Translations under genes and position numbers: made by a program
DNA from: Candidatus Gastranaerophilales bacterium
GTDB lineage: Bacteria > Cyanobacteriota > Vampirovibrionia > Gastranaerophilales > Gastranaerophilaceae
DNA length: 42,764 bases
NCBI GenBank assembly: GCA_944322945.1
Contig: CALUQN010000023.1
Location: forward strand, 1-42,764
Direction: 5' to 3'
The notes under the pieces: model-generated
Seen by the model: only the letters and a program-made list of their open reading frames with translations
Told to the model about the DNA's origin: nothing
Database searches by the model: none
Shown: piece by piece, positions 1-42,764 of the stretch
Numbering within the stretch: the stretch's first letter is position 1
How the letters are laid out: every line of letters begins with the position of its first letter

Positions 1-335
1 TGCTGAACTTTGCACCGGAAGAACTCCCTCCATTAGAAGAAGAACCTGCGCAAGAAACGATTGCAGAAGTAAAAACCGACGAACTGCTGAACTTTGCACC
101 GGAGGAACTCCCTTCATTAGAAGAAGAACCAATGCAAGAACCGATTGCAGAAGCAAAAACAGACGAACTGCTGAGTTTTGCACCAGAAGAGCTCCCGCCG
201 TTAGAGGAAGCGCCTGCAACGGTTGAAAATAAAGATGAAAATTCGTCAGAATTGCTTTCGTTTGCTGATGTTCCTGAACCGACAGCAGAAGAGCAGGAAA
301 CTGATGACTCTCCGTTTGCACTAATCGACGACGCG
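1..335 (+). repeat. 84-bp in-frame tandem repeat
   Basis: Four units of exactly 84 bp (28 codons) begin at about 0, 84, 168 and 252. Each opens with Leu-Leu-(Asn/Ser)-Phe-Ala, and the first three continue PEELP(P/S)LEE. Units 1 and 2 are near-identical, unit 3 diverges in its second half, and unit 4 keeps only its first few residues in register. The array continues past the left edge, so the total copy number is unknown. It encodes an acidic, proline-containing segment of the TonB-like protein. Confidence 0.9.
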
Positions 336-1331
336 GCAGAAGCGCCAAAACCAATGGATGTTGAACAGGCAACCCTAAATTTTGACAGTCCGAGTCCAAA
401 AGACAATAAATCGCTCACCGAAGAAGTAGCTGATTTAACAGATATGCCTGCAGAACTTGATTCTAAAAATATACTTGCGGAAATTGATACTCTGCTTGGT
501 GCAGAACAAATCGACGATGACGATGATGACGATACTGATAATGACGATAAGGATTTTATTGAGCCAAAACTCGGTATAATGCCTGATACCGAATCTCAAA
601 CATTGCCGGAAGACGGAGAGTTAACTCCGGAAGAAACTATCTATATGCAGACAATGGCAAAAGAAAAAGGCAAAAAAGGTATGACCCTTTTGCTGATTGT
701 GGTTGCAGCATTAATGAGTGTTCTGACTCTTACAACATTTATCAAAAACGCTTCCTCAAACAATAACGGTATCCCTATGCCTGCTGAGGGTGAAATTATT
801 GATAATTTGAGCAACCCGCCGGCAACTCTGCCGACAGAACCCGAGCCGTCTGCACAATCAACACCGCCGGTACAAGTTCAGAAAGAACCGCAAACTCCTG
901 AAAAAATTGCGGCAGCTGCAGCAAAATCCAATGCAGTTAAAAAAGTTGAGGCTCCTGCCCAAACAGATACTGTGGTAAAAGGTCATTTTTATCCGGAAAT
1001 TAAAAAAATAACCTTTGAAATTCCGGATTACCTATCCTACAGCGAAGGAATAAGAAAATATCTCCAATCTGTCGGCAGAAGTGTAAAATTGTCCGCAACA
1101 AGCGATTTACTTCTTACAACTGATTATTCGACGACAGACAGAGTAAAAATCGCGCTGACACTCACGCCTGACGGCAATATCAGAAAATCGGAAATGACTA
1201 TAAGCAGCGGTTCAAAACAAATTGACCAAATAGTGTTACAATCTGTTAAAAATACCCTTGATGTAGTAAAACCGCCGGCTGATGAGGTTAAAGGGGATGA
1301 ATTGAAGATGGCAATTATATTGAATTTTTAA
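1..1331 (+). CDS. TonB/TolA-like envelope protein, 5' end missing
   Basis: The reading frame is open from the window edge (first complete codon at 3), so the true start lies upstream. In order, the visible protein has an acidic repeat region (1-335), further acidic sequence with an Asp run near 515-555, one hydrophobic helix (about 680-739) after a Lys/Gly-rich stretch, a Pro/Gln/Ala-rich linker (about 780-950), and a folded C-terminal domain (960-1328). That domain has the length and closing strand (...KPPADEVKGDELKMAIILNF) expected of a TonB/TolA C-terminal domain. This predicts a single-pass inner-membrane protein with a long cytoplasmic acidic N-terminus and a periplasmic C-terminus. It would be a TonB-family transducer or a TolA-like scaffold; which one is unclear, and no ExbB/ExbD is in the window. 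The sigma factor follows 51 bp downstream. Confidence 0.6.
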   Translation, partial: LNFAPEELPPLEEEPAQETIAEVKTDELLNFAPEELPSLEEEPMQEPIAEAKTDELLSFAPEELPPLEEAPATVENKDENSSELLSFADVPEPTAEEQETDDSPFALIDDAAEAPKPMDVEQATLNFDSPSPKDNKSLTEEVADLTDMPAELDSKNILAEIDTLLGAEQIDDDDDDDTDNDDKDFIEPKLGIMPDTESQTLPEDGELTPEETIYMQTMAKEKGKKGMTLLLIVVAALMSVLTLTTFIKNASSNNNGIPMPAEGEIIDNLSNPPATLPTEPEPSAQSTPPVQVQKEPQTPEKIAAAAAKSNAVKKVEAPAQTDTVVKGHFYPEIKKITFEIPDYLSYSEGIRKYLQSVGRSVKLSATSDLLLTTDYSTTDRVKIALTLTPDGNIRKSEMTISSGSKQIDQIVLQSVKNTLDVVKPPADEVKGDELKMAIILNF

Positions 1332-1382
1332 TTAAAATAAATTATGATATAATTATTGCTGGAACAAGGAAATTCATAAGAA

Positions 1383-1952
1383 GTGGAATTAGCTCAAGAT
1401 AAAATAGACTTAATAGAGAAGATTATAAAAAACGACCGAAAATTTGCAAACAATGAAGATTTGTATGATGACTTCTTTAATGAGACTTGCAAGCGTTCTT
1501 TGGTCATAGTAAAGACAATAACTTCTGATGCAACGCTGGAAGCCTATTTGCGAAAAATAGCCACCACGTCAATTTTGAATGTTTTGAAAGATTCCGGAAG
1601 ATTAAGACGGAGCCGAAACGGATTTATGCCGACACATGAAGTATCTCTGGAAACGGCTGCCGGCAGTCCTTCACTGGATTATTCAGATGTAAAAATAGTT
1701 TATGATACAGCAGATATTGCAGACTCCCCGGAAGATTTGGTTCTTCAAAAAGAAGTTGTTACCCGTGTTATATCTGCGTTAGATAAAATTAATGAGGCAG
1801 AACCCGACAAACAATTTTTGAATATCTATAAATTACGATATGAAAACGGAATGACACAAAAAGAAATTGCTGAAGAGCTTAATTTATCACAATCGGAAGT
1901 TTCCAAAAGACTGTTCAAATTAATGGAAAAAGTAAAGCAGTTTTTTAATTAA
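1383..1952 (+). CDS. RNA polymerase sigma-70 family factor (ECF-like)
   Basis: This 189-residue protein has the layout of a small two-domain sigma factor. Residues about 25-75 form a divergent region 2-like helical segment ending in Arg-rich DSGRLRRSR. Residues about 125-186 are a clear region 4 helix-turn-helix (LRYENGMTQKEIAEELNLSQ, then SEVSKRLFKLMEKV) that would contact the -35 element. The start is GTG at 1383, with a purine-rich AAGGA at 1366-1370; no ATG start is available. A TATAAT at 1348-1353 may be its own -10. No anti-sigma factor with a membrane domain sits next to it, unless the neighbouring TonB-like protein or zinc-ribbon ATPase plays that part, which is only a guess. The ATPase gene follows after 20 bp and is probably co-transcribed. 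Confidence 0.8.
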   Translation: MELAQDKIDLIEKIIKNDRKFANNEDLYDDFFNETCKRSLVIVKTITSDATLEAYLRKIATTSILNVLKDSGRLRRSRNGFMPTHEVSLETAAGSPSLDYSDVKIVYDTADIADSPEDLVLQKEVVTRVISALDKINEAEPDKQFLNIYKLRYENGMTQKEIAEELNLSQSEVSKRLFKLMEKVKQFFN

Positions 1953-1972
1953 AAAAATCGGGATTTTAAAAT

Positions 1973-4927
1973 ATGAAATGTCCTATATGCAAAAAAACAA
2001 TTCCTGATGATTCGATAAAATGCCCGTATTGTAAAACGAGAACAGGTATAGTCTGTCCGCATTGCAATACGGTAAATTCCATATTTGAGCTAAAATGCAA
2101 AAAATGCGGTGAAGAAATTCTAAAAATCTGCCCCGAATGCAAATGCGTAAACTTTCCGACAGCAGTAAAATGCAGAAAATGTAATTACAGTTTTGGCGAC
2201 AATAGCAAACCCGCAAACTACAATCCGCTGGAATACCAGCCCAGGCTTTATAACCAGAGTAATGCTATCAGCATTCTGACCCGCGGAATTCTCTCAAAAG
2301 ATAAAAAGATTTTTTCTCTGAGCGGCGCAAAAGGTGTCGGCAAGTCTGTTGTTATAAAAAAAGTTCTTGAAAATCTCCGCGATAACAATTTTCTCTACTG
2401 TATCGGCAAATGCACTCCGATAACGCAGTTGACATCAGGCGGTCTGATTCAGGATATTATGCTGAATATTTTTAACCTGCCGATTTTTTGCGTTAACAAT
2501 TCAAAGTTTAAAAAAGATGCTTCAAAATTTTTCCAGAATGAATTTCCTACCATGACAAATGCGGAAGTCCTTGATCTGATTAACTTTCTCTATCCGGCTA
2601 GGGATGACAACTTCGAAAATCTTATTCTGAATAAAACAAAAACTTTTAATCTGCTGGCAAAAATATTTTCAATAATAAATGCCCAGCAGGATATGTTGTT
2701 TGTAATAGATAATTTTGACTTTATAGACGGATTTTCTTATGAATTTATATCCCATTTTATCAAACAAGAGGCTGTTTGGAAAAAGCTCAATTTAATCCTT
2801 GTGTATAATGAACCCCGTCCGGCAAAAGGGTATTTTTCATTCCCGGACAAAAAAGAAGATGTCTATGAGGATTTGGGTATTGCTCCGTTTGACCAGAAAG
2901 GTATGCACCTGTTTATAGAACATTTTGAAGAGCATATAAAAGATTATCCTTATATTGAACCTGACGAACGCGATAGAATATTTAAACTCAGCGGCGGCAA
3001 CCCTTCATATCTGGAACAAATTTTGAGTCTGAAATTTGACTGTCATATAAATGATTATGCTTTTGACCTGCCGATTTCCTATGCAGAGACTGTAAGCAAA
3101 AGAGTTGCGCTTTTGGAAGTTACAAACCCTGATGCGTACAAAATTTTGACGGGCGCCGCAGTCCTTGGCGACAAGATTAACCTCCAGCTTGTAAAACAAA
3201 TTTTCGATTTTAATGACAGCGATTTTGCAGGCGCCGTAACCTATCTTGAAAAAATGAATTTTATTGAACCATACAATTCGGTTTTTGCGGAATTTAAAAA
3301 CATAACCCTCTGGGAAAATATCCTCTCAAGCGCCAAAGTTTCCGAAAAATTCATAGCAATAAATAAACAGCTCTATGAAGCACTCAGTCCGCTGACACTT
3401 AATTCAAATGCAATATTCGGAATAATTGCCCAGAATTTAAAACACAATGAGCTTGCATTGAGAATTTGGACAAAAAATACACGTCTTTCAGCCGGCATAG
3501 GCGACACAAATCTCTATGCAATATCACAGAAACAGTGTCTTGCTCTGATAAACGAAATGGATGAGAGCGAGACCCTGAAAACACGCTACAATATTTCGGA
3601 ACGTCTCGGCAAACTTCTCGCAGACACAAACCCGAAAGAGGCTATGGAATATCTTCCTGATGCTATCGCAAACGCTCAGGCAATCGGCGATACTCCGCGG
3701 GAAATTGAACTTCTCGGCTATATGGCATCATGCTGCAGACGTACCGGAAATTATTTTGGCGATGTTGAATGTATAGATACAGTGTTAGAAAAAGTTAAAC
3801 CGGAAAAAACACTTGAAATAGCCTTGCTAAAAGCTGAAAAACTTCCATCATTGCTTAACATCGGCAACTGCGGACAGATTATCAACATGGTTGATAATGA
3901 AATCATGCCGGTGCTTGATGAAGTTTTAACAAAAACATACACAAATAAACTTGTACCTGAGCACATTATTCAGGAAACCTGGATAAAAACCTATCTGCTG
4001 CTTGCAAACGCGTTAATACTGCAAGGAAATGACCGCTCGTTTGAAATTTTGACAATCCTGTTTGACATAATACAGCGTAATAATATTCAGGATGAATTGT
4101 TTATTTGCAAAACTAAACTTACCCTTGCTTTTGCAAACACCATAAAAGGCGACACAACCGTTTCAGAAGAAATTCTCGAAGAAATTCTGAAACTCTACAG
4201 AAATAATGTAATGGATAACGAAACGGTTATCCGCTGGAATTTTATTAACATAATCAACAACTTTATCCGGAAACGTTATGACGGTTTGCAGGAAGACTTG
4301 TTCCAAATAGTTACTTTTGCCAACAATAACGGCGATAATTTCACTAAAAATATCCTGAAAACCCTGCTCGGCAAAATCTTTAAAGATAATGAGCAATCAA
4401 AACACGCCATGGAAATCTACAGCGACCAGATAACTTATTTTGCAAAAGAAAAAATGGCACTTGGAGCGCTATTGACATGGTATTTGATAGCAGATGCCGC
4501 CCTGATAACAGAAGGTCCGCATAACGCAATTGATATTGCGACACAGGCGCTTGAGGTTGCTAAAAATCCTAAAATCGACAACTACTACTTTAATATTCTG
4601 CTCAGAATGGTTATTGTGAAAGCCTGCATAACAGTGTCGGATTACGAGCAGGCGGAAATCCATCTGGAAAGCGCTATCAGTCTGGCAAAAAAATTCAACC
4701 TGAAAGATTTGCTCTCACGGCTTTACCTGCTCTATGGCAAATATTATCAGGAACTCGGGTTTGTAAAATCCGCCAAACAACCAGACCAGTTGAGAAATGC
4801 CATGCTTATGTTTGAAAAAGTTTCAACCCTTGTCAAAACTACCAGAAATAATTATGTCCACATCAAAAATGAAAAATCAAAAAATGTTTTAAAATCTTTC
4901 TGCCAGCTTAACGGGATAAAAATTTAA
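1973..4927 (+). CDS. Zinc-ribbon / STAND-type ATPase / TPR protein
   Basis: This 984-residue multidomain protein starts with six CxxC knuckles (residues 3-6, 17-20, 28-31, 42-45, 53-56, 67-70), enough for three zinc ribbons. An AAA/STAND NTPase domain follows, with Walker A GAKGVGKS at 118-125 and a Walker B-like strand DMLFVIDNFD near 240-250. A winged-helix-like region and a long alpha-helical TPR-type array fill residues about 390-960. This layout recalls the MalT/AfsR-like signal-transduction ATPases and the ATPase halves of class III cyclase fusions, but no cyclase, kinase or DNA-binding output domain is visible at the C-terminus. It is probably cytosolic. Ligand and output are unknown. 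It lies 20 bp after the sigma gene on the same strand and ends 5 bp from the convergent methyltransferase gene. Confidence 0.7.
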   Translation: MKCPICKKTIPDDSIKCPYCKTRTGIVCPHCNTVNSIFELKCKKCGEEILKICPECKCVNFPTAVKCRKCNYSFGDNSKPANYNPLEYQPRLYNQSNAISILTRGILSKDKKIFSLSGAKGVGKSVVIKKVLENLRDNNFLYCIGKCTPITQLTSGGLIQDIMLNIFNLPIFCVNNSKFKKDASKFFQNEFPTMTNAEVLDLINFLYPARDDNFENLILNKTKTFNLLAKIFSIINAQQDMLFVIDNFDFIDGFSYEFISHFIKQEAVWKKLNLILVYNEPRPAKGYFSFPDKKEDVYEDLGIAPFDQKGMHLFIEHFEEHIKDYPYIEPDERDRIFKLSGGNPSYLEQILSLKFDCHINDYAFDLPISYAETVSKRVALLEVTNPDAYKILTGAAVLGDKINLQLVKQIFDFNDSDFAGAVTYLEKMNFIEPYNSVFAEFKNITLWENILSSAKVSEKFIAINKQLYEALSPLTLNSNAIFGIIAQNLKHNELALRIWTKNTRLSAGIGDTNLYAISQKQCLALINEMDESETLKTRYNISERLGKLLADTNPKEAMEYLPDAIANAQAIGDTPREIELLGYMASCCRRTGNYFGDVECIDTVLEKVKPEKTLEIALLKAEKLPSLLNIGNCGQIINMVDNEIMPVLDEVLTKTYTNKLVPEHIIQETWIKTYLLLANALILQGNDRSFEILTILFDIIQRNNIQDELFICKTKLTLAFANTIKGDTTVSEEILEEILKLYRNNVMDNETVIRWNFINIINNFIRKRYDGLQEDLFQIVTFANNNGDNFTKNILKTLLGKIFKDNEQSKHAMEIYSDQITYFAKEKMALGALLTWYLIADAALITEGPHNAIDIATQALEVAKNPKIDNYYFNILLRMVIVKACITVSDYEQAEIHLESAISLAKKFNLKDLLSRLYLLYGKYYQELGFVKSAKQPDQLRNAMLMFEKVSTLVKTTRNNYVHIKNEKSKNVLKSFCQLNGIKI

Positions 4928-4932
4928 TCAAA

Positions 4933-5958
4933 TTACTTTTTAGCAAGATAAATAACTTTGTCGTCATAACTTGCAGGACCTGTAACAGGTCTGATTTTGC
5001 GCGGCATTTTCTTGCCGTCGGCAATGTTTACGGTAAACCCTGCGGCACTCAGGTATTCGGCAAAATTTTTCCCGAAAATACGCAAATGATCATCCTGACC
5101 GTAATAAATTTTTCTCTTCGTCGGGTTGTCCGCGTTAAAATCTTCGAAAGTGTCATCATATTTGTACAGAGTTGGAACCGAAATCAGAAGCGTTCCTGCG
5201 GGTTTCAAAATTCTGTGAAGTTCTTTCAGCGCTTTTTTGTAATCTTTTACGTGTTCAAGAACATGGTTGCAGATAATGACATCATATTGGTCATCCGCAC
5301 ACGGAATATTTTGGATATCCCACTTGAAATTTGCGCCGTCATAAATATCGGAGTTTTCAACTTTTATATTGAGCCTTTTAAACAAAATATATTCCTGCGG
5401 GCTCATACCGGTCACAAGAACTTTTTTGTTCTGAAACATCTCTGTGTGATTTTCAATAAAATAAGCTAAAATTCTGTGTCTCGGAAGAGAGTTACACTCC
5501 GGACAAATGGTCTTTGCGTAGAATTTTTTATAAATCAACGGATTATATTTAGTATTTCTGAAATCAAAATCTAAAAATCTGCCAAATTTGGCGCCGCAGC
5601 AAGGACAAAAATATCTTTTCCCGGATGTTAAAAAATTTTTCGGATATTTCAGCCGGATATTCAGGAGAGTTTTGTAAAGCCAAAACATTTTAAAGAAAAC
5701 CGATGCCACAAAAAATTTGTATTTTAAGCCAACTGCGAGGTTAAAATATTTAACAAAATCGCTCAATGGTTTGGCTTCCAAGAAATGATTTTTACTATCG
5801 CACTCCAATGCAAACCAATCATTTGTATAGATTTCATAGTTCAGCATAATTTCGTTTGGAATCGCCGATTTTTCATCAATAGCACCCGTTTGTACAAGCT
5901 GGTTTAAATCATTCAGTTTGAGAATACATTCTTTTAATTTTTGATGTTCTGTCTTCAT
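4933..5958 (-). CDS. SAM-dependent methyltransferase with zinc-binding insert
   Basis: This 341-residue protein has a class I methyltransferase core in its second half. Motif I is KVLVTGMSPQEY (residues 179-190), the acidic motif II is SDIYDGANFKW, motif IV is YDVIICNHVLEHV (225-237), and RILKPAGTLLISVP follows. This is a Methyltransf_11-type fold, often seen in glycan or natural-product modification. Before it lies a cysteine cluster (CPCC at 118-121 and CPEC at 152-155) that probably holds one zinc and may recognise the substrate. The N-terminal 100 residues are helical and unrecognised. It converges on the ATPase gene with a 5-bp gap. On its upstream side it faces repeat cluster R1. The substrate cannot be told from sequence; transfer of a surface-polysaccharide gene is possible but not shown. 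Confidence 0.75.
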   Translation of the reverse strand: MKTEHQKLKECILKLNDLNQLVQTGAIDEKSAIPNEIMLNYEIYTNDWFALECDSKNHFLEAKPLSDFVKYFNLAVGLKYKFFVASVFFKMFWLYKTLLNIRLKYPKNFLTSGKRYFCPCCGAKFGRFLDFDFRNTKYNPLIYKKFYAKTICPECNSLPRHRILAYFIENHTEMFQNKKVLVTGMSPQEYILFKRLNIKVENSDIYDGANFKWDIQNIPCADDQYDVIICNHVLEHVKDYKKALKELHRILKPAGTLLISVPTLYKYDDTFEDFNADNPTKRKIYYGQDDHLRIFGKNFAEYLSAAGFTVNIADGKKMPRKIRPVTGPASYDDKVIYLAKK

Positions 5959-6054
5959 AGCGCTCTTTACCTAAACCATTAATTTATACCACAAGTCAAC
6001 ACAGCATAGCAAGCATTAAAAAGAGGGAGTTATATATCAAACTAGCTAAAATTG

Positions 6055-6375
6055 TCACCCTGAACTTGTTTAAACCTCCTTCCCCAGCTTGGGGAAGCGA
6101 ATTTGCACTCTGCCGAACAAAACCTGACTAAATGTCTGGTTTTGTGAGAGGGGACGACACGCAGTTAGTCCGGTTAGCGAGGAAATTGAGCGAAGTTGAA
6201 CCGCAGGTTCAAAAGCGAAACTTTCCGAGCGTGAAGCAAATTCAAGACAGGCTGGGATGGGGAGTAACAGGTCCAACCATCGTAAAGTCCTGCGTTGGCT
6301 TTTCACACTGCAAGATCCTGAACAGCTTGAAAATCTCGTTTTAATAAAAACGGATTTTCTACGCTTTCAGGATGA
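6055..6375 (+). repeat. Dispersed element A, long form
   Basis: The element begins GTCACCCTGAACTTG, passes through a TTCCCC...GGGGAA stem, and ends at CTTTCAGGATGACA. Short forms lie at 38314-38485 and 38895-39066, and a second long form starts at 42590 and is cut by the window end. Long and short forms differ by an internal segment (6098-6250). The outer ends are loosely complementary (CCCTGAA against TTCAGGA), consistent with a REP/MITE-like unit. Confidence 0.8.
6098..6250 (+). repeat. 153-bp structured insert inside element A
   Basis: Present here and from 42634 to the window end (one mismatch in the 131 bp available), absent from both copies in R2, where GGGGAAG runs straight into GCTGGG. 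It carries an 8-bp inverted repeat GAATTTGC (6099-6106) / GCAAATTC (6236-6243). Inside are two stem-loops: ACAAAACCTGAC with its complement (one mismatch, 5-nt loop), and TTGAACC-GCA-GGTTCAA (6196-6212). The design suggests a small non-autonomous mobile element or a structured RNA; no reading frame looks coding. Confidence 0.65.
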
Positions 6376-6382
6376 CAGCAAA

Positions 6383-6505
6383 CATGATGTTTGCATCATT
6401 ACTATTCCCACAAACTGAAAATCCGCCTTTTGAAGATGTTCAAGAAACTTTGAAAGTCTTTTAATCGTCGGCTTTTATAACACCCGTAAGAGCTTTTCAA
6501 TATTC
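6383..6505 (+). repeat. Dispersed element B
   Basis: The block runs from the AACATGATGTTTGCATCAT palindromic start to CGTAAGAGCTTTTCAA. It recurs in the same orientation at 42207-42325 and inverted at about 37996-38130, with a more diverged inverted copy near 38630-38760. Identity looks high to the 37996 copy and lower to the 42207 copy. No coding signal. Confidence 0.7.
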
Positions 6506-6620
6506 TCCCCTCTCCTAAATTAGGAGAGGGGTAGGGGTGAGGTCATACTGTCAGGCAATGCCTGACCTACAGTAACAGCTGCTGAAAGTGTAGAAAATCC
6601 GGTTAAAAGAGGACGCTAGA

Positions 6621-6652
6621 ACGATAGGACGATAGGACGATAAGACGTTAAG
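6621..6652 (+). repeat. 8-bp tandem repeat, four units
   Basis: Units are ACGATAGG, ACGATAGG, ACGATAAG, ACGTTAAG. A different 8-bp, four-unit array sits in the comparable repeat cluster at 37931-37962. Confidence 0.85.
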
Positions 6653-6934
6653 TCCATTTCTTTAATCTGTCACCCTGAACTTGTTTCAGGGTCTTAGTTT
6701 CTGTAGGTTAGGCACTGCCTGACATTAAACTATATTCCTCCCCCCCGCGCAGCATTATAGGGTGGGCAAAGCGAAGCGTGCCCACAAATAGTCTGAGCGT
6801 TAGCGAAGAATCTGAATAAAAAAAGATTCTTCGGGCTAAAGCCCTCAGAATGACGGGCTTTTAATAGTATTGGAGGAATTTGCTATATAAGTCCCTGAAA
6901 AGTTTATTAATTATTAAAAAATAATAAATTTTCC

Positions 6935-6962
6935 TTGTTTATATTCCTTGATACTTTATAAT
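6935..6962 (+). promoter_or_regulatory. Predicted promoter of grpE-dnaJ
   Basis: TTGTTT at 6935-6940, a 16-bp spacer and a consensus TATAAT at 6957-6962. This leaves a leader of about 27 nt carrying a GAGGTGG ribosome site before the grpE ATG at 6996. No CIRCE operator is visible, so housekeeping sigma control is likely. Confidence 0.6.
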
Positions 6963-6995
6963 GGAAATATATAGGTAAAATTGTGAGGTGGAAAA

Positions 6996-7574
6996 ATGTC
7001 ACATAAACATAAAAATCCTTTTAATAAAAATTCTGAAGAGCTTGATATAAAAGCAGAAGAACATGAAGAAACTCCGGCAGATACCGAACCCGCGGCGCAA
7101 GCGGAAGATACAACAAAACCGGCAGCGGATAATGAACTTCAAGAAAAATATGACAAGCTTAACCAGCAATATATAAGACTTGCCGCTGATTTTGACAATT
7201 ACAGAAAAAGACAGGAGCAAGAAAGAGAAGCGCTTTTGAAATACGGGGCGGAAAATGCACTGAAAAAAATGATAGAAGTTCTGGATAACTTTGAGCGAGG
7301 AGAAAAAGCGCTGGAAAAAGTCGACGACTGCCAGCAGGTAAAAGACAGCTTTAATCTTTTGCACAAACAGGTTATGGACACTCTGACCAAACTCGGACTT
7401 GAACCGATAGAAACAGAAGGGCAAGAGTTTGACCCGAATTTCCACGAAGCTGTAATGCAGACGCCGACAAGCGAACATCCTGAAAATACCATCATAAACG
7501 AACTTCAAAAAGGTTACAAAATGGGTGACAAAGTTTTGAGAGCATCACTTGTCAATGTAGCAACCGCAGAATAA
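6996..7574 (+). CDS. grpE: GrpE, nucleotide exchange factor for DnaK
   Basis: This 192-residue cytosolic co-chaperone releases ADP from DnaK during the Hsp70 cycle. The charged, Glu/Ala/Thr-rich N-terminus (about residues 1-45) is typical. A long coiled coil follows (ELQEKYDKLNQQYIRLAADF, then DNYRKRQEQ), and then the four-helix and beta-wing domain. The C-terminal signature reads PNFHEAVMQ ... NELQKGYKMGDKVLRASLVNVA. A GAGGTGG ribosome site precedes the ATG. dnaJ starts 42 bp downstream, and the promoter at 6935-6962 probably drives both. dnaK and hrcA, frequent neighbours, are not in this window. Confidence 0.97.
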   Translation: MSHKHKNPFNKNSEELDIKAEEHEETPADTEPAAQAEDTTKPAADNELQEKYDKLNQQYIRLAADFDNYRKRQEQEREALLKYGAENALKKMIEVLDNFERGEKALEKVDDCQQVKDSFNLLHKQVMDTLTKLGLEPIETEGQEFDPNFHEAVMQTPTSEHPENTIINELQKGYKMGDKVLRASLVNVATAE

Positions 7575-7616
7575 AATATAATATAGAAGAAAGACAATCA
7601 GAAAAGAATAGGGAAA

Positions 7617-8753
7617 ATGGCAGATTACTACGAAATACTGGGAGTATCAAAAGATGCCTCAAAAGATGAAATAAAATCAGCTTTCAGACGGAAAGCCAGA
7701 GAACTTCACCCCGATGTAAACAAAGCACCGGATGCGGAAGAAAGATTTAAGGAGCTGGGCAAAGCCTACGAAACACTTTCCGATGACAACAAGCGTGCTA
7801 CATATGACAGATACGGTGAAGACGGTTTGAAAAACGCCGGATTTGATACAGGCGGTCCGTTCGCGGGCGGATTTGGAGATTTAAACGATATATTTGAATC
7901 ATTTTTCGGCGGGTTCGGCGGATTTGGTTTTGGCGGCGGACGCCACGACCCTAACGCGCCTGTGCCGGGTGATGATTTAAGAACTGATATTGAAATAACA
8001 TTTGAAGAAGCGGCTTTCGGGGTGACACACGAACTTGAATTTACTCATCTTGAAAATTGTCCTGAATGCGGCGGCACCGGTGCTGAAAAAGGTTCGCAAC
8101 CGGTTACCTGTCCGACCTGTCATGGTTCCGGTCAGGTGCAAACTGTGACAAGAACACCTTTAGGCTCATTTTCACAGATTACGGTCTGCCCGGACTGCCA
8201 CGGAACAGGAAAGAAAATTACTAACCTTTGTAAAGCTTGCAAAGGTTCCGGCAAGGTTGAAAAGGAAAAGAAAATTGAAATAAAAATTCCGGCAGGGGTT
8301 GACAATTTGTCAAAAATTCGTGTCGCGCAGGAAGGTGACGCCGGTATAAACGGCGGCAGAGCAGGTGATTTGTATGTAGTCCTGCACGTCAAGCCGTCAG
8401 AATACTTCAAGCGCGACGGTCTTACGGTATTTTCACAGCTGGAAATCTCTCCCGCGCAGGCTGTTCTCGGGGATGAAGTTGCAGTCAAAACTCTTGACGG
8501 AGAAAAGACTATCCAGATTAATGCAGGCACCCAAAACGGCAGTACAGTGAAAATTAAAGGCGCAGGCATGCCGGTAATTTCAAGACCCTCACAAAGAGGT
8601 GATCAGGTTGTTATCGTCAATGTCAAAATTCCGACAAGCCTTTCTGACGAAGAAAAACAGCTATACAAACGTTTATATGAAATAAACACCAATAAAAAAT
8701 ACGAACAAACATCCATTCTGGATAAAGTAAAAGGAGTTTTTAATAATGCGTAA
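7617..8753 (+). CDS. dnaJ: DnaJ (Hsp40) chaperone
   Basis: This is a 378-residue class I J-protein with all expected parts. The J-domain (1-70) holds HPD at 31-33. A Gly/Phe-rich region spans about 75-108. The cysteine-rich zinc domain has four CxxCxGxG motifs (148-155, 165-172, 191-198, 205-212). Two C-terminal substrate-binding beta domains follow. It stimulates DnaK ATPase and delivers unfolded clients. Length matches the family. The stop overlaps the start of the beta-propeller gene by 8 bp (ATG at 8746 inside AATAATGCGTAA), implying translational coupling, which is unusual for a dnaJ. Confidence 0.98.
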
Positions 8754-10194
8754 AATCCTGCTTTCAATATGTCTGTTGTCATCGCTGACGATTTTTGCAC
8801 CGCAAAATGCACAGGCACAAAAGGTTCCGGATAAAATCGAAAATTACGTAGAAAAAATATTCCCTAAAACAAATTTTCGTTTTGACGGCGTGATAATTCT
8901 TCCCGATAACACAATATACCTGCCTCTTTTTCCGGCAGCACTTGACGAAAACAAAGAGGAGCTTGATATAAAAGCTACAATCCCTGCCGCAAAAACTCTA
9001 AAAGATAAACCGGATGTTGTAATTTTTAACAATGACTTTGTATTGATGAGAGTTATAGAAGAAAAAGGCGGCAAAAGAACGCTTGCAAAAATGGATACTC
9101 TCCCGAATGAAGTGAGAACAGGGCTTCTCCCGCAGGATATGCTTATCCCGAAAGGGCTTGTCCTGCCGGAAAACCTCAAAATAATCATAGGCAACCTTGA
9201 TATTTCTCTTGCACAGCAGGATGATTTGAAAACGGCAATCAAAAAAACGGCATCCGATAATACATTCAAACCGCTTTCTACCCTGCCGGAACTCAAGGAT
9301 AAAACTTTATACATAGCAACCTGCTACAACAAAAACATTCAGGTTGTAAATCAGGAAAACAAAACGCCGGATTACGCGCTGTTGCAAAAACATATTCCTA
9401 TATCAATAAAAGGTACTCCGGACGGGAAATTTCTGCTAGTTACATCTTACGATAAAAAAACTGTCGATGTAATTTCGCTGGTTGATGACCAGGTGATAAA
9501 GCGGATAGAATTTTCATCCCAGCCTGAAGAAATTCTGATTGATAAAGAAAATAATATTGCATACATCTCCAGCCCGCTTTCGCACAGTATTTTTATCGTT
9601 AACTTACAGACCATGACTTTGAGCAAACAAATCAAAGTTAACGGAATGTGCGAAAAATTAACGCTCTCTGACGACGGCAAAAAATTGTTCTACTTTGACA
9701 AAAATACCCACGAAATCTGGGGAATAGAGCTTGACAACCGTTATCTGCTGAAAGATGTCGGCAAGTTTCCGAATGTTTCTAAAATAGTGCTTGCAAATAA
9801 TAAGGTTTATATCGCAAGCAGAACTAAAAGCCGCCTTGCAATAGTAGATTATGATACAATAGGGCTTATCGCAGAGATTGATATAACGGAAAAACCTATA
9901 GATATGGTTGTATCAGGCGATAACTTATTTATACTCGGTGCAACACAGAATGTAATTCAGGTTCTTGATGTGCAGACTGATATGATAACAGACAGCATCT
10001 ATTTGAATACAAAAGGTTTTTCAACAAAAATTTCACCTATAGAAGGAACTGACCTGGCACTTGTAACTGATACGACTGCCGGTATGTATTCCGTATTGAA
10101 TATGAAAACTAAACAGGTTATAAAAACCAATCCGCTGGAAACCCCTGTCAGCTCCGTTGTTGTTATTGATAAGGTGCAGAAGATAAACAAATGA
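8746..10194 (+). CDS. Secreted YncE/YVTN-type beta-propeller protein
   Basis: This 482-residue protein has a Sec signal peptide ([17 protein letters not shown], then likely cleavage after AQA near residue 24). An N-terminal domain of about 150 residues is unrecognised. A repeated beta-propeller then begins near residue 190, with blades of the type [40 protein letters not shown] and DGKKLFYFD. These match the YVTN/YncE family, which usually acts as an extracytoplasmic scaffold or binding platform. No catalytic residues stand out. A strong AAAGGAG ribosome site lies inside dnaJ. It overlaps dnaJ by 8 bp and the methyltransferase by 4 bp, so all four genes probably form one operon. Why a surface propeller travels with chaperones is unclear. 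Confidence 0.75.
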
Positions 10195-10760
10195 TAGAAA
10201 AATTTGACGCAACAACAATAGAAGTCCTCACTGAACTGGAAAAAACACAGCATCAATTTTGGAATATATCACGCGTAACAGCTGAATTTTTGACCGTTCT
10301 AATCAAATCCATAAACGCCCAAAATGCGATAGAAGTCGGAACTTCAAACGGATATTCCGGAATATGGATAGCCAAAGCGCTAAAAGAAACCGGCGGACAC
10401 TTGACGACGATTGAATTTTGGGACAAGAGACTTGATGTTGCAAAAGAAAATTTTAAAAAATGCGGGGTCGCTGATATTATAACAACATTAAAAGGTTCTG
10501 CGTGTGAACTTTTGGAGAGCCTGCCTGAGGATTTTAAGGTTGATTTTGCGTTTGTAGACGCAAACAAATCAGAATACACAAAATATTATGAACTTATAGA
10601 CAAACACCTGACACAGGGCGGTATAATCGCCTGTGACAATGTTCTTTCGCACGAAGCAAAATGCAAGCCGTTTATAGATGCGATAAATTCAAACCCGAAT
10701 TATGAAAATGTTGTTTTGCCTCTTCCTGCCGGATTATCAGTTGCAAAAAAACTCCGCTAG
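10191..10760 (+). CDS. O-methyltransferase, class I (Methyltransf_3 / COMT-like)
   Basis: This compact 189-residue protein has the SAM-binding motif AIEVGTSNGYSGIWIAKAL, the acidic loop TTIEFWDKRLDVAKEN, the metal-binding-type motif DFAFVDANKSEYTKYYEL and the closing ACDNVLSHEAK. Family members methylate catechol-type hydroxyls using a divalent metal; the FVDA(N)K and CDN residues that bind metal and substrate are present. The start overlaps the preceding stop in the pattern ATGA, typical of coupling. It converges on nusB with a 52-bp gap that holds no convincing terminator. The physiological substrate is unknown. Confidence 0.82.
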   Translation: MIEKFDATTIEVLTELEKTQHQFWNISRVTAEFLTVLIKSINAQNAIEVGTSNGYSGIWIAKALKETGGHLTTIEFWDKRLDVAKENFKKCGVADIITTLKGSACELLESLPEDFKVDFAFVDANKSEYTKYYELIDKHLTQGGIIACDNVLSHEAKCKPFIDAINSNPNYENVVLPLPAGLSVAKKLR

Positions 10761-10812
10761 TTTCTCATATTAACGGCAGCCGCCGGTATTTGAAAAACAT
10801 CCGCCGGTTTTA

Positions 10813-11475
10813 TTATGCGTGTAATCCGTTTTCCAGAATAACTTTCGCAAGGATTCCGTTGATAAATGAGGCGCTGTCATCAGTTGAATATTTTTTAGCC
10901 AATTCTAGCGCTTCGTCAACGACAACCTTCATCGGCGCATCCTTGATGTATAAAAGTTCAACGATAGCTATTCTTAAAATATCTTTGTCCATTTTGACAA
11001 GTCTGTCAAAATCCCAGCCTTTTGAATACTTTTTAATCAAGCCGTCAACTGCTTCATGATTTTTTTGGAAAAATTCAGCGATAGTCACAGCGTAATTTTT
11101 CACTTCATTTTGGGATTCAAGAGTTGCAAATTCCGCAATCTCTAAAGCCAACAATGCTTTTTCCGCTATTTCCAGCATATCATCTATCTTTGAAGACAAA
11201 TCAGATGTCATCGGGAGCGGCACCGGAACGTTAGCAACCCCTAACGGACGGTTGAGATTTGTTTCGTGTTCAGCTTCATAGGTATCTATTTTTTCCTTTA
11301 AATCAATAAGTGAACCGAGTGTTAGTTTAAGTTCATCGCTTGCGTTGCTTGTCAAAATTCTGACTGATTTAAGGATTATATTTTCTAAATCTTGTTTGGA
11401 GTAATTCGTAATCTTTTTATCAAACTGTGAAAACAGTATAAATGCTAATTCTCTTGCTGCTCTGCGCGCTTGCAT
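10813..11475 (-). CDS. nusB: Transcription antitermination protein NusB
   Basis: This is a 220-residue NusB, which pairs with NusE (S10) at boxA to support rRNA antitermination. The N-terminus MQARRAARELAFILFSQFD matches the RNA-binding first helix, and the C-terminal half (LVKMDKDILRIAIVELLYI, then DEALELAKKYSTDDSASFINGIL) is the classic all-helical signature. Many NusB proteins are 130-160 residues. The extra length, an insert around residues 40-110, resembles the longer cyanobacterial version. It lies 57 bp downstream of the TPR gene on the same strand and may share its transcript. Confidence 0.9.
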   Translation of the reverse strand: MQARRAARELAFILFSQFDKKITNYSKQDLENIILKSVRILTSNASDELKLTLGSLIDLKEKIDTYEAEHETNLNRPLGVANVPVPLPMTSDLSSKIDDMLEIAEKALLALEIAEFATLESQNEVKNYAVTIAEFFQKNHEAVDGLIKKYSKGWDFDRLVKMDKDILRIAIVELLYIKDAPMKVVVDEALELAKKYSTDDSASFINGILAKVILENGLHA

Positions 11476-11532
11476 GGTTTTCCTCTTTTTCTTTTAAGTT
11501 TTATACAAGTTTAATTTAACATGAAAAATTTT

Positions 11533-13299
11533 CTAAGACAACGCCCGAATCATCTCATGAGCTTCTTCACATTCAGGGAAAATTTCAACGGCTTTTTCCA
11601 GATGTTGGAGCGCCATTTCAATATCTCCGAGTTTTTCGTAACACTTTGCACAGCTGACAAGCACGTTCACATTCATCGGACTTTTATCAAGAATGCTTCT
11701 GAATATTGTAACAGCCTGCTTGTAGTCTTCCAGTTCATAATAGCAGAGAGCTAAAAGGTTTTTGGTATCGCTGTCAGGCTCCATTTCGTAAGATTTTACG
11801 AGGAAAATTTTAGCGTCCTCGTATTCACCGCGCAAAAATCTTATCCTGCCTGCTATGTAGAGCAAAAACGGATCTTGCGGAAGATGTGCCATTGCTGTGT
11901 TGATTTCTTCAAGTGCTTTATCAAAGTCTTTAAACTGAATTTTATTCAACGCGGAGAACGCCATTGCTTTGTAATTGTCCGGCTGTTTTTCCAGAACCTT
12001 TTGATAGTATTCATCTGACTCTTTAAAACTGCTTGTGGCATGCAGATAGTTTGCGTACTCAAACATCATATCAGGATTTTCCGGTTCACATTTGAGGGCT
12101 GTTTCAAACTCGTCTTTTGCATAGTCAAACAGTCTGCGCCCCAGATAAATTACCCCTAAATCTTTATGCGCCGGAGCAAATTCAGGGTTTAATTCAATTA
12201 CTTTTTTCAAGATTTTTTCTGCTTTGTCCATATCGTTTGTAAGAACACAAATATGCGCATAGTCATAATAAATTTCCTGCGAGACGCTGCCCTGTCTTAC
12301 AAGTTTTTCGTAAATTTCTTTTGCATGCAAAGGCTGGTTAACTTTCAGATACAAATTTGCAAGTTTCAATGACATATTGACTGATTTAGGATTAAGTGTT
12401 ACAAGCCGTGTCAAAATACCTATTGCATAGTGAAGTTCGCCGGTCTGTTCGTACGCGCACGCCAGATTGTATTGAAAATTCGGTTTTTCCGGATGGGCTG
12501 TTGCAAGTTTTTTATAATGTTTTATTGCATCCTCTAACATTCCGCCCTTAAATTCCGAAAGCGCCATTGCAATTATGTAACTTTCCTGCGGTTCAATATC
12601 ATAAGCTTTTTGGAAATATTCAATAGCTTCTTTGTGCTTTTCTTTGATTTGCAAAATAGAACCTATATTGTAGTATGTGATTGAATTATCAGGTTCAAGT
12701 TCACTTGCTTTTTTAAAGTTTTCGTAAGCTTTTTCAAGATTTCCCATTGTTACGTAAGAGGTTCCGAGGTTGTTGTAAAGCTGGGAGTGATTCGGATTTA
12801 ATTCAAGCGCTTTTTCAAGAAATTCTATACTTTCTTCATACTTTTTCAATGACATGCAGGCTGTACCGATTATGTAATAAACCGCGTAGTCATCCTGCAC
12901 AAATTCAAGCGCCTTTTTTCCGAATTCAATAGCCTTTTCCGCCTCGCCGGATTTCACATACACAACACAAAGATTTTTGTATGCGTCAACGTAGTTTTCT
13001 CTAAGACGGATAACCTCCTGATAAGCTGCTTTTGCGTGGAGAAAATCCTCCATATTGTCATAGCAGTTTGCAAGATAAAACCAGCTTGAGGCATCATCGG
13101 GTTTATATTTTACAACGGTTTCAAAATCCTTTCTGCCGTCATCAAACTTTTCAAGATTTACATTGCACAATCCTGAAAGCTTGATGGCTTCTATATTTCT
13201 CTCATCTTTCTGTAATAATTTTTTCAGAGCCTTCTGTGCTTCTTCAAATTTTTTATCGCTTATAAGTGCGTTTATTTCGTCTAAAGTCATCTTTTCCAT
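11533..13299 (-). CDS. Large TPR-repeat protein
   Basis: The 588 residues from the chosen start consist almost entirely of tetratricopeptide repeats of about 34 residues (roughly sixteen). Examples are PDDASSWFYLANCYDNMEDF, NHSQLYNNLGTSYVTMGNLE and PDNSITYYNIGSILQIKEKH. There is no signal peptide or second domain, so it is probably a cytosolic protein-interaction scaffold; targets are unknown. An upstream extension to 13413 is open, but the ATG at 13299 is preferred. A consensus promoter (13306-13335) ends 6 nt before it, which would make the extension untranscribed and the mRNA leaderless. A second ATG lies at 13290. nusB follows downstream. Confidence 0.85.
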   Translation of the reverse strand: MEKMTLDEINALISDKKFEEAQKALKKLLQKDERNIEAIKLSGLCNVNLEKFDDGRKDFETVVKYKPDDASSWFYLANCYDNMEDFLHAKAAYQEVIRLRENYVDAYKNLCVVYVKSGEAEKAIEFGKKALEFVQDDYAVYYIIGTACMSLKKYEESIEFLEKALELNPNHSQLYNNLGTSYVTMGNLEKAYENFKKASELEPDNSITYYNIGSILQIKEKHKEAIEYFQKAYDIEPQESYIIAMALSEFKGGMLEDAIKHYKKLATAHPEKPNFQYNLACAYEQTGELHYAIGILTRLVTLNPKSVNMSLKLANLYLKVNQPLHAKEIYEKLVRQGSVSQEIYYDYAHICVLTNDMDKAEKILKKVIELNPEFAPAHKDLGVIYLGRRLFDYAKDEFETALKCEPENPDMMFEYANYLHATSSFKESDEYYQKVLEKQPDNYKAMAFSALNKIQFKDFDKALEEINTAMAHLPQDPFLLYIAGRIRFLRGEYEDAKIFLVKSYEMEPDSDTKNLLALCYYELEDYKQAVTIFRSILDKSPMNVNVLVSCAKCYEKLGDIEMALQHLEKAVEIFPECEEAHEMIRALS

Positions 13300-13305
13300 A
13301 CCCCG

Positions 13306-13335
13306 ATTATACATTAAAAAAATATTTTTGTACAA
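13306..13335 (-). promoter_or_regulatory. Promoter of the TPR gene, predicted leaderless
   Basis: On the minus strand: TTGTAC (13335-13330), an 18-bp spacer, then TATAAT (13311-13306). Six nucleotides (CGGGGT) separate it from the ATG at 13299, placing the predicted transcription start at the A of the start codon. Confidence 0.6.
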
Positions 13336-13343
13336 AACACGGG

Positions 13344-13373
13344 TGGACAGATTTGGCAGGTGCGTGGTATAAT
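13344..13373 (+). promoter_or_regulatory. Promoter of the 220-aa gene
   Basis: TGGACA (13344-13349), an 18-bp spacer and an extended -10, TGG-TATAAT (13365-13373). It is divergent from the TPR promoter; the two -35 boxes are only 8 bp apart, so the polymerases probably compete. The transcript has a leader of about 50 nt with AAGGA at 13421-13425. Confidence 0.6.
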
Positions 13374-13431
13374 AAGTTGTCACACACTCAACAAAGACCG
13401 CCCCTTGTTCCAAATTCAGAAAGGAACAAAA

Positions 13432-14094
13432 ATGGGCAAAAAAAGTAAATACCCCGCATTCTCTAACGGTTCTGTTTCCGTGAACGGGCAGACTATTGCA
13501 ACCACCAGCCAGAACGGAAATACCATAAATTCCAACTACAATATGTCTGATACTGAAAAAGATTTATACAATTACATACAGGATTCTTTTTCAGATTCTT
13601 TGAAAAATGTGAATGTATTTGACGATGAGACCAAGAAAGATTTGCAGTCGCAGGTAGATGCTTATACAAACAAAGGGCTTGACATAATCAATGATACTTA
13701 CACGCCGATGATAAATGACTTGAAAAACGATATAGCATCCAGATTTGGCAACTTTGACAATTCGGTATTTATGGACAATTTAAACTCAATAGAAAGCAGC
13801 CGCGCTGATGCTATGAATTCACTTGCGCAAGATGTTATGACGCAGCAGTCAAACCTGATTAACGACGAATTATCAAGGCGTTATAATTACTTGAATCTCC
13901 TGAGCGGAACTCAAAACCAAATGATAAATAATATTTTGAGCTATCTGGGGGCTGCAATGCAGAACAGTTCTGCCGGAAACTCCTACAATCAGGCAAGCTA
14001 CAACGCGACAAATGGCGGAAGTGGCGGCTCTTCATTCGATTTTACAAACCTTTTATCCACACTCGGACAGGCATTTTTAAAGAGCAGATTTTAA
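13432..14094 (+). CDS. Unrecognised 220-residue protein, Asn/Ser/Gln-rich, possibly phage-derived
   Basis: I do not recognise this family. The start at 13432 (MGKKSKYPAF) follows AAGGA with a 6-nt gap; an in-frame extension to 13360 overlaps the -10 box and is unlikely. After a Ser/Thr/Asn-rich N-terminus, residues about 40-160 are helical. They contain a segment (ASRFGNFDNSVFMDNLNSIE) of the kind seen in some phage virion proteins, where small residues plus a G-x-x-NS turn separate helices. The C-terminus is Gly/Ser/Asn-rich and ends FDFTNLLSTLGQAFLKSRF. There is no signal peptide, membrane helix or cysteine. It is monocistronic, with its own promoter and a strong terminator. A phage structural origin is a guess based on composition only. 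Confidence 0.6.
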   Translation: MGKKSKYPAFSNGSVSVNGQTIATTSQNGNTINSNYNMSDTEKDLYNYIQDSFSDSLKNVNVFDDETKKDLQSQVDAYTNKGLDIINDTYTPMINDLKNDIASRFGNFDNSVFMDNLNSIESSRADAMNSLAQDVMTQQSNLINDELSRRYNYLNLLSGTQNQMINNILSYLGAAMQNSSAGNSYNQASYNATNGGSGGSSFDFTNLLSTLGQAFLKSRF

Positions 14095-14100
14095 ATTGCG

Positions 14101-14123
14101 GCGGGGAAGAAATTCCCCGCTTT
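14101..14123 (+). terminator. Rho-independent terminator
   Basis: Perfect 8-bp stem GCGGGGAA / TTCCCCGC around a GAAA tetraloop (14109-14112), followed by a short TTT. It ends the 220-aa gene. Confidence 0.75.
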
Positions 14124-14187
14124 CACTATCTGTTACAACTTTGAACAGACACAAAACCGAGAGTATATATAGCAAATTGTATAAAGA

Positions 14188-15663
14188 TTATTTTTCAATC
14201 TTTACAATATTTTCCGGCTGATTCAAAAGTTCTTTTGTCAGGACAAAGTCTTCCTGCAGGTTTGCAAGTTTTGGAGACGGAATATTTTTATTCGGGATAT
14301 TCAGCTGGATTTCCGTCGGGATAAACCTAGCATAATTCATGTGATAAACTTTCCCGTCTGCATCTATCATTCGCTGCATTATGTATCTGTGGTAACGCCC
14401 TGTTTCTTTCAAATCTTCAATAACTTTTTTCATCCCGTCATCATATTCAAGCAGGTTAGCTTTTATCCCAAATTCTTCCATAAATTTTTTCATTCTGCCG
14501 GAGGAATTCAGCTCTGTATCTAAATGATTCATTTTGAGAATAAGATTGGCCATTTTTTCATCCATCATATTCTGTGATTTAATATATTTCCGGCTGCCGT
14601 TTAAATCTTGATGGTAAAGCTCTGCCACGCGTTCTATAATATCTTGTGCAAGGTTGCGGAGATTTTTCGGGTTAAATCCGTTTGCGTTTTTAGCTTTGAA
14701 ATCAAAACTGCGAGCAAGTATGTGAAATTTCGGGTTATCAATCAGCGGAGTGAAGGTAAAAAAAGTATTTGCCATATTATCAACATAGCGTGCACGGAGT
14801 CTTTTTGCTTTGTCAAAATCACCGTTTTTGAGCGCCTTTCTTGAGGCGACGTAGGAAGCATTAAAAACATTGAATGAAACATTAAAGGCGTTTAATTTTT
14901 CCATATTTTCGGGGCTTGAAAAGTATTCCGCGTATTTTTCCGCACGCGCCTGCATTTTTGGATTATTGCGGTTCCAGCCGGAGGTGTCAAAGGCTGTACG
15001 TCTGCCGAGTGATTCGTAAAGCTCTGTTGAAAGTTCCGTAAAATCATATACACGTCCTTTTTTATCTTTGATAGCTAAATCCATGCAGTCCGCGTCATAA
15101 AAAAGTTCCGTTGTCTGGGATAACAGGTCATCACGCGTCACGGGGTTGTTCTTTCCGTAAATATCAAGACCTTCAAACCTTTTGCGCAGAGTTTTAAATC
15201 CTCGTGTAATAGCTGTAAAATCTTCCCAGCTCATTTCTCTGTTTTGAGGTTTGGCATCAGCGTAGCAGTGGGCACACATATTTTTACAGCCGCGTTTAAC
15301 CGCTATCACGTGGAGATTTTCACTCAGGTACTGGATTTCTTTCATCGACAAACCTTTGAATACTTTTATTCCGTTTTGCAGACCGTCAATAAATTCCATA
15401 CTGTAATGCCGCAGTAAAAAATTATCCTGCTGGTTTGTTTTTTCAATATATTTTTTTATACTTTTGACCGCAAATTTTGCATGCAGAAATTTTTTGATGT
15501 TGTCAATTTCCTTAAACGGATTTGCTCCAAAACTGACGTTAGCCGGTTTTGAGCTTATGTAATTGCCAGCGGTAAAATAACGCGTGTGTGCCGGTTGAAC
15601 ATTTGCCGGTTTGACTTGTATTTGTGATGTGTTGTTATATGTTTGTACGTTTTGAACTTTCAT
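14188..15663 (-). CDS. Radical-SAM-like protein
   Basis: This 491-residue protein has a CxxxCxxC cluster motif, CKNMCAHC, at residues 126-133, preceded by the hydrophobic strand LHVIAVKRG. That is the arrangement that binds the [4Fe-4S] cluster and SAM in radical-SAM enzymes. Further beta strands (FEGLDIYG, AFNVSFNVFNASY) fit a partial TIM barrel. The N-terminal 50 residues are low-complexity and end in VSFGANP, resembling a short leader also glimpsed in the gene at 21725. No SPASM-type C-terminal cysteine cluster is evident; the last 150 residues are unrecognised. Substrate unknown. A 7-bp inverted repeat TTACGGG/CCCGTAA (15665-15710) lies directly upstream. Confidence 0.65.
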   Translation of the reverse strand: MKVQNVQTYNNTSQIQVKPANVQPAHTRYFTAGNYISSKPANVSFGANPFKEIDNIKKFLHAKFAVKSIKKYIEKTNQQDNFLLRHYSMEFIDGLQNGIKVFKGLSMKEIQYLSENLHVIAVKRGCKNMCAHCYADAKPQNREMSWEDFTAITRGFKTLRKRFEGLDIYGKNNPVTRDDLLSQTTELFYDADCMDLAIKDKKGRVYDFTELSTELYESLGRRTAFDTSGWNRNNPKMQARAEKYAEYFSSPENMEKLNAFNVSFNVFNASYVASRKALKNGDFDKAKRLRARYVDNMANTFFTFTPLIDNPKFHILARSFDFKAKNANGFNPKNLRNLAQDIIERVAELYHQDLNGSRKYIKSQNMMDEKMANLILKMNHLDTELNSSGRMKKFMEEFGIKANLLEYDDGMKKVIEDLKETGRYHRYIMQRMIDADGKVYHMNYARFIPTEIQLNIPNKNIPSPKLANLQEDFVLTKELLNQPENIVKIEK

Positions 15664-15743
15664 TTTACGGGTATTAAATTGCGTGAATTGTGGTTATATA
15701 AAGCCCGTAAAAAATTTTTTTGCTATTTTAGTTTAATATTTTT

Positions 15744-16847
15744 CTATTGTTTAACCGGTAGAAAACAGGCAGCGAGCTTATCTACAGTATTCTTTTTCAA
15801 ATATTTCAACGCCATGCCTGAATATGTTGTTATCAGCATTGTCAAAACAAAGTAGAGATAAGTATTTTGAACAGGGTTATAAATCCAGTAAATATCGTGC
15901 GCTTCTATCATACTCAACGGCAGTTTGTTCATAGAGAGAATTGTTATTGTCATCAAATACATAACAAGCAGGTGATTAGCCATAATGTGATAGGTATTTT
16001 CGCCGATGAGTTTAAGGAATTTAATATCTTTTATGTACTTGTAAGTAACATCAATGAATAGCAGCGAGAACCATATACCGGTCAAACTTGTAAGCACCGG
16101 AACAATAATTTGATCGTCAAACCTTGCCCACACAAGCACGTAACTTAACCCAATACCGTGTTCGGGGTCATAATCTCTGTTAAAATGCCAGAGTATTGCC
16201 TGTAAACAGATTACAAACCCTGCAATTTTGGGTGAAAAAATATTATAATTCCCGCGGATTTTGTTTACGTATAAATGCCCAAGATACACAAAAAACAGAG
16301 AAAACATTATCCTGATTAGGATTAAATTCCCGGCAGAAAGCTCAATCACCTTGGACAGCGGAATAGCGGAAAACCCGAGGATTGTATAGAAAATCCCTCT
16401 AACGATTTCACTTCTGTTCCGGAAAAACTTCTGGCAGAAGAGAAAAGCAATCATCGTCATAAATAATTGCGGAACAAACCACATCGGGCAGGACAAATCA
16501 AATTGATGCCCGTTCAAAAACGGAGTGATGAAAAAGTTTTTCCAGCTTAATTCCATCCCCCAGAATTTGCCGGTGTATTTTGCAATGATTAGGGTGACAA
16601 CCATATAAAACGCCGAATAAAGGTAGTATAAAACCAGCAGACTCTTGATACGTCTTTTGATAAAATCAAAAACAGCGTCAAGATATTTGTCCTTAAACAG
16701 CATACCTGAGATAAAAAAGAACAAAGAGAGTTGGAACGAATACGGCGGAAACATTCCGAACAGTGAAAATTCCAGATGTCCGGAAACAACGAGTGTAATC
16801 GCCAAACATTTCAAGAGATTTATTTTGTCTGAAAAAACTTTATCCAT
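15744..16847 (-). CDS. Acyltransferase 3 family integral membrane protein
   Basis: This 367-residue polytopic protein has about ten hydrophobic helices. It opens with INLLKCLAITLVVSGHLEFS, in which the conserved His after helix 1 is the family's catalytic-type residue, and continues with LSLFFFISGMLFKDKY and FIKRRIKSLLVLYY. OafA/NodX-type enzymes of this family transfer acetyl or other acyl groups from the cytoplasm to surface sugars. No C-terminal SGNH domain is fused, so it is the short form. It stands alone between the radical-SAM gene and the restriction-modification cassette. The acceptor glycan is unknown. Two terminal Lys-rich stretches fit the inside-positive rule. Confidence 0.8.
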   Translation of the reverse strand: MDKVFSDKINLLKCLAITLVVSGHLEFSLFGMFPPYSFQLSLFFFISGMLFKDKYLDAVFDFIKRRIKSLLVLYYLYSAFYMVVTLIIAKYTGKFWGMELSWKNFFITPFLNGHQFDLSCPMWFVPQLFMTMIAFLFCQKFFRNRSEIVRGIFYTILGFSAIPLSKVIELSAGNLILIRIMFSLFFVYLGHLYVNKIRGNYNIFSPKIAGFVICLQAILWHFNRDYDPEHGIGLSYVLVWARFDDQIIVPVLTSLTGIWFSLLFIDVTYKYIKDIKFLKLIGENTYHIMANHLLVMYLMTITILSMNKLPLSMIEAHDIYWIYNPVQNTYLYFVLTMLITTYSGMALKYLKKNTVDKLAACFLPVKQ

Positions 16848-16934
16848 AATTTTAATTTAACCTTTGTGATTTGATAATACTTTTATACAATCCGGAAAGC
16901 CACCGGTCACCCGCCCGTCAGGCTATACCGGAAT

Positions 16935-17459
16935 TTAATTTTCTACAGGCAGTCCCAGTCTTTGAAGCGGAATATAGTTAAAATAATAATCACATCCAAC
17001 ACTGTGGATATATGCTAAAACATCTTTATATTCAGGCTTTTTAAACCAATCATTCAGTATATAAATATATTCAACTTCAAAATTCAAAGAGGCTAATAAT
17101 CTTTTATATTGTTTCTTTTTAAAATCACATGTCTGCAGTTTTTCATCAACAGAACCGCCAACTTGTTGATATTTGCACTCAATAACAAAAAATGTATTAT
17201 TTAAAATCACATAAATTGAATCATCAGGAAGTAATTTTTTTGACAAATAATCCTGCCATTTTACACCATTTTTTTCTAAAAATCTGTATAAATCATGTTT
17301 TACAAAGATCATACCTACGAGCTTATCTTTAAAAAATACATTGTTTTCTTCATCAACTCTATAATTAGTTATGCCATTTAATAAAGTTTTTAAATCTGCT
17401 TTTGTTTCAAATACTAAACCTGTTGTAGTATTTCCTCCGCCAATACCGTCTTTAATCAT
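16935..17459 (-). CDS. Type II restriction endonuclease, PD-(D/E)XK (predicted)
   Basis: This 174-residue protein is the last gene of a three-gene restriction-modification cassette. A PD-(D/E)XK core is visible: PDD at 78-80, a hydrophobic strand, then ECK at 94-96 (catalytic Asp79/80, Glu94, Lys96). It is followed by QQVGGSVDEKLQTCDFKKKQ, in which the GSVDEKLQT string recalls a group of small type II nucleases. It is much shorter than DpnII/MboI endonucleases (about 280-290 residues) and shows no obvious similarity to them, although both methylases are DpnII-like. The ATG shares a base with the methylase stop (TAATG), indicating translational coupling. Cleavage at the site protected by the two methylases, probably GATC, is inferred. 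Confidence 0.7.
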   Translation of the reverse strand: MIKDGIGGGNTTTGLVFETKADLKTLLNGITNYRVDEENNVFFKDKLVGMIFVKHDLYRFLEKNGVKWQDYLSKKLLPDDSIYVILNNTFFVIECKYQQVGGSVDEKLQTCDFKKKQYKRLLASLNFEVEYIYILNDWFKKPEYKDVLAYIHSVGCDYYFNYIPLQRLGLPVEN

Positions 17460-18298
17460 TAATAATTCCTCACTAAAACTTCCGTAATCTTTCCTCTGCC
17501 GTTACCGTTAGCATTTATAGCACGAGAAGCAAAAACTTTTTTAATTTCATAATTTGAATATAATTCATTTACAAGTTTTGTATCAGAGTTAGAAAGCATA
17601 AACATTACGCCTTTATTGTCCAATTCGTCGCAAACATCTCTTAGTTTAAACTGCATATCAAGGTCAAAACCGTCTTTGGTGTAAGAAGTAAAACTGGATG
17701 TCTCATTCAGCGGAACATAAGGCGGATCAAAGTAAACAAAATCACCTTTTTGAACTTTATTTAGAATTTCTGAAAAATCAGCACAACAAATTTCTGTATT
17801 TTTCAATAATTTAGAACAATTAACTAAGTTTTCAGCATCAACAATTCTGGGATTTTTGTAATTCCCGAACGGCACATTAAACTGACCTTGTGAATTTACA
17901 CGATACATCCCGTTGAAACAGGTTCTGTTCAAATAAATAAACCTGCTTGCCTTTTGAATATCTGATAATTTATTGTATTTTTCAGTCCTATCAAGATTTC
18001 TTATTTTCAGAAAATACTCTTTGGAAACTTTATGTTTGTTCAGATCCTCAATTAATTCATAAACATCATCCCGAACGACCGTGTATAAATTTATTAACTC
18101 TTCATTCATATCAGAGATATAGCCGTTTTGAGGCTGCAATTCAAAAAACAACGCACCGCCTCCGATAAACGGTTCAAAATATCTGTTATAAGTTTCAGGC
18201 ATATTTTTAAGAAGTTCAAACATCAGTTGGCGTTTTCCGCCAACCCACTTGACTATAGGATATGTTTCCTCTTTTAACTTCTCAAGTGCTACTGCCAT
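17459..18298 (-). CDS. DNA adenine methylase, D12 class (DpnM/Dam-like)
   Basis: This 279-residue alpha-class N6-adenine methyltransferase has motif X KWVGGKRQL (17-25), the SAM-binding FEPFIGGGALFFEL (41-54) and the catalytic DPPY (191-194). Between them lies the segment IYLNRTCFNGMYRVNSQGQF followed by NVPFGNYKNP, which is highly characteristic of the Dam/DpnM branch; most members of that branch modify GATC. The C-terminus (INANGNGRGKITEVLV) also fits DpnM-like proteins. It protects host DNA from the partner nuclease. The start overlaps the upstream methylase by 10 bp. By eye the cassette is at least as AT-rich as its neighbours, and it keeps a normal density of GATC sites while the rest of the window is depleted. 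Confidence 0.9.
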   Translation of the reverse strand: MAVALEKLKEETYPIVKWVGGKRQLMFELLKNMPETYNRYFEPFIGGGALFFELQPQNGYISDMNEELINLYTVVRDDVYELIEDLNKHKVSKEYFLKIRNLDRTEKYNKLSDIQKASRFIYLNRTCFNGMYRVNSQGQFNVPFGNYKNPRIVDAENLVNCSKLLKNTEICCADFSEILNKVQKGDFVYFDPPYVPLNETSSFTSYTKDGFDLDMQFKLRDVCDELDNKGVMFMLSNSDTKLVNELYSNYEIKKVFASRAINANGNGRGKITEVLVRNY

Positions 18299-19092
18299 TT
18301 TAGTTCCTTATTTGAAAATTGCTGTTCAAATCTTTTAATTGAAAGGTCTAAAAATTCCTGTTCTAGGTCTATACCAATAAACTTTCTTCCTAACTTTAAC
18401 GCCATTATACCAGTTGTTGAACTTCCTGTGAATGGATCAAGAATTAAGTCTTCCTTGTTAGTAGAGGCAAGGATTATCCGTCTTAACAATTCTAAAGGTT
18501 TTTGGGTAGGGTGTTTACCGAAAACTTTTTCTGAGGGTTTTGGAGTTCCTATTGCCCAAACGGAGCGCATTTGTTTGTCAGGTTTCTTGATAAAATCTTC
18601 ACTCCAGCTGCCATTTTTCATTGCTTCATAGTTAAAAGTATGCTTGGAATTATTGTCTTTCTTTGCCCATAGCAGTGTTTCATGGCTTGCGGTAAAATAT
18701 CTGCAGCTCATATTGGGTGAGGCATTTGGCTTAAACCAGCAAATGTCATTTAAGATTTTAAAACCAGCTTTTTGGAGTGCAAAACCACAAGCATAAATAG
18801 AATGATATGTTCCTGAAATCCATATAGTACCGTTAGGTTTTAAAACTCTTTTACAGGCATTAATCCAGGTCTGGTGAAATTTGAAATCTTCTTCAATACC
18901 CTTACTCTCATCCCATTTGCCTTTATTCACAGAAACAACTTTCCCCGCATGGCAGGTAATTCCGCCATTAGATAACATATAAGGCGGATCCGCAAAAATC
19001 ATATCAACAGATTCAGGAGTTGCCCGATTTAAAATCTCAATACAATCACCATGAAATAAGGTTATATCATCCTTTTCATAAACCTTTTGCAT
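18289..19092 (-). CDS. Second adenine methylase, DpnA-like (beta class)
   Basis: This methyltransferase of 267 residues has the catalytic motif early (FADPPYMLSNGG, then KVVSVNKGKWDES) and the SAM-binding motif late (LILDPFTGSSTTGIMALKLG, then RKFIGID), the permuted beta-class order. The DPPYxLSNxG...GKxVSVxKGxWD string is typical of DpnA, the second methylase of DpnII-type systems, which in Streptococcus also methylates single-stranded DNA and so protects incoming transforming DNA. The frame is open to 19101 (ATG), but a TATAAT at 19100-19105 overlaps that codon. ATG 19092, 7 nt after the -10, is the likelier start. It is the first gene of the cassette, so methylation would precede cleavage. 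Confidence 0.87.
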   Translation of the reverse strand: MQKVYEKDDITLFHGDCIEILNRATPESVDMIFADPPYMLSNGGITCHAGKVVSVNKGKWDESKGIEEDFKFHQTWINACKRVLKPNGTIWISGTYHSIYACGFALQKAGFKILNDICWFKPNASPNMSCRYFTASHETLLWAKKDNNSKHTFNYEAMKNGSWSEDFIKKPDKQMRSVWAIGTPKPSEKVFGKHPTQKPLELLRRIILASTNKEDLILDPFTGSSTTGIMALKLGRKFIGIDLEQEFLDLSIKRFEQQFSNKELKWQ

Positions 19093-19099
19093 AATAATC

Positions 19100-19105
19100 A
19101 TTATA
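19100..19105 (-). promoter_or_regulatory. -10 box of the restriction-modification operon
   Basis: Consensus TATAAT read on the minus strand, 7 nt before the ATG at 19092, so the mRNA would be leaderless or nearly so. No good -35 is visible at 16-18 bp, which would make the promoter weak or activator-dependent. Confidence 0.4.
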
Positions 19106-19155
19106 GTATAAAAATGTTGGATAATTATTTGATGGATTCAAACTTTTTCTCCTTT

Positions 19156-19170
19156 TTTACAAATTGTAAA
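19156..19170. promoter_or_regulatory. Palindrome upstream of the phosphate genes
   Basis: TTTACAA-A-TTGTAAA, perfect 7-bp arms around one base, 67 bp before the DUF47 start in a short intergenic region. This is a plausible operator for a dimeric repressor controlling the DUF47-pit operon; the AT-rich context means chance is possible. Confidence 0.35.
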
Positions 19171-19237
19171 TAAATACTATGCAAAGGGCTATGTTTTAAG
19201 TATGCTATGCGTGAGTATGAATAAGGAGATTAATCCC

Positions 19238-19879
19238 ATGCCTAAATTTAATTTGATGTCTTATATTATGCCGCCTGAAGACAAGATGTTTTTCTCTTAC
19301 TTTCAGGATAGTGCCGAAATTTGCAGAAAATCTGCTTGTCTATATGACAATATCATGCATAACCAGCTCACCGATGAGTATAAAGAAAAAGCGCTTAAAT
19401 ACAAGAAAAAAGGTAAACTATCTTATAAAGCTATCCTTAAACAATTGAACAAAAGCTTTATAACCCCGCTCGAAAGAGAAGATATTCAAACTATTGCTGT
19501 TCAATTAAATAAAATTAATAAAAAAATCATTAAAGCCTGTCTGAATTTGGAAGTGTACAGATTAAACAAATACACTGATGAAATGAAAGAACAGGCTTTA
19601 ACTTTGGTTCAGGCTACCGAAAAACTCGGAGAAATCGTTAAAATCTTCAAAAAAGTATCCGATGTCGAAAAAATCACTAAATTGAATATCGAAATGAAAG
19701 AAATAGAAGCCCACGGAGATGAAATCCACCGTCGCGCAATGAGCAACCTTTTCTCCGGCAAATACGAAGCCCTCGAGGTTATCAAGCTGAGAGATATGTA
19801 TAAAGAAATTGAAAATGCCTTTGACGCTTGCTTCTATGTCACTGATACCATCTTGAATGTTGTATTAAAACAATCGTAG
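19238..19879 (+). CDS. DUF47 / PhoU-like partner of Pit
   Basis: This all-helical protein of 213 residues (MPKFNLMSYIMPPEDKMFFSYF...) has the DUF47 pattern: a long helix with paired charged positions, HGDEIHRRAM-type conserved residues (AHGDEIHRRAMSNL) and a C-terminal ALEVIKLRDMYKEIENAFDA segment. DUF47 proteins are PhoU relatives encoded next to PiT transporters and thought to regulate them. The ATG at 19238 was chosen because AAGGAG lies 9 nt before it; the longer frame from 19202 would place that site inside the gene. The transporter starts 7 bp after the stop. Confidence 0.9.
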   Translation: MPKFNLMSYIMPPEDKMFFSYFQDSAEICRKSACLYDNIMHNQLTDEYKEKALKYKKKGKLSYKAILKQLNKSFITPLEREDIQTIAVQLNKINKKIIKACLNLEVYRLNKYTDEMKEQALTLVQATEKLGEIVKIFKKVSDVEKITKLNIEMKEIEAHGDEIHRRAMSNLFSGKYEALEVIKLRDMYKEIENAFDACFYVTDTILNVVLKQS

Positions 19880-19886
19880 GTAATTT

Positions 19887-20903
19887 ATGAGTATAACAAT
19901 ATTACTTTTAATAGCAGTGGTTGCAATTGCTCTGGTATTTGAATTTATAAACGGTTTTCATGACTGTGCAAATGCTATTGCGACAGTAGTTTCTACAAAA
20001 GTACTATCTCCTAAACAGGCAGTTTTGTTCGGCGCAAGTTTGGAATTTATCGGTGCTCTCACCGGGACACATGTTGCAAAAACTATCGGCTCCGGGATTG
20101 TTAATGCGGAAATGATTACTCTTACAGTAATTTTCTGCGCTCTTCTGGCTGCAGTTTTATGGAACCTGTTCACATGGTGGCTCGGGCTTCCGTCAAGCTC
20201 CTCCCACGCTCTAATCGGCGGACTCCTCGGCGCTACTATTGTTAAAGCCGGTGTTGACGCAGTACACGTTCATACCTTAATGGACAAGGTTATTATCCCG
20301 ATGTTTACATCACCCGTTCTAGGTTTTTGCGCTGGTTTTACATTGATGCTTCTTCTGGCATGGACTATCCTTATCACAAGGGTTCATCCTGATAAAGTTA
20401 ATAAAAAATTCAGAAAACTCCAGCTTCTCTCCTCCGGTTTAATGGCGCTCAGCCACGGTTCAAACGACGCACAAAAAACAATGGGGATTATTACGCTGGC
20501 GCTTCTGGCTGGCGGAGTCCTCCACAAAAGTCCGGGCGGAGATTTTGAAATCCCTGTTTATGTAATTATCATCTGCGCAATGACTATGGCTGCAGGCACT
20601 ATGAACGGCGGATGGAAGATTATCAAAACTATGGGGCATAAAATTATACGCCTTAAACCAATCCACGGTTTTGCCGCTGAAACTTCAGCCGCAGGCTTGA
20701 TTTTGACCGCTTCTCACTTTGGTATTCCGCTGAGTACAACTCACGTTATTTCAACCGCAATTATGGGGGTCGGCTCTACTCTCCACGCCCACGCCGTCAA
20801 GTGGAATATCGTAGGTAATATCGTTACTGCCTGGGTTTTGACTATCCCTGCATGTATGATTATTTCTTCTGTTATTTATTTTCTGATTTACAAAATATTC
20901 TAG
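19887..20903 (+). CDS. pit: Inorganic phosphate transporter, PiT family
   Basis: This 338-residue inner-membrane protein has about ten transmembrane helices. The two inverted halves each carry the family motif: FINGFHDCANAIATVVSTKV near residue 20 and LMALSHGSNDAQKTMGI near residue 190, the Asn-Asp pairs lining the transport path. The paired helical hairpins GLPSSSSHALIGGLLGA and GIPLSTTHVISTAIMGVG complete the signature. PiT proteins import metal-phosphate complexes with protons or sodium. It is coupled to the DUF47 gene upstream, and the metallo-hydrolase gene starts 8 bp downstream, so a three-gene operon is likely. Confidence 0.95.
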   Translation: MSITILLLIAVVAIALVFEFINGFHDCANAIATVVSTKVLSPKQAVLFGASLEFIGALTGTHVAKTIGSGIVNAEMITLTVIFCALLAAVLWNLFTWWLGLPSSSSHALIGGLLGATIVKAGVDAVHVHTLMDKVIIPMFTSPVLGFCAGFTLMLLLAWTILITRVHPDKVNKKFRKLQLLSSGLMALSHGSNDAQKTMGIITLALLAGGVLHKSPGGDFEIPVYVIIICAMTMAAGTMNGGWKIIKTMGHKIIRLKPIHGFAAETSAAGLILTASHFGIPLSTTHVISTAIMGVGSTLHAHAVKWNIVGNIVTAWVLTIPACMIISSVIYFLIYKIF

Positions 20904-20911
20904 GCTGATTG

Positions 20912-21664
20912 ATGATAAAAATTACTGTCCTTGTCGAAAATAATTCAAGAATAGATAACTATCTGCTCGCTGAGCCGGCGTTGAGTGTATTGCTCGAAGT
21001 TGAAAATAAAAATATTCTCTTTGACACCGGCTACAGTGATGTGTTTTTGAAAAATGCCGAAAAGTTAAATGTTGATTTGTCAAAAGTCTCCGATATTGTG
21101 ATATCCCACGGGCATAATGACCACACAAGGGGGCTTTCCTTTTGGAATTTGAAAAATAAAAATATTAATCTGATTGCACATCCGAATATTTTTGATGAAA
21201 AAATTGGGGAAGATAAAATCCACTATGGCTGCCCTGTTTCTAAAGAACAGCTTGAAGAAAATTTTAACGTTATATTGACCGGCAAGCCTTATTTTTTGAC
21301 AGAAAATATTTGTTTTCTCGGTCAGATAGAAAATAATAATAGCTGCGACATTGATGATTCCGCGCTGGTTTACAAGACCGCGGACGGGTTAATCATAATC
21401 ACAGGCTGTTCTCACTCCGGTATAATTAATATTATCAATTACGCAAAAAAAGTCACCGGTATCAACAAAATTTTTGCGGTTTTTGGCGGCTTTCATCTGG
21501 TTAATAAAACAGACGATGAAATTGAAGCAATCGCTGATTTTTTACAAAATGAAAATATAAAATACCTATATCCCTGCCATTGCTGCAATCTTAATTCAAA
21601 AATTATACTCGCTAAATATTGCGATATTAAAGAAGTTTGCACGGGCGATGTAATTTGTTTATAA
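20912..21664 (+). CDS. Metallo-beta-lactamase fold hydrolase
   Basis: This 250-residue protein has the metal-binding motif SHGHNDH (His66, His68, Asp70, His71) after the strand NILFDTG. A later GCSHSG carries the third His, and FGGFHL plus PCHCC supply further ligands near the C-terminus. The overall order fits the COG1237 group of MBL-fold hydrolases (related to the dihydropterin-type phosphate synthase annotation), whose true substrate is often unknown. The ATG at 20912 was preferred over an in-frame TTG three bases earlier. It follows pit by 8 bp, so a role in phosphate-ester metabolism is possible but unproven. Confidence 0.85.
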   Translation: MIKITVLVENNSRIDNYLLAEPALSVLLEVENKNILFDTGYSDVFLKNAEKLNVDLSKVSDIVISHGHNDHTRGLSFWNLKNKNINLIAHPNIFDEKIGEDKIHYGCPVSKEQLEENFNVILTGKPYFLTENICFLGQIENNNSCDIDDSALVYKTADGLIIITGCSHSGIINIINYAKKVTGINKIFAVFGGFHLVNKTDDEIEAIADFLQNENIKYLYPCHCCNLNSKIILAKYCDIKEVCTGDVICL

Positions 21665-21724
21665 AACTAGCAAAAAAAATTTTTTTCATATTTTATAACA
21701 GTAACTTACAACTTGGAGAAAAAA

Positions 21725-22039
21725 ATGATACCAGCTGCCGGCAGCAATATTACCCCGTCATTTACCGGATTTTATAAAGTAAAAGGTACCGCAAAAGAAC
21801 TAAAACCGCTTTTGGAACCAATAAAAGATGCAAAGCCGGATTGCTTTGTATTCTTTAAGGATAGATCAAAGTGGAACAGAACGCTTTATATTTTGACAGG
21901 CAGGCATACAGATAAATTTGTGAAGAAAATCGGAATGGCTGAAGATTTTATGGAGTTTAAAGAGCATATCGAGAAATATCTTGGTGAAAAAGCAGTCAAA
22001 GTAAAATTGAAAAAACTCAAAAAATATCTGCAAATATAA
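21725..22039 (+). CDS. Small conserved-looking protein, function unknown
   Basis: This 104-residue, Lys-rich basic protein is not one I recognise. It starts MIPAAGSNITPSFTGFYKVK. The short PSFTGFYKV string resembles the leader ANVSFGANP seen in the radical-SAM protein at 14188. The rest alternates strands and helices (DCFVFFKDRSKWNRTLYILT) and ends in a Lys-rich helix. GGAG lies 5 nt before the ATG; the in-frame TTG at 21713 would waste that site. It has no signal peptide, cysteine pair or membrane helix. Confidence 0.6.
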   Translation: MIPAAGSNITPSFTGFYKVKGTAKELKPLLEPIKDAKPDCFVFFKDRSKWNRTLYILTGRHTDKFVKKIGMAEDFMEFKEHIEKYLGEKAVKVKLKKLKKYLQI

Positions 22040-22056
22040 ATCCCCAAATATAATGT

Positions 22057-22085
22057 TTGCCGCAAAGAGCTTAGTGTGATATAAT
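22057..22085 (+). promoter_or_regulatory. Promoter of the DUF2971 gene, predicted leaderless
   Basis: TTGCCG (22057-22062), a 17-bp spacer, then extended -10 TGA-TATAAT (22077-22085). Exactly 6 nt (CGGGTT) separate it from the ATG at 22092, so transcription should start at the A of the codon. The -10 to ATG spacer nearly matches that of the TPR gene (CGGGGT). Confidence 0.6.
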
Positions 22086-22091
22086 CGGGTT

Positions 22092-23009
22092 ATGATTGAT
22101 TACGACAGTTTGCTGGAAAAAATTCCTAAAGTCAGAAAAATTCTTGATGACGGGTCAGAAGAATCTTTGTATCATTACACAAAGCCCGAAAAGCTTTTAA
22201 GCATACTGGAATCCGGTACAATAAGGTTTTCTAATGCACTATTTTTGAACGATAAAGAAGAAGTTACCTATTCTTACCGGCTGATAGGCAATCTTATTGA
22301 CGAAATGCCCGAGCTCAATCCTGATTTGTTTTCAAAAATTAAAGAACACTTTTACCACCGCTACAAAAATATTATTGACGGCGACGACAGTTCCGGCAGC
22401 AAGTACGAATTTTATACAATTTCTTTTTCCACGGATAACGACAATCTGACGCTGTGGAATAATTATTCAAAAGGTCAGACATATACCGGTTACAACATCG
22501 GTTTTTGCAAAAAAGACCTTATTGCAGATATGGAAAAGCAGGGTTTTCCTTCTGTTTACGGCAATATTATCTATAACAGAGAAACACAGCTGACTATTCT
22601 GAAAATGATTTTCGAAAAATGGAACAAACAATTTGAAAAGGTTGCCCTCGCTCGTAAATCTCAAAAAAATGATGACAAAAAACTCGATATTCTTTTTGAA
22701 CTGATTGATATTTTGAGCGTAATCAGTTTATTTTTCAAAAACCCGCACTTCAAAGACGAAAAAGAATATAGGATAATTTTTATAAATAATTTCCGGAATG
22801 ACGCGTTTAAGCAGACAAAAATTTTTGAGAAAAACGGGCTGTTTGTGCCCTATATAGAATATAAATTCCGTAAACGCACGGTAGATTCAATCAACATCGG
22901 ACCGACTCTTGAAGAGAATATTTTCTACACAAGCACATGTCGTATGCTTGCCAATTTCGGGTATGAAAAAAAGAAAATTAACCGCTCTAAAATTCCGCTC
23001 AGATATTAA
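22092..23009 (+). CDS. DUF2971-like protein
   Basis: This 305-residue protein has an N-terminus (LYHYTKPEKLLSILESGTIR, then FSNALFLNDKEE) that is the usual DUF2971 signature: an HYT start, an ISILxSxxI helix and a ND-x-E turn. It continues FYTISFSTDNDNLTLWNNYS and GYNIGFCKKDL. A conserved EYRIIF segment lies near residue 235. DUF2971 proteins have no established activity; they turn up in accessory and defence islands, and the pattern loosely recalls ADP-ribosyl-transfer folds. The ATG has no ribosome site but is placed exactly at the predicted transcription start. It converges on the CoA-transferase gene with a 4-bp gap. Confidence 0.7.
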   Translation: MIDYDSLLEKIPKVRKILDDGSEESLYHYTKPEKLLSILESGTIRFSNALFLNDKEEVTYSYRLIGNLIDEMPELNPDLFSKIKEHFYHRYKNIIDGDDSSGSKYEFYTISFSTDNDNLTLWNNYSKGQTYTGYNIGFCKKDLIADMEKQGFPSVYGNIIYNRETQLTILKMIFEKWNKQFEKVALARKSQKNDDKKLDILFELIDILSVISLFFKNPHFKDEKEYRIIFINNFRNDAFKQTKIFEKNGLFVPYIEYKFRKRTVDSINIGPTLEENIFYTSTCRMLANFGYEKKKINRSKIPLRY

Positions 23010-23013
23010 ATTC

Positions 23014-23700
23014 TTAATCTATTTCCATATATTTTAAATCAGGGCTTACAGTAAAATCAGCTGTCGTTGAATTTTTAATATCTTCTACCGTGTACATCGG
23101 GTTAATTTCCGTAAGGAGAAGACCGGTTGGCATGACTTTTAACACACAACGCTCGGTGATAATCAAATTAACTTCCCTGTATGCAGTGAGCGGAAGATTA
23201 CATTTTTTGACTATTTTAATCTGATCTTTAGAAAGATGTTCCATTGCAACAATAACTTTTTTAGCCCCGACGATTAAATCCATAGAGCCGCCCATCCCCG
23301 GAACGAATTTCCCCGGAATACACCAGCTTGCAAGACTTCCCTCTTCATCAACCTGAAGTGCTCCAAGAACCGTTGCATCAATATGCCCGCCTCTCATCAT
23401 AGTGAAAGCCATAAGTGCATCATAAAAACAAGCTCCGTAGTTAGCCTCTACAAGACCTCCGCCGGCGTTTATAATTCTTGTATCAAAATCCGGTCCGCTC
23501 TGGCTTTTGCCAAGCCCGAGGATTCCGTTTTCAGATTGGAATATAACATTTTTTTCTGATGGAACATAATTGGCAACTTCTGTCGGCAAACCGATGCCGA
23601 GAGTCACTACATCACCGTCTTCAAACTCTTTTGCTGCGCGTTTTGCGATAATTGTACGGATTTGTTCTTTTGTTAAATTTTGTTCAAGCATCGCTTCCAT
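23014..23700 (-). CDS. CoA-transferase family I, subunit B (AtoA-like)
   Basis: This protein of 229 residues has GIGLPTEVANYVP, the catalytic-glutamate motif SENGILG (Glu57), FDTRIINAGGG and MGGSMDLIVGAKKVIVAMEH, a standard beta subunit of 3-oxoacid/acetate CoA-transferase. The Glu carries the thioester intermediate that moves CoA between an acyl-CoA and a carboxylate. ATG 23700 was chosen because it follows the alpha-subunit stop by one base and a GGGAGGGAG ribosome site; an upstream extension to 23724 overlaps the alpha gene. Together with subunit A it could interconvert acetoacetyl-, butyryl- or acetyl-CoA; the exact pair is not readable. Confidence 0.92.
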   Translation of the reverse strand: MEAMLEQNLTKEQIRTIIAKRAAKEFEDGDVVTLGIGLPTEVANYVPSEKNVIFQSENGILGLGKSQSGPDFDTRIINAGGGLVEANYGACFYDALMAFTMMRGGHIDATVLGALQVDEEGSLASWCIPGKFVPGMGGSMDLIVGAKKVIVAMEHLSKDQIKIVKKCNLPLTAYREVNLIITERCVLKVMPTGLLLTEINPMYTVEDIKNSTTADFTVSPDLKYMEID

Positions 23701-23701
23701 C

Positions 23702-24355
23702 CTATTCTTCTCCCTCCCGTACAACTATATAATCCACAAATAACCCCGGTATAACAACTTCATTAGGCTCAAGGCAGTCTACAAGCTCATCTGCCTGCAC
23801 GATAACAGTGTTTGCAGCAGTTGCCATAACCGTGTTTAAATTTCTTGTCGTTCCGTAAAAAGATACATTGCCGAACTTGTCGACTTTTGTGCCGTAAATC
23901 AAGGCGAAATCAGCGCCGAGCGGTTTTTCAAAAATAAATTTTTTATCGTCGATTACAACGGTTTTGCCGTGTTTTTCAAGGTCAGTTCCAACGCCTGTCG
24001 GTGTCAAAACACCGCCCAAACCTGCGCCGTGTGCACGTATTTTTTCTATCAAAGTACCCATTGGAACAAGTTCAACTTCCAATTCACCATCGTGCATTTG
24101 TCTGCCGCTTTCCGGATTTGTGCCGATATGCGCTGTGATAATCTTTTTAGCCTGTTTGTTTACTATAAGTTTTCCCTTATCAGTCTGCGGGAATGATGTA
24201 TCGTTGCAAATAAGCGTAAGTTCTTTGGTATTTTGTTCCACAAGCGCGTCAATTAATTCATCAGGCGCCCCGCAGCTCAAAAATCCTCCAAGCATTACGG
24301 TTGACCCGTCTTTTATTAAACTTACCGCTTCTTTTGCTGATACTACATTTTTCAT
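23702..24355 (-). CDS. CoA-transferase family I, subunit A (AtoD-like)
   Basis: The 217-residue alpha subunit opens with KEAVSLIKDGSTVMLGGFLS and CGAPDELIDALV (the GGFxxxG oxyanion-type loop). It then has ICNDTSFPQTDKGKLI, GTNPESGRQMHDGELEVELV and LGADFALIYGTKVDKFGNV, all normal for the family. The start at 24355 (MKNVVSAKEA) follows CAGGGAT by about 9 nt; an upstream in-frame ATG at 24385 is less well placed. It sits 35 bp downstream of the CoA-disulfide reductase gene and directly before subunit B on the same strand, so the three genes form a probable operon of CoA metabolism. Confidence 0.92.
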   Translation of the reverse strand: MKNVVSAKEAVSLIKDGSTVMLGGFLSCGAPDELIDALVEQNTKELTLICNDTSFPQTDKGKLIVNKQAKKIITAHIGTNPESGRQMHDGELEVELVPMGTLIEKIRAHGAGLGGVLTPTGVGTDLEKHGKTVVIDDKKFIFEKPLGADFALIYGTKVDKFGNVSFYGTTRNLNTVMATAANTVIVQADELVDCLEPNEVVIPGLFVDYIVVREGEE

Positions 24356-24390
24356 AAATAAATCCCTGCGCTTTCTTATCTTCAATTTTA

Positions 24391-26034
24391 TTATAACTTG
24401 GTCAATTTGTAAAATTGAAAACTATTTGTATCATCTTTTATCAGTTCTTTAAACAGCTCTATCCCGCCCGTGAGGCTGAATACATCCGTGTAACCCTTTT
24501 GTAACAAAATTCTTGAGGCAACGTAACTCTGAAATCCTGTGTTACAAAATAATACAACTTTTTTGTCTTTTGGTATTTCATTTAATCTTTCACGCATTTG
24601 TGAGGTCGGAATATTTATTGCACCGTCAATTGTTTCAGCGTCAAAAAACGATTTTTCTCTCACATCAATCAGCAATGAGCCTTTCAAATCCTCCATAAAC
24701 GCAGGTTTGACAAGCCCTTTTAGAATATTATCAGCGTGCATTCCGAGAATATTTACCCCGTCTTTTGCCGAGCCGTAAGGCGGCGCATAGCAAAGTTCAC
24801 TATCCAGCATGTCTTGCACGGTTCCGTTGTTACGCATAATTGTTGAAATTACATCAATCCTTTTTTCCACGCCATCGTATCCGGCTGCCTGCGCGCCGAG
24901 AATTTTTCCCTGTTCATTAAAAAGAAGTTTGTATAATGTGCGTGTTGCATTCGGATAATATCCCGCGTGTGAGTTATTAAATATGAAAGTCTTTTTATAT
25001 GGAATATTATTTTTCAAAAGCTGTTTTTCATTATTCCCGACATTTGCAGCCGTGAGGTCAAAAACTTTTACAACGGCAGTCCCTTGAGAATTTTTATATG
25101 TTGATTTTATACCGTTAATGTTATCGGCAATAATTCTTCCCTGTCGGTTTGCCGGGCCTGCAAGAGGAATTATTGCAGGGCTGCCTGTTACAAAATCTTT
25201 TACCTCAACGCTGTCTCCGCCTGCATAAATATCAGGGTCAGAGGTCTGCATGTATTCGTTAACTTTCAAGCCGCCGAGAGTCCCGATTTCCAGCCCGCAA
25301 GACTTTGCAAGCGACGCATCCGGCCGCACACCGATTGCAAGAATTGCGATATCATAAGGAATTTTTTTGCCGGAATTAAGGATAATATATTCTTGCTCAA
25401 ATTCCTTCACCCCGTCAGAGAGGATAAGCTCTACACCGTTTGCACGCATTTTATTTTGTGCAAATGCCGCAACTTCTCTGTCCAAAGGCGCCAGAATTTG
25501 GTCTGACAGTTCCACAAGCGTTGTATGCAATCCTGCGTGGATAAAATTTTCCGCCATTTCAACGCCGATAAATCCGCCCCCGACGACAACCGCATTTTTA
25601 GCCTCCCCGCTGCGCAAAATATCTTTTATTCCGTCGCCGTCTTTAAGGGTTCTTACCGTGAAAATTTTTTTATTATTAATACCTGCGATAGGAGGGATAA
25701 CAGGTGAGGCACCGGTTGCAAGCACCAGTTTGTCATAGGATAATGTATCAGTTCCGTTTACTGTAACAGTTTTTGATTTTCTGTTAATTTCTGTCACGCG
25801 GGCATTAAGACGGACGTCAATATTCAAAAGATTTTTAAACCGCACCGGGCTTGAAACTATCATATTAGCGCGTGAATTTATAACATCAGATGTGTAATAC
25901 GGTAACCCGCAATTTGCAATGGAAATTTCATCAGTTGCTTCAAGTATAATGATTTCCGCAGCGTCATTTAATCTTCTGCATCTTGCCGCTGCACTCGCGC
26001 CGCATGCACCCCCGCCGATTACCAGTATACGCAT
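24391..26034 (-). CDS. CoA-disulfide reductase with C-terminal rhodanese domain
   Basis: This flavoprotein of 547 residues has the FAD-binding GGGACGASAA at 7-16 and the active Cys42 in SIANCGLPYY, the hallmark of CoA-disulfide reductases and persulfide reductases of this group. An NAD(P)H Rossmann motif (AVVVGGGFIGVEMAE) and a dimerisation domain follow, then a fused rhodanese domain (SLLIDVREKSFFD...VVLFCNTGFQS) whose active Cys starts CNTGFQS. CoADR-rhodanese fusions reduce CoA disulfide or CoA persulfide/polysulfide. ATG 26034 follows AGGAGG with a 7-nt gap, beating the upstream codon at 26052. It heads the CoA-transferase operon and is divergent from thioredoxin. Confidence 0.9.
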   Translation of the reverse strand: MRILVIGGGACGASAAARCRRLNDAAEIIILEATDEISIANCGLPYYTSDVINSRANMIVSSPVRFKNLLNIDVRLNARVTEINRKSKTVTVNGTDTLSYDKLVLATGASPVIPPIAGINNKKIFTVRTLKDGDGIKDILRSGEAKNAVVVGGGFIGVEMAENFIHAGLHTTLVELSDQILAPLDREVAAFAQNKMRANGVELILSDGVKEFEQEYIILNSGKKIPYDIAILAIGVRPDASLAKSCGLEIGTLGGLKVNEYMQTSDPDIYAGGDSVEVKDFVTGSPAIIPLAGPANRQGRIIADNINGIKSTYKNSQGTAVVKVFDLTAANVGNNEKQLLKNNIPYKKTFIFNNSHAGYYPNATRTLYKLLFNEQGKILGAQAAGYDGVEKRIDVISTIMRNNGTVQDMLDSELCYAPPYGSAKDGVNILGMHADNILKGLVKPAFMEDLKGSLLIDVREKSFFDAETIDGAINIPTSQMRERLNEIPKDKKVVLFCNTGFQSYVASRILLQKGYTDVFSLTGGIELFKELIKDDTNSFQFYKLTKL

Positions 26035-26151
26035 AGTCAACCTCCTAATCACTTTATTACCCAGTATAATATAAACAACCGAATTTGGTAAGATGCGGGA
26101 TAAAAAATTTTTTATACGGATTTAAAATCTATAAAAACACAAGGAGAAAAA

Positions 26152-26457
26152 ATGCTTATCGAACTTGATGAAAAAAATTTTGATAAAAATATTAAAACAG
26201 GATTAAAACTTGTTGAATTTTACGCATCATGGTGCGGTTATTGTAAAAAACAAAGACCGGTCATTGAGGAACTTTCCGCAAACAATATATGGATTGGAAC
26301 AGTGAATGCGGATTTTAATCCAAATTTGATTGAGCGCTTTAATATAACAGGATTTCCTGCGTTTTTATTGTTCAAAGAAGGGCGGATTATTGCTGCGCTT
26401 TCCGGATATCACGAAAAATCACAGCTTCTTTCAAGTTTAATGGAACACCTTGCTTAG
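26152..26457 (+). CDS. Thioredoxin-like protein
   Basis: This minimal 101-residue thioredoxin fold has LVEFYASWCGYCKKQRPVIE with redox-active CGYC (Cys28, Cys31). The usual WCGPC is altered to WCGYC, which tends to shift the redox potential. The cis-proline region is FNITGFPAFLLF. It is cytosolic (no signal peptide) and preceded by AAGGAG. It is divergent from the CoA-disulfide reductase, and the shared thiol theme suggests a link. A strong bidirectional terminator follows. Confidence 0.9.
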   Translation: MLIELDEKNFDKNIKTGLKLVEFYASWCGYCKKQRPVIEELSANNIWIGTVNADFNPNLIERFNITGFPAFLLFKEGRIIAALSGYHEKSQLLSSLMEHLA

Positions 26458-26464
26458 TACACAC

Positions 26465-26504
26465 AAAAAAGAACCCTTATCAAATTTGGTAAGGGTTCTT
26501 TTTT
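26465..26504. terminator. Bidirectional terminator
   Basis: Fifteen-base perfect arms: an A run plus GAACCCTTA, and TAAGGGTTC plus a T run, with a 10-nt loop. The A/T runs on both sides serve thioredoxin (+) and the solenoid gene (-). Confidence 0.9.
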
Positions 26505-26526
26505 AATTTAAAGCAAATAGTTTGAA

Positions 26527-27072
26527 CTATACAGCTGCATATTCAGTGCTTACGCTGCAAAATTCAAAATCAGCACCAACTCTTCTTTCGCCGTAAGTCA
26601 TGTCATCCATAACGATTTCGCCGCATTGTCTCAAAGTTGTGAGCGGAAGAGTTTTTGCTGTTTTAGTATCAACGATAAGAGTGTTTACTCTCAAATCTTT
26701 CGGTAATTGTTCAATTTTTGTGCTTCTGATGTTCAAAACATTAGCGCGGACATCTGTGTTGAATTTAACAATTGAGCTTTTTTCTACTGTCAAGCTGTCA
26801 GTCCAGATGTGAGCCGGTAATTTTTTAACATCAGCGCCTGTCATGTTAACACTTTTTGCATCAATCGGATTTTCAATAGTTTTGATAGTAGCGTTAGTCA
26901 TGTTCAAATCACCGCTAACCCAGCCGATTGCCAATCTGTCGATAGTAGCTTTTGTCAAGTTCAAGTTACCGTCAACATGATCGAGTTCTAATCTTTTCAT
27001 TGTGCATCCTGATAAGTCTAAGTCACCACCATTGTAGTTTCTTATCATTTCTTCGTAATTTCTTGCTGCCAT
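26527..27072 (-). CDS. Solenoid repeat protein (about 19-residue units), function unknown
   Basis: This 181-residue protein is built from about seven repeats of 19-20 residues, with units such as GDLDLSGCTMKRLELDHVD, GNLNLTKATIDRLAIGWVS and GDLNMTNATIKTIENPIDA. The spacing and the alternating L-x-L/T-x-A positions suggest a small right-handed beta-helix or an LRR-like solenoid, probably a binding platform. Whether it is closer to pentapeptide-repeat or leucine-rich families is unclear. ATG 27072 follows AAGGAGG by 6 nt, so the in-frame extension to 27108 is unlikely. No signal peptide. Confidence 0.65.
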   Translation of the reverse strand: MAARNYEEMIRNYNGGDLDLSGCTMKRLELDHVDGNLNLTKATIDRLAIGWVSGDLNMTNATIKTIENPIDAKSVNMTGADVKKLPAHIWTDSLTVEKSSIVKFNTDVRANVLNIRSTKIEQLPKDLRVNTLIVDTKTAKTLPLTTLRQCGEIVMDDMTYGERRVGADFEFCSVSTEYAAV

Positions 27073-27176
27073 ATTAAGCCTCCTTTTTTCTTCTTGCCAA
27101 TTTTTCACGAATTTTTTGATAGGTTAATTTTAATAATAATTTTTTTTTGAAACATCCACCAAATATAGGTTATTTT

Positions 27177-28121
27177 TTAAACTTTATTGATATGATTTCC
27201 TGCTAAAAATTGATTTAGATTTTCAAAAACAATTTCAGCACGTTTTTCCATGGATTCTTTTGTTGCAAAAGCAATGTGCGGAGTGACAATTGTATTCGGA
27301 GTTTTCAACAGCGGATGATTAATATCAAGCGGCGGTTCAGTTTCAAAAACATCTATCCCAGCGCCGGAAATTTTTCCGTTGTTCAAACTGTCTGCAAGTG
27401 CCTCTGTGTCTACTACTCCGCCGCGTGCCGCATTGATTAAAACTGCACTTTTTTTCATGAAAGATAATGTTTCTTTGTTTATTAATTTTTTTGATTTTTC
27501 AGTCAACGGACAATGCAATGTTACAATGTCCGAAACTTCCAACATTTCTTTCAGAGGAAGATACGTAATTAAATCAGAATTTTCTTTGTGAGAAAATCCA
27601 TTGTAAGCGACAATTTTGCAGCCAAAAGCATGACACAATTTTGCAACAGTCATACCAATTGCACCGGTGCCGACAATGCCGACGGTTTTCCCTTTTAATT
27701 CACATCCCACAAGCCCGTCTTTTGTTTTTCCCGCTCTACAGCGTGCGTCAACCTGCGGAATATTTCTCAAAAGTGAAAGCATCATACATATCGTTAATTC
27801 TGCGACAGAATCGTTTGAATATCCCGATGCATTGCTTAGTTTTATTCCCATTTCTCTGGCGGTTTTTACATCAACATGATCGACCCCCGTAAAGGCAATA
27901 TTAATGTATTTTAAGTTCTTACATGCTCTTATAACTTCGCCTTTTAAAGGCATGTTTGCGAGCATTAAAACATCCGCGTTTTTTACGCGTTCTTTTTGCA
28001 GATTTACATCATCATTTCGTTCATAATAAGTAAAATTATGTCCGTTTTTTTCTAAAATTTTTATATATTTTTGCAGAACATTATCACTTATTGATAAAGA
28101 TTCCAGCAATACTATATTCAT
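27177..28121 (-). CDS. D-isomer-specific 2-hydroxyacid dehydrogenase
   Basis: This 314-residue NAD-dependent dehydrogenase has the nucleotide-binding GTGAIG (151-156) inside VGIVGTGAIGMTVAKL. The catalytic triad is in place: Arg233 (INAARGGVVD), Glu262 (DVFETEPP) and His282 (TPHIAF). Family members reduce hydroxypyruvate, glyoxylate, pyruvate or 3-phosphohydroxypyruvate. The absence of a C-terminal ACT domain rules out most long SerA forms, but the substrate is otherwise open. The intergenic region on its upstream side has curved, AT-rich DNA (28146-28268). Confidence 0.9.
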   Translation of the reverse strand: MNIVLLESLSISDNVLQKYIKILEKNGHNFTYYERNDDVNLQKERVKNADVLMLANMPLKGEVIRACKNLKYINIAFTGVDHVDVKTAREMGIKLSNASGYSNDSVAELTICMMLSLLRNIPQVDARCRAGKTKDGLVGCELKGKTVGIVGTGAIGMTVAKLCHAFGCKIVAYNGFSHKENSDLITYLPLKEMLEVSDIVTLHCPLTEKSKKLINKETLSFMKKSAVLINAARGGVVDTEALADSLNNGKISGAGIDVFETEPPLDINHPLLKTPNTIVTPHIAFATKESMEKRAEIVFENLNQFLAGNHINKV

Positions 28122-28145
28122 CTCAAAAATTTCCTAATCGTTTTA

Positions 28146-28268
28146 TGCAGTTTTATACTACAATTTTTTAAAAATTTTGTCAATTTTTTTTAGAAATTTT
28201 CAGTATTTTTTTCAAAAATTTTCAGCAAAATTATAAAAAATTTTCATAAAAATTTTTCAAATTTTCGC
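28146..28268. other. Phased A/T tracts, probable curved DNA
   Basis: About 120 bp of almost pure A/T in which tracts such as AAATTTTC recur at roughly 10-13 bp intervals (TTTTC ends near 28201, 28213, 28223, 28245, 28258, 28266). A-tracts in phase with the helix bend DNA. It lies between the dehydrogenase start and the galE terminator and may influence the dehydrogenase promoter. Confidence 0.5.
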
Positions 28269-28271
28269 AAA

Positions 28272-28310
28272 AAAAATCCTCAAAAATTTTTAATTTTTTT
28301 GAGGATTTTT
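28272..28310 (-). terminator. Terminator of galE
   Basis: Perfect 15-bp stem AAAAATCCTCAAAAA (28272-28286) with its complement (28296-28310). The minus-strand T run follows galE, whose stop is at 28335. It could work in both directions. Confidence 0.85.
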
Positions 28311-28334
28311 AGTGAAATTATTTGCAATTATTAA

Positions 28335-29324
28335 TTAAGAATTAAAACCGTTCGGATGATTTTTGTGCCAGTTCCATGCAGAAGAAATAATTTCTTCCAA
28401 ATCAGCGTGTTCCGGTTTCCAGCCGAGTTTATTTTTTACTTTTTCACTGGAGGCAATAAGTCTTGCAGGATCGCCTGCGCGCCGCGGTGAAATTTTTGCG
28501 GGGATAGGGTGCCCGGTGACTTTTCTTGCGCATTCAATTACCTCTTTTACTGTAAAACCGACTCCGTTACCGAGATTGAATATATTGCTTTCGTTTCCGA
28601 ATTCAAGATATCTGACAGCCAGAATATGAGCAGCCGCAAGGTCTGTCACGTGAATATAATCCCTTACACAAGTGCCGTCTTTTGTGTCGTAATCGTCACC
28701 GAAAATTGAAACAAATTCTCTCTGCCCGTTTGGCACCTGAAGAATTATTGGGATTAAATGCGATTCAGGATTGTGCGCTTCACCGATTTGACCGCTTTTG
28801 TGTGCGCCGCACGCGTTAAAATATCTAAGAGAAACGTATCTTAAACCGTGCGCTTTGCTAACCCATTTGAACATTTTTTCCATAGAGAGTTTTGTCTCTC
28901 CATAAGTGTTTGTCGGCTCGGTTCTATCTGTTTCCAAAATAGGAATTCTTTCCGGCTCGCCGTATGTTGCAGCAGTTGAAGAGAAAACTATTTTATCTAT
29001 CCCGTGCGCAACCATGGAATCAAGCAGAATTTTTGTACCGCACAAATTGTTATCATAATATTTAAGCGGCTTTTCCATGCTCTCTCCCACAAGCGAACTT
29101 GCCGCAAAATGGATTACCGAATCAATTTTTTCTTTTTCAAAAACACTGTCAAGAAATTCTCTGTCTCTGATATCTCCTTTATAAAAACGCGCTTTCGGAT
29201 GTACTGCCTGTTCGTAACCTGTCTGTAAATTATCAATAATGACAACGTCCTCGCCTTTATCAATAAGTTCATAAACCGTATGAGATCCGATATAGCCTGC
29301 ACCGCCCAAAACCAGTATAGTCAT
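28335..29324 (-). CDS. galE: UDP-glucose 4-epimerase
   Basis: This 329-residue short-chain dehydrogenase-type epimerase has the NAD motif GGAGYIGSH (7-15), a DNLQTGYEQA ribose-binding region, the Ser-Thr pair in VFSSTAATYG and the catalytic Tyr141-x3-Lys145 in YGETK. Later motifs RYFNACGA and GTCVRDYIHVTDL are those of GalE itself rather than of dTDP-glucose dehydratases. It interconverts UDP-glucose and UDP-galactose (possibly the N-acetyl forms) for surface glycan synthesis. A ribosome site AGAGAGGA precedes the ATG. It is transcribed alone and ends at a strong terminator. Confidence 0.95.
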   Translation of the reverse strand: MTILVLGGAGYIGSHTVYELIDKGEDVVIIDNLQTGYEQAVHPKARFYKGDIRDREFLDSVFEKEKIDSVIHFAASSLVGESMEKPLKYYDNNLCGTKILLDSMVAHGIDKIVFSSTAATYGEPERIPILETDRTEPTNTYGETKLSMEKMFKWVSKAHGLRYVSLRYFNACGAHKSGQIGEAHNPESHLIPIILQVPNGQREFVSIFGDDYDTKDGTCVRDYIHVTDLAAAHILAVRYLEFGNESNIFNLGNGVGFTVKEVIECARKVTGHPIPAKISPRRAGDPARLIASSEKVKNKLGWKPEHADLEEIISSAWNWHKNHPNGFNS

Positions 29325-29421
29325 AATTATCTGTCCTCTCTTAATTTATTTTTACACGCAATATTTTTTACGGCAAAATTATGTAAAATTATTTATTTAT
29401 AATTTTATCGTATTTTAGAAA

Positions 29422-29511
29422 TTGTTTCAAGATTACATCAAAAAACGTGAAGGTTTCTCATTAGAAAAATACAAACGACACATGCAAAAACAAAGCACCT
29501 TCCAAAAGTAG
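29422..29511 (+). CDS. Possible 29-residue small protein
   Basis: A short TTG-initiated frame reads FQDYIKKREGFSLEKYKR followed by HMQKQSTFQK, with a non-random, basic, coil-like composition. It sits 19 bp after a TATAAT (29398-29403). No ribosome site is evident and there is no family recognition, so it may be a gene remnant or chance. Confidence 0.2.
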   Translation: MFQDYIKKREGFSLEKYKRHMQKQSTFQK

Positions 29512-29525
29512 AGGAAGGTGCTTTG
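29491..29525 (-). terminator. Terminator of gltX
   Basis: A 13-bp perfect stem CAAAGCACCTTCC (29491-29503) / GGAAGGTGCTTTG (29513-29525) and a TTTTTG run on the minus strand, 21 bp beyond the gltX stop. Confidence 0.88.
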
Positions 29526-29545
29526 AACATTAATAAATACCTGAA

Positions 29546-31018
29546 CTAAACAGGCTGTTTAATAGCATTTTTTACACGGCGTAAAGATTTTTCTTTACCG
29601 AGGATAGCAAGAATTGCAGTCATATCAGCTCCGCAAGTGCGGCCGGTAACTGCTGCTCTTACTGCCCACATTGTAACTTTAGGCTTGATGCCAAGCTCTT
29701 TGAATTGCGCACGGAAAGCTTCCAGTTTTTCGTGGAGAGTTTCTTCATCAAAATCCCAATCTTGAGCTTGTCTTACAAATTCATTGAGGACGTTTTGTGA
29801 AACTTCCGTATCTAATACTTCTGCCTGTGCCTTAGGCTCAATTTCAACATCTTCGCCAAAGAAATACGGCACCGCATCTGTTATATCAGAAAGCAGTGTT
29901 AACGGTTCGCGTGTAATTTCAACCATTCTTGTGTATTGTGCATCCGTAAGTTCGTTCAAATTGTATTTTGTGAGATAGGGTTTTAATCTTTCCTTCAACT
30001 CTGCAATCGGAAGCATTTTGATATAATGTCCGTTCATCCAGTTCAATTTATCATATTCAAAAATTGAATTTGAGGATGAAATATCACCAATTCTGAAATC
30101 TTGTGCAATTTCATCAACGGTCTTAATTTCCTTGCCATCAGACGGAGACCAGCCCAGAAGTGCTACAAAGTTAATCAGAGCATCTGTCAGGTAGCCTTTT
30201 TCAACAAATTCTGAAACCGCAGTAGCGCCATGACGCTTAGAAAGTTTGCTTCTGTCCGGCGCAAGAATCATGCCGAGGTGTCCAAATCTTGGAACTTCCG
30301 CTCCGAGAGCTTCAAATATCAAAATTTGTTTGAATGTATTTGAAATGTGATCTTCCCCTCTGATTACGTGAGAAATTTTCATCAGCATATCGTCGATTAC
30401 AACCGCAAAGTTGTATGTCGGTGTGCCGTTTGATTTCATTATTACAAAGTCGCCCAAAAGCGCAGTATCCATGTGCAATTTACCTTTTACCAGGTCGTCA
30501 AACTCCAGTATGGTTGTATCGTGGAAAGCTTTTTGAGCCTTTGCTATATTAAATCTTATTGCAGGTTTTCTGCCTTCTGCACGTAATTTTTCTTTTTCTG
30601 CTTCTGTAAGATTTTCACATTTTTTTGAATATACATAAGGTTTTTTATTCTTAGTTGCGAGTTCTTTTTCAGCTTCAAGCTCTTCCGGAGTACAGAAGCA
30701 TTCATAAGCAAAACCGCTTTCTAAAAGCTTTTGTGCGTATTTCGGGTAAATATCAAATCTTTGAGACTGAGTATACGGACCGTAGGGACCGCCGACATCC
30801 GGACCTTCATCCCAATTCAAGCCCAATGCTTTCAAACTGTCAAAAATATTATCTATATATTCCTGGCTGGTACGCTCGGCATCTGTATCTTCTATTCTCA
30901 AAACAAATTTTCCGTTATTCTTTTTTGCAAATAAATAGTTGAACAATGCTGTTCGTGCTGTACCTATGTGGAGATTACCGCTTGGTGACGGTGCTATTCT
31001 AACTCTTACTTCTGACAT
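29546..31018 (-). CDS. gltX: Glutamyl-tRNA synthetase
   Basis: This 490-residue class I aminoacyl-tRNA synthetase charges tRNA-Glu (and perhaps tRNA-Gln, if the organism uses transamidation). HIGH-type motif: PSPSGNLHIGTARTALFNYL (HIGT at 17-20). KMSKS-type motif: DRSKLSKRHGA. The zinc-binding knuckle region is represented by AYECFCTPEELEAEKE. Length and domain order are normal for a bacterial discriminating or non-discriminating enzyme; which one cannot be told by eye. AAGGAT precedes the ATG by 9 nt. The 183-bp region upstream to 31201 holds no visible gene. Confidence 0.96.
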   Translation of the reverse strand: MSEVRVRIAPSPSGNLHIGTARTALFNYLFAKKNNGKFVLRIEDTDAERTSQEYIDNIFDSLKALGLNWDEGPDVGGPYGPYTQSQRFDIYPKYAQKLLESGFAYECFCTPEELEAEKELATKNKKPYVYSKKCENLTEAEKEKLRAEGRKPAIRFNIAKAQKAFHDTTILEFDDLVKGKLHMDTALLGDFVIMKSNGTPTYNFAVVIDDMLMKISHVIRGEDHISNTFKQILIFEALGAEVPRFGHLGMILAPDRSKLSKRHGATAVSEFVEKGYLTDALINFVALLGWSPSDGKEIKTVDEIAQDFRIGDISSSNSIFEYDKLNWMNGHYIKMLPIAELKERLKPYLTKYNLNELTDAQYTRMVEITREPLTLLSDITDAVPYFFGEDVEIEPKAQAEVLDTEVSQNVLNEFVRQAQDWDFDEETLHEKLEAFRAQFKELGIKPKVTMWAVRAAVTGRTCGADMTAILAILGKEKSLRRVKNAIKQPV

Positions 31019-31201
31019 TTTTTAAATCCTTCTTTCTTATTTTTTTTAAAATCAGCATAATAAAAATACCACGCGCAGGTTTAAATTTCAAGTAGAAAGC
31101 ACAGTTACAGCCACACAGTCATTTATAAAAAACAGCATTAAGAACAAAATTCAATTTGTAAATAATTGTTGCAATATATCTGCAAAGTCAGATACATCTC
31201 G

Positions 31202-31834
31202 TTAAATCTGCGGCAAACATAATTTTTGATATTCACAAAACCTGCAAGCGTCAGGGTTCTGCGAAAATTCAACCGTGTTCATTTTATCCAATGTTTCCGC
31301 AAGCAGGTTTTCATATTCGTCCTGCCGCGTTTTAGAGAATTCTATTATTTTATTTTCGTTATTTTTCAAATCAATATAGACAAATTTTATGCAGGTTGTG
31401 TTTAGAATTTTTGATGCGCAGTAGAGATAAATCATTGTCTGCCAGTCAAACTCGGGATTTTGCGGAATTGAGCCGGTTTTGTAATCCAGAATGTAGTAGC
31501 TGTTTTCATCCTGCATAAGGGCGTCCAGTCTGCCGCCTACCCAGTAATTTTTTATTTTAGCGGAGAGTGTGTATTCTGATTTTACATATTGCTTGTTAAA
31601 AAATTCATTAGTTTTTAGCGTTTGCCAAATCTTTGCTTCATCGGATGCAAGCGCTTTTTCCAGTTTGGTAATATCAGCGCCTTTAAGATAATAGTTCGCA
31701 AGAGCGTGAATTTTTTTGCCGCGTTCAAAGTTGGAGGCTTTTTGCGGCATCATAATATTTTTTATGTATTTGTATTCAAACTTACGCGGGCATTCCGTAA
31801 AAGTCTTAATCATATATGGCGAAAAATCACTCAT
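31202..31834 (-). CDS. Cas4/AddB-like Fe-S PD-(D/E)XK nuclease
   Basis: This 210-residue stand-alone nuclease has four cysteines, Cys15 (ECPRKFEYKY) plus Cys197, Cys200 and Cys206 (CRFCEYQKLC), in the positions that bind a [4Fe-4S] cluster in Cas4 and the AddB C-terminal domain. The catalytic core has a conserved His (KIHALANYYL), GGRLDAL (Asp104) and ILDYKTG (Asp117, Lys119), followed by the QTMIYLY motif of RecB-family nucleases. Its start overlaps the helicase gene by 8 bp, so the two are coupled. I infer that it supplies the nuclease of an AddAB-like end-resection complex. A CRISPR role is unlikely without cas genes. Confidence 0.82.
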   Translation of the reverse strand: MSDFSPYMIKTFTECPRKFEYKYIKNIMMPQKASNFERGKKIHALANYYLKGADITKLEKALASDEAKIWQTLKTNEFFNKQYVKSEYTLSAKIKNYWVGGRLDALMQDENSYYILDYKTGSIPQNPEFDWQTMIYLYCASKILNTTCIKFVYIDLKNNENKIIEFSKTRQDEYENLLAETLDKMNTVEFSQNPDACRFCEYQKLCLPQI

Positions 31835-34800
31835 GCTCCACCTCTTTCAAAATATCCGTAAATATTATGCTTGGCTCCTGCTGCACAACTTTGTCAAAAG
31901 ATTTTGTCTTGGTGCTGACTGTAAAGAACAATTTTCTTTTCGCGCGTGTAATGGCAACGTACAAAAGCCGCAAATTTTCGGAAATAAGCTCCTGTTTTAG
32001 GTCAAATTCAGTTTTTGGTTTGTAGTTCGGGTTAAGCCTGCGGATGTTTTCCATAAAATCCGAGGATTTGAGTTTGATTTGACTAAAGTCAAGTGTCAGG
32101 CTCTTTTCTGTCATTTCAGGGATAAAGACATAATCAAATTCATCGCCTTTGGATTTATGAAGAGTCATAATCTGGACTTTGCCTTCCAGAAATTCTCTGT
32201 TGGATTCGTCTTCTTCCGAGAAAAATTTGAACCCGCTCAATGACGGTTTCTTCGCTAATTCGCCAAGCCGCTCGACAATATAATTGAGGCTTTTATTTGT
32301 GGTGCTTATTCTTTTGATTAAGGTTGAAATCAGGTAGACATTGGATTTTTCAATTTCGCTTTTGAAATAGTAACGTCCGATTTTAATTGCAAGCTCCTCT
32401 GCGGTTAGAGCAGGAAACGAGAGCCAGTAGGTCAAATCCCAGTAAAATTGTTCAAGGTGTCGATTGTCTAAGTCGTCACAATTCATTTGCACAAACGGGG
32501 TCTCAAGTTTTCTGATATCAGCGCCGAGCCGCGGCTTGTAAAAGCCGAGTTCTGCGAGGATTTCATAATTGTCTGCTATCACATTGTTGTCAAACGGCGA
32601 CAAAATCATCTGCATTACCGCAAAAATCCCTTTGAAAATGGATTTTTGTTCAAGGCATTCGCTTCTGGTGATACTTTTTAAGCCGCTGTCGTTTACGTAG
32701 TTTTGCCACTGTGCAACCTGATAGTTGTTTCTCAAAAGAATTCCGACTGTCGCTTTAGGCTCTTTTTCAAATGTGTTTTTTATGACTTTCAGGATGTAAT
32801 TTCTTTCTTCAAAGTAATTTTCAAATACTTTTCCGCATACAGCATTTTTTTGAACGGGATTTTTGCCTTCAACAGGCTGCATAAATATTTTGAAGAATGC
32901 GTTTTTGGTTTCTTCACTTGTCTCCGCCCATCTGACAAGAGAATTTGCAAGCTGCCATACATCCTGTGTACATCTTTGCGAACAGTTCATGCTGACGTTT
33001 TGGCTTTCCGCTATAAATTTTCTGAACCCTTCGACATCGGCGTTAGAAAATGTCGTTGTGATTGCCTGGTTAATATCTCCGCAGCGGATTAGGTTTTTAT
33101 ATTTGGCGCTCAAAAGGTTAATCAGACGCTGCTGGATAGAGGAGGAATCCTGCGCTTCGTCTTCTATTATGTAATGGCAGATATCCTGATAGTGTTTGAG
33201 AATATCATCATTTTCTTCAAGAAGTTTCACCGATGAAATCAGCATGTCGTCGTAGTCAATGAGGTTGGACTCTTTCATAATCCGGTTATATTCGTTGAAA
33301 AATTCAAAGAATTTTTTGAGTTTTGCGTCGGAAATATTTGGCGGCTGAACCCCTTGTGAGATTTTAAACACCGAGCAGGCGCGGTCAAATTCTTCGGTTT
33401 CATTTTTTTTGAGTTTTAATTTTGTTGAAATTTCTCTGACGATGCGTGTCCTTTGGGAATCGTCACAGATTTCAAAATCCGAGCTCAACCCGAGGCGCTC
33501 AAAGTTTCCGTTTTCTTTCAAAATTCTTAGTGCAAGTCCGTGTATTGTGCTGATATTCGGCAATTGTGAGGAGTTTTGCCGTATATTTTTAATTCTTTCT
33601 CTAAAATTTCTGGCAGCGGATTCCATATAGGTCATTACAAAAATATTTTCCGGATTAACGCCTCTATCGAGAAGTTTTACAATCAGTGCAAGCAGAATAG
33701 TTGTTTTGCCGGCGCCGGGGACTGCTGATATTGCCATTTTCCCTGATTGATATTCAAGTACCGGCTTTTGATCGTCGCGCGGGGTTATTCTGAATTTTTT
33801 TTCTTTCGGAGTTTCTTCTATAATATTTACTTCTGCAATATAATTTTCAATTCCGCCTAGATTTTCGACACCGTTGCCGTCAAAGAGGCTTGAGAAAGTA
33901 TAAATATGTTCATCCGCACAGAGGGTGAGTTTCCTTAAAATTCGTGCTGTTTTATCTTTTCCGAGTTCTAAATTATCATCAATAGTAAACTCGTCTTTGT
34001 GCCAGTCTTTTTGAAATACCCACGCATTATACAATGGTCCTGTGTCGCTTTTTATCCAGTCAGAATTCGATGTATCGAGCCAGAATTGATATTTTGTGCG
34101 GATTTGATTATCAATAATTTTCTGCGGGGTTCCGATTACAAGGTCGCGCGGGGCTATTTCCAATGTAGAATACGGATTTTCCGCGATTATTGAATTTTCA
34201 ATCTGGGTCAAAATTTCTTGTTTCCTTTTGTCAAATTCATCTTTATAAATATTTTCAAAGTCCTGCAATTGTTTTATAAAAAAGTTAAATTTTTTCAATT
34301 CTTCGGGATTAGTGGTGCTAAAATCCGCAAGCTCAGTAAATATTTCATAAACCTGTTCTGATAATTTTAAATTTCCGGCTTCAAGTTTAGTCTTTAATTT
34401 CAGGAGTTTGGAATATTTTTCATTGTGTTCCGGAATTGAAAAGTTATAGCCAATAAGATTTTTATTTGCGGTAAAATTTTCAAGAATTTCTTTGCAATAT
34501 TTAACAGGAATACCGAGGAAATCAGAGAGAACAACACGTAAATCAAATTCCGTCAAATCGTTTCTGAATTCTGATGTGAGCTTTAAAATGTTCAAAGAAG
34601 CAAGCACAAGGCGGTTTTGAATGAGTTTTTCGCTTCCTGAAAGATAGACTATATTCAAATTTTTCAAGTTTTCAGAAAGCGTAAATTTCAGCATATCGTC
34701 AATAACCGGAGTAACGACGGCAATTTCTGACGGCAAAATATTTTTATCCAGCAGTTCTTTAATTTTTTTGACGGTTAAATCAATCATGCCGGCGCGCTTT

Positions 34801-35693
34801 GACGGTGAAAATACCGAAAAATGACCGAGCGGAGTTTTTTTGTCTTCTTTAACGTTTGTGAATAAAATTTCCGCGTCCTCAGCGAGATTAGATACCGTTT
34901 CAATTTGTACAACAGGCTGCTTGAACAAGTCTTCAAACCCGAAAACGGAAGTTCTGTCCGCACTCAAATACCCTGACCTGCTTGAACCTTTTGTATCAAA
35001 TGCAATAAAAACATCTTTCAGCTGAGGTGCAATATGTCTTACAAAATCCATTGCAATCGGTGTGAGTTCATCCGCATCATCTATGAATAAATATTCAATA
35101 TTTTTAAAATAACCGGTATTTTGATATATGTATTTGAAAACAAGGGTTTGTCTCAGATAATCAAAATCTCTCATTTGCAGAGTTTTAGAGAGAAATTTTT
35201 TCAGTGCTGCTCTGGCGTCGTCCGCAAAACTCTCTTTCAAAATCCCTGCGCGCCACTCAACTTCATCGTCATTAAGATTGTTCTGAACTATCAGTGAATA
35301 CCTCCTGAATAGCTGATGCAGAAGAGATTTTTTTGAATTGTAGCCTCGGAATTTTATTGATTTTATAATGTCTTTCATTATAAATTGAGACACTTCAAGC
35401 CCTGCAAGATTCGGAATAATTTCCGGGTCTTGATATGGATTTACATTCTCCAAAACAGCCCAGTTGTCAATAACAGAATTGTATACCAGTGAAAAAAATG
35501 AATGAATTTGAAGTTTTTCGTGTGCGTCAATTTTCAGCAATTTCTGAACACATTGTGTAAAGTTTTCTTTCAAAGATGAATTCTGTACAAGCACAAGAAT
35601 TTTTGAAGAATTAATATTTTTATTCAAAAGTTTTGCGTAATTTTCAACAAGTAAATCAGTCTTTTTTGAGGCTATAGAGCCGTTTATCAGCAA
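31827..35693 (-). CDS. UvrD/AddA-like helicase fused to an inactive AddB-like N-terminal half
   Basis: This 1288-residue protein has two helicase-like halves. The first (about 1-600) begins with a degenerate P-loop (NGSIASKKTDLL, 4-15) and has a motif II relic LFIDDADEL near 203-210, recalling the AddB N-terminus. The second is an active superfamily 1A helicase: Walker A AVPGAGKTT near 655, motif Ia VMTYMESAARNFRERI, Walker B IIEDEAQDSS near 843, RCGDINQAI, motif V TLHKSKGDEFDYVF near 1174 and motif VI YVAITRAKRKLFF. The start is TTG, with AGGAG about 10 nt before it; no in-frame ATG is nearby. With the following nuclease it probably resects double-strand breaks for RecA. Confidence 0.82.
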   Translation of the reverse strand: MLINGSIASKKTDLLVENYAKLLNKNINSSKILVLVQNSSLKENFTQCVQKLLKIDAHEKLQIHSFFSLVYNSVIDNWAVLENVNPYQDPEIIPNLAGLEVSQFIMKDIIKSIKFRGYNSKKSLLHQLFRRYSLIVQNNLNDDEVEWRAGILKESFADDARAALKKFLSKTLQMRDFDYLRQTLVFKYIYQNTGYFKNIEYLFIDDADELTPIAMDFVRHIAPQLKDVFIAFDTKGSSRSGYLSADRTSVFGFEDLFKQPVVQIETVSNLAEDAEILFTNVKEDKKTPLGHFSVFSPSKRAGMIDLTVKKIKELLDKNILPSEIAVVTPVIDDMLKFTLSENLKNLNIVYLSGSEKLIQNRLVLASLNILKLTSEFRNDLTEFDLRVVLSDFLGIPVKYCKEILENFTANKNLIGYNFSIPEHNEKYSKLLKLKTKLEAGNLKLSEQVYEIFTELADFSTTNPEELKKFNFFIKQLQDFENIYKDEFDKRKQEILTQIENSIIAENPYSTLEIAPRDLVIGTPQKIIDNQIRTKYQFWLDTSNSDWIKSDTGPLYNAWVFQKDWHKDEFTIDDNLELGKDKTARILRKLTLCADEHIYTFSSLFDGNGVENLGGIENYIAEVNIIEETPKEKKFRITPRDDQKPVLEYQSGKMAISAVPGAGKTTILLALIVKLLDRGVNPENIFVMTYMESAARNFRERIKNIRQNSSQLPNISTIHGLALRILKENGNFERLGLSSDFEICDDSQRTRIVREISTKLKLKKNETEEFDRACSVFKISQGVQPPNISDAKLKKFFEFFNEYNRIMKESNLIDYDDMLISSVKLLEENDDILKHYQDICHYIIEDEAQDSSSIQQRLINLLSAKYKNLIRCGDINQAITTTFSNADVEGFRKFIAESQNVSMNCSQRCTQDVWQLANSLVRWAETSEETKNAFFKIFMQPVEGKNPVQKNAVCGKVFENYFEERNYILKVIKNTFEKEPKATVGILLRNNYQVAQWQNYVNDSGLKSITRSECLEQKSIFKGIFAVMQMILSPFDNNVIADNYEILAELGFYKPRLGADIRKLETPFVQMNCDDLDNRHLEQFYWDLTYWLSFPALTAEELAIKIGRYYFKSEIEKSNVYLISTLIKRISTTNKSLNYIVERLGELAKKPSLSGFKFFSEEDESNREFLEGKVQIMTLHKSKGDEFDYVFIPEMTEKSLTLDFSQIKLKSSDFMENIRRLNPNYKPKTEFDLKQELISENLRLLYVAITRAKRKLFFTVSTKTKSFDKVVQQEPSIIFTDILKEVEHE

Positions 35694-35774
35694 AAATTTC
35701 CCGCTCCTTTTCTTTCATTTTTATCTTAGCATAAAAATTACTCTTTTAAATTAAAATCTAATCTAAATAAACTA

Positions 35775-35803
35775 TTGCATTTTCCTGAAATTTAAGCTAC
35801 TAT
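35775..35803 (+). promoter_or_regulatory. Promoter of the winged-helix gene with repeated TACTATTTAG
   Basis: TTGCAT (35775-35780), a 17-bp spacer, TACTAT (35798-35803). The ten bases TACTATTTAG at 35798-35807 recur at 35828-35837, 30 bp downstream (about three helical turns). The second copy may be an operator bound by the small DNA-binding product itself. Confidence 0.5.
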
Positions 35804-35858
35804 TTAGCTATCAAATAAAGGTTAATGTACTATTTAGACAAATTTGCAGGAGGTTAAG

Positions 35859-36065
35859 ATGCAAGAATTACAAGAACAAATTGGTTTTTCAGCAGGTCAA
35901 ATCTACGATTATTTGAACAATAACGGCGAAACTACTTTTGCTAAAATCAAAAAAGAATTAGATTTGAAAGGCAATTTTGCTGACTTAGGTCTCGGCTGGT
36001 TAGCTAGAGAAGACAAAGTTGCTATCTCTAAAAAAGGTTCTTCAGTTAACGTAAGACTTAAATAG
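35859..36065 (+). CDS. Small winged-helix protein (DUF2582-like)
   Basis: This 68-residue protein (MQELQEQIGFSAGQIYDYLN, NNGETTFAKIKKELDLKG, GLGWLAREDKVAISKKGSSV) matches the compact winged helix-turn-helix fold of the DUF2582 family. Members are small putative DNA-binding proteins of unknown role. The ATG at 35859 was chosen for its perfect AGGAGG 6 nt before it; an in-frame upstream codon at 35844 lies ahead of that site. It has its own promoter and terminator and is probably expressed strongly, as the good codons and signals suggest. Confidence 0.78.
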   Translation: MQELQEQIGFSAGQIYDYLNNNGETTFAKIKKELDLKGNFADLGLGWLAREDKVAISKKGSSVNVRLK

Positions 36066-36089
36066 TTTTTATTGAAACAAAAAAAGTAA

Positions 36090-36121
36090 AAAAACACTTC
36101 TCAAAATGGGAAGTGTTTTTT
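36090..36121 (+). terminator. Terminator of the winged-helix gene
   Basis: Eleven-bp stem AAAAACACTTC (36090-36100) / GAAGTGTTTTT (36110-36120) with a 9-nt loop and a T-rich tail. Confidence 0.88.
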
Positions 36122-36173
36122 ACTTTCTGCAAAAAAATTTCAATCGCGCATATCATTTTTAATTGCGGCAGTA

Positions 36174-36182
36174 TGGTATAAT
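36174..36182 (+). promoter_or_regulatory. Extended -10 promoter of uvrC, predicted leaderless
   Basis: TGG-TATAAT; the two adjacent ATG codons begin 4 and 7 nt after the box, so the second (36190) falls at or next to the predicted transcription start. No -35 match is seen, as expected for an extended -10. Confidence 0.5.
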
Positions 36183-36186
36183 AAAA

Positions 36187-37848
36187 ATGATGAACGAAAA
36201 ATTAAAACAAACGCTGAAACTGCTTCCTGAACTTCCGGGCTGCTACATATACTACAACAAAGATAATGAAATAATTTACGTGGGTAAAGCAAAAATTCTC
36301 AAACGCCGCGTAAAAAGTTACTTCAATAAAAAACACGACAGCGTAAAAGTTCAGGTGCTGGTATCACAAATAGACCGGCTGGAATACATAATAACAAATA
36401 CGGAAGTCGAAGCTCTCATCCTTGAAAGTCATCTGATTAAAAAGCACAAACCCCGTTATAATATTCTGCTCAAAGATGACAAAAAATATCCGTATTTTCT
36501 TGTGACGGACGAGGATTTTCCGCGGATATCTGTTGTAAGAAAAAAGAATATAAATCCTGAAAAAGGACGATATTACGGACCTTATACAGATGTGAGAGCA
36601 ATGTATTCGACACTTGATTTTTTAAAAAAAATCTTTCCGCTGAAACAGTGCAAAACCCCGAAATTCAAAGACCGTCCCTGTCTGTATTACCAGATAGGGC
36701 GCTGCATGGCACCTTGCCAAAATCTTGTGACAAGCGAAGAATACAAAAATATTGTGCATCAGGCTGAACTTTTTCTTGCCGGAAAACAAACCGAATTAAT
36801 GCAACAATTGATGGAACAAATCCAGAAATATTCTGACACCCTGCAATTTGAAAAAGCAGCGCGGCTCCGGGACAGTTATCTTGATTTGAAAAAGACACTG
36901 GAAAAACAAAAAGTTGTTTACGAAAATACCAAGCTAAATGAAGATGTAATTTCTCTGATGGCAGAAGACGGAATTTTTGCCATCGTAATCCTGATGGTGC
37001 GAGAAGGGCGGCTTATCGACAAAAAAGATTTTGTATATGAGGTGGAAGAAGAAGACAGAACAGAATTTTTCGCGACATTTTTCAAAGAATATTACAGCAC
37101 ACTCTCGCTGGAATTTCCGGATAAAGTAATTTCAAACGAGCTGGAAGCTGTCGGAGAAAAGGCACTTTATGAAGAGTGGCTCGAAATTTTAGCTGGCAAG
37201 AAAGTCAAAATAAGTTACGGAAAATCCGCGCAGGGTAAAGAACTCCAATCACTTGCCGACAAAAATGCAAAAGTGGTTCTGGACAACGCAAAACTCGCTA
37301 AAATGTCAAAAATCCGTGACGACTTTAACGAAATTGGCTCATATTTAGCTGAAAAATTACGGCTCAAAAATTTTCCGCACAGAATTGAATGCTATGACAT
37401 TTCGCACATACAAGGCACAAACACTGTTGCTTCAATGGTTACCTTCATCAACGGATTGAGCAAAAAATCAGAATATAAAAAATTTAAAATTAAAACCACA
37501 GAAGGCAAGCCGGATGACTTTCTTTCAATGAAAGAAGTTCTGACTCGCAGGCTTTCGCACTTAGGTGAAAAAAACTGGGACAAACCGGATTTAATGATAA
37601 TAGACGGAGGCAAAGGGCAGCTTTCCAGTGTCATGGAAATCATCAAAGAACTTGGCGTAGAAGGGATTGACGTGGTATCTCTGGCGAAAAGAAACGAAGA
37701 AGTATTTTTACCGAAACAATCTGAGCCGGTTATTTTGCCGAGAAACTCCAGCGCGCTGTTTTTGTTCCAGCGGATAAGAGATGAGGCGCACAGGTTTGCC
37801 ATCACATATCACAGAAACCTGCGGTCAAAAGCGCTTAAACATCAATAG
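36187..37848 (+). CDS. uvrC: UvrC excinuclease subunit lacking the C-terminal HhH domain
   Basis: This is the nuclease subunit of UvrABC, which cuts both sides of a DNA lesion. Seen in order: a GIY-YIG domain (LPGCYIYYNKDNEIIYVGKA), the four-Cys region CKTPKFKDRPCLYYQIGRCM, a UVR domain (DTLQFEKAARLRDSYLDLKK) and an RNase H-like domain (CYDISHIQGTN near 400, DLMIIDGGKGQL, DEAHRFA). The protein then stops after HRNLRSKALKHQ, exactly where normal UvrC (about 600 residues) continues into two helix-hairpin-helix motifs. At 552-553 residues it is about 50-60 short. Repeat cluster R2 follows at once. Start choice: ATG 36187 or 36190, next to an extended -10, without a ribosome site. Confidence 0.93.
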   Translation: MMNEKLKQTLKLLPELPGCYIYYNKDNEIIYVGKAKILKRRVKSYFNKKHDSVKVQVLVSQIDRLEYIITNTEVEALILESHLIKKHKPRYNILLKDDKKYPYFLVTDEDFPRISVVRKKNINPEKGRYYGPYTDVRAMYSTLDFLKKIFPLKQCKTPKFKDRPCLYYQIGRCMAPCQNLVTSEEYKNIVHQAELFLAGKQTELMQQLMEQIQKYSDTLQFEKAARLRDSYLDLKKTLEKQKVVYENTKLNEDVISLMAEDGIFAIVILMVREGRLIDKKDFVYEVEEEDRTEFFATFFKEYYSTLSLEFPDKVISNELEAVGEKALYEEWLEILAGKKVKISYGKSAQGKELQSLADKNAKVVLDNAKLAKMSKIRDDFNEIGSYLAEKLRLKNFPHRIECYDISHIQGTNTVASMVTFINGLSKKSEYKKFKIKTTEGKPDDFLSMKEVLTRRLSHLGEKNWDKPDLMIIDGGKGQLSSVMEIIKELGVEGIDVVSLAKRNEEVFLPKQSEPVILPRNSSALFLFQRIRDEAHRFAITYHRNLRSKALKHQ

Positions 37849-37862
37849 CAAGCCCCCTTGCT
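37847..37862 (+). terminator. Possible short stem-loop after uvrC
   Basis: AGCAAG-CCCC-CTTGCT overlaps the uvrC stop and is followed by TGATTT. The stem is short and the T run poor, so termination is doubtful. Confidence 0.3.
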
Positions 37863-37930
37863 TGATTTGAGAAGAGGGAGACCACCCATCGCGGCTCTGT
37901 GAGACGATTAACTAATAAAAAGAACATATA

Positions 37931-37962
37931 AATCACTCAATCACTTAGTCACTTAATCACCT
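37931..37962 (+). repeat. 8-bp tandem repeat, four units
   Basis: Units are AATCACTC, AATCACTT, AGTCACTT, AATCACCT. Same unit length and copy number as the array in R1 but unrelated sequence. Confidence 0.8.
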
Positions 37963-38160
37963 TGTCCGATTAAGACTTCACCCTGCCCCTCTCCTACTAA
38001 GATTGAAAAGCTCTTACGGGCGTAATAAAAGCCGGATTTTCAAAGACTTTTAAAGTTTCTTGAATATCTTCGAAAGGCGGTATTTTAGTTTGTGGAAATA
38101 GTAATGATGCAAACATCATGTTTGCTGTTCATTTCTTTCTCTTTTATTGCGAGTAAAAGA

Positions 38161-38485
38161 GCAAACGTTACGTTTGCATCAACAAGTATGAAAAAACAGT
38201 AATAAAATAAACAAAACTGCAAAACTTGAAACAGAACCAAAGAAAGAGAAAAACGCGACCAAAAGAAACGAGTTATCAGAAACTACGTTTCTGAAACTTC
38301 CTTTTTTCTTATTGTCGCCCTGAACTTGTTTAAACCTCCTTCCCCGGCTTGGGGAAGGCTGGGATGGGGAGCAACAGGTCCAGCCATCGTAAAGTCCTGC
38401 GTTGGCTTTCCGCACGGCAAGATCCTGAACAGCTTGAAAATCACGTTTTTCAAAAAAACGGATTTTCTACGCTTTCAGGATGACA
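38161..38485 (+). repeat. 325-bp direct duplication, copy 1
   Basis: Matches 38742-39066 at a fixed offset of 581 bp, with two differences noticed by eye (GCGACC/GCGACT and GAGTTA/GAGTCA). It includes the short form of element A at 38314-38485. Confidence 0.9.
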
Positions 38486-38736
38486 GCAACCATTATGTCC
38501 GTCCCCTCACCCGGCACTACGTGCCACCCTCTCCAAATCGGGAGAGGGTAAAACCGTCATATCGTCTTTAGAGTTACTGTAGGTCAGGCATTGCCTGACA
38601 GAAAGACCTCACCCCTGCCCCTCTCCTACTAAGATTGAAAAGCTCTTACGGGCGTAATAAAAGCCGACTGTTAAAAGACTTTCAAAATTTCTTGAACATC
38701 TTCAAAAGGAGATATTTTGAAAGATGAATAGTCCTA

Positions 38737-38763
38737 TTGATGCAAACGTTACGTTTGCATCAA
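38737..38763. repeat. 27-bp perfect palindrome
   Basis: Arms TTGATGCAAACGT and its exact complement (13 bp each) around a single T at 38750. A shorter form (8-bp arms, GCAAACGT) opens copy 1 at 38161. It resembles the AACATGATG palindrome of element B. Confidence 0.85.
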
Positions 38764-39066
38764 CAAGTATGAAAAAACAGTAATAAAATAAACAAAACTG
38801 CAAAACTTGAAACAGAACCAAAGAAAGAGAAAAACGCGACTAAAAGAAACGAGTCATCAGAAACTACGTTTCTGAAACTTCCTTTTTTCTTATTGTCGCC
38901 CTGAACTTGTTTAAACCTCCTTCCCCGGCTTGGGGAAGGCTGGGATGGGGAGCAACAGGTCCAGCCATCGTAAAGTCCTGCGTTGGCTTTCCGCACGGCA
39001 AGATCCTGAACAGCTTGAAAATCACGTTTTTCAAAAAAACGGATTTTCTACGCTTTCAGGATGACA
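38742..39066 (+). repeat. 325-bp direct duplication, copy 2
   Basis: Second copy of 38161-38485; contains element A short form at 38895-39066. After it the sequence diverges (GACATTAAGACC against GACAGCAACC). Confidence 0.9.
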
Positions 39067-39123
39067 TTAAGACCTCACCCTGCCCTGTATTAGAGATTTG
39101 CGACGAATTATATTGCACATTAC

Positions 39124-40236
39124 TTAATCAATATGTGACGGAAGACCGCCGATTGAGGCATTGTTATCTATTTCTATTACATGGCGGATTATGGTGTGTG
39201 CCATCAAAAGCATGTAAGGGTTAATCTCATTCGTGTTAGACATATTAATCTTTGCCTGGGCATTTTTATCTTCTGCCGACTGCGGCTCAGAACGTTTTGT
39301 CTCAAATGAAATTACAGACTGCATTGAGTAACTCTTCTGTTCTTTTTCTATCCTGAGCATCAATTCATCTTTCGGGAATTTTTCGGAGCATTCAATAGCT
39401 GTATGAACTGAATTTGATGTTTCCAAAATCAAAGTAGCCGTCACAACACCGTAATTTTTAGTTGTAATGGTTATAACAAGTATACTGTCATTAGGGTCGC
39501 CGGATTCAGAGGCTTCAATTTCCAAATCAAACCCCACGCCTTCCTGCAGCGGCAGCCAAGGAAGATACAACAGCATAAGCGTTTTAAGAGTTTGTGTCGG
39601 GTTGTTTTGACCGGCAGCGGCAATACTTGCGTTTATAAGCTTTGCTGTATCTTTCATCTGCGAAAGGTCAGTCACGCCTGACTGGGACGCTGCAGCCATT
39701 GCGGCTATCAGTTTTGTAATCGCATCCTTGCCGTTGGTTTGCAAAAGCACTGCTATCTCATTAAGATTAATCATAGCACTGGTGGAAATAGGAAGGTTTT
39801 TCAGCATAGCCTGCATATTCTGGGTCATCTGCTGCTGGAGAGTTGCCTGCATTTGGGTGGTGCCAAGCCCCTGCAACTGCGCAAGGATTTGCGCCTGCAT
39901 CTGCGAAAGAATATTCCGCTGTGCATTGACATGGTTTAAAAACCTCTGATTGAACTCCGCCTGCGACATATTCTTTTGCAAAATATACAAAAGCTCATTC
40001 ATATTCCGCGGAAGCTTCAATAAGTCTTTGACATAAAGCGACTGATCCATACTTTTGAGAGTATTCATCTGCATAGTGTTGAGGCTGGTTGAATACATCG
40101 GCTCCATATTACTCTGAAAATTAGCCCCGCCGGACTCCGCAGCACCGGGTGACGGCGCGTTTTTATTAACCGCACCGCCGGATTGCAGTTTGTGGATGTA
40201 TTTTGGAAGCATTCGCCCGAGATTGTAATTTTCCAT
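39124..40236 (-). CDS. Unrecognised 370-residue protein, Gln/Met/Asn-rich
   Basis: I do not recognise this protein with confidence. The first 50 residues are Gly/Pro/Ala-rich. Residues about 85-180 are helical and Gln/Met-rich (SQMQAQILAQLQGLGTTQMQ). A globular part then starts LMLLYLPWLPLQEGVGFDLE and carries alternating beta strands (SILVITITTKNYGVVTATLI). That last pattern loosely recalls flagellar hook-length (FliK-type) C-terminal domains, where a leucine/proline stretch precedes a compact beta domain, but no flagellar gene is nearby. No signal peptide. AAGG lies 6 nt before the ATG, and a TATAAT at 40262-40257 is the probable -10. It is divergent from the 584-residue gene. Confidence 0.65.
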   Translation of the reverse strand: MENYNLGRMLPKYIHKLQSGGAVNKNAPSPGAAESGGANFQSNMEPMYSTSLNTMQMNTLKSMDQSLYVKDLLKLPRNMNELLYILQKNMSQAEFNQRFLNHVNAQRNILSQMQAQILAQLQGLGTTQMQATLQQQMTQNMQAMLKNLPISTSAMINLNEIAVLLQTNGKDAITKLIAAMAAASQSGVTDLSQMKDTAKLINASIAAAGQNNPTQTLKTLMLLYLPWLPLQEGVGFDLEIEASESGDPNDSILVITITTKNYGVVTATLILETSNSVHTAIECSEKFPKDELMLRIEKEQKSYSMQSVISFETKRSEPQSAEDKNAQAKINMSNTNEINPYMLLMAHTIIRHVIEIDNNASIGGLPSHID

Positions 40237-40443
40237 CTAAAGCCTTAGGTTGTTTTATTATACTTATAATTATTTTAACGGATTTTTCAAGCAAAGTCTA
40301 CAAAAATTCAGTAGAAATTTATAGCAAATATTAACTTTTGTAACAATTTAAAAGAGAATAACCCACACATATATTAAAGTTTTCAGGCAAAAATGCCGTC
40401 AATAAACATGTATACAAAATTTTGAAAGGATCCTGAATAAAGT

Positions 40444-42198
40444 ATGGGAATGGCAGCTTCACAAGCCAGATTGTTGAGCATCACCACCCGTTTGACGAAC
40501 AATGAATTTCGTTCGCAGATGGTGGCGAACAGCAAAATGCGTCTTGCAAACGAGACGCAGGCGGCTAGTGATGAGTACATGGAGGCACTGAACGCCACCA
40601 AGCTGCAGTATGTGTATTATGATGCAAACGGGGAACAGACGCAGTACGATTTAACTGCAAGTACAATCCTGCAATACCAGCCGTTAAAGAACCAGTATGC
40701 GCTGGTAAATCGTGCAGGGCAAACAATGGTTAACCACAACGACGCAACTACTTTCCAACAGGCTAATAACAGAGACGAATTCTTAGTATTGAACAACTGT
40801 GCGGAAATGGTTGAAAAAGAACGCGACAACCCTGAGTATCCGATATGGGAATCGCAGGAACCCAACCCGGATGATCCTAAGTACTGGACTGTCAGCAAAG
40901 AATCAAGCTGTAAATTGTACGCACAATTTGTTGATGCGGGCGATTATTGTCGTGATGAAGCTTTAAATCACGGTGATGCCGGTTGTTATATACACGTTTT
41001 GAACCACTTGATTGATTTTTCATACCCAAACCCGGACCCCAATATTACATATCCTGCAACATACGAAACCAGTTTAGGCGCATCGCACACAATAACTCTC
41101 GGTTATCACGGGGGTGGCGGCATGTGCTCTACAGACAACTGTACAACAATGGCAGAAGTTTCACATCAAATATCATATGGTAATAATGACGGTGAAACAA
41201 TATACGCACCTGACGTCCAAAACAATGGTGATTACAGATTGAATGCAGACGGTACATACACAATTAACCTTGATACACCAAAACTAACAGTTGGCAGCGA
41301 TGGTTATGAACATCCTATCTACGATGCTGATGGTAATCCTGAAACAGAAAATAAAGACGTTATTTATTACACATTTAATACAGGCAATCCGGATGCTGAC
41401 CTCTTATTAGGTAACTATGGTGCTGATGGTTCCTTAAAAACATTGAAACAAAAAATTATTGACTTATATTATGCTGTACAAAGCAGAAGTGCGCTTGGGA
41501 TAGATTATAAAGACCTTGAAAACGCATTGAAAAACTTCCAGGTCGATATGAATACAGCATTTACAGAAAAAGAATTTGATCAGGGTAAATTTGATGCAGA
41601 TAAGCAAGAATGGGTTGATAATGAGCCCGAAGAAATATTAACATACAATGAACTTGAAATCACAGACCCTGACAAAGCTGAATGGTATAACAATCTGTGG
41701 TACAGAATGAATGGCGCAGTGTTTGACGAAGAATTTATGCAGAGTGCTAGCGACAAAGACTTTAATAACCACGATGACCAACACTTAAAATACTTTGAAA
41801 AAACAGAAGAGGCAGACCAAAGCTGGGTTGAGTTTGATGAAGTTTTAATTAACAGCCCAGAATGGCTTCAATTTGCGCTGGAATCCGGCGAATTGACACT
41901 GGAAAAAGTCGTGTTCAACGAAGACTACGACACCACTACAGAACTCGAAAACAAAACATGGCAGGCTACAACTTGGTCGTCAACATCTGATATTGTGGAA
42001 GTGACAGACCAGCTTGCAATCACAAAAGCTGAAGTTAAATACGAACAGGCTCTGAGAGACATTCAGGCAAAAGACAAAGAATACGATAACGACATCAAGA
42101 AATTAGACACAGAACACAACGCATTGCAGACTGAATATGATTCAATTAAGGGCGTGCTCGATAAAAACATGGAACGCTCCTTCAAAGCCTTCTCTTAA
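40444..42198 (+). CDS. Lineage-specific 584-residue protein (MGMAASQARLL family)
   Basis: The N-terminus (MGMAASQARLLSITTRLTNN) and the C-terminal coiled coil (AKDKEYDNDIKKLDTEHNAL, then QTEYDSIKGVLDKNMERSFK) belong to a family I associate with gut Melainabacteria; function unknown. The two conserved ends with long helices resemble the way axial proteins of flagella and secretion needles keep N- and C-terminal helices, but this is analogy only. The middle (about 95-500) is acidic, aromatic and Asn/Asp-rich and looks extracellular. It contains a Gly/His/Cys patch (YHGGGGMCSTDNCTTM). There is no classical signal peptide. The ribosome site is weak (AAAGG about 13 nt upstream). Confidence 0.7.
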   Translation: MGMAASQARLLSITTRLTNNEFRSQMVANSKMRLANETQAASDEYMEALNATKLQYVYYDANGEQTQYDLTASTILQYQPLKNQYALVNRAGQTMVNHNDATTFQQANNRDEFLVLNNCAEMVEKERDNPEYPIWESQEPNPDDPKYWTVSKESSCKLYAQFVDAGDYCRDEALNHGDAGCYIHVLNHLIDFSYPNPDPNITYPATYETSLGASHTITLGYHGGGGMCSTDNCTTMAEVSHQISYGNNDGETIYAPDVQNNGDYRLNADGTYTINLDTPKLTVGSDGYEHPIYDADGNPETENKDVIYYTFNTGNPDADLLLGNYGADGSLKTLKQKIIDLYYAVQSRSALGIDYKDLENALKNFQVDMNTAFTEKEFDQGKFDADKQEWVDNEPEEILTYNELEITDPDKAEWYNNLWYRMNGAVFDEEFMQSASDKDFNNHDDQHLKYFEKTEEADQSWVEFDEVLINSPEWLQFALESGELTLEKVVFNEDYDTTTELENKTWQATTWSSTSDIVEVTDQLAITKAEVKYEQALRDIQAKDKEYDNDIKKLDTEHNALQTEYDSIKGVLDKNMERSFKAFS

Positions 42199-42764
42199 AA
42201 TTTAACAAACATGATGTTTGCATCATTATTCTTTACACAGACTGAAATACCGCCTTTTGATGATGTTCACGCAACCTGACAAGGCTTTTAAGAGGAGGCT
42301 TTTGTCATGTCCGTAAGAGCATAACAACAATACGTCATTCTGAGGGCTTTAGTCCGAAGAATCTCAATTAAAAAAAAGATTCTTCACCCCTGAATTGTCA
42401 TCTGGTTCAGAATGACAGCTGGTGGGCACGCGTTCGCTTTGCCCACCCTATAACTACCTCTTTCCCTCGCCCCTATGGGGATGCTAGTTCGAACCGGCGA
42501 GGTACGAGCCGTGTGAGACTGTATGCCGACTAAAGTCGGCTGAGGGTTAGGGTGAGGGGGGTGTCAATAATTAACAGGAGAGGGGGTCTGTCACCCTGAA
42601 CTTGGTTAAACCACCTTCCCCGGCTTGGGGAAGCGAATTTGCACTCTGCCGAACAAAACCTGACTTAATGTCTGGTTTTGTGAGAGGGGACGACACGCAG
42701 TTAGTCCGGTTAGCGAGGAAATTGAGCGAAGTTGAACCGCAGGTTCAAAAGCGAAACTTTCCGA
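42199..42764. repeat. Repeat cluster R3 (runs off the window)
   Basis: This cluster holds element B in the same orientation as in R1 (42207-42325), and the GAAGAATCT/GGGC unit (42335-42386) and GTGGGCA stem-loop (42422-42446), both inverted relative to R1. A GCCGAC-TAAA-GTCGGC stem-loop (42525-42540) and element A, long form (from 42590), follow. No gene is seen. The first palindrome, ATGATG-TTTG-CATCAT at 42211-42226, lies 13 bp after the 584-aa gene and may end its transcript. Confidence 0.8.
42590..42764 (+). repeat. Dispersed element A, long form, truncated by the window end
   Basis: Starts GTCACCCTGAACTTGGTT. The internal insert begins at 42634 and is identical to 6098 onward over 131 bp except one base (TGACTTAATG against TGACTAAATG). 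Confidence 0.85.

Follow-up and report, generated by a model that had tools for sequence, protein, structure and literature searches.

The window analyzed here is a 42,764-nucleotide stretch of DNA from a Candidatus Gastranaerophilales bacterium (phylum Cyanobacteriota, class Vampirovibrionia; assembly GCA_944322945.1, contig CALUQN010000023.1), in which two minus-strand genes encode a large helicase and a small nuclease, the end of the former and the start of the latter sharing 8 bases (gtggagcATGAGTGA). The helicase is a single chain in which a dead helicase half (N-half) is joined ahead of a live helicase half (C-half), and the genes around it are gltX, the nuclease gene, and uvrC. An AAGGAG ribosome-binding site lies upstream of its TTG start codon, and homologs of the protein start at the same residue, in several cases with ATG. 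The overlapping pair is kept in dozens of relatives, indicating that it is real rather than a product of chance. The positions of the individual features are listed in Table 1.

Table 1. Positions in the window of the two genes, their domains, and their conserved motifs.
Feature	Position	Strand	Remarks
Fused helicase gene (N-half and C-half)	31827..35693	(-)	1288 aa, TTG start
N-half, degenerate SF1A helicase (UvrD/AddB-like) without a motor	33798..35690	(-)	aa 2-632; based on profiles, fold, and motifs
N-half Walker A position, GSIASKKT, degenerate in the window protein	35658..35681	(-)	
N-half motif II position, DDADE; departs from canonical DExQD	35067..35081	(-)	
C-half, UvrD/PcrA-type helicase, complete motif set	31854..33788	(-)	aa 636-1280
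C-half Walker A, GAGKT; G, K, and T invariant	33702..33716	(-)	
C-half motif II, EDEAQD, invariant	33147..33164	(-)	
C-half motif VI, YVAITRA, arginine invariant	31941..31961	(-)	
RecB/Cas4-family Fe-S nuclease, stand-alone, 210 aa	31202..31834	(-)	overlaps the helicase gene by 8 bases
Nuclease catalytic residues D104 ... D117-x-K119, invariant	31478..31525	(-)	
Three cluster cysteines, C197-C200-C206	31217..31246	(-)	fourth, C15, at 31790-31792

Pfam analysis of the C-half detected a UvrD-helicase domain at residues 641-894 (2e-51) followed by UvrD_C to residue 1260, and all of the SF1A motifs (GAGKT, EDEAQD, GDxNQ, HKxKGxEF, and YVxxTRA) were kept across 24 diverse sequences. The chain ends ~36 residues past motif VI, and Pfam detected no PDDEXK or other nuclease domain in the 1288-residue protein, confirming a preliminary description of this locus that had seen no second nuclease at the helicase C terminus. 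That description had also called the second half AddA/UvrD-like, of which the UvrD part fits better than the AddA part. In profile comparisons, the C-half was nearer to PcrA/UvrD than to AddA; the fused helicase scored 93.8 of 707.65 bits against the NCBIfam AddA model, far under the cut-off, and did not match the NCBIfam AddB model. In a helicase-domain tree (a quick method, with SH-aLRT as the only support measure), fused and separate C-type helicases grouped together (99%) to the exclusion of PcrA, AddA, and UvrD-Cas4. All fusions formed a single clade within this C clade (96%), and N and C became fused only once.

For the N-half, no Pfam family exceeded its cut-off ahead of residue 640 of the window protein; distant homologs of this half passed the UvrD-helicase cut-off over residues 1-250 (1.5e-8 to 5e-9). 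A low-confidence structural model of the N-half, built on only eight close sequences (pLDDT 61, pTM 0.38), matched UvrD, PcrA, AddB, RecB, and AdnA over the whole length (Foldseek E 1e-11 to 1e-7), with a VIA Z of 17.8 for UvrD and 13.1 for AddB, so that within the limits of this model the first half is not unrelated to AddB. Moreover, a profile of the stand-alone cyanobacterial relatives described below ranked AddB first (98.6%, 7e-16) in an alignment of 600 columns spanning the whole AddB helicase region. Both the fold match and the stand-alone profile alignment indicate that the N-half has the inactive SF1A helicase fold typical of AddB. By sequence, however, the window N-half is as near to UvrD-type helicases as to AddB, the pooled set of N sequences is about equally near to C-halves, UvrD-Cas4, PcrA, and AddB in profile comparisons, and no N-half matched the NCBIfam AddB or AddA family models over their curated cut-offs. 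The term AddB-like, as previously applied to this half, fits the architecture, while common descent with AddB is unproven.

The motifs of the N-half argue that it is not a motor. The motif III glutamine, motif V, and the motif VI arginine are lost or degenerate in every N protein seen, including those with an intact Walker A, and with these catalytic residues gone the N-half is a dead helicase. Together with the intact motifs of the C-half, this bears out the earlier proposal of an inactive half fused ahead of an active helicase. The N-half Walker A reads GKT (GSGKT-type) in the majority of stand-alone cyanobacterial forms, as it does in the fusions of families f3, f4, f6, and f12, and is degraded in the window's own family. 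This loss from the dead half in one family amounts to a natural experiment on the role of ATP binding there.

The small protein encoded by the second gene is a Cas4-like member of PDDEXK_1 (Pfam, 2.5e-23). Among 13 diverse sequences, residues H43, E87, D104, D117, K119, Q132, and Y136 were invariant and C15, C197, C200, and C206 nearly so; the H, D, D-x-K, Q-x3-Y, and four cysteines of RecB/Cas4-type Fe-S PD-(D/E)XK nucleases are thus all present. The earlier view of the Fe-S nuclease as a separate, overlapping gene is upheld. A search of the PDB with the single sequence gave nothing useful, and a search with a profile returned ACE1 and AdnB. In the structural model (pLDDT 78.5), the nearest fold was that of ACE1, followed by the AdnA nuclease and Cas4; the match to ACE1 had a Foldseek value of 9.9e-8, with 17-19% identity in that alignment, and a profile value of 5.7e-8. 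ACE1 (PDB 9iab, 9iac), the nearest solved fold, belongs to the Argonaute-associated Cas4-family nucleases of cyanobacteria; no Argonaute link of the window nuclease was seen. In a nuclease tree with weak deep forks, the nucleases of the fused lineage and of cyanobacteria fell on one side, away from those of AddB and UvrD-Cas4. Assignment as the Cas4 of a CRISPR system was rejected, in that TIGR00372 was barely passed (66.1 of 65), yet the gene travels with the helicase.

Elsewhere in the same genome, which is 98.6% complete, neither AddB (at 1e-5) nor RecC was found, and the four SF1A helicases are the fusion, PcrA, a PHP-UvrD protein, and a UvrD-Cas4 fusion, with no AddA among them; no conventional AddAB or RecBCD was therefore detected. 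The only two PDDEXK_1 proteins are the window nuclease and UvrD-Cas4. The latter, a 1015-residue UvrD with a C-terminal Fe-S PDDEXK domain encoded on another contig (C9; L009:4598-7645, minus strand), means that the window system is not the sole helicase-nuclease in the cell. The PHP-UvrD protein (970 residues; contig C17, L010:4130-7042, plus strand) consists of a PHP-like N-terminal part fused to a UvrD helicase.

Within the class, the fusion was present in 204 of 289 genomes, among them 190 of the 193 in families f1 to f4, and also in part of f6, f11, and f12; it is near-core in an order and nearly always single copy. The f1 genomes without it are G136, G223, and G225, all of which encode a UvrD-Cas4 protein. 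The nuclease gene lies directly downstream and overlaps in 36 of 36 close f1 loci examined (62-89% identity, some of them duplicates), and it also directly follows the fusion, usually with an overlap, in f3, f6, and f12. At the locus itself, no nuclease gene adjoins the fusion in L051, L053 (g20), L060 (f2), L061, L062 (f4), L081, or L082 (f11). Families f5 and f10 are without the fusion and have complete addB-addA pairs instead. Across the genomes of the class, which were the scope of the AddAB search, further AddB matches included weak ones in G212 and G245 and two in f7. A weak AddB match in G278 was traced to the UvrD-Cas4 protein of that genome; its gene (L122:6108-9188, minus strand) lies on the strand opposite to the fusion gene, with <1 kb separating it from the end of the latter.

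Across the phylum, the N profile gave a match in 307 of 386 genomes. Oxygenic cyanobacteria have N as a stand-alone protein of ~650-770 residues, with no name in either Pfam or NCBIfam; their genomes also encode the two other parts as individual proteins, namely a C-type helicase (~770-820 residues) that differs from PcrA and a nuclease of ~260 residues. Among 19 N-bearing genomes outside the class, C was detected in 18 and the nuclease in 18. The three parts are mostly unlinked genes in most oxygenic cyanobacteria; in two deep branches (G297 and G315) they form an overlapping N-C-nuclease operon, and in G311 the C and nuclease genes are adjacent. The occurrence of fused, operon, and separate states, together with the single C clade, constitutes the gene-fusion (Rosetta-stone) signature of proteins acting together, and the window system represents, in fused form, a system that extends across Cyanobacteriota. 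The fusion in the gut lineage in turn shows which unlinked cyanobacterial genes belong together, pointing to three candidate genes, including the orphan N family of ~700 residues, that are testable in model cyanobacteria.

The distribution of these parts is complementary to that of RecBCD and AddAB. Of the 386 genomes, 62 have RecC, and 57 of these belong to f38, a small-genome family that, judging from size and gene content, should be marine Synechococcus and Prochlorococcus, in which recBCD has been reported (PMC5101192). N is absent from all 57 of the RecC-bearing f38 genomes, and indeed no f38 genome has it; in the 19 of them that were tested, C and the nuclease were absent as well. N and RecC occur together in only 5 of 386 genomes, in f15 and f29. 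Similarly, all seven AddB-bearing f5/f10 genomes tested were without C and the nuclease, their sole nuclease matches being the domain inside AddB. Fisher tests for complementarity were extreme, but they count related genomes as independent, and the pattern reflects few independent events, with one loss in f38 and one or two in f5/f10. The absence of the three parts where RecBCD or AddAB is present implies that they may be the phylum's machine for processing broken DNA. Family f9, G339 (f36), and the g26 genomes apparently have neither the N system nor RecBCD (f9 and G339 had no N and no RecC, and those checked had no C), implying that the system is dispensable. With AddAB searched for within the class, f9 and G339 would seem to be without any classical helicase-nuclease for DNA ends.

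Membership in AddAB, RecBCD, AdnAB, UvrD-Cas4, and Gabija was rejected in each case on the features tested. Like AddAB of B. subtilis, the window system has an inactive SF1A half, an active SF1A half, and an Fe-S RecB-type nuclease, and within the class the two are complementary in distribution. In contrast with AddAB, its helicase halves are in one chain and its nuclease is a separate protein, whereas AddB carries a C-terminal Fe-S nuclease in the same chain; moreover, the AddA motor has its own C-terminal nuclease, while no second nuclease is present here. Since the C-half lies outside the AddA clade, the N-half is not specifically AddB, and the NCBIfam cut-offs were missed, the idea that this is AddAB with its domains re-partitioned did not hold up. 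AdnAB of mycobacteria also has two UvrD-type halves, and the AdnA nuclease is among the nearest solved folds of the window nuclease, but AdnA and AdnB each have their own nuclease. As for RecBCD, the RecC subunit is not present in the genome, the N-half has no match to the RecC profile (2%), and a relationship between RecC and the N-half was rejected (probability of 0.5-2% in the profile comparisons). The UvrD-Cas4 fusion family, described along with operons of UvrD plus Cas4-like genes in Clostridiales (PMC5704561), shares a UvrD helicase and a Cas4-like Fe-S nuclease, but has no inactive half, a fused nuclease, and a distinct helicase clade. With Gabija, the window shares only GajB-type helicase similarity, and the neighboring genes are not GajA (ATPase-TOPRIM). 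No description of the three-part system was found in the literature searched, and the scattering of its parts over three unlinked genes would explain this lack of recognition; S. elongatus is said, without detail, to encode AddAB (PMC10269773).

Based on the data presented above, we estimate at roughly 60% the probability that the window system is a double-strand-end processing helicase-nuclease, AddAB-like in its working, that acts in place of AddAB or RecBCD with one motor and one nuclease. Given that the window N-half is without even a Walker A, one motor plus one nuclease is its most likely make-up. By analogy with AddAB, the C-half would translocate 3'-5' and unwind the DNA, pulling the 3'-ended strand, and the dead N-half would receive and guide the same strand, probably reading along it for a regulatory sequence in the way that Chi is recognized by the inactive helicase half of AddB (PMC4824097). 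The Fe-S nuclease from the overlapping gene would dock on the pair and cut the unwound strand, and RecA would then take up the tail resulting from this resection. In oxygenic cyanobacteria, the three separate proteins should assemble into the same complex. From the sequence comparisons, we read the phylum-wide helicase-nuclease as working like AddAB without being orthologous to it, in which case it would illustrate how a machine of the AddAB type could operate while its nuclease remains a free subunit. We also lean, by a little, toward the broader view that a further bacterial lineage of end-processing helicase-nucleases, as yet without a name and composed of a dead SF1A helicase, a UvrD-type motor, and a free Fe-S nuclease, replaces RecBCD/AddAB in most of Cyanobacteriota, as three unlinked genes in the oxygenic members and as the fusion plus nuclease in their gut and environmental sister class.

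It is also conceivable, although we consider it unlikely, that the system is mainly a barrier or defense device that degrades incoming plasmid, phage, and transforming DNA in the manner of UvrD-Cas4 fusions or Gabija. The GajB and Cas4 profiles do match by homology, and in S. elongatus both transformation and RSF1010 maintenance rise on loss of a cas4-like gene, uvrD (a pcrA paralog), and a PD-(D/E)XK gene (PMC10653904, a transposon data set; PMC7125226). The uvrD, cas4, and Synpcc7942_0992 genes of that organism may be counterparts of the C and nuclease proteins. The gain in transformation fits the degradation of incoming DNA, and says nothing on repair. However, a single-copy gene that is near-core in an order is not what would be expected of such a device, the window locus is not a defense island, having gltX and uvrC as neighbors, and the system is missing from genomes with RecBCD or AddAB. 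Degradation of foreign DNA is also a property of AddAB and RecBCD, so that these data do not separate barrier and repair roles.

The proximity of the C-half to PcrA/UvrD, as well as the lineages in which the adjacent nuclease is missing or cysteine-less, would also suit a UvrD-type accessory helicase for repair or replication forks, with a nuclease that is co-transcribed but independent and an N-half that is a mere scaffold. We regard this as distinctly unlikely, given that the three genes are jointly absent in f38 and f5/f10, that they occur in operon and fusion states, and that PcrA is present too, as a separate gene. Finally, the intact GKT of the majority of stand-alone cyanobacterial N proteins, shared by the f3, f4, f6, and f12 fusions, could signify a two-motor machine, in which case the N-half would be active or ATP-switched in most of the phylum and operation with a single motor would have come late, in the window's family alone. 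The loss or degeneration of motifs III, V, and VI in all N proteins, and of Walker A as well in the window's, makes this very improbable. Binding of ATP by the N-half without hydrolysis is possible.

Variants of the locus were also observed. In five f1 loci, L052, L054, L055, L056, and L057 (genera g27, g18, g24, g17, and g22), the nuclease beside the fusion is without the cluster cysteines but keeps the D and D-x-K residues; judging from these sequences, the Fe-S cluster was possibly lost in one branch. In genus g14 (G157, G167, G179, G206, G218, G260, and G262), the fusion gene of several genomes contains one in-frame stop inside the matched stretch.
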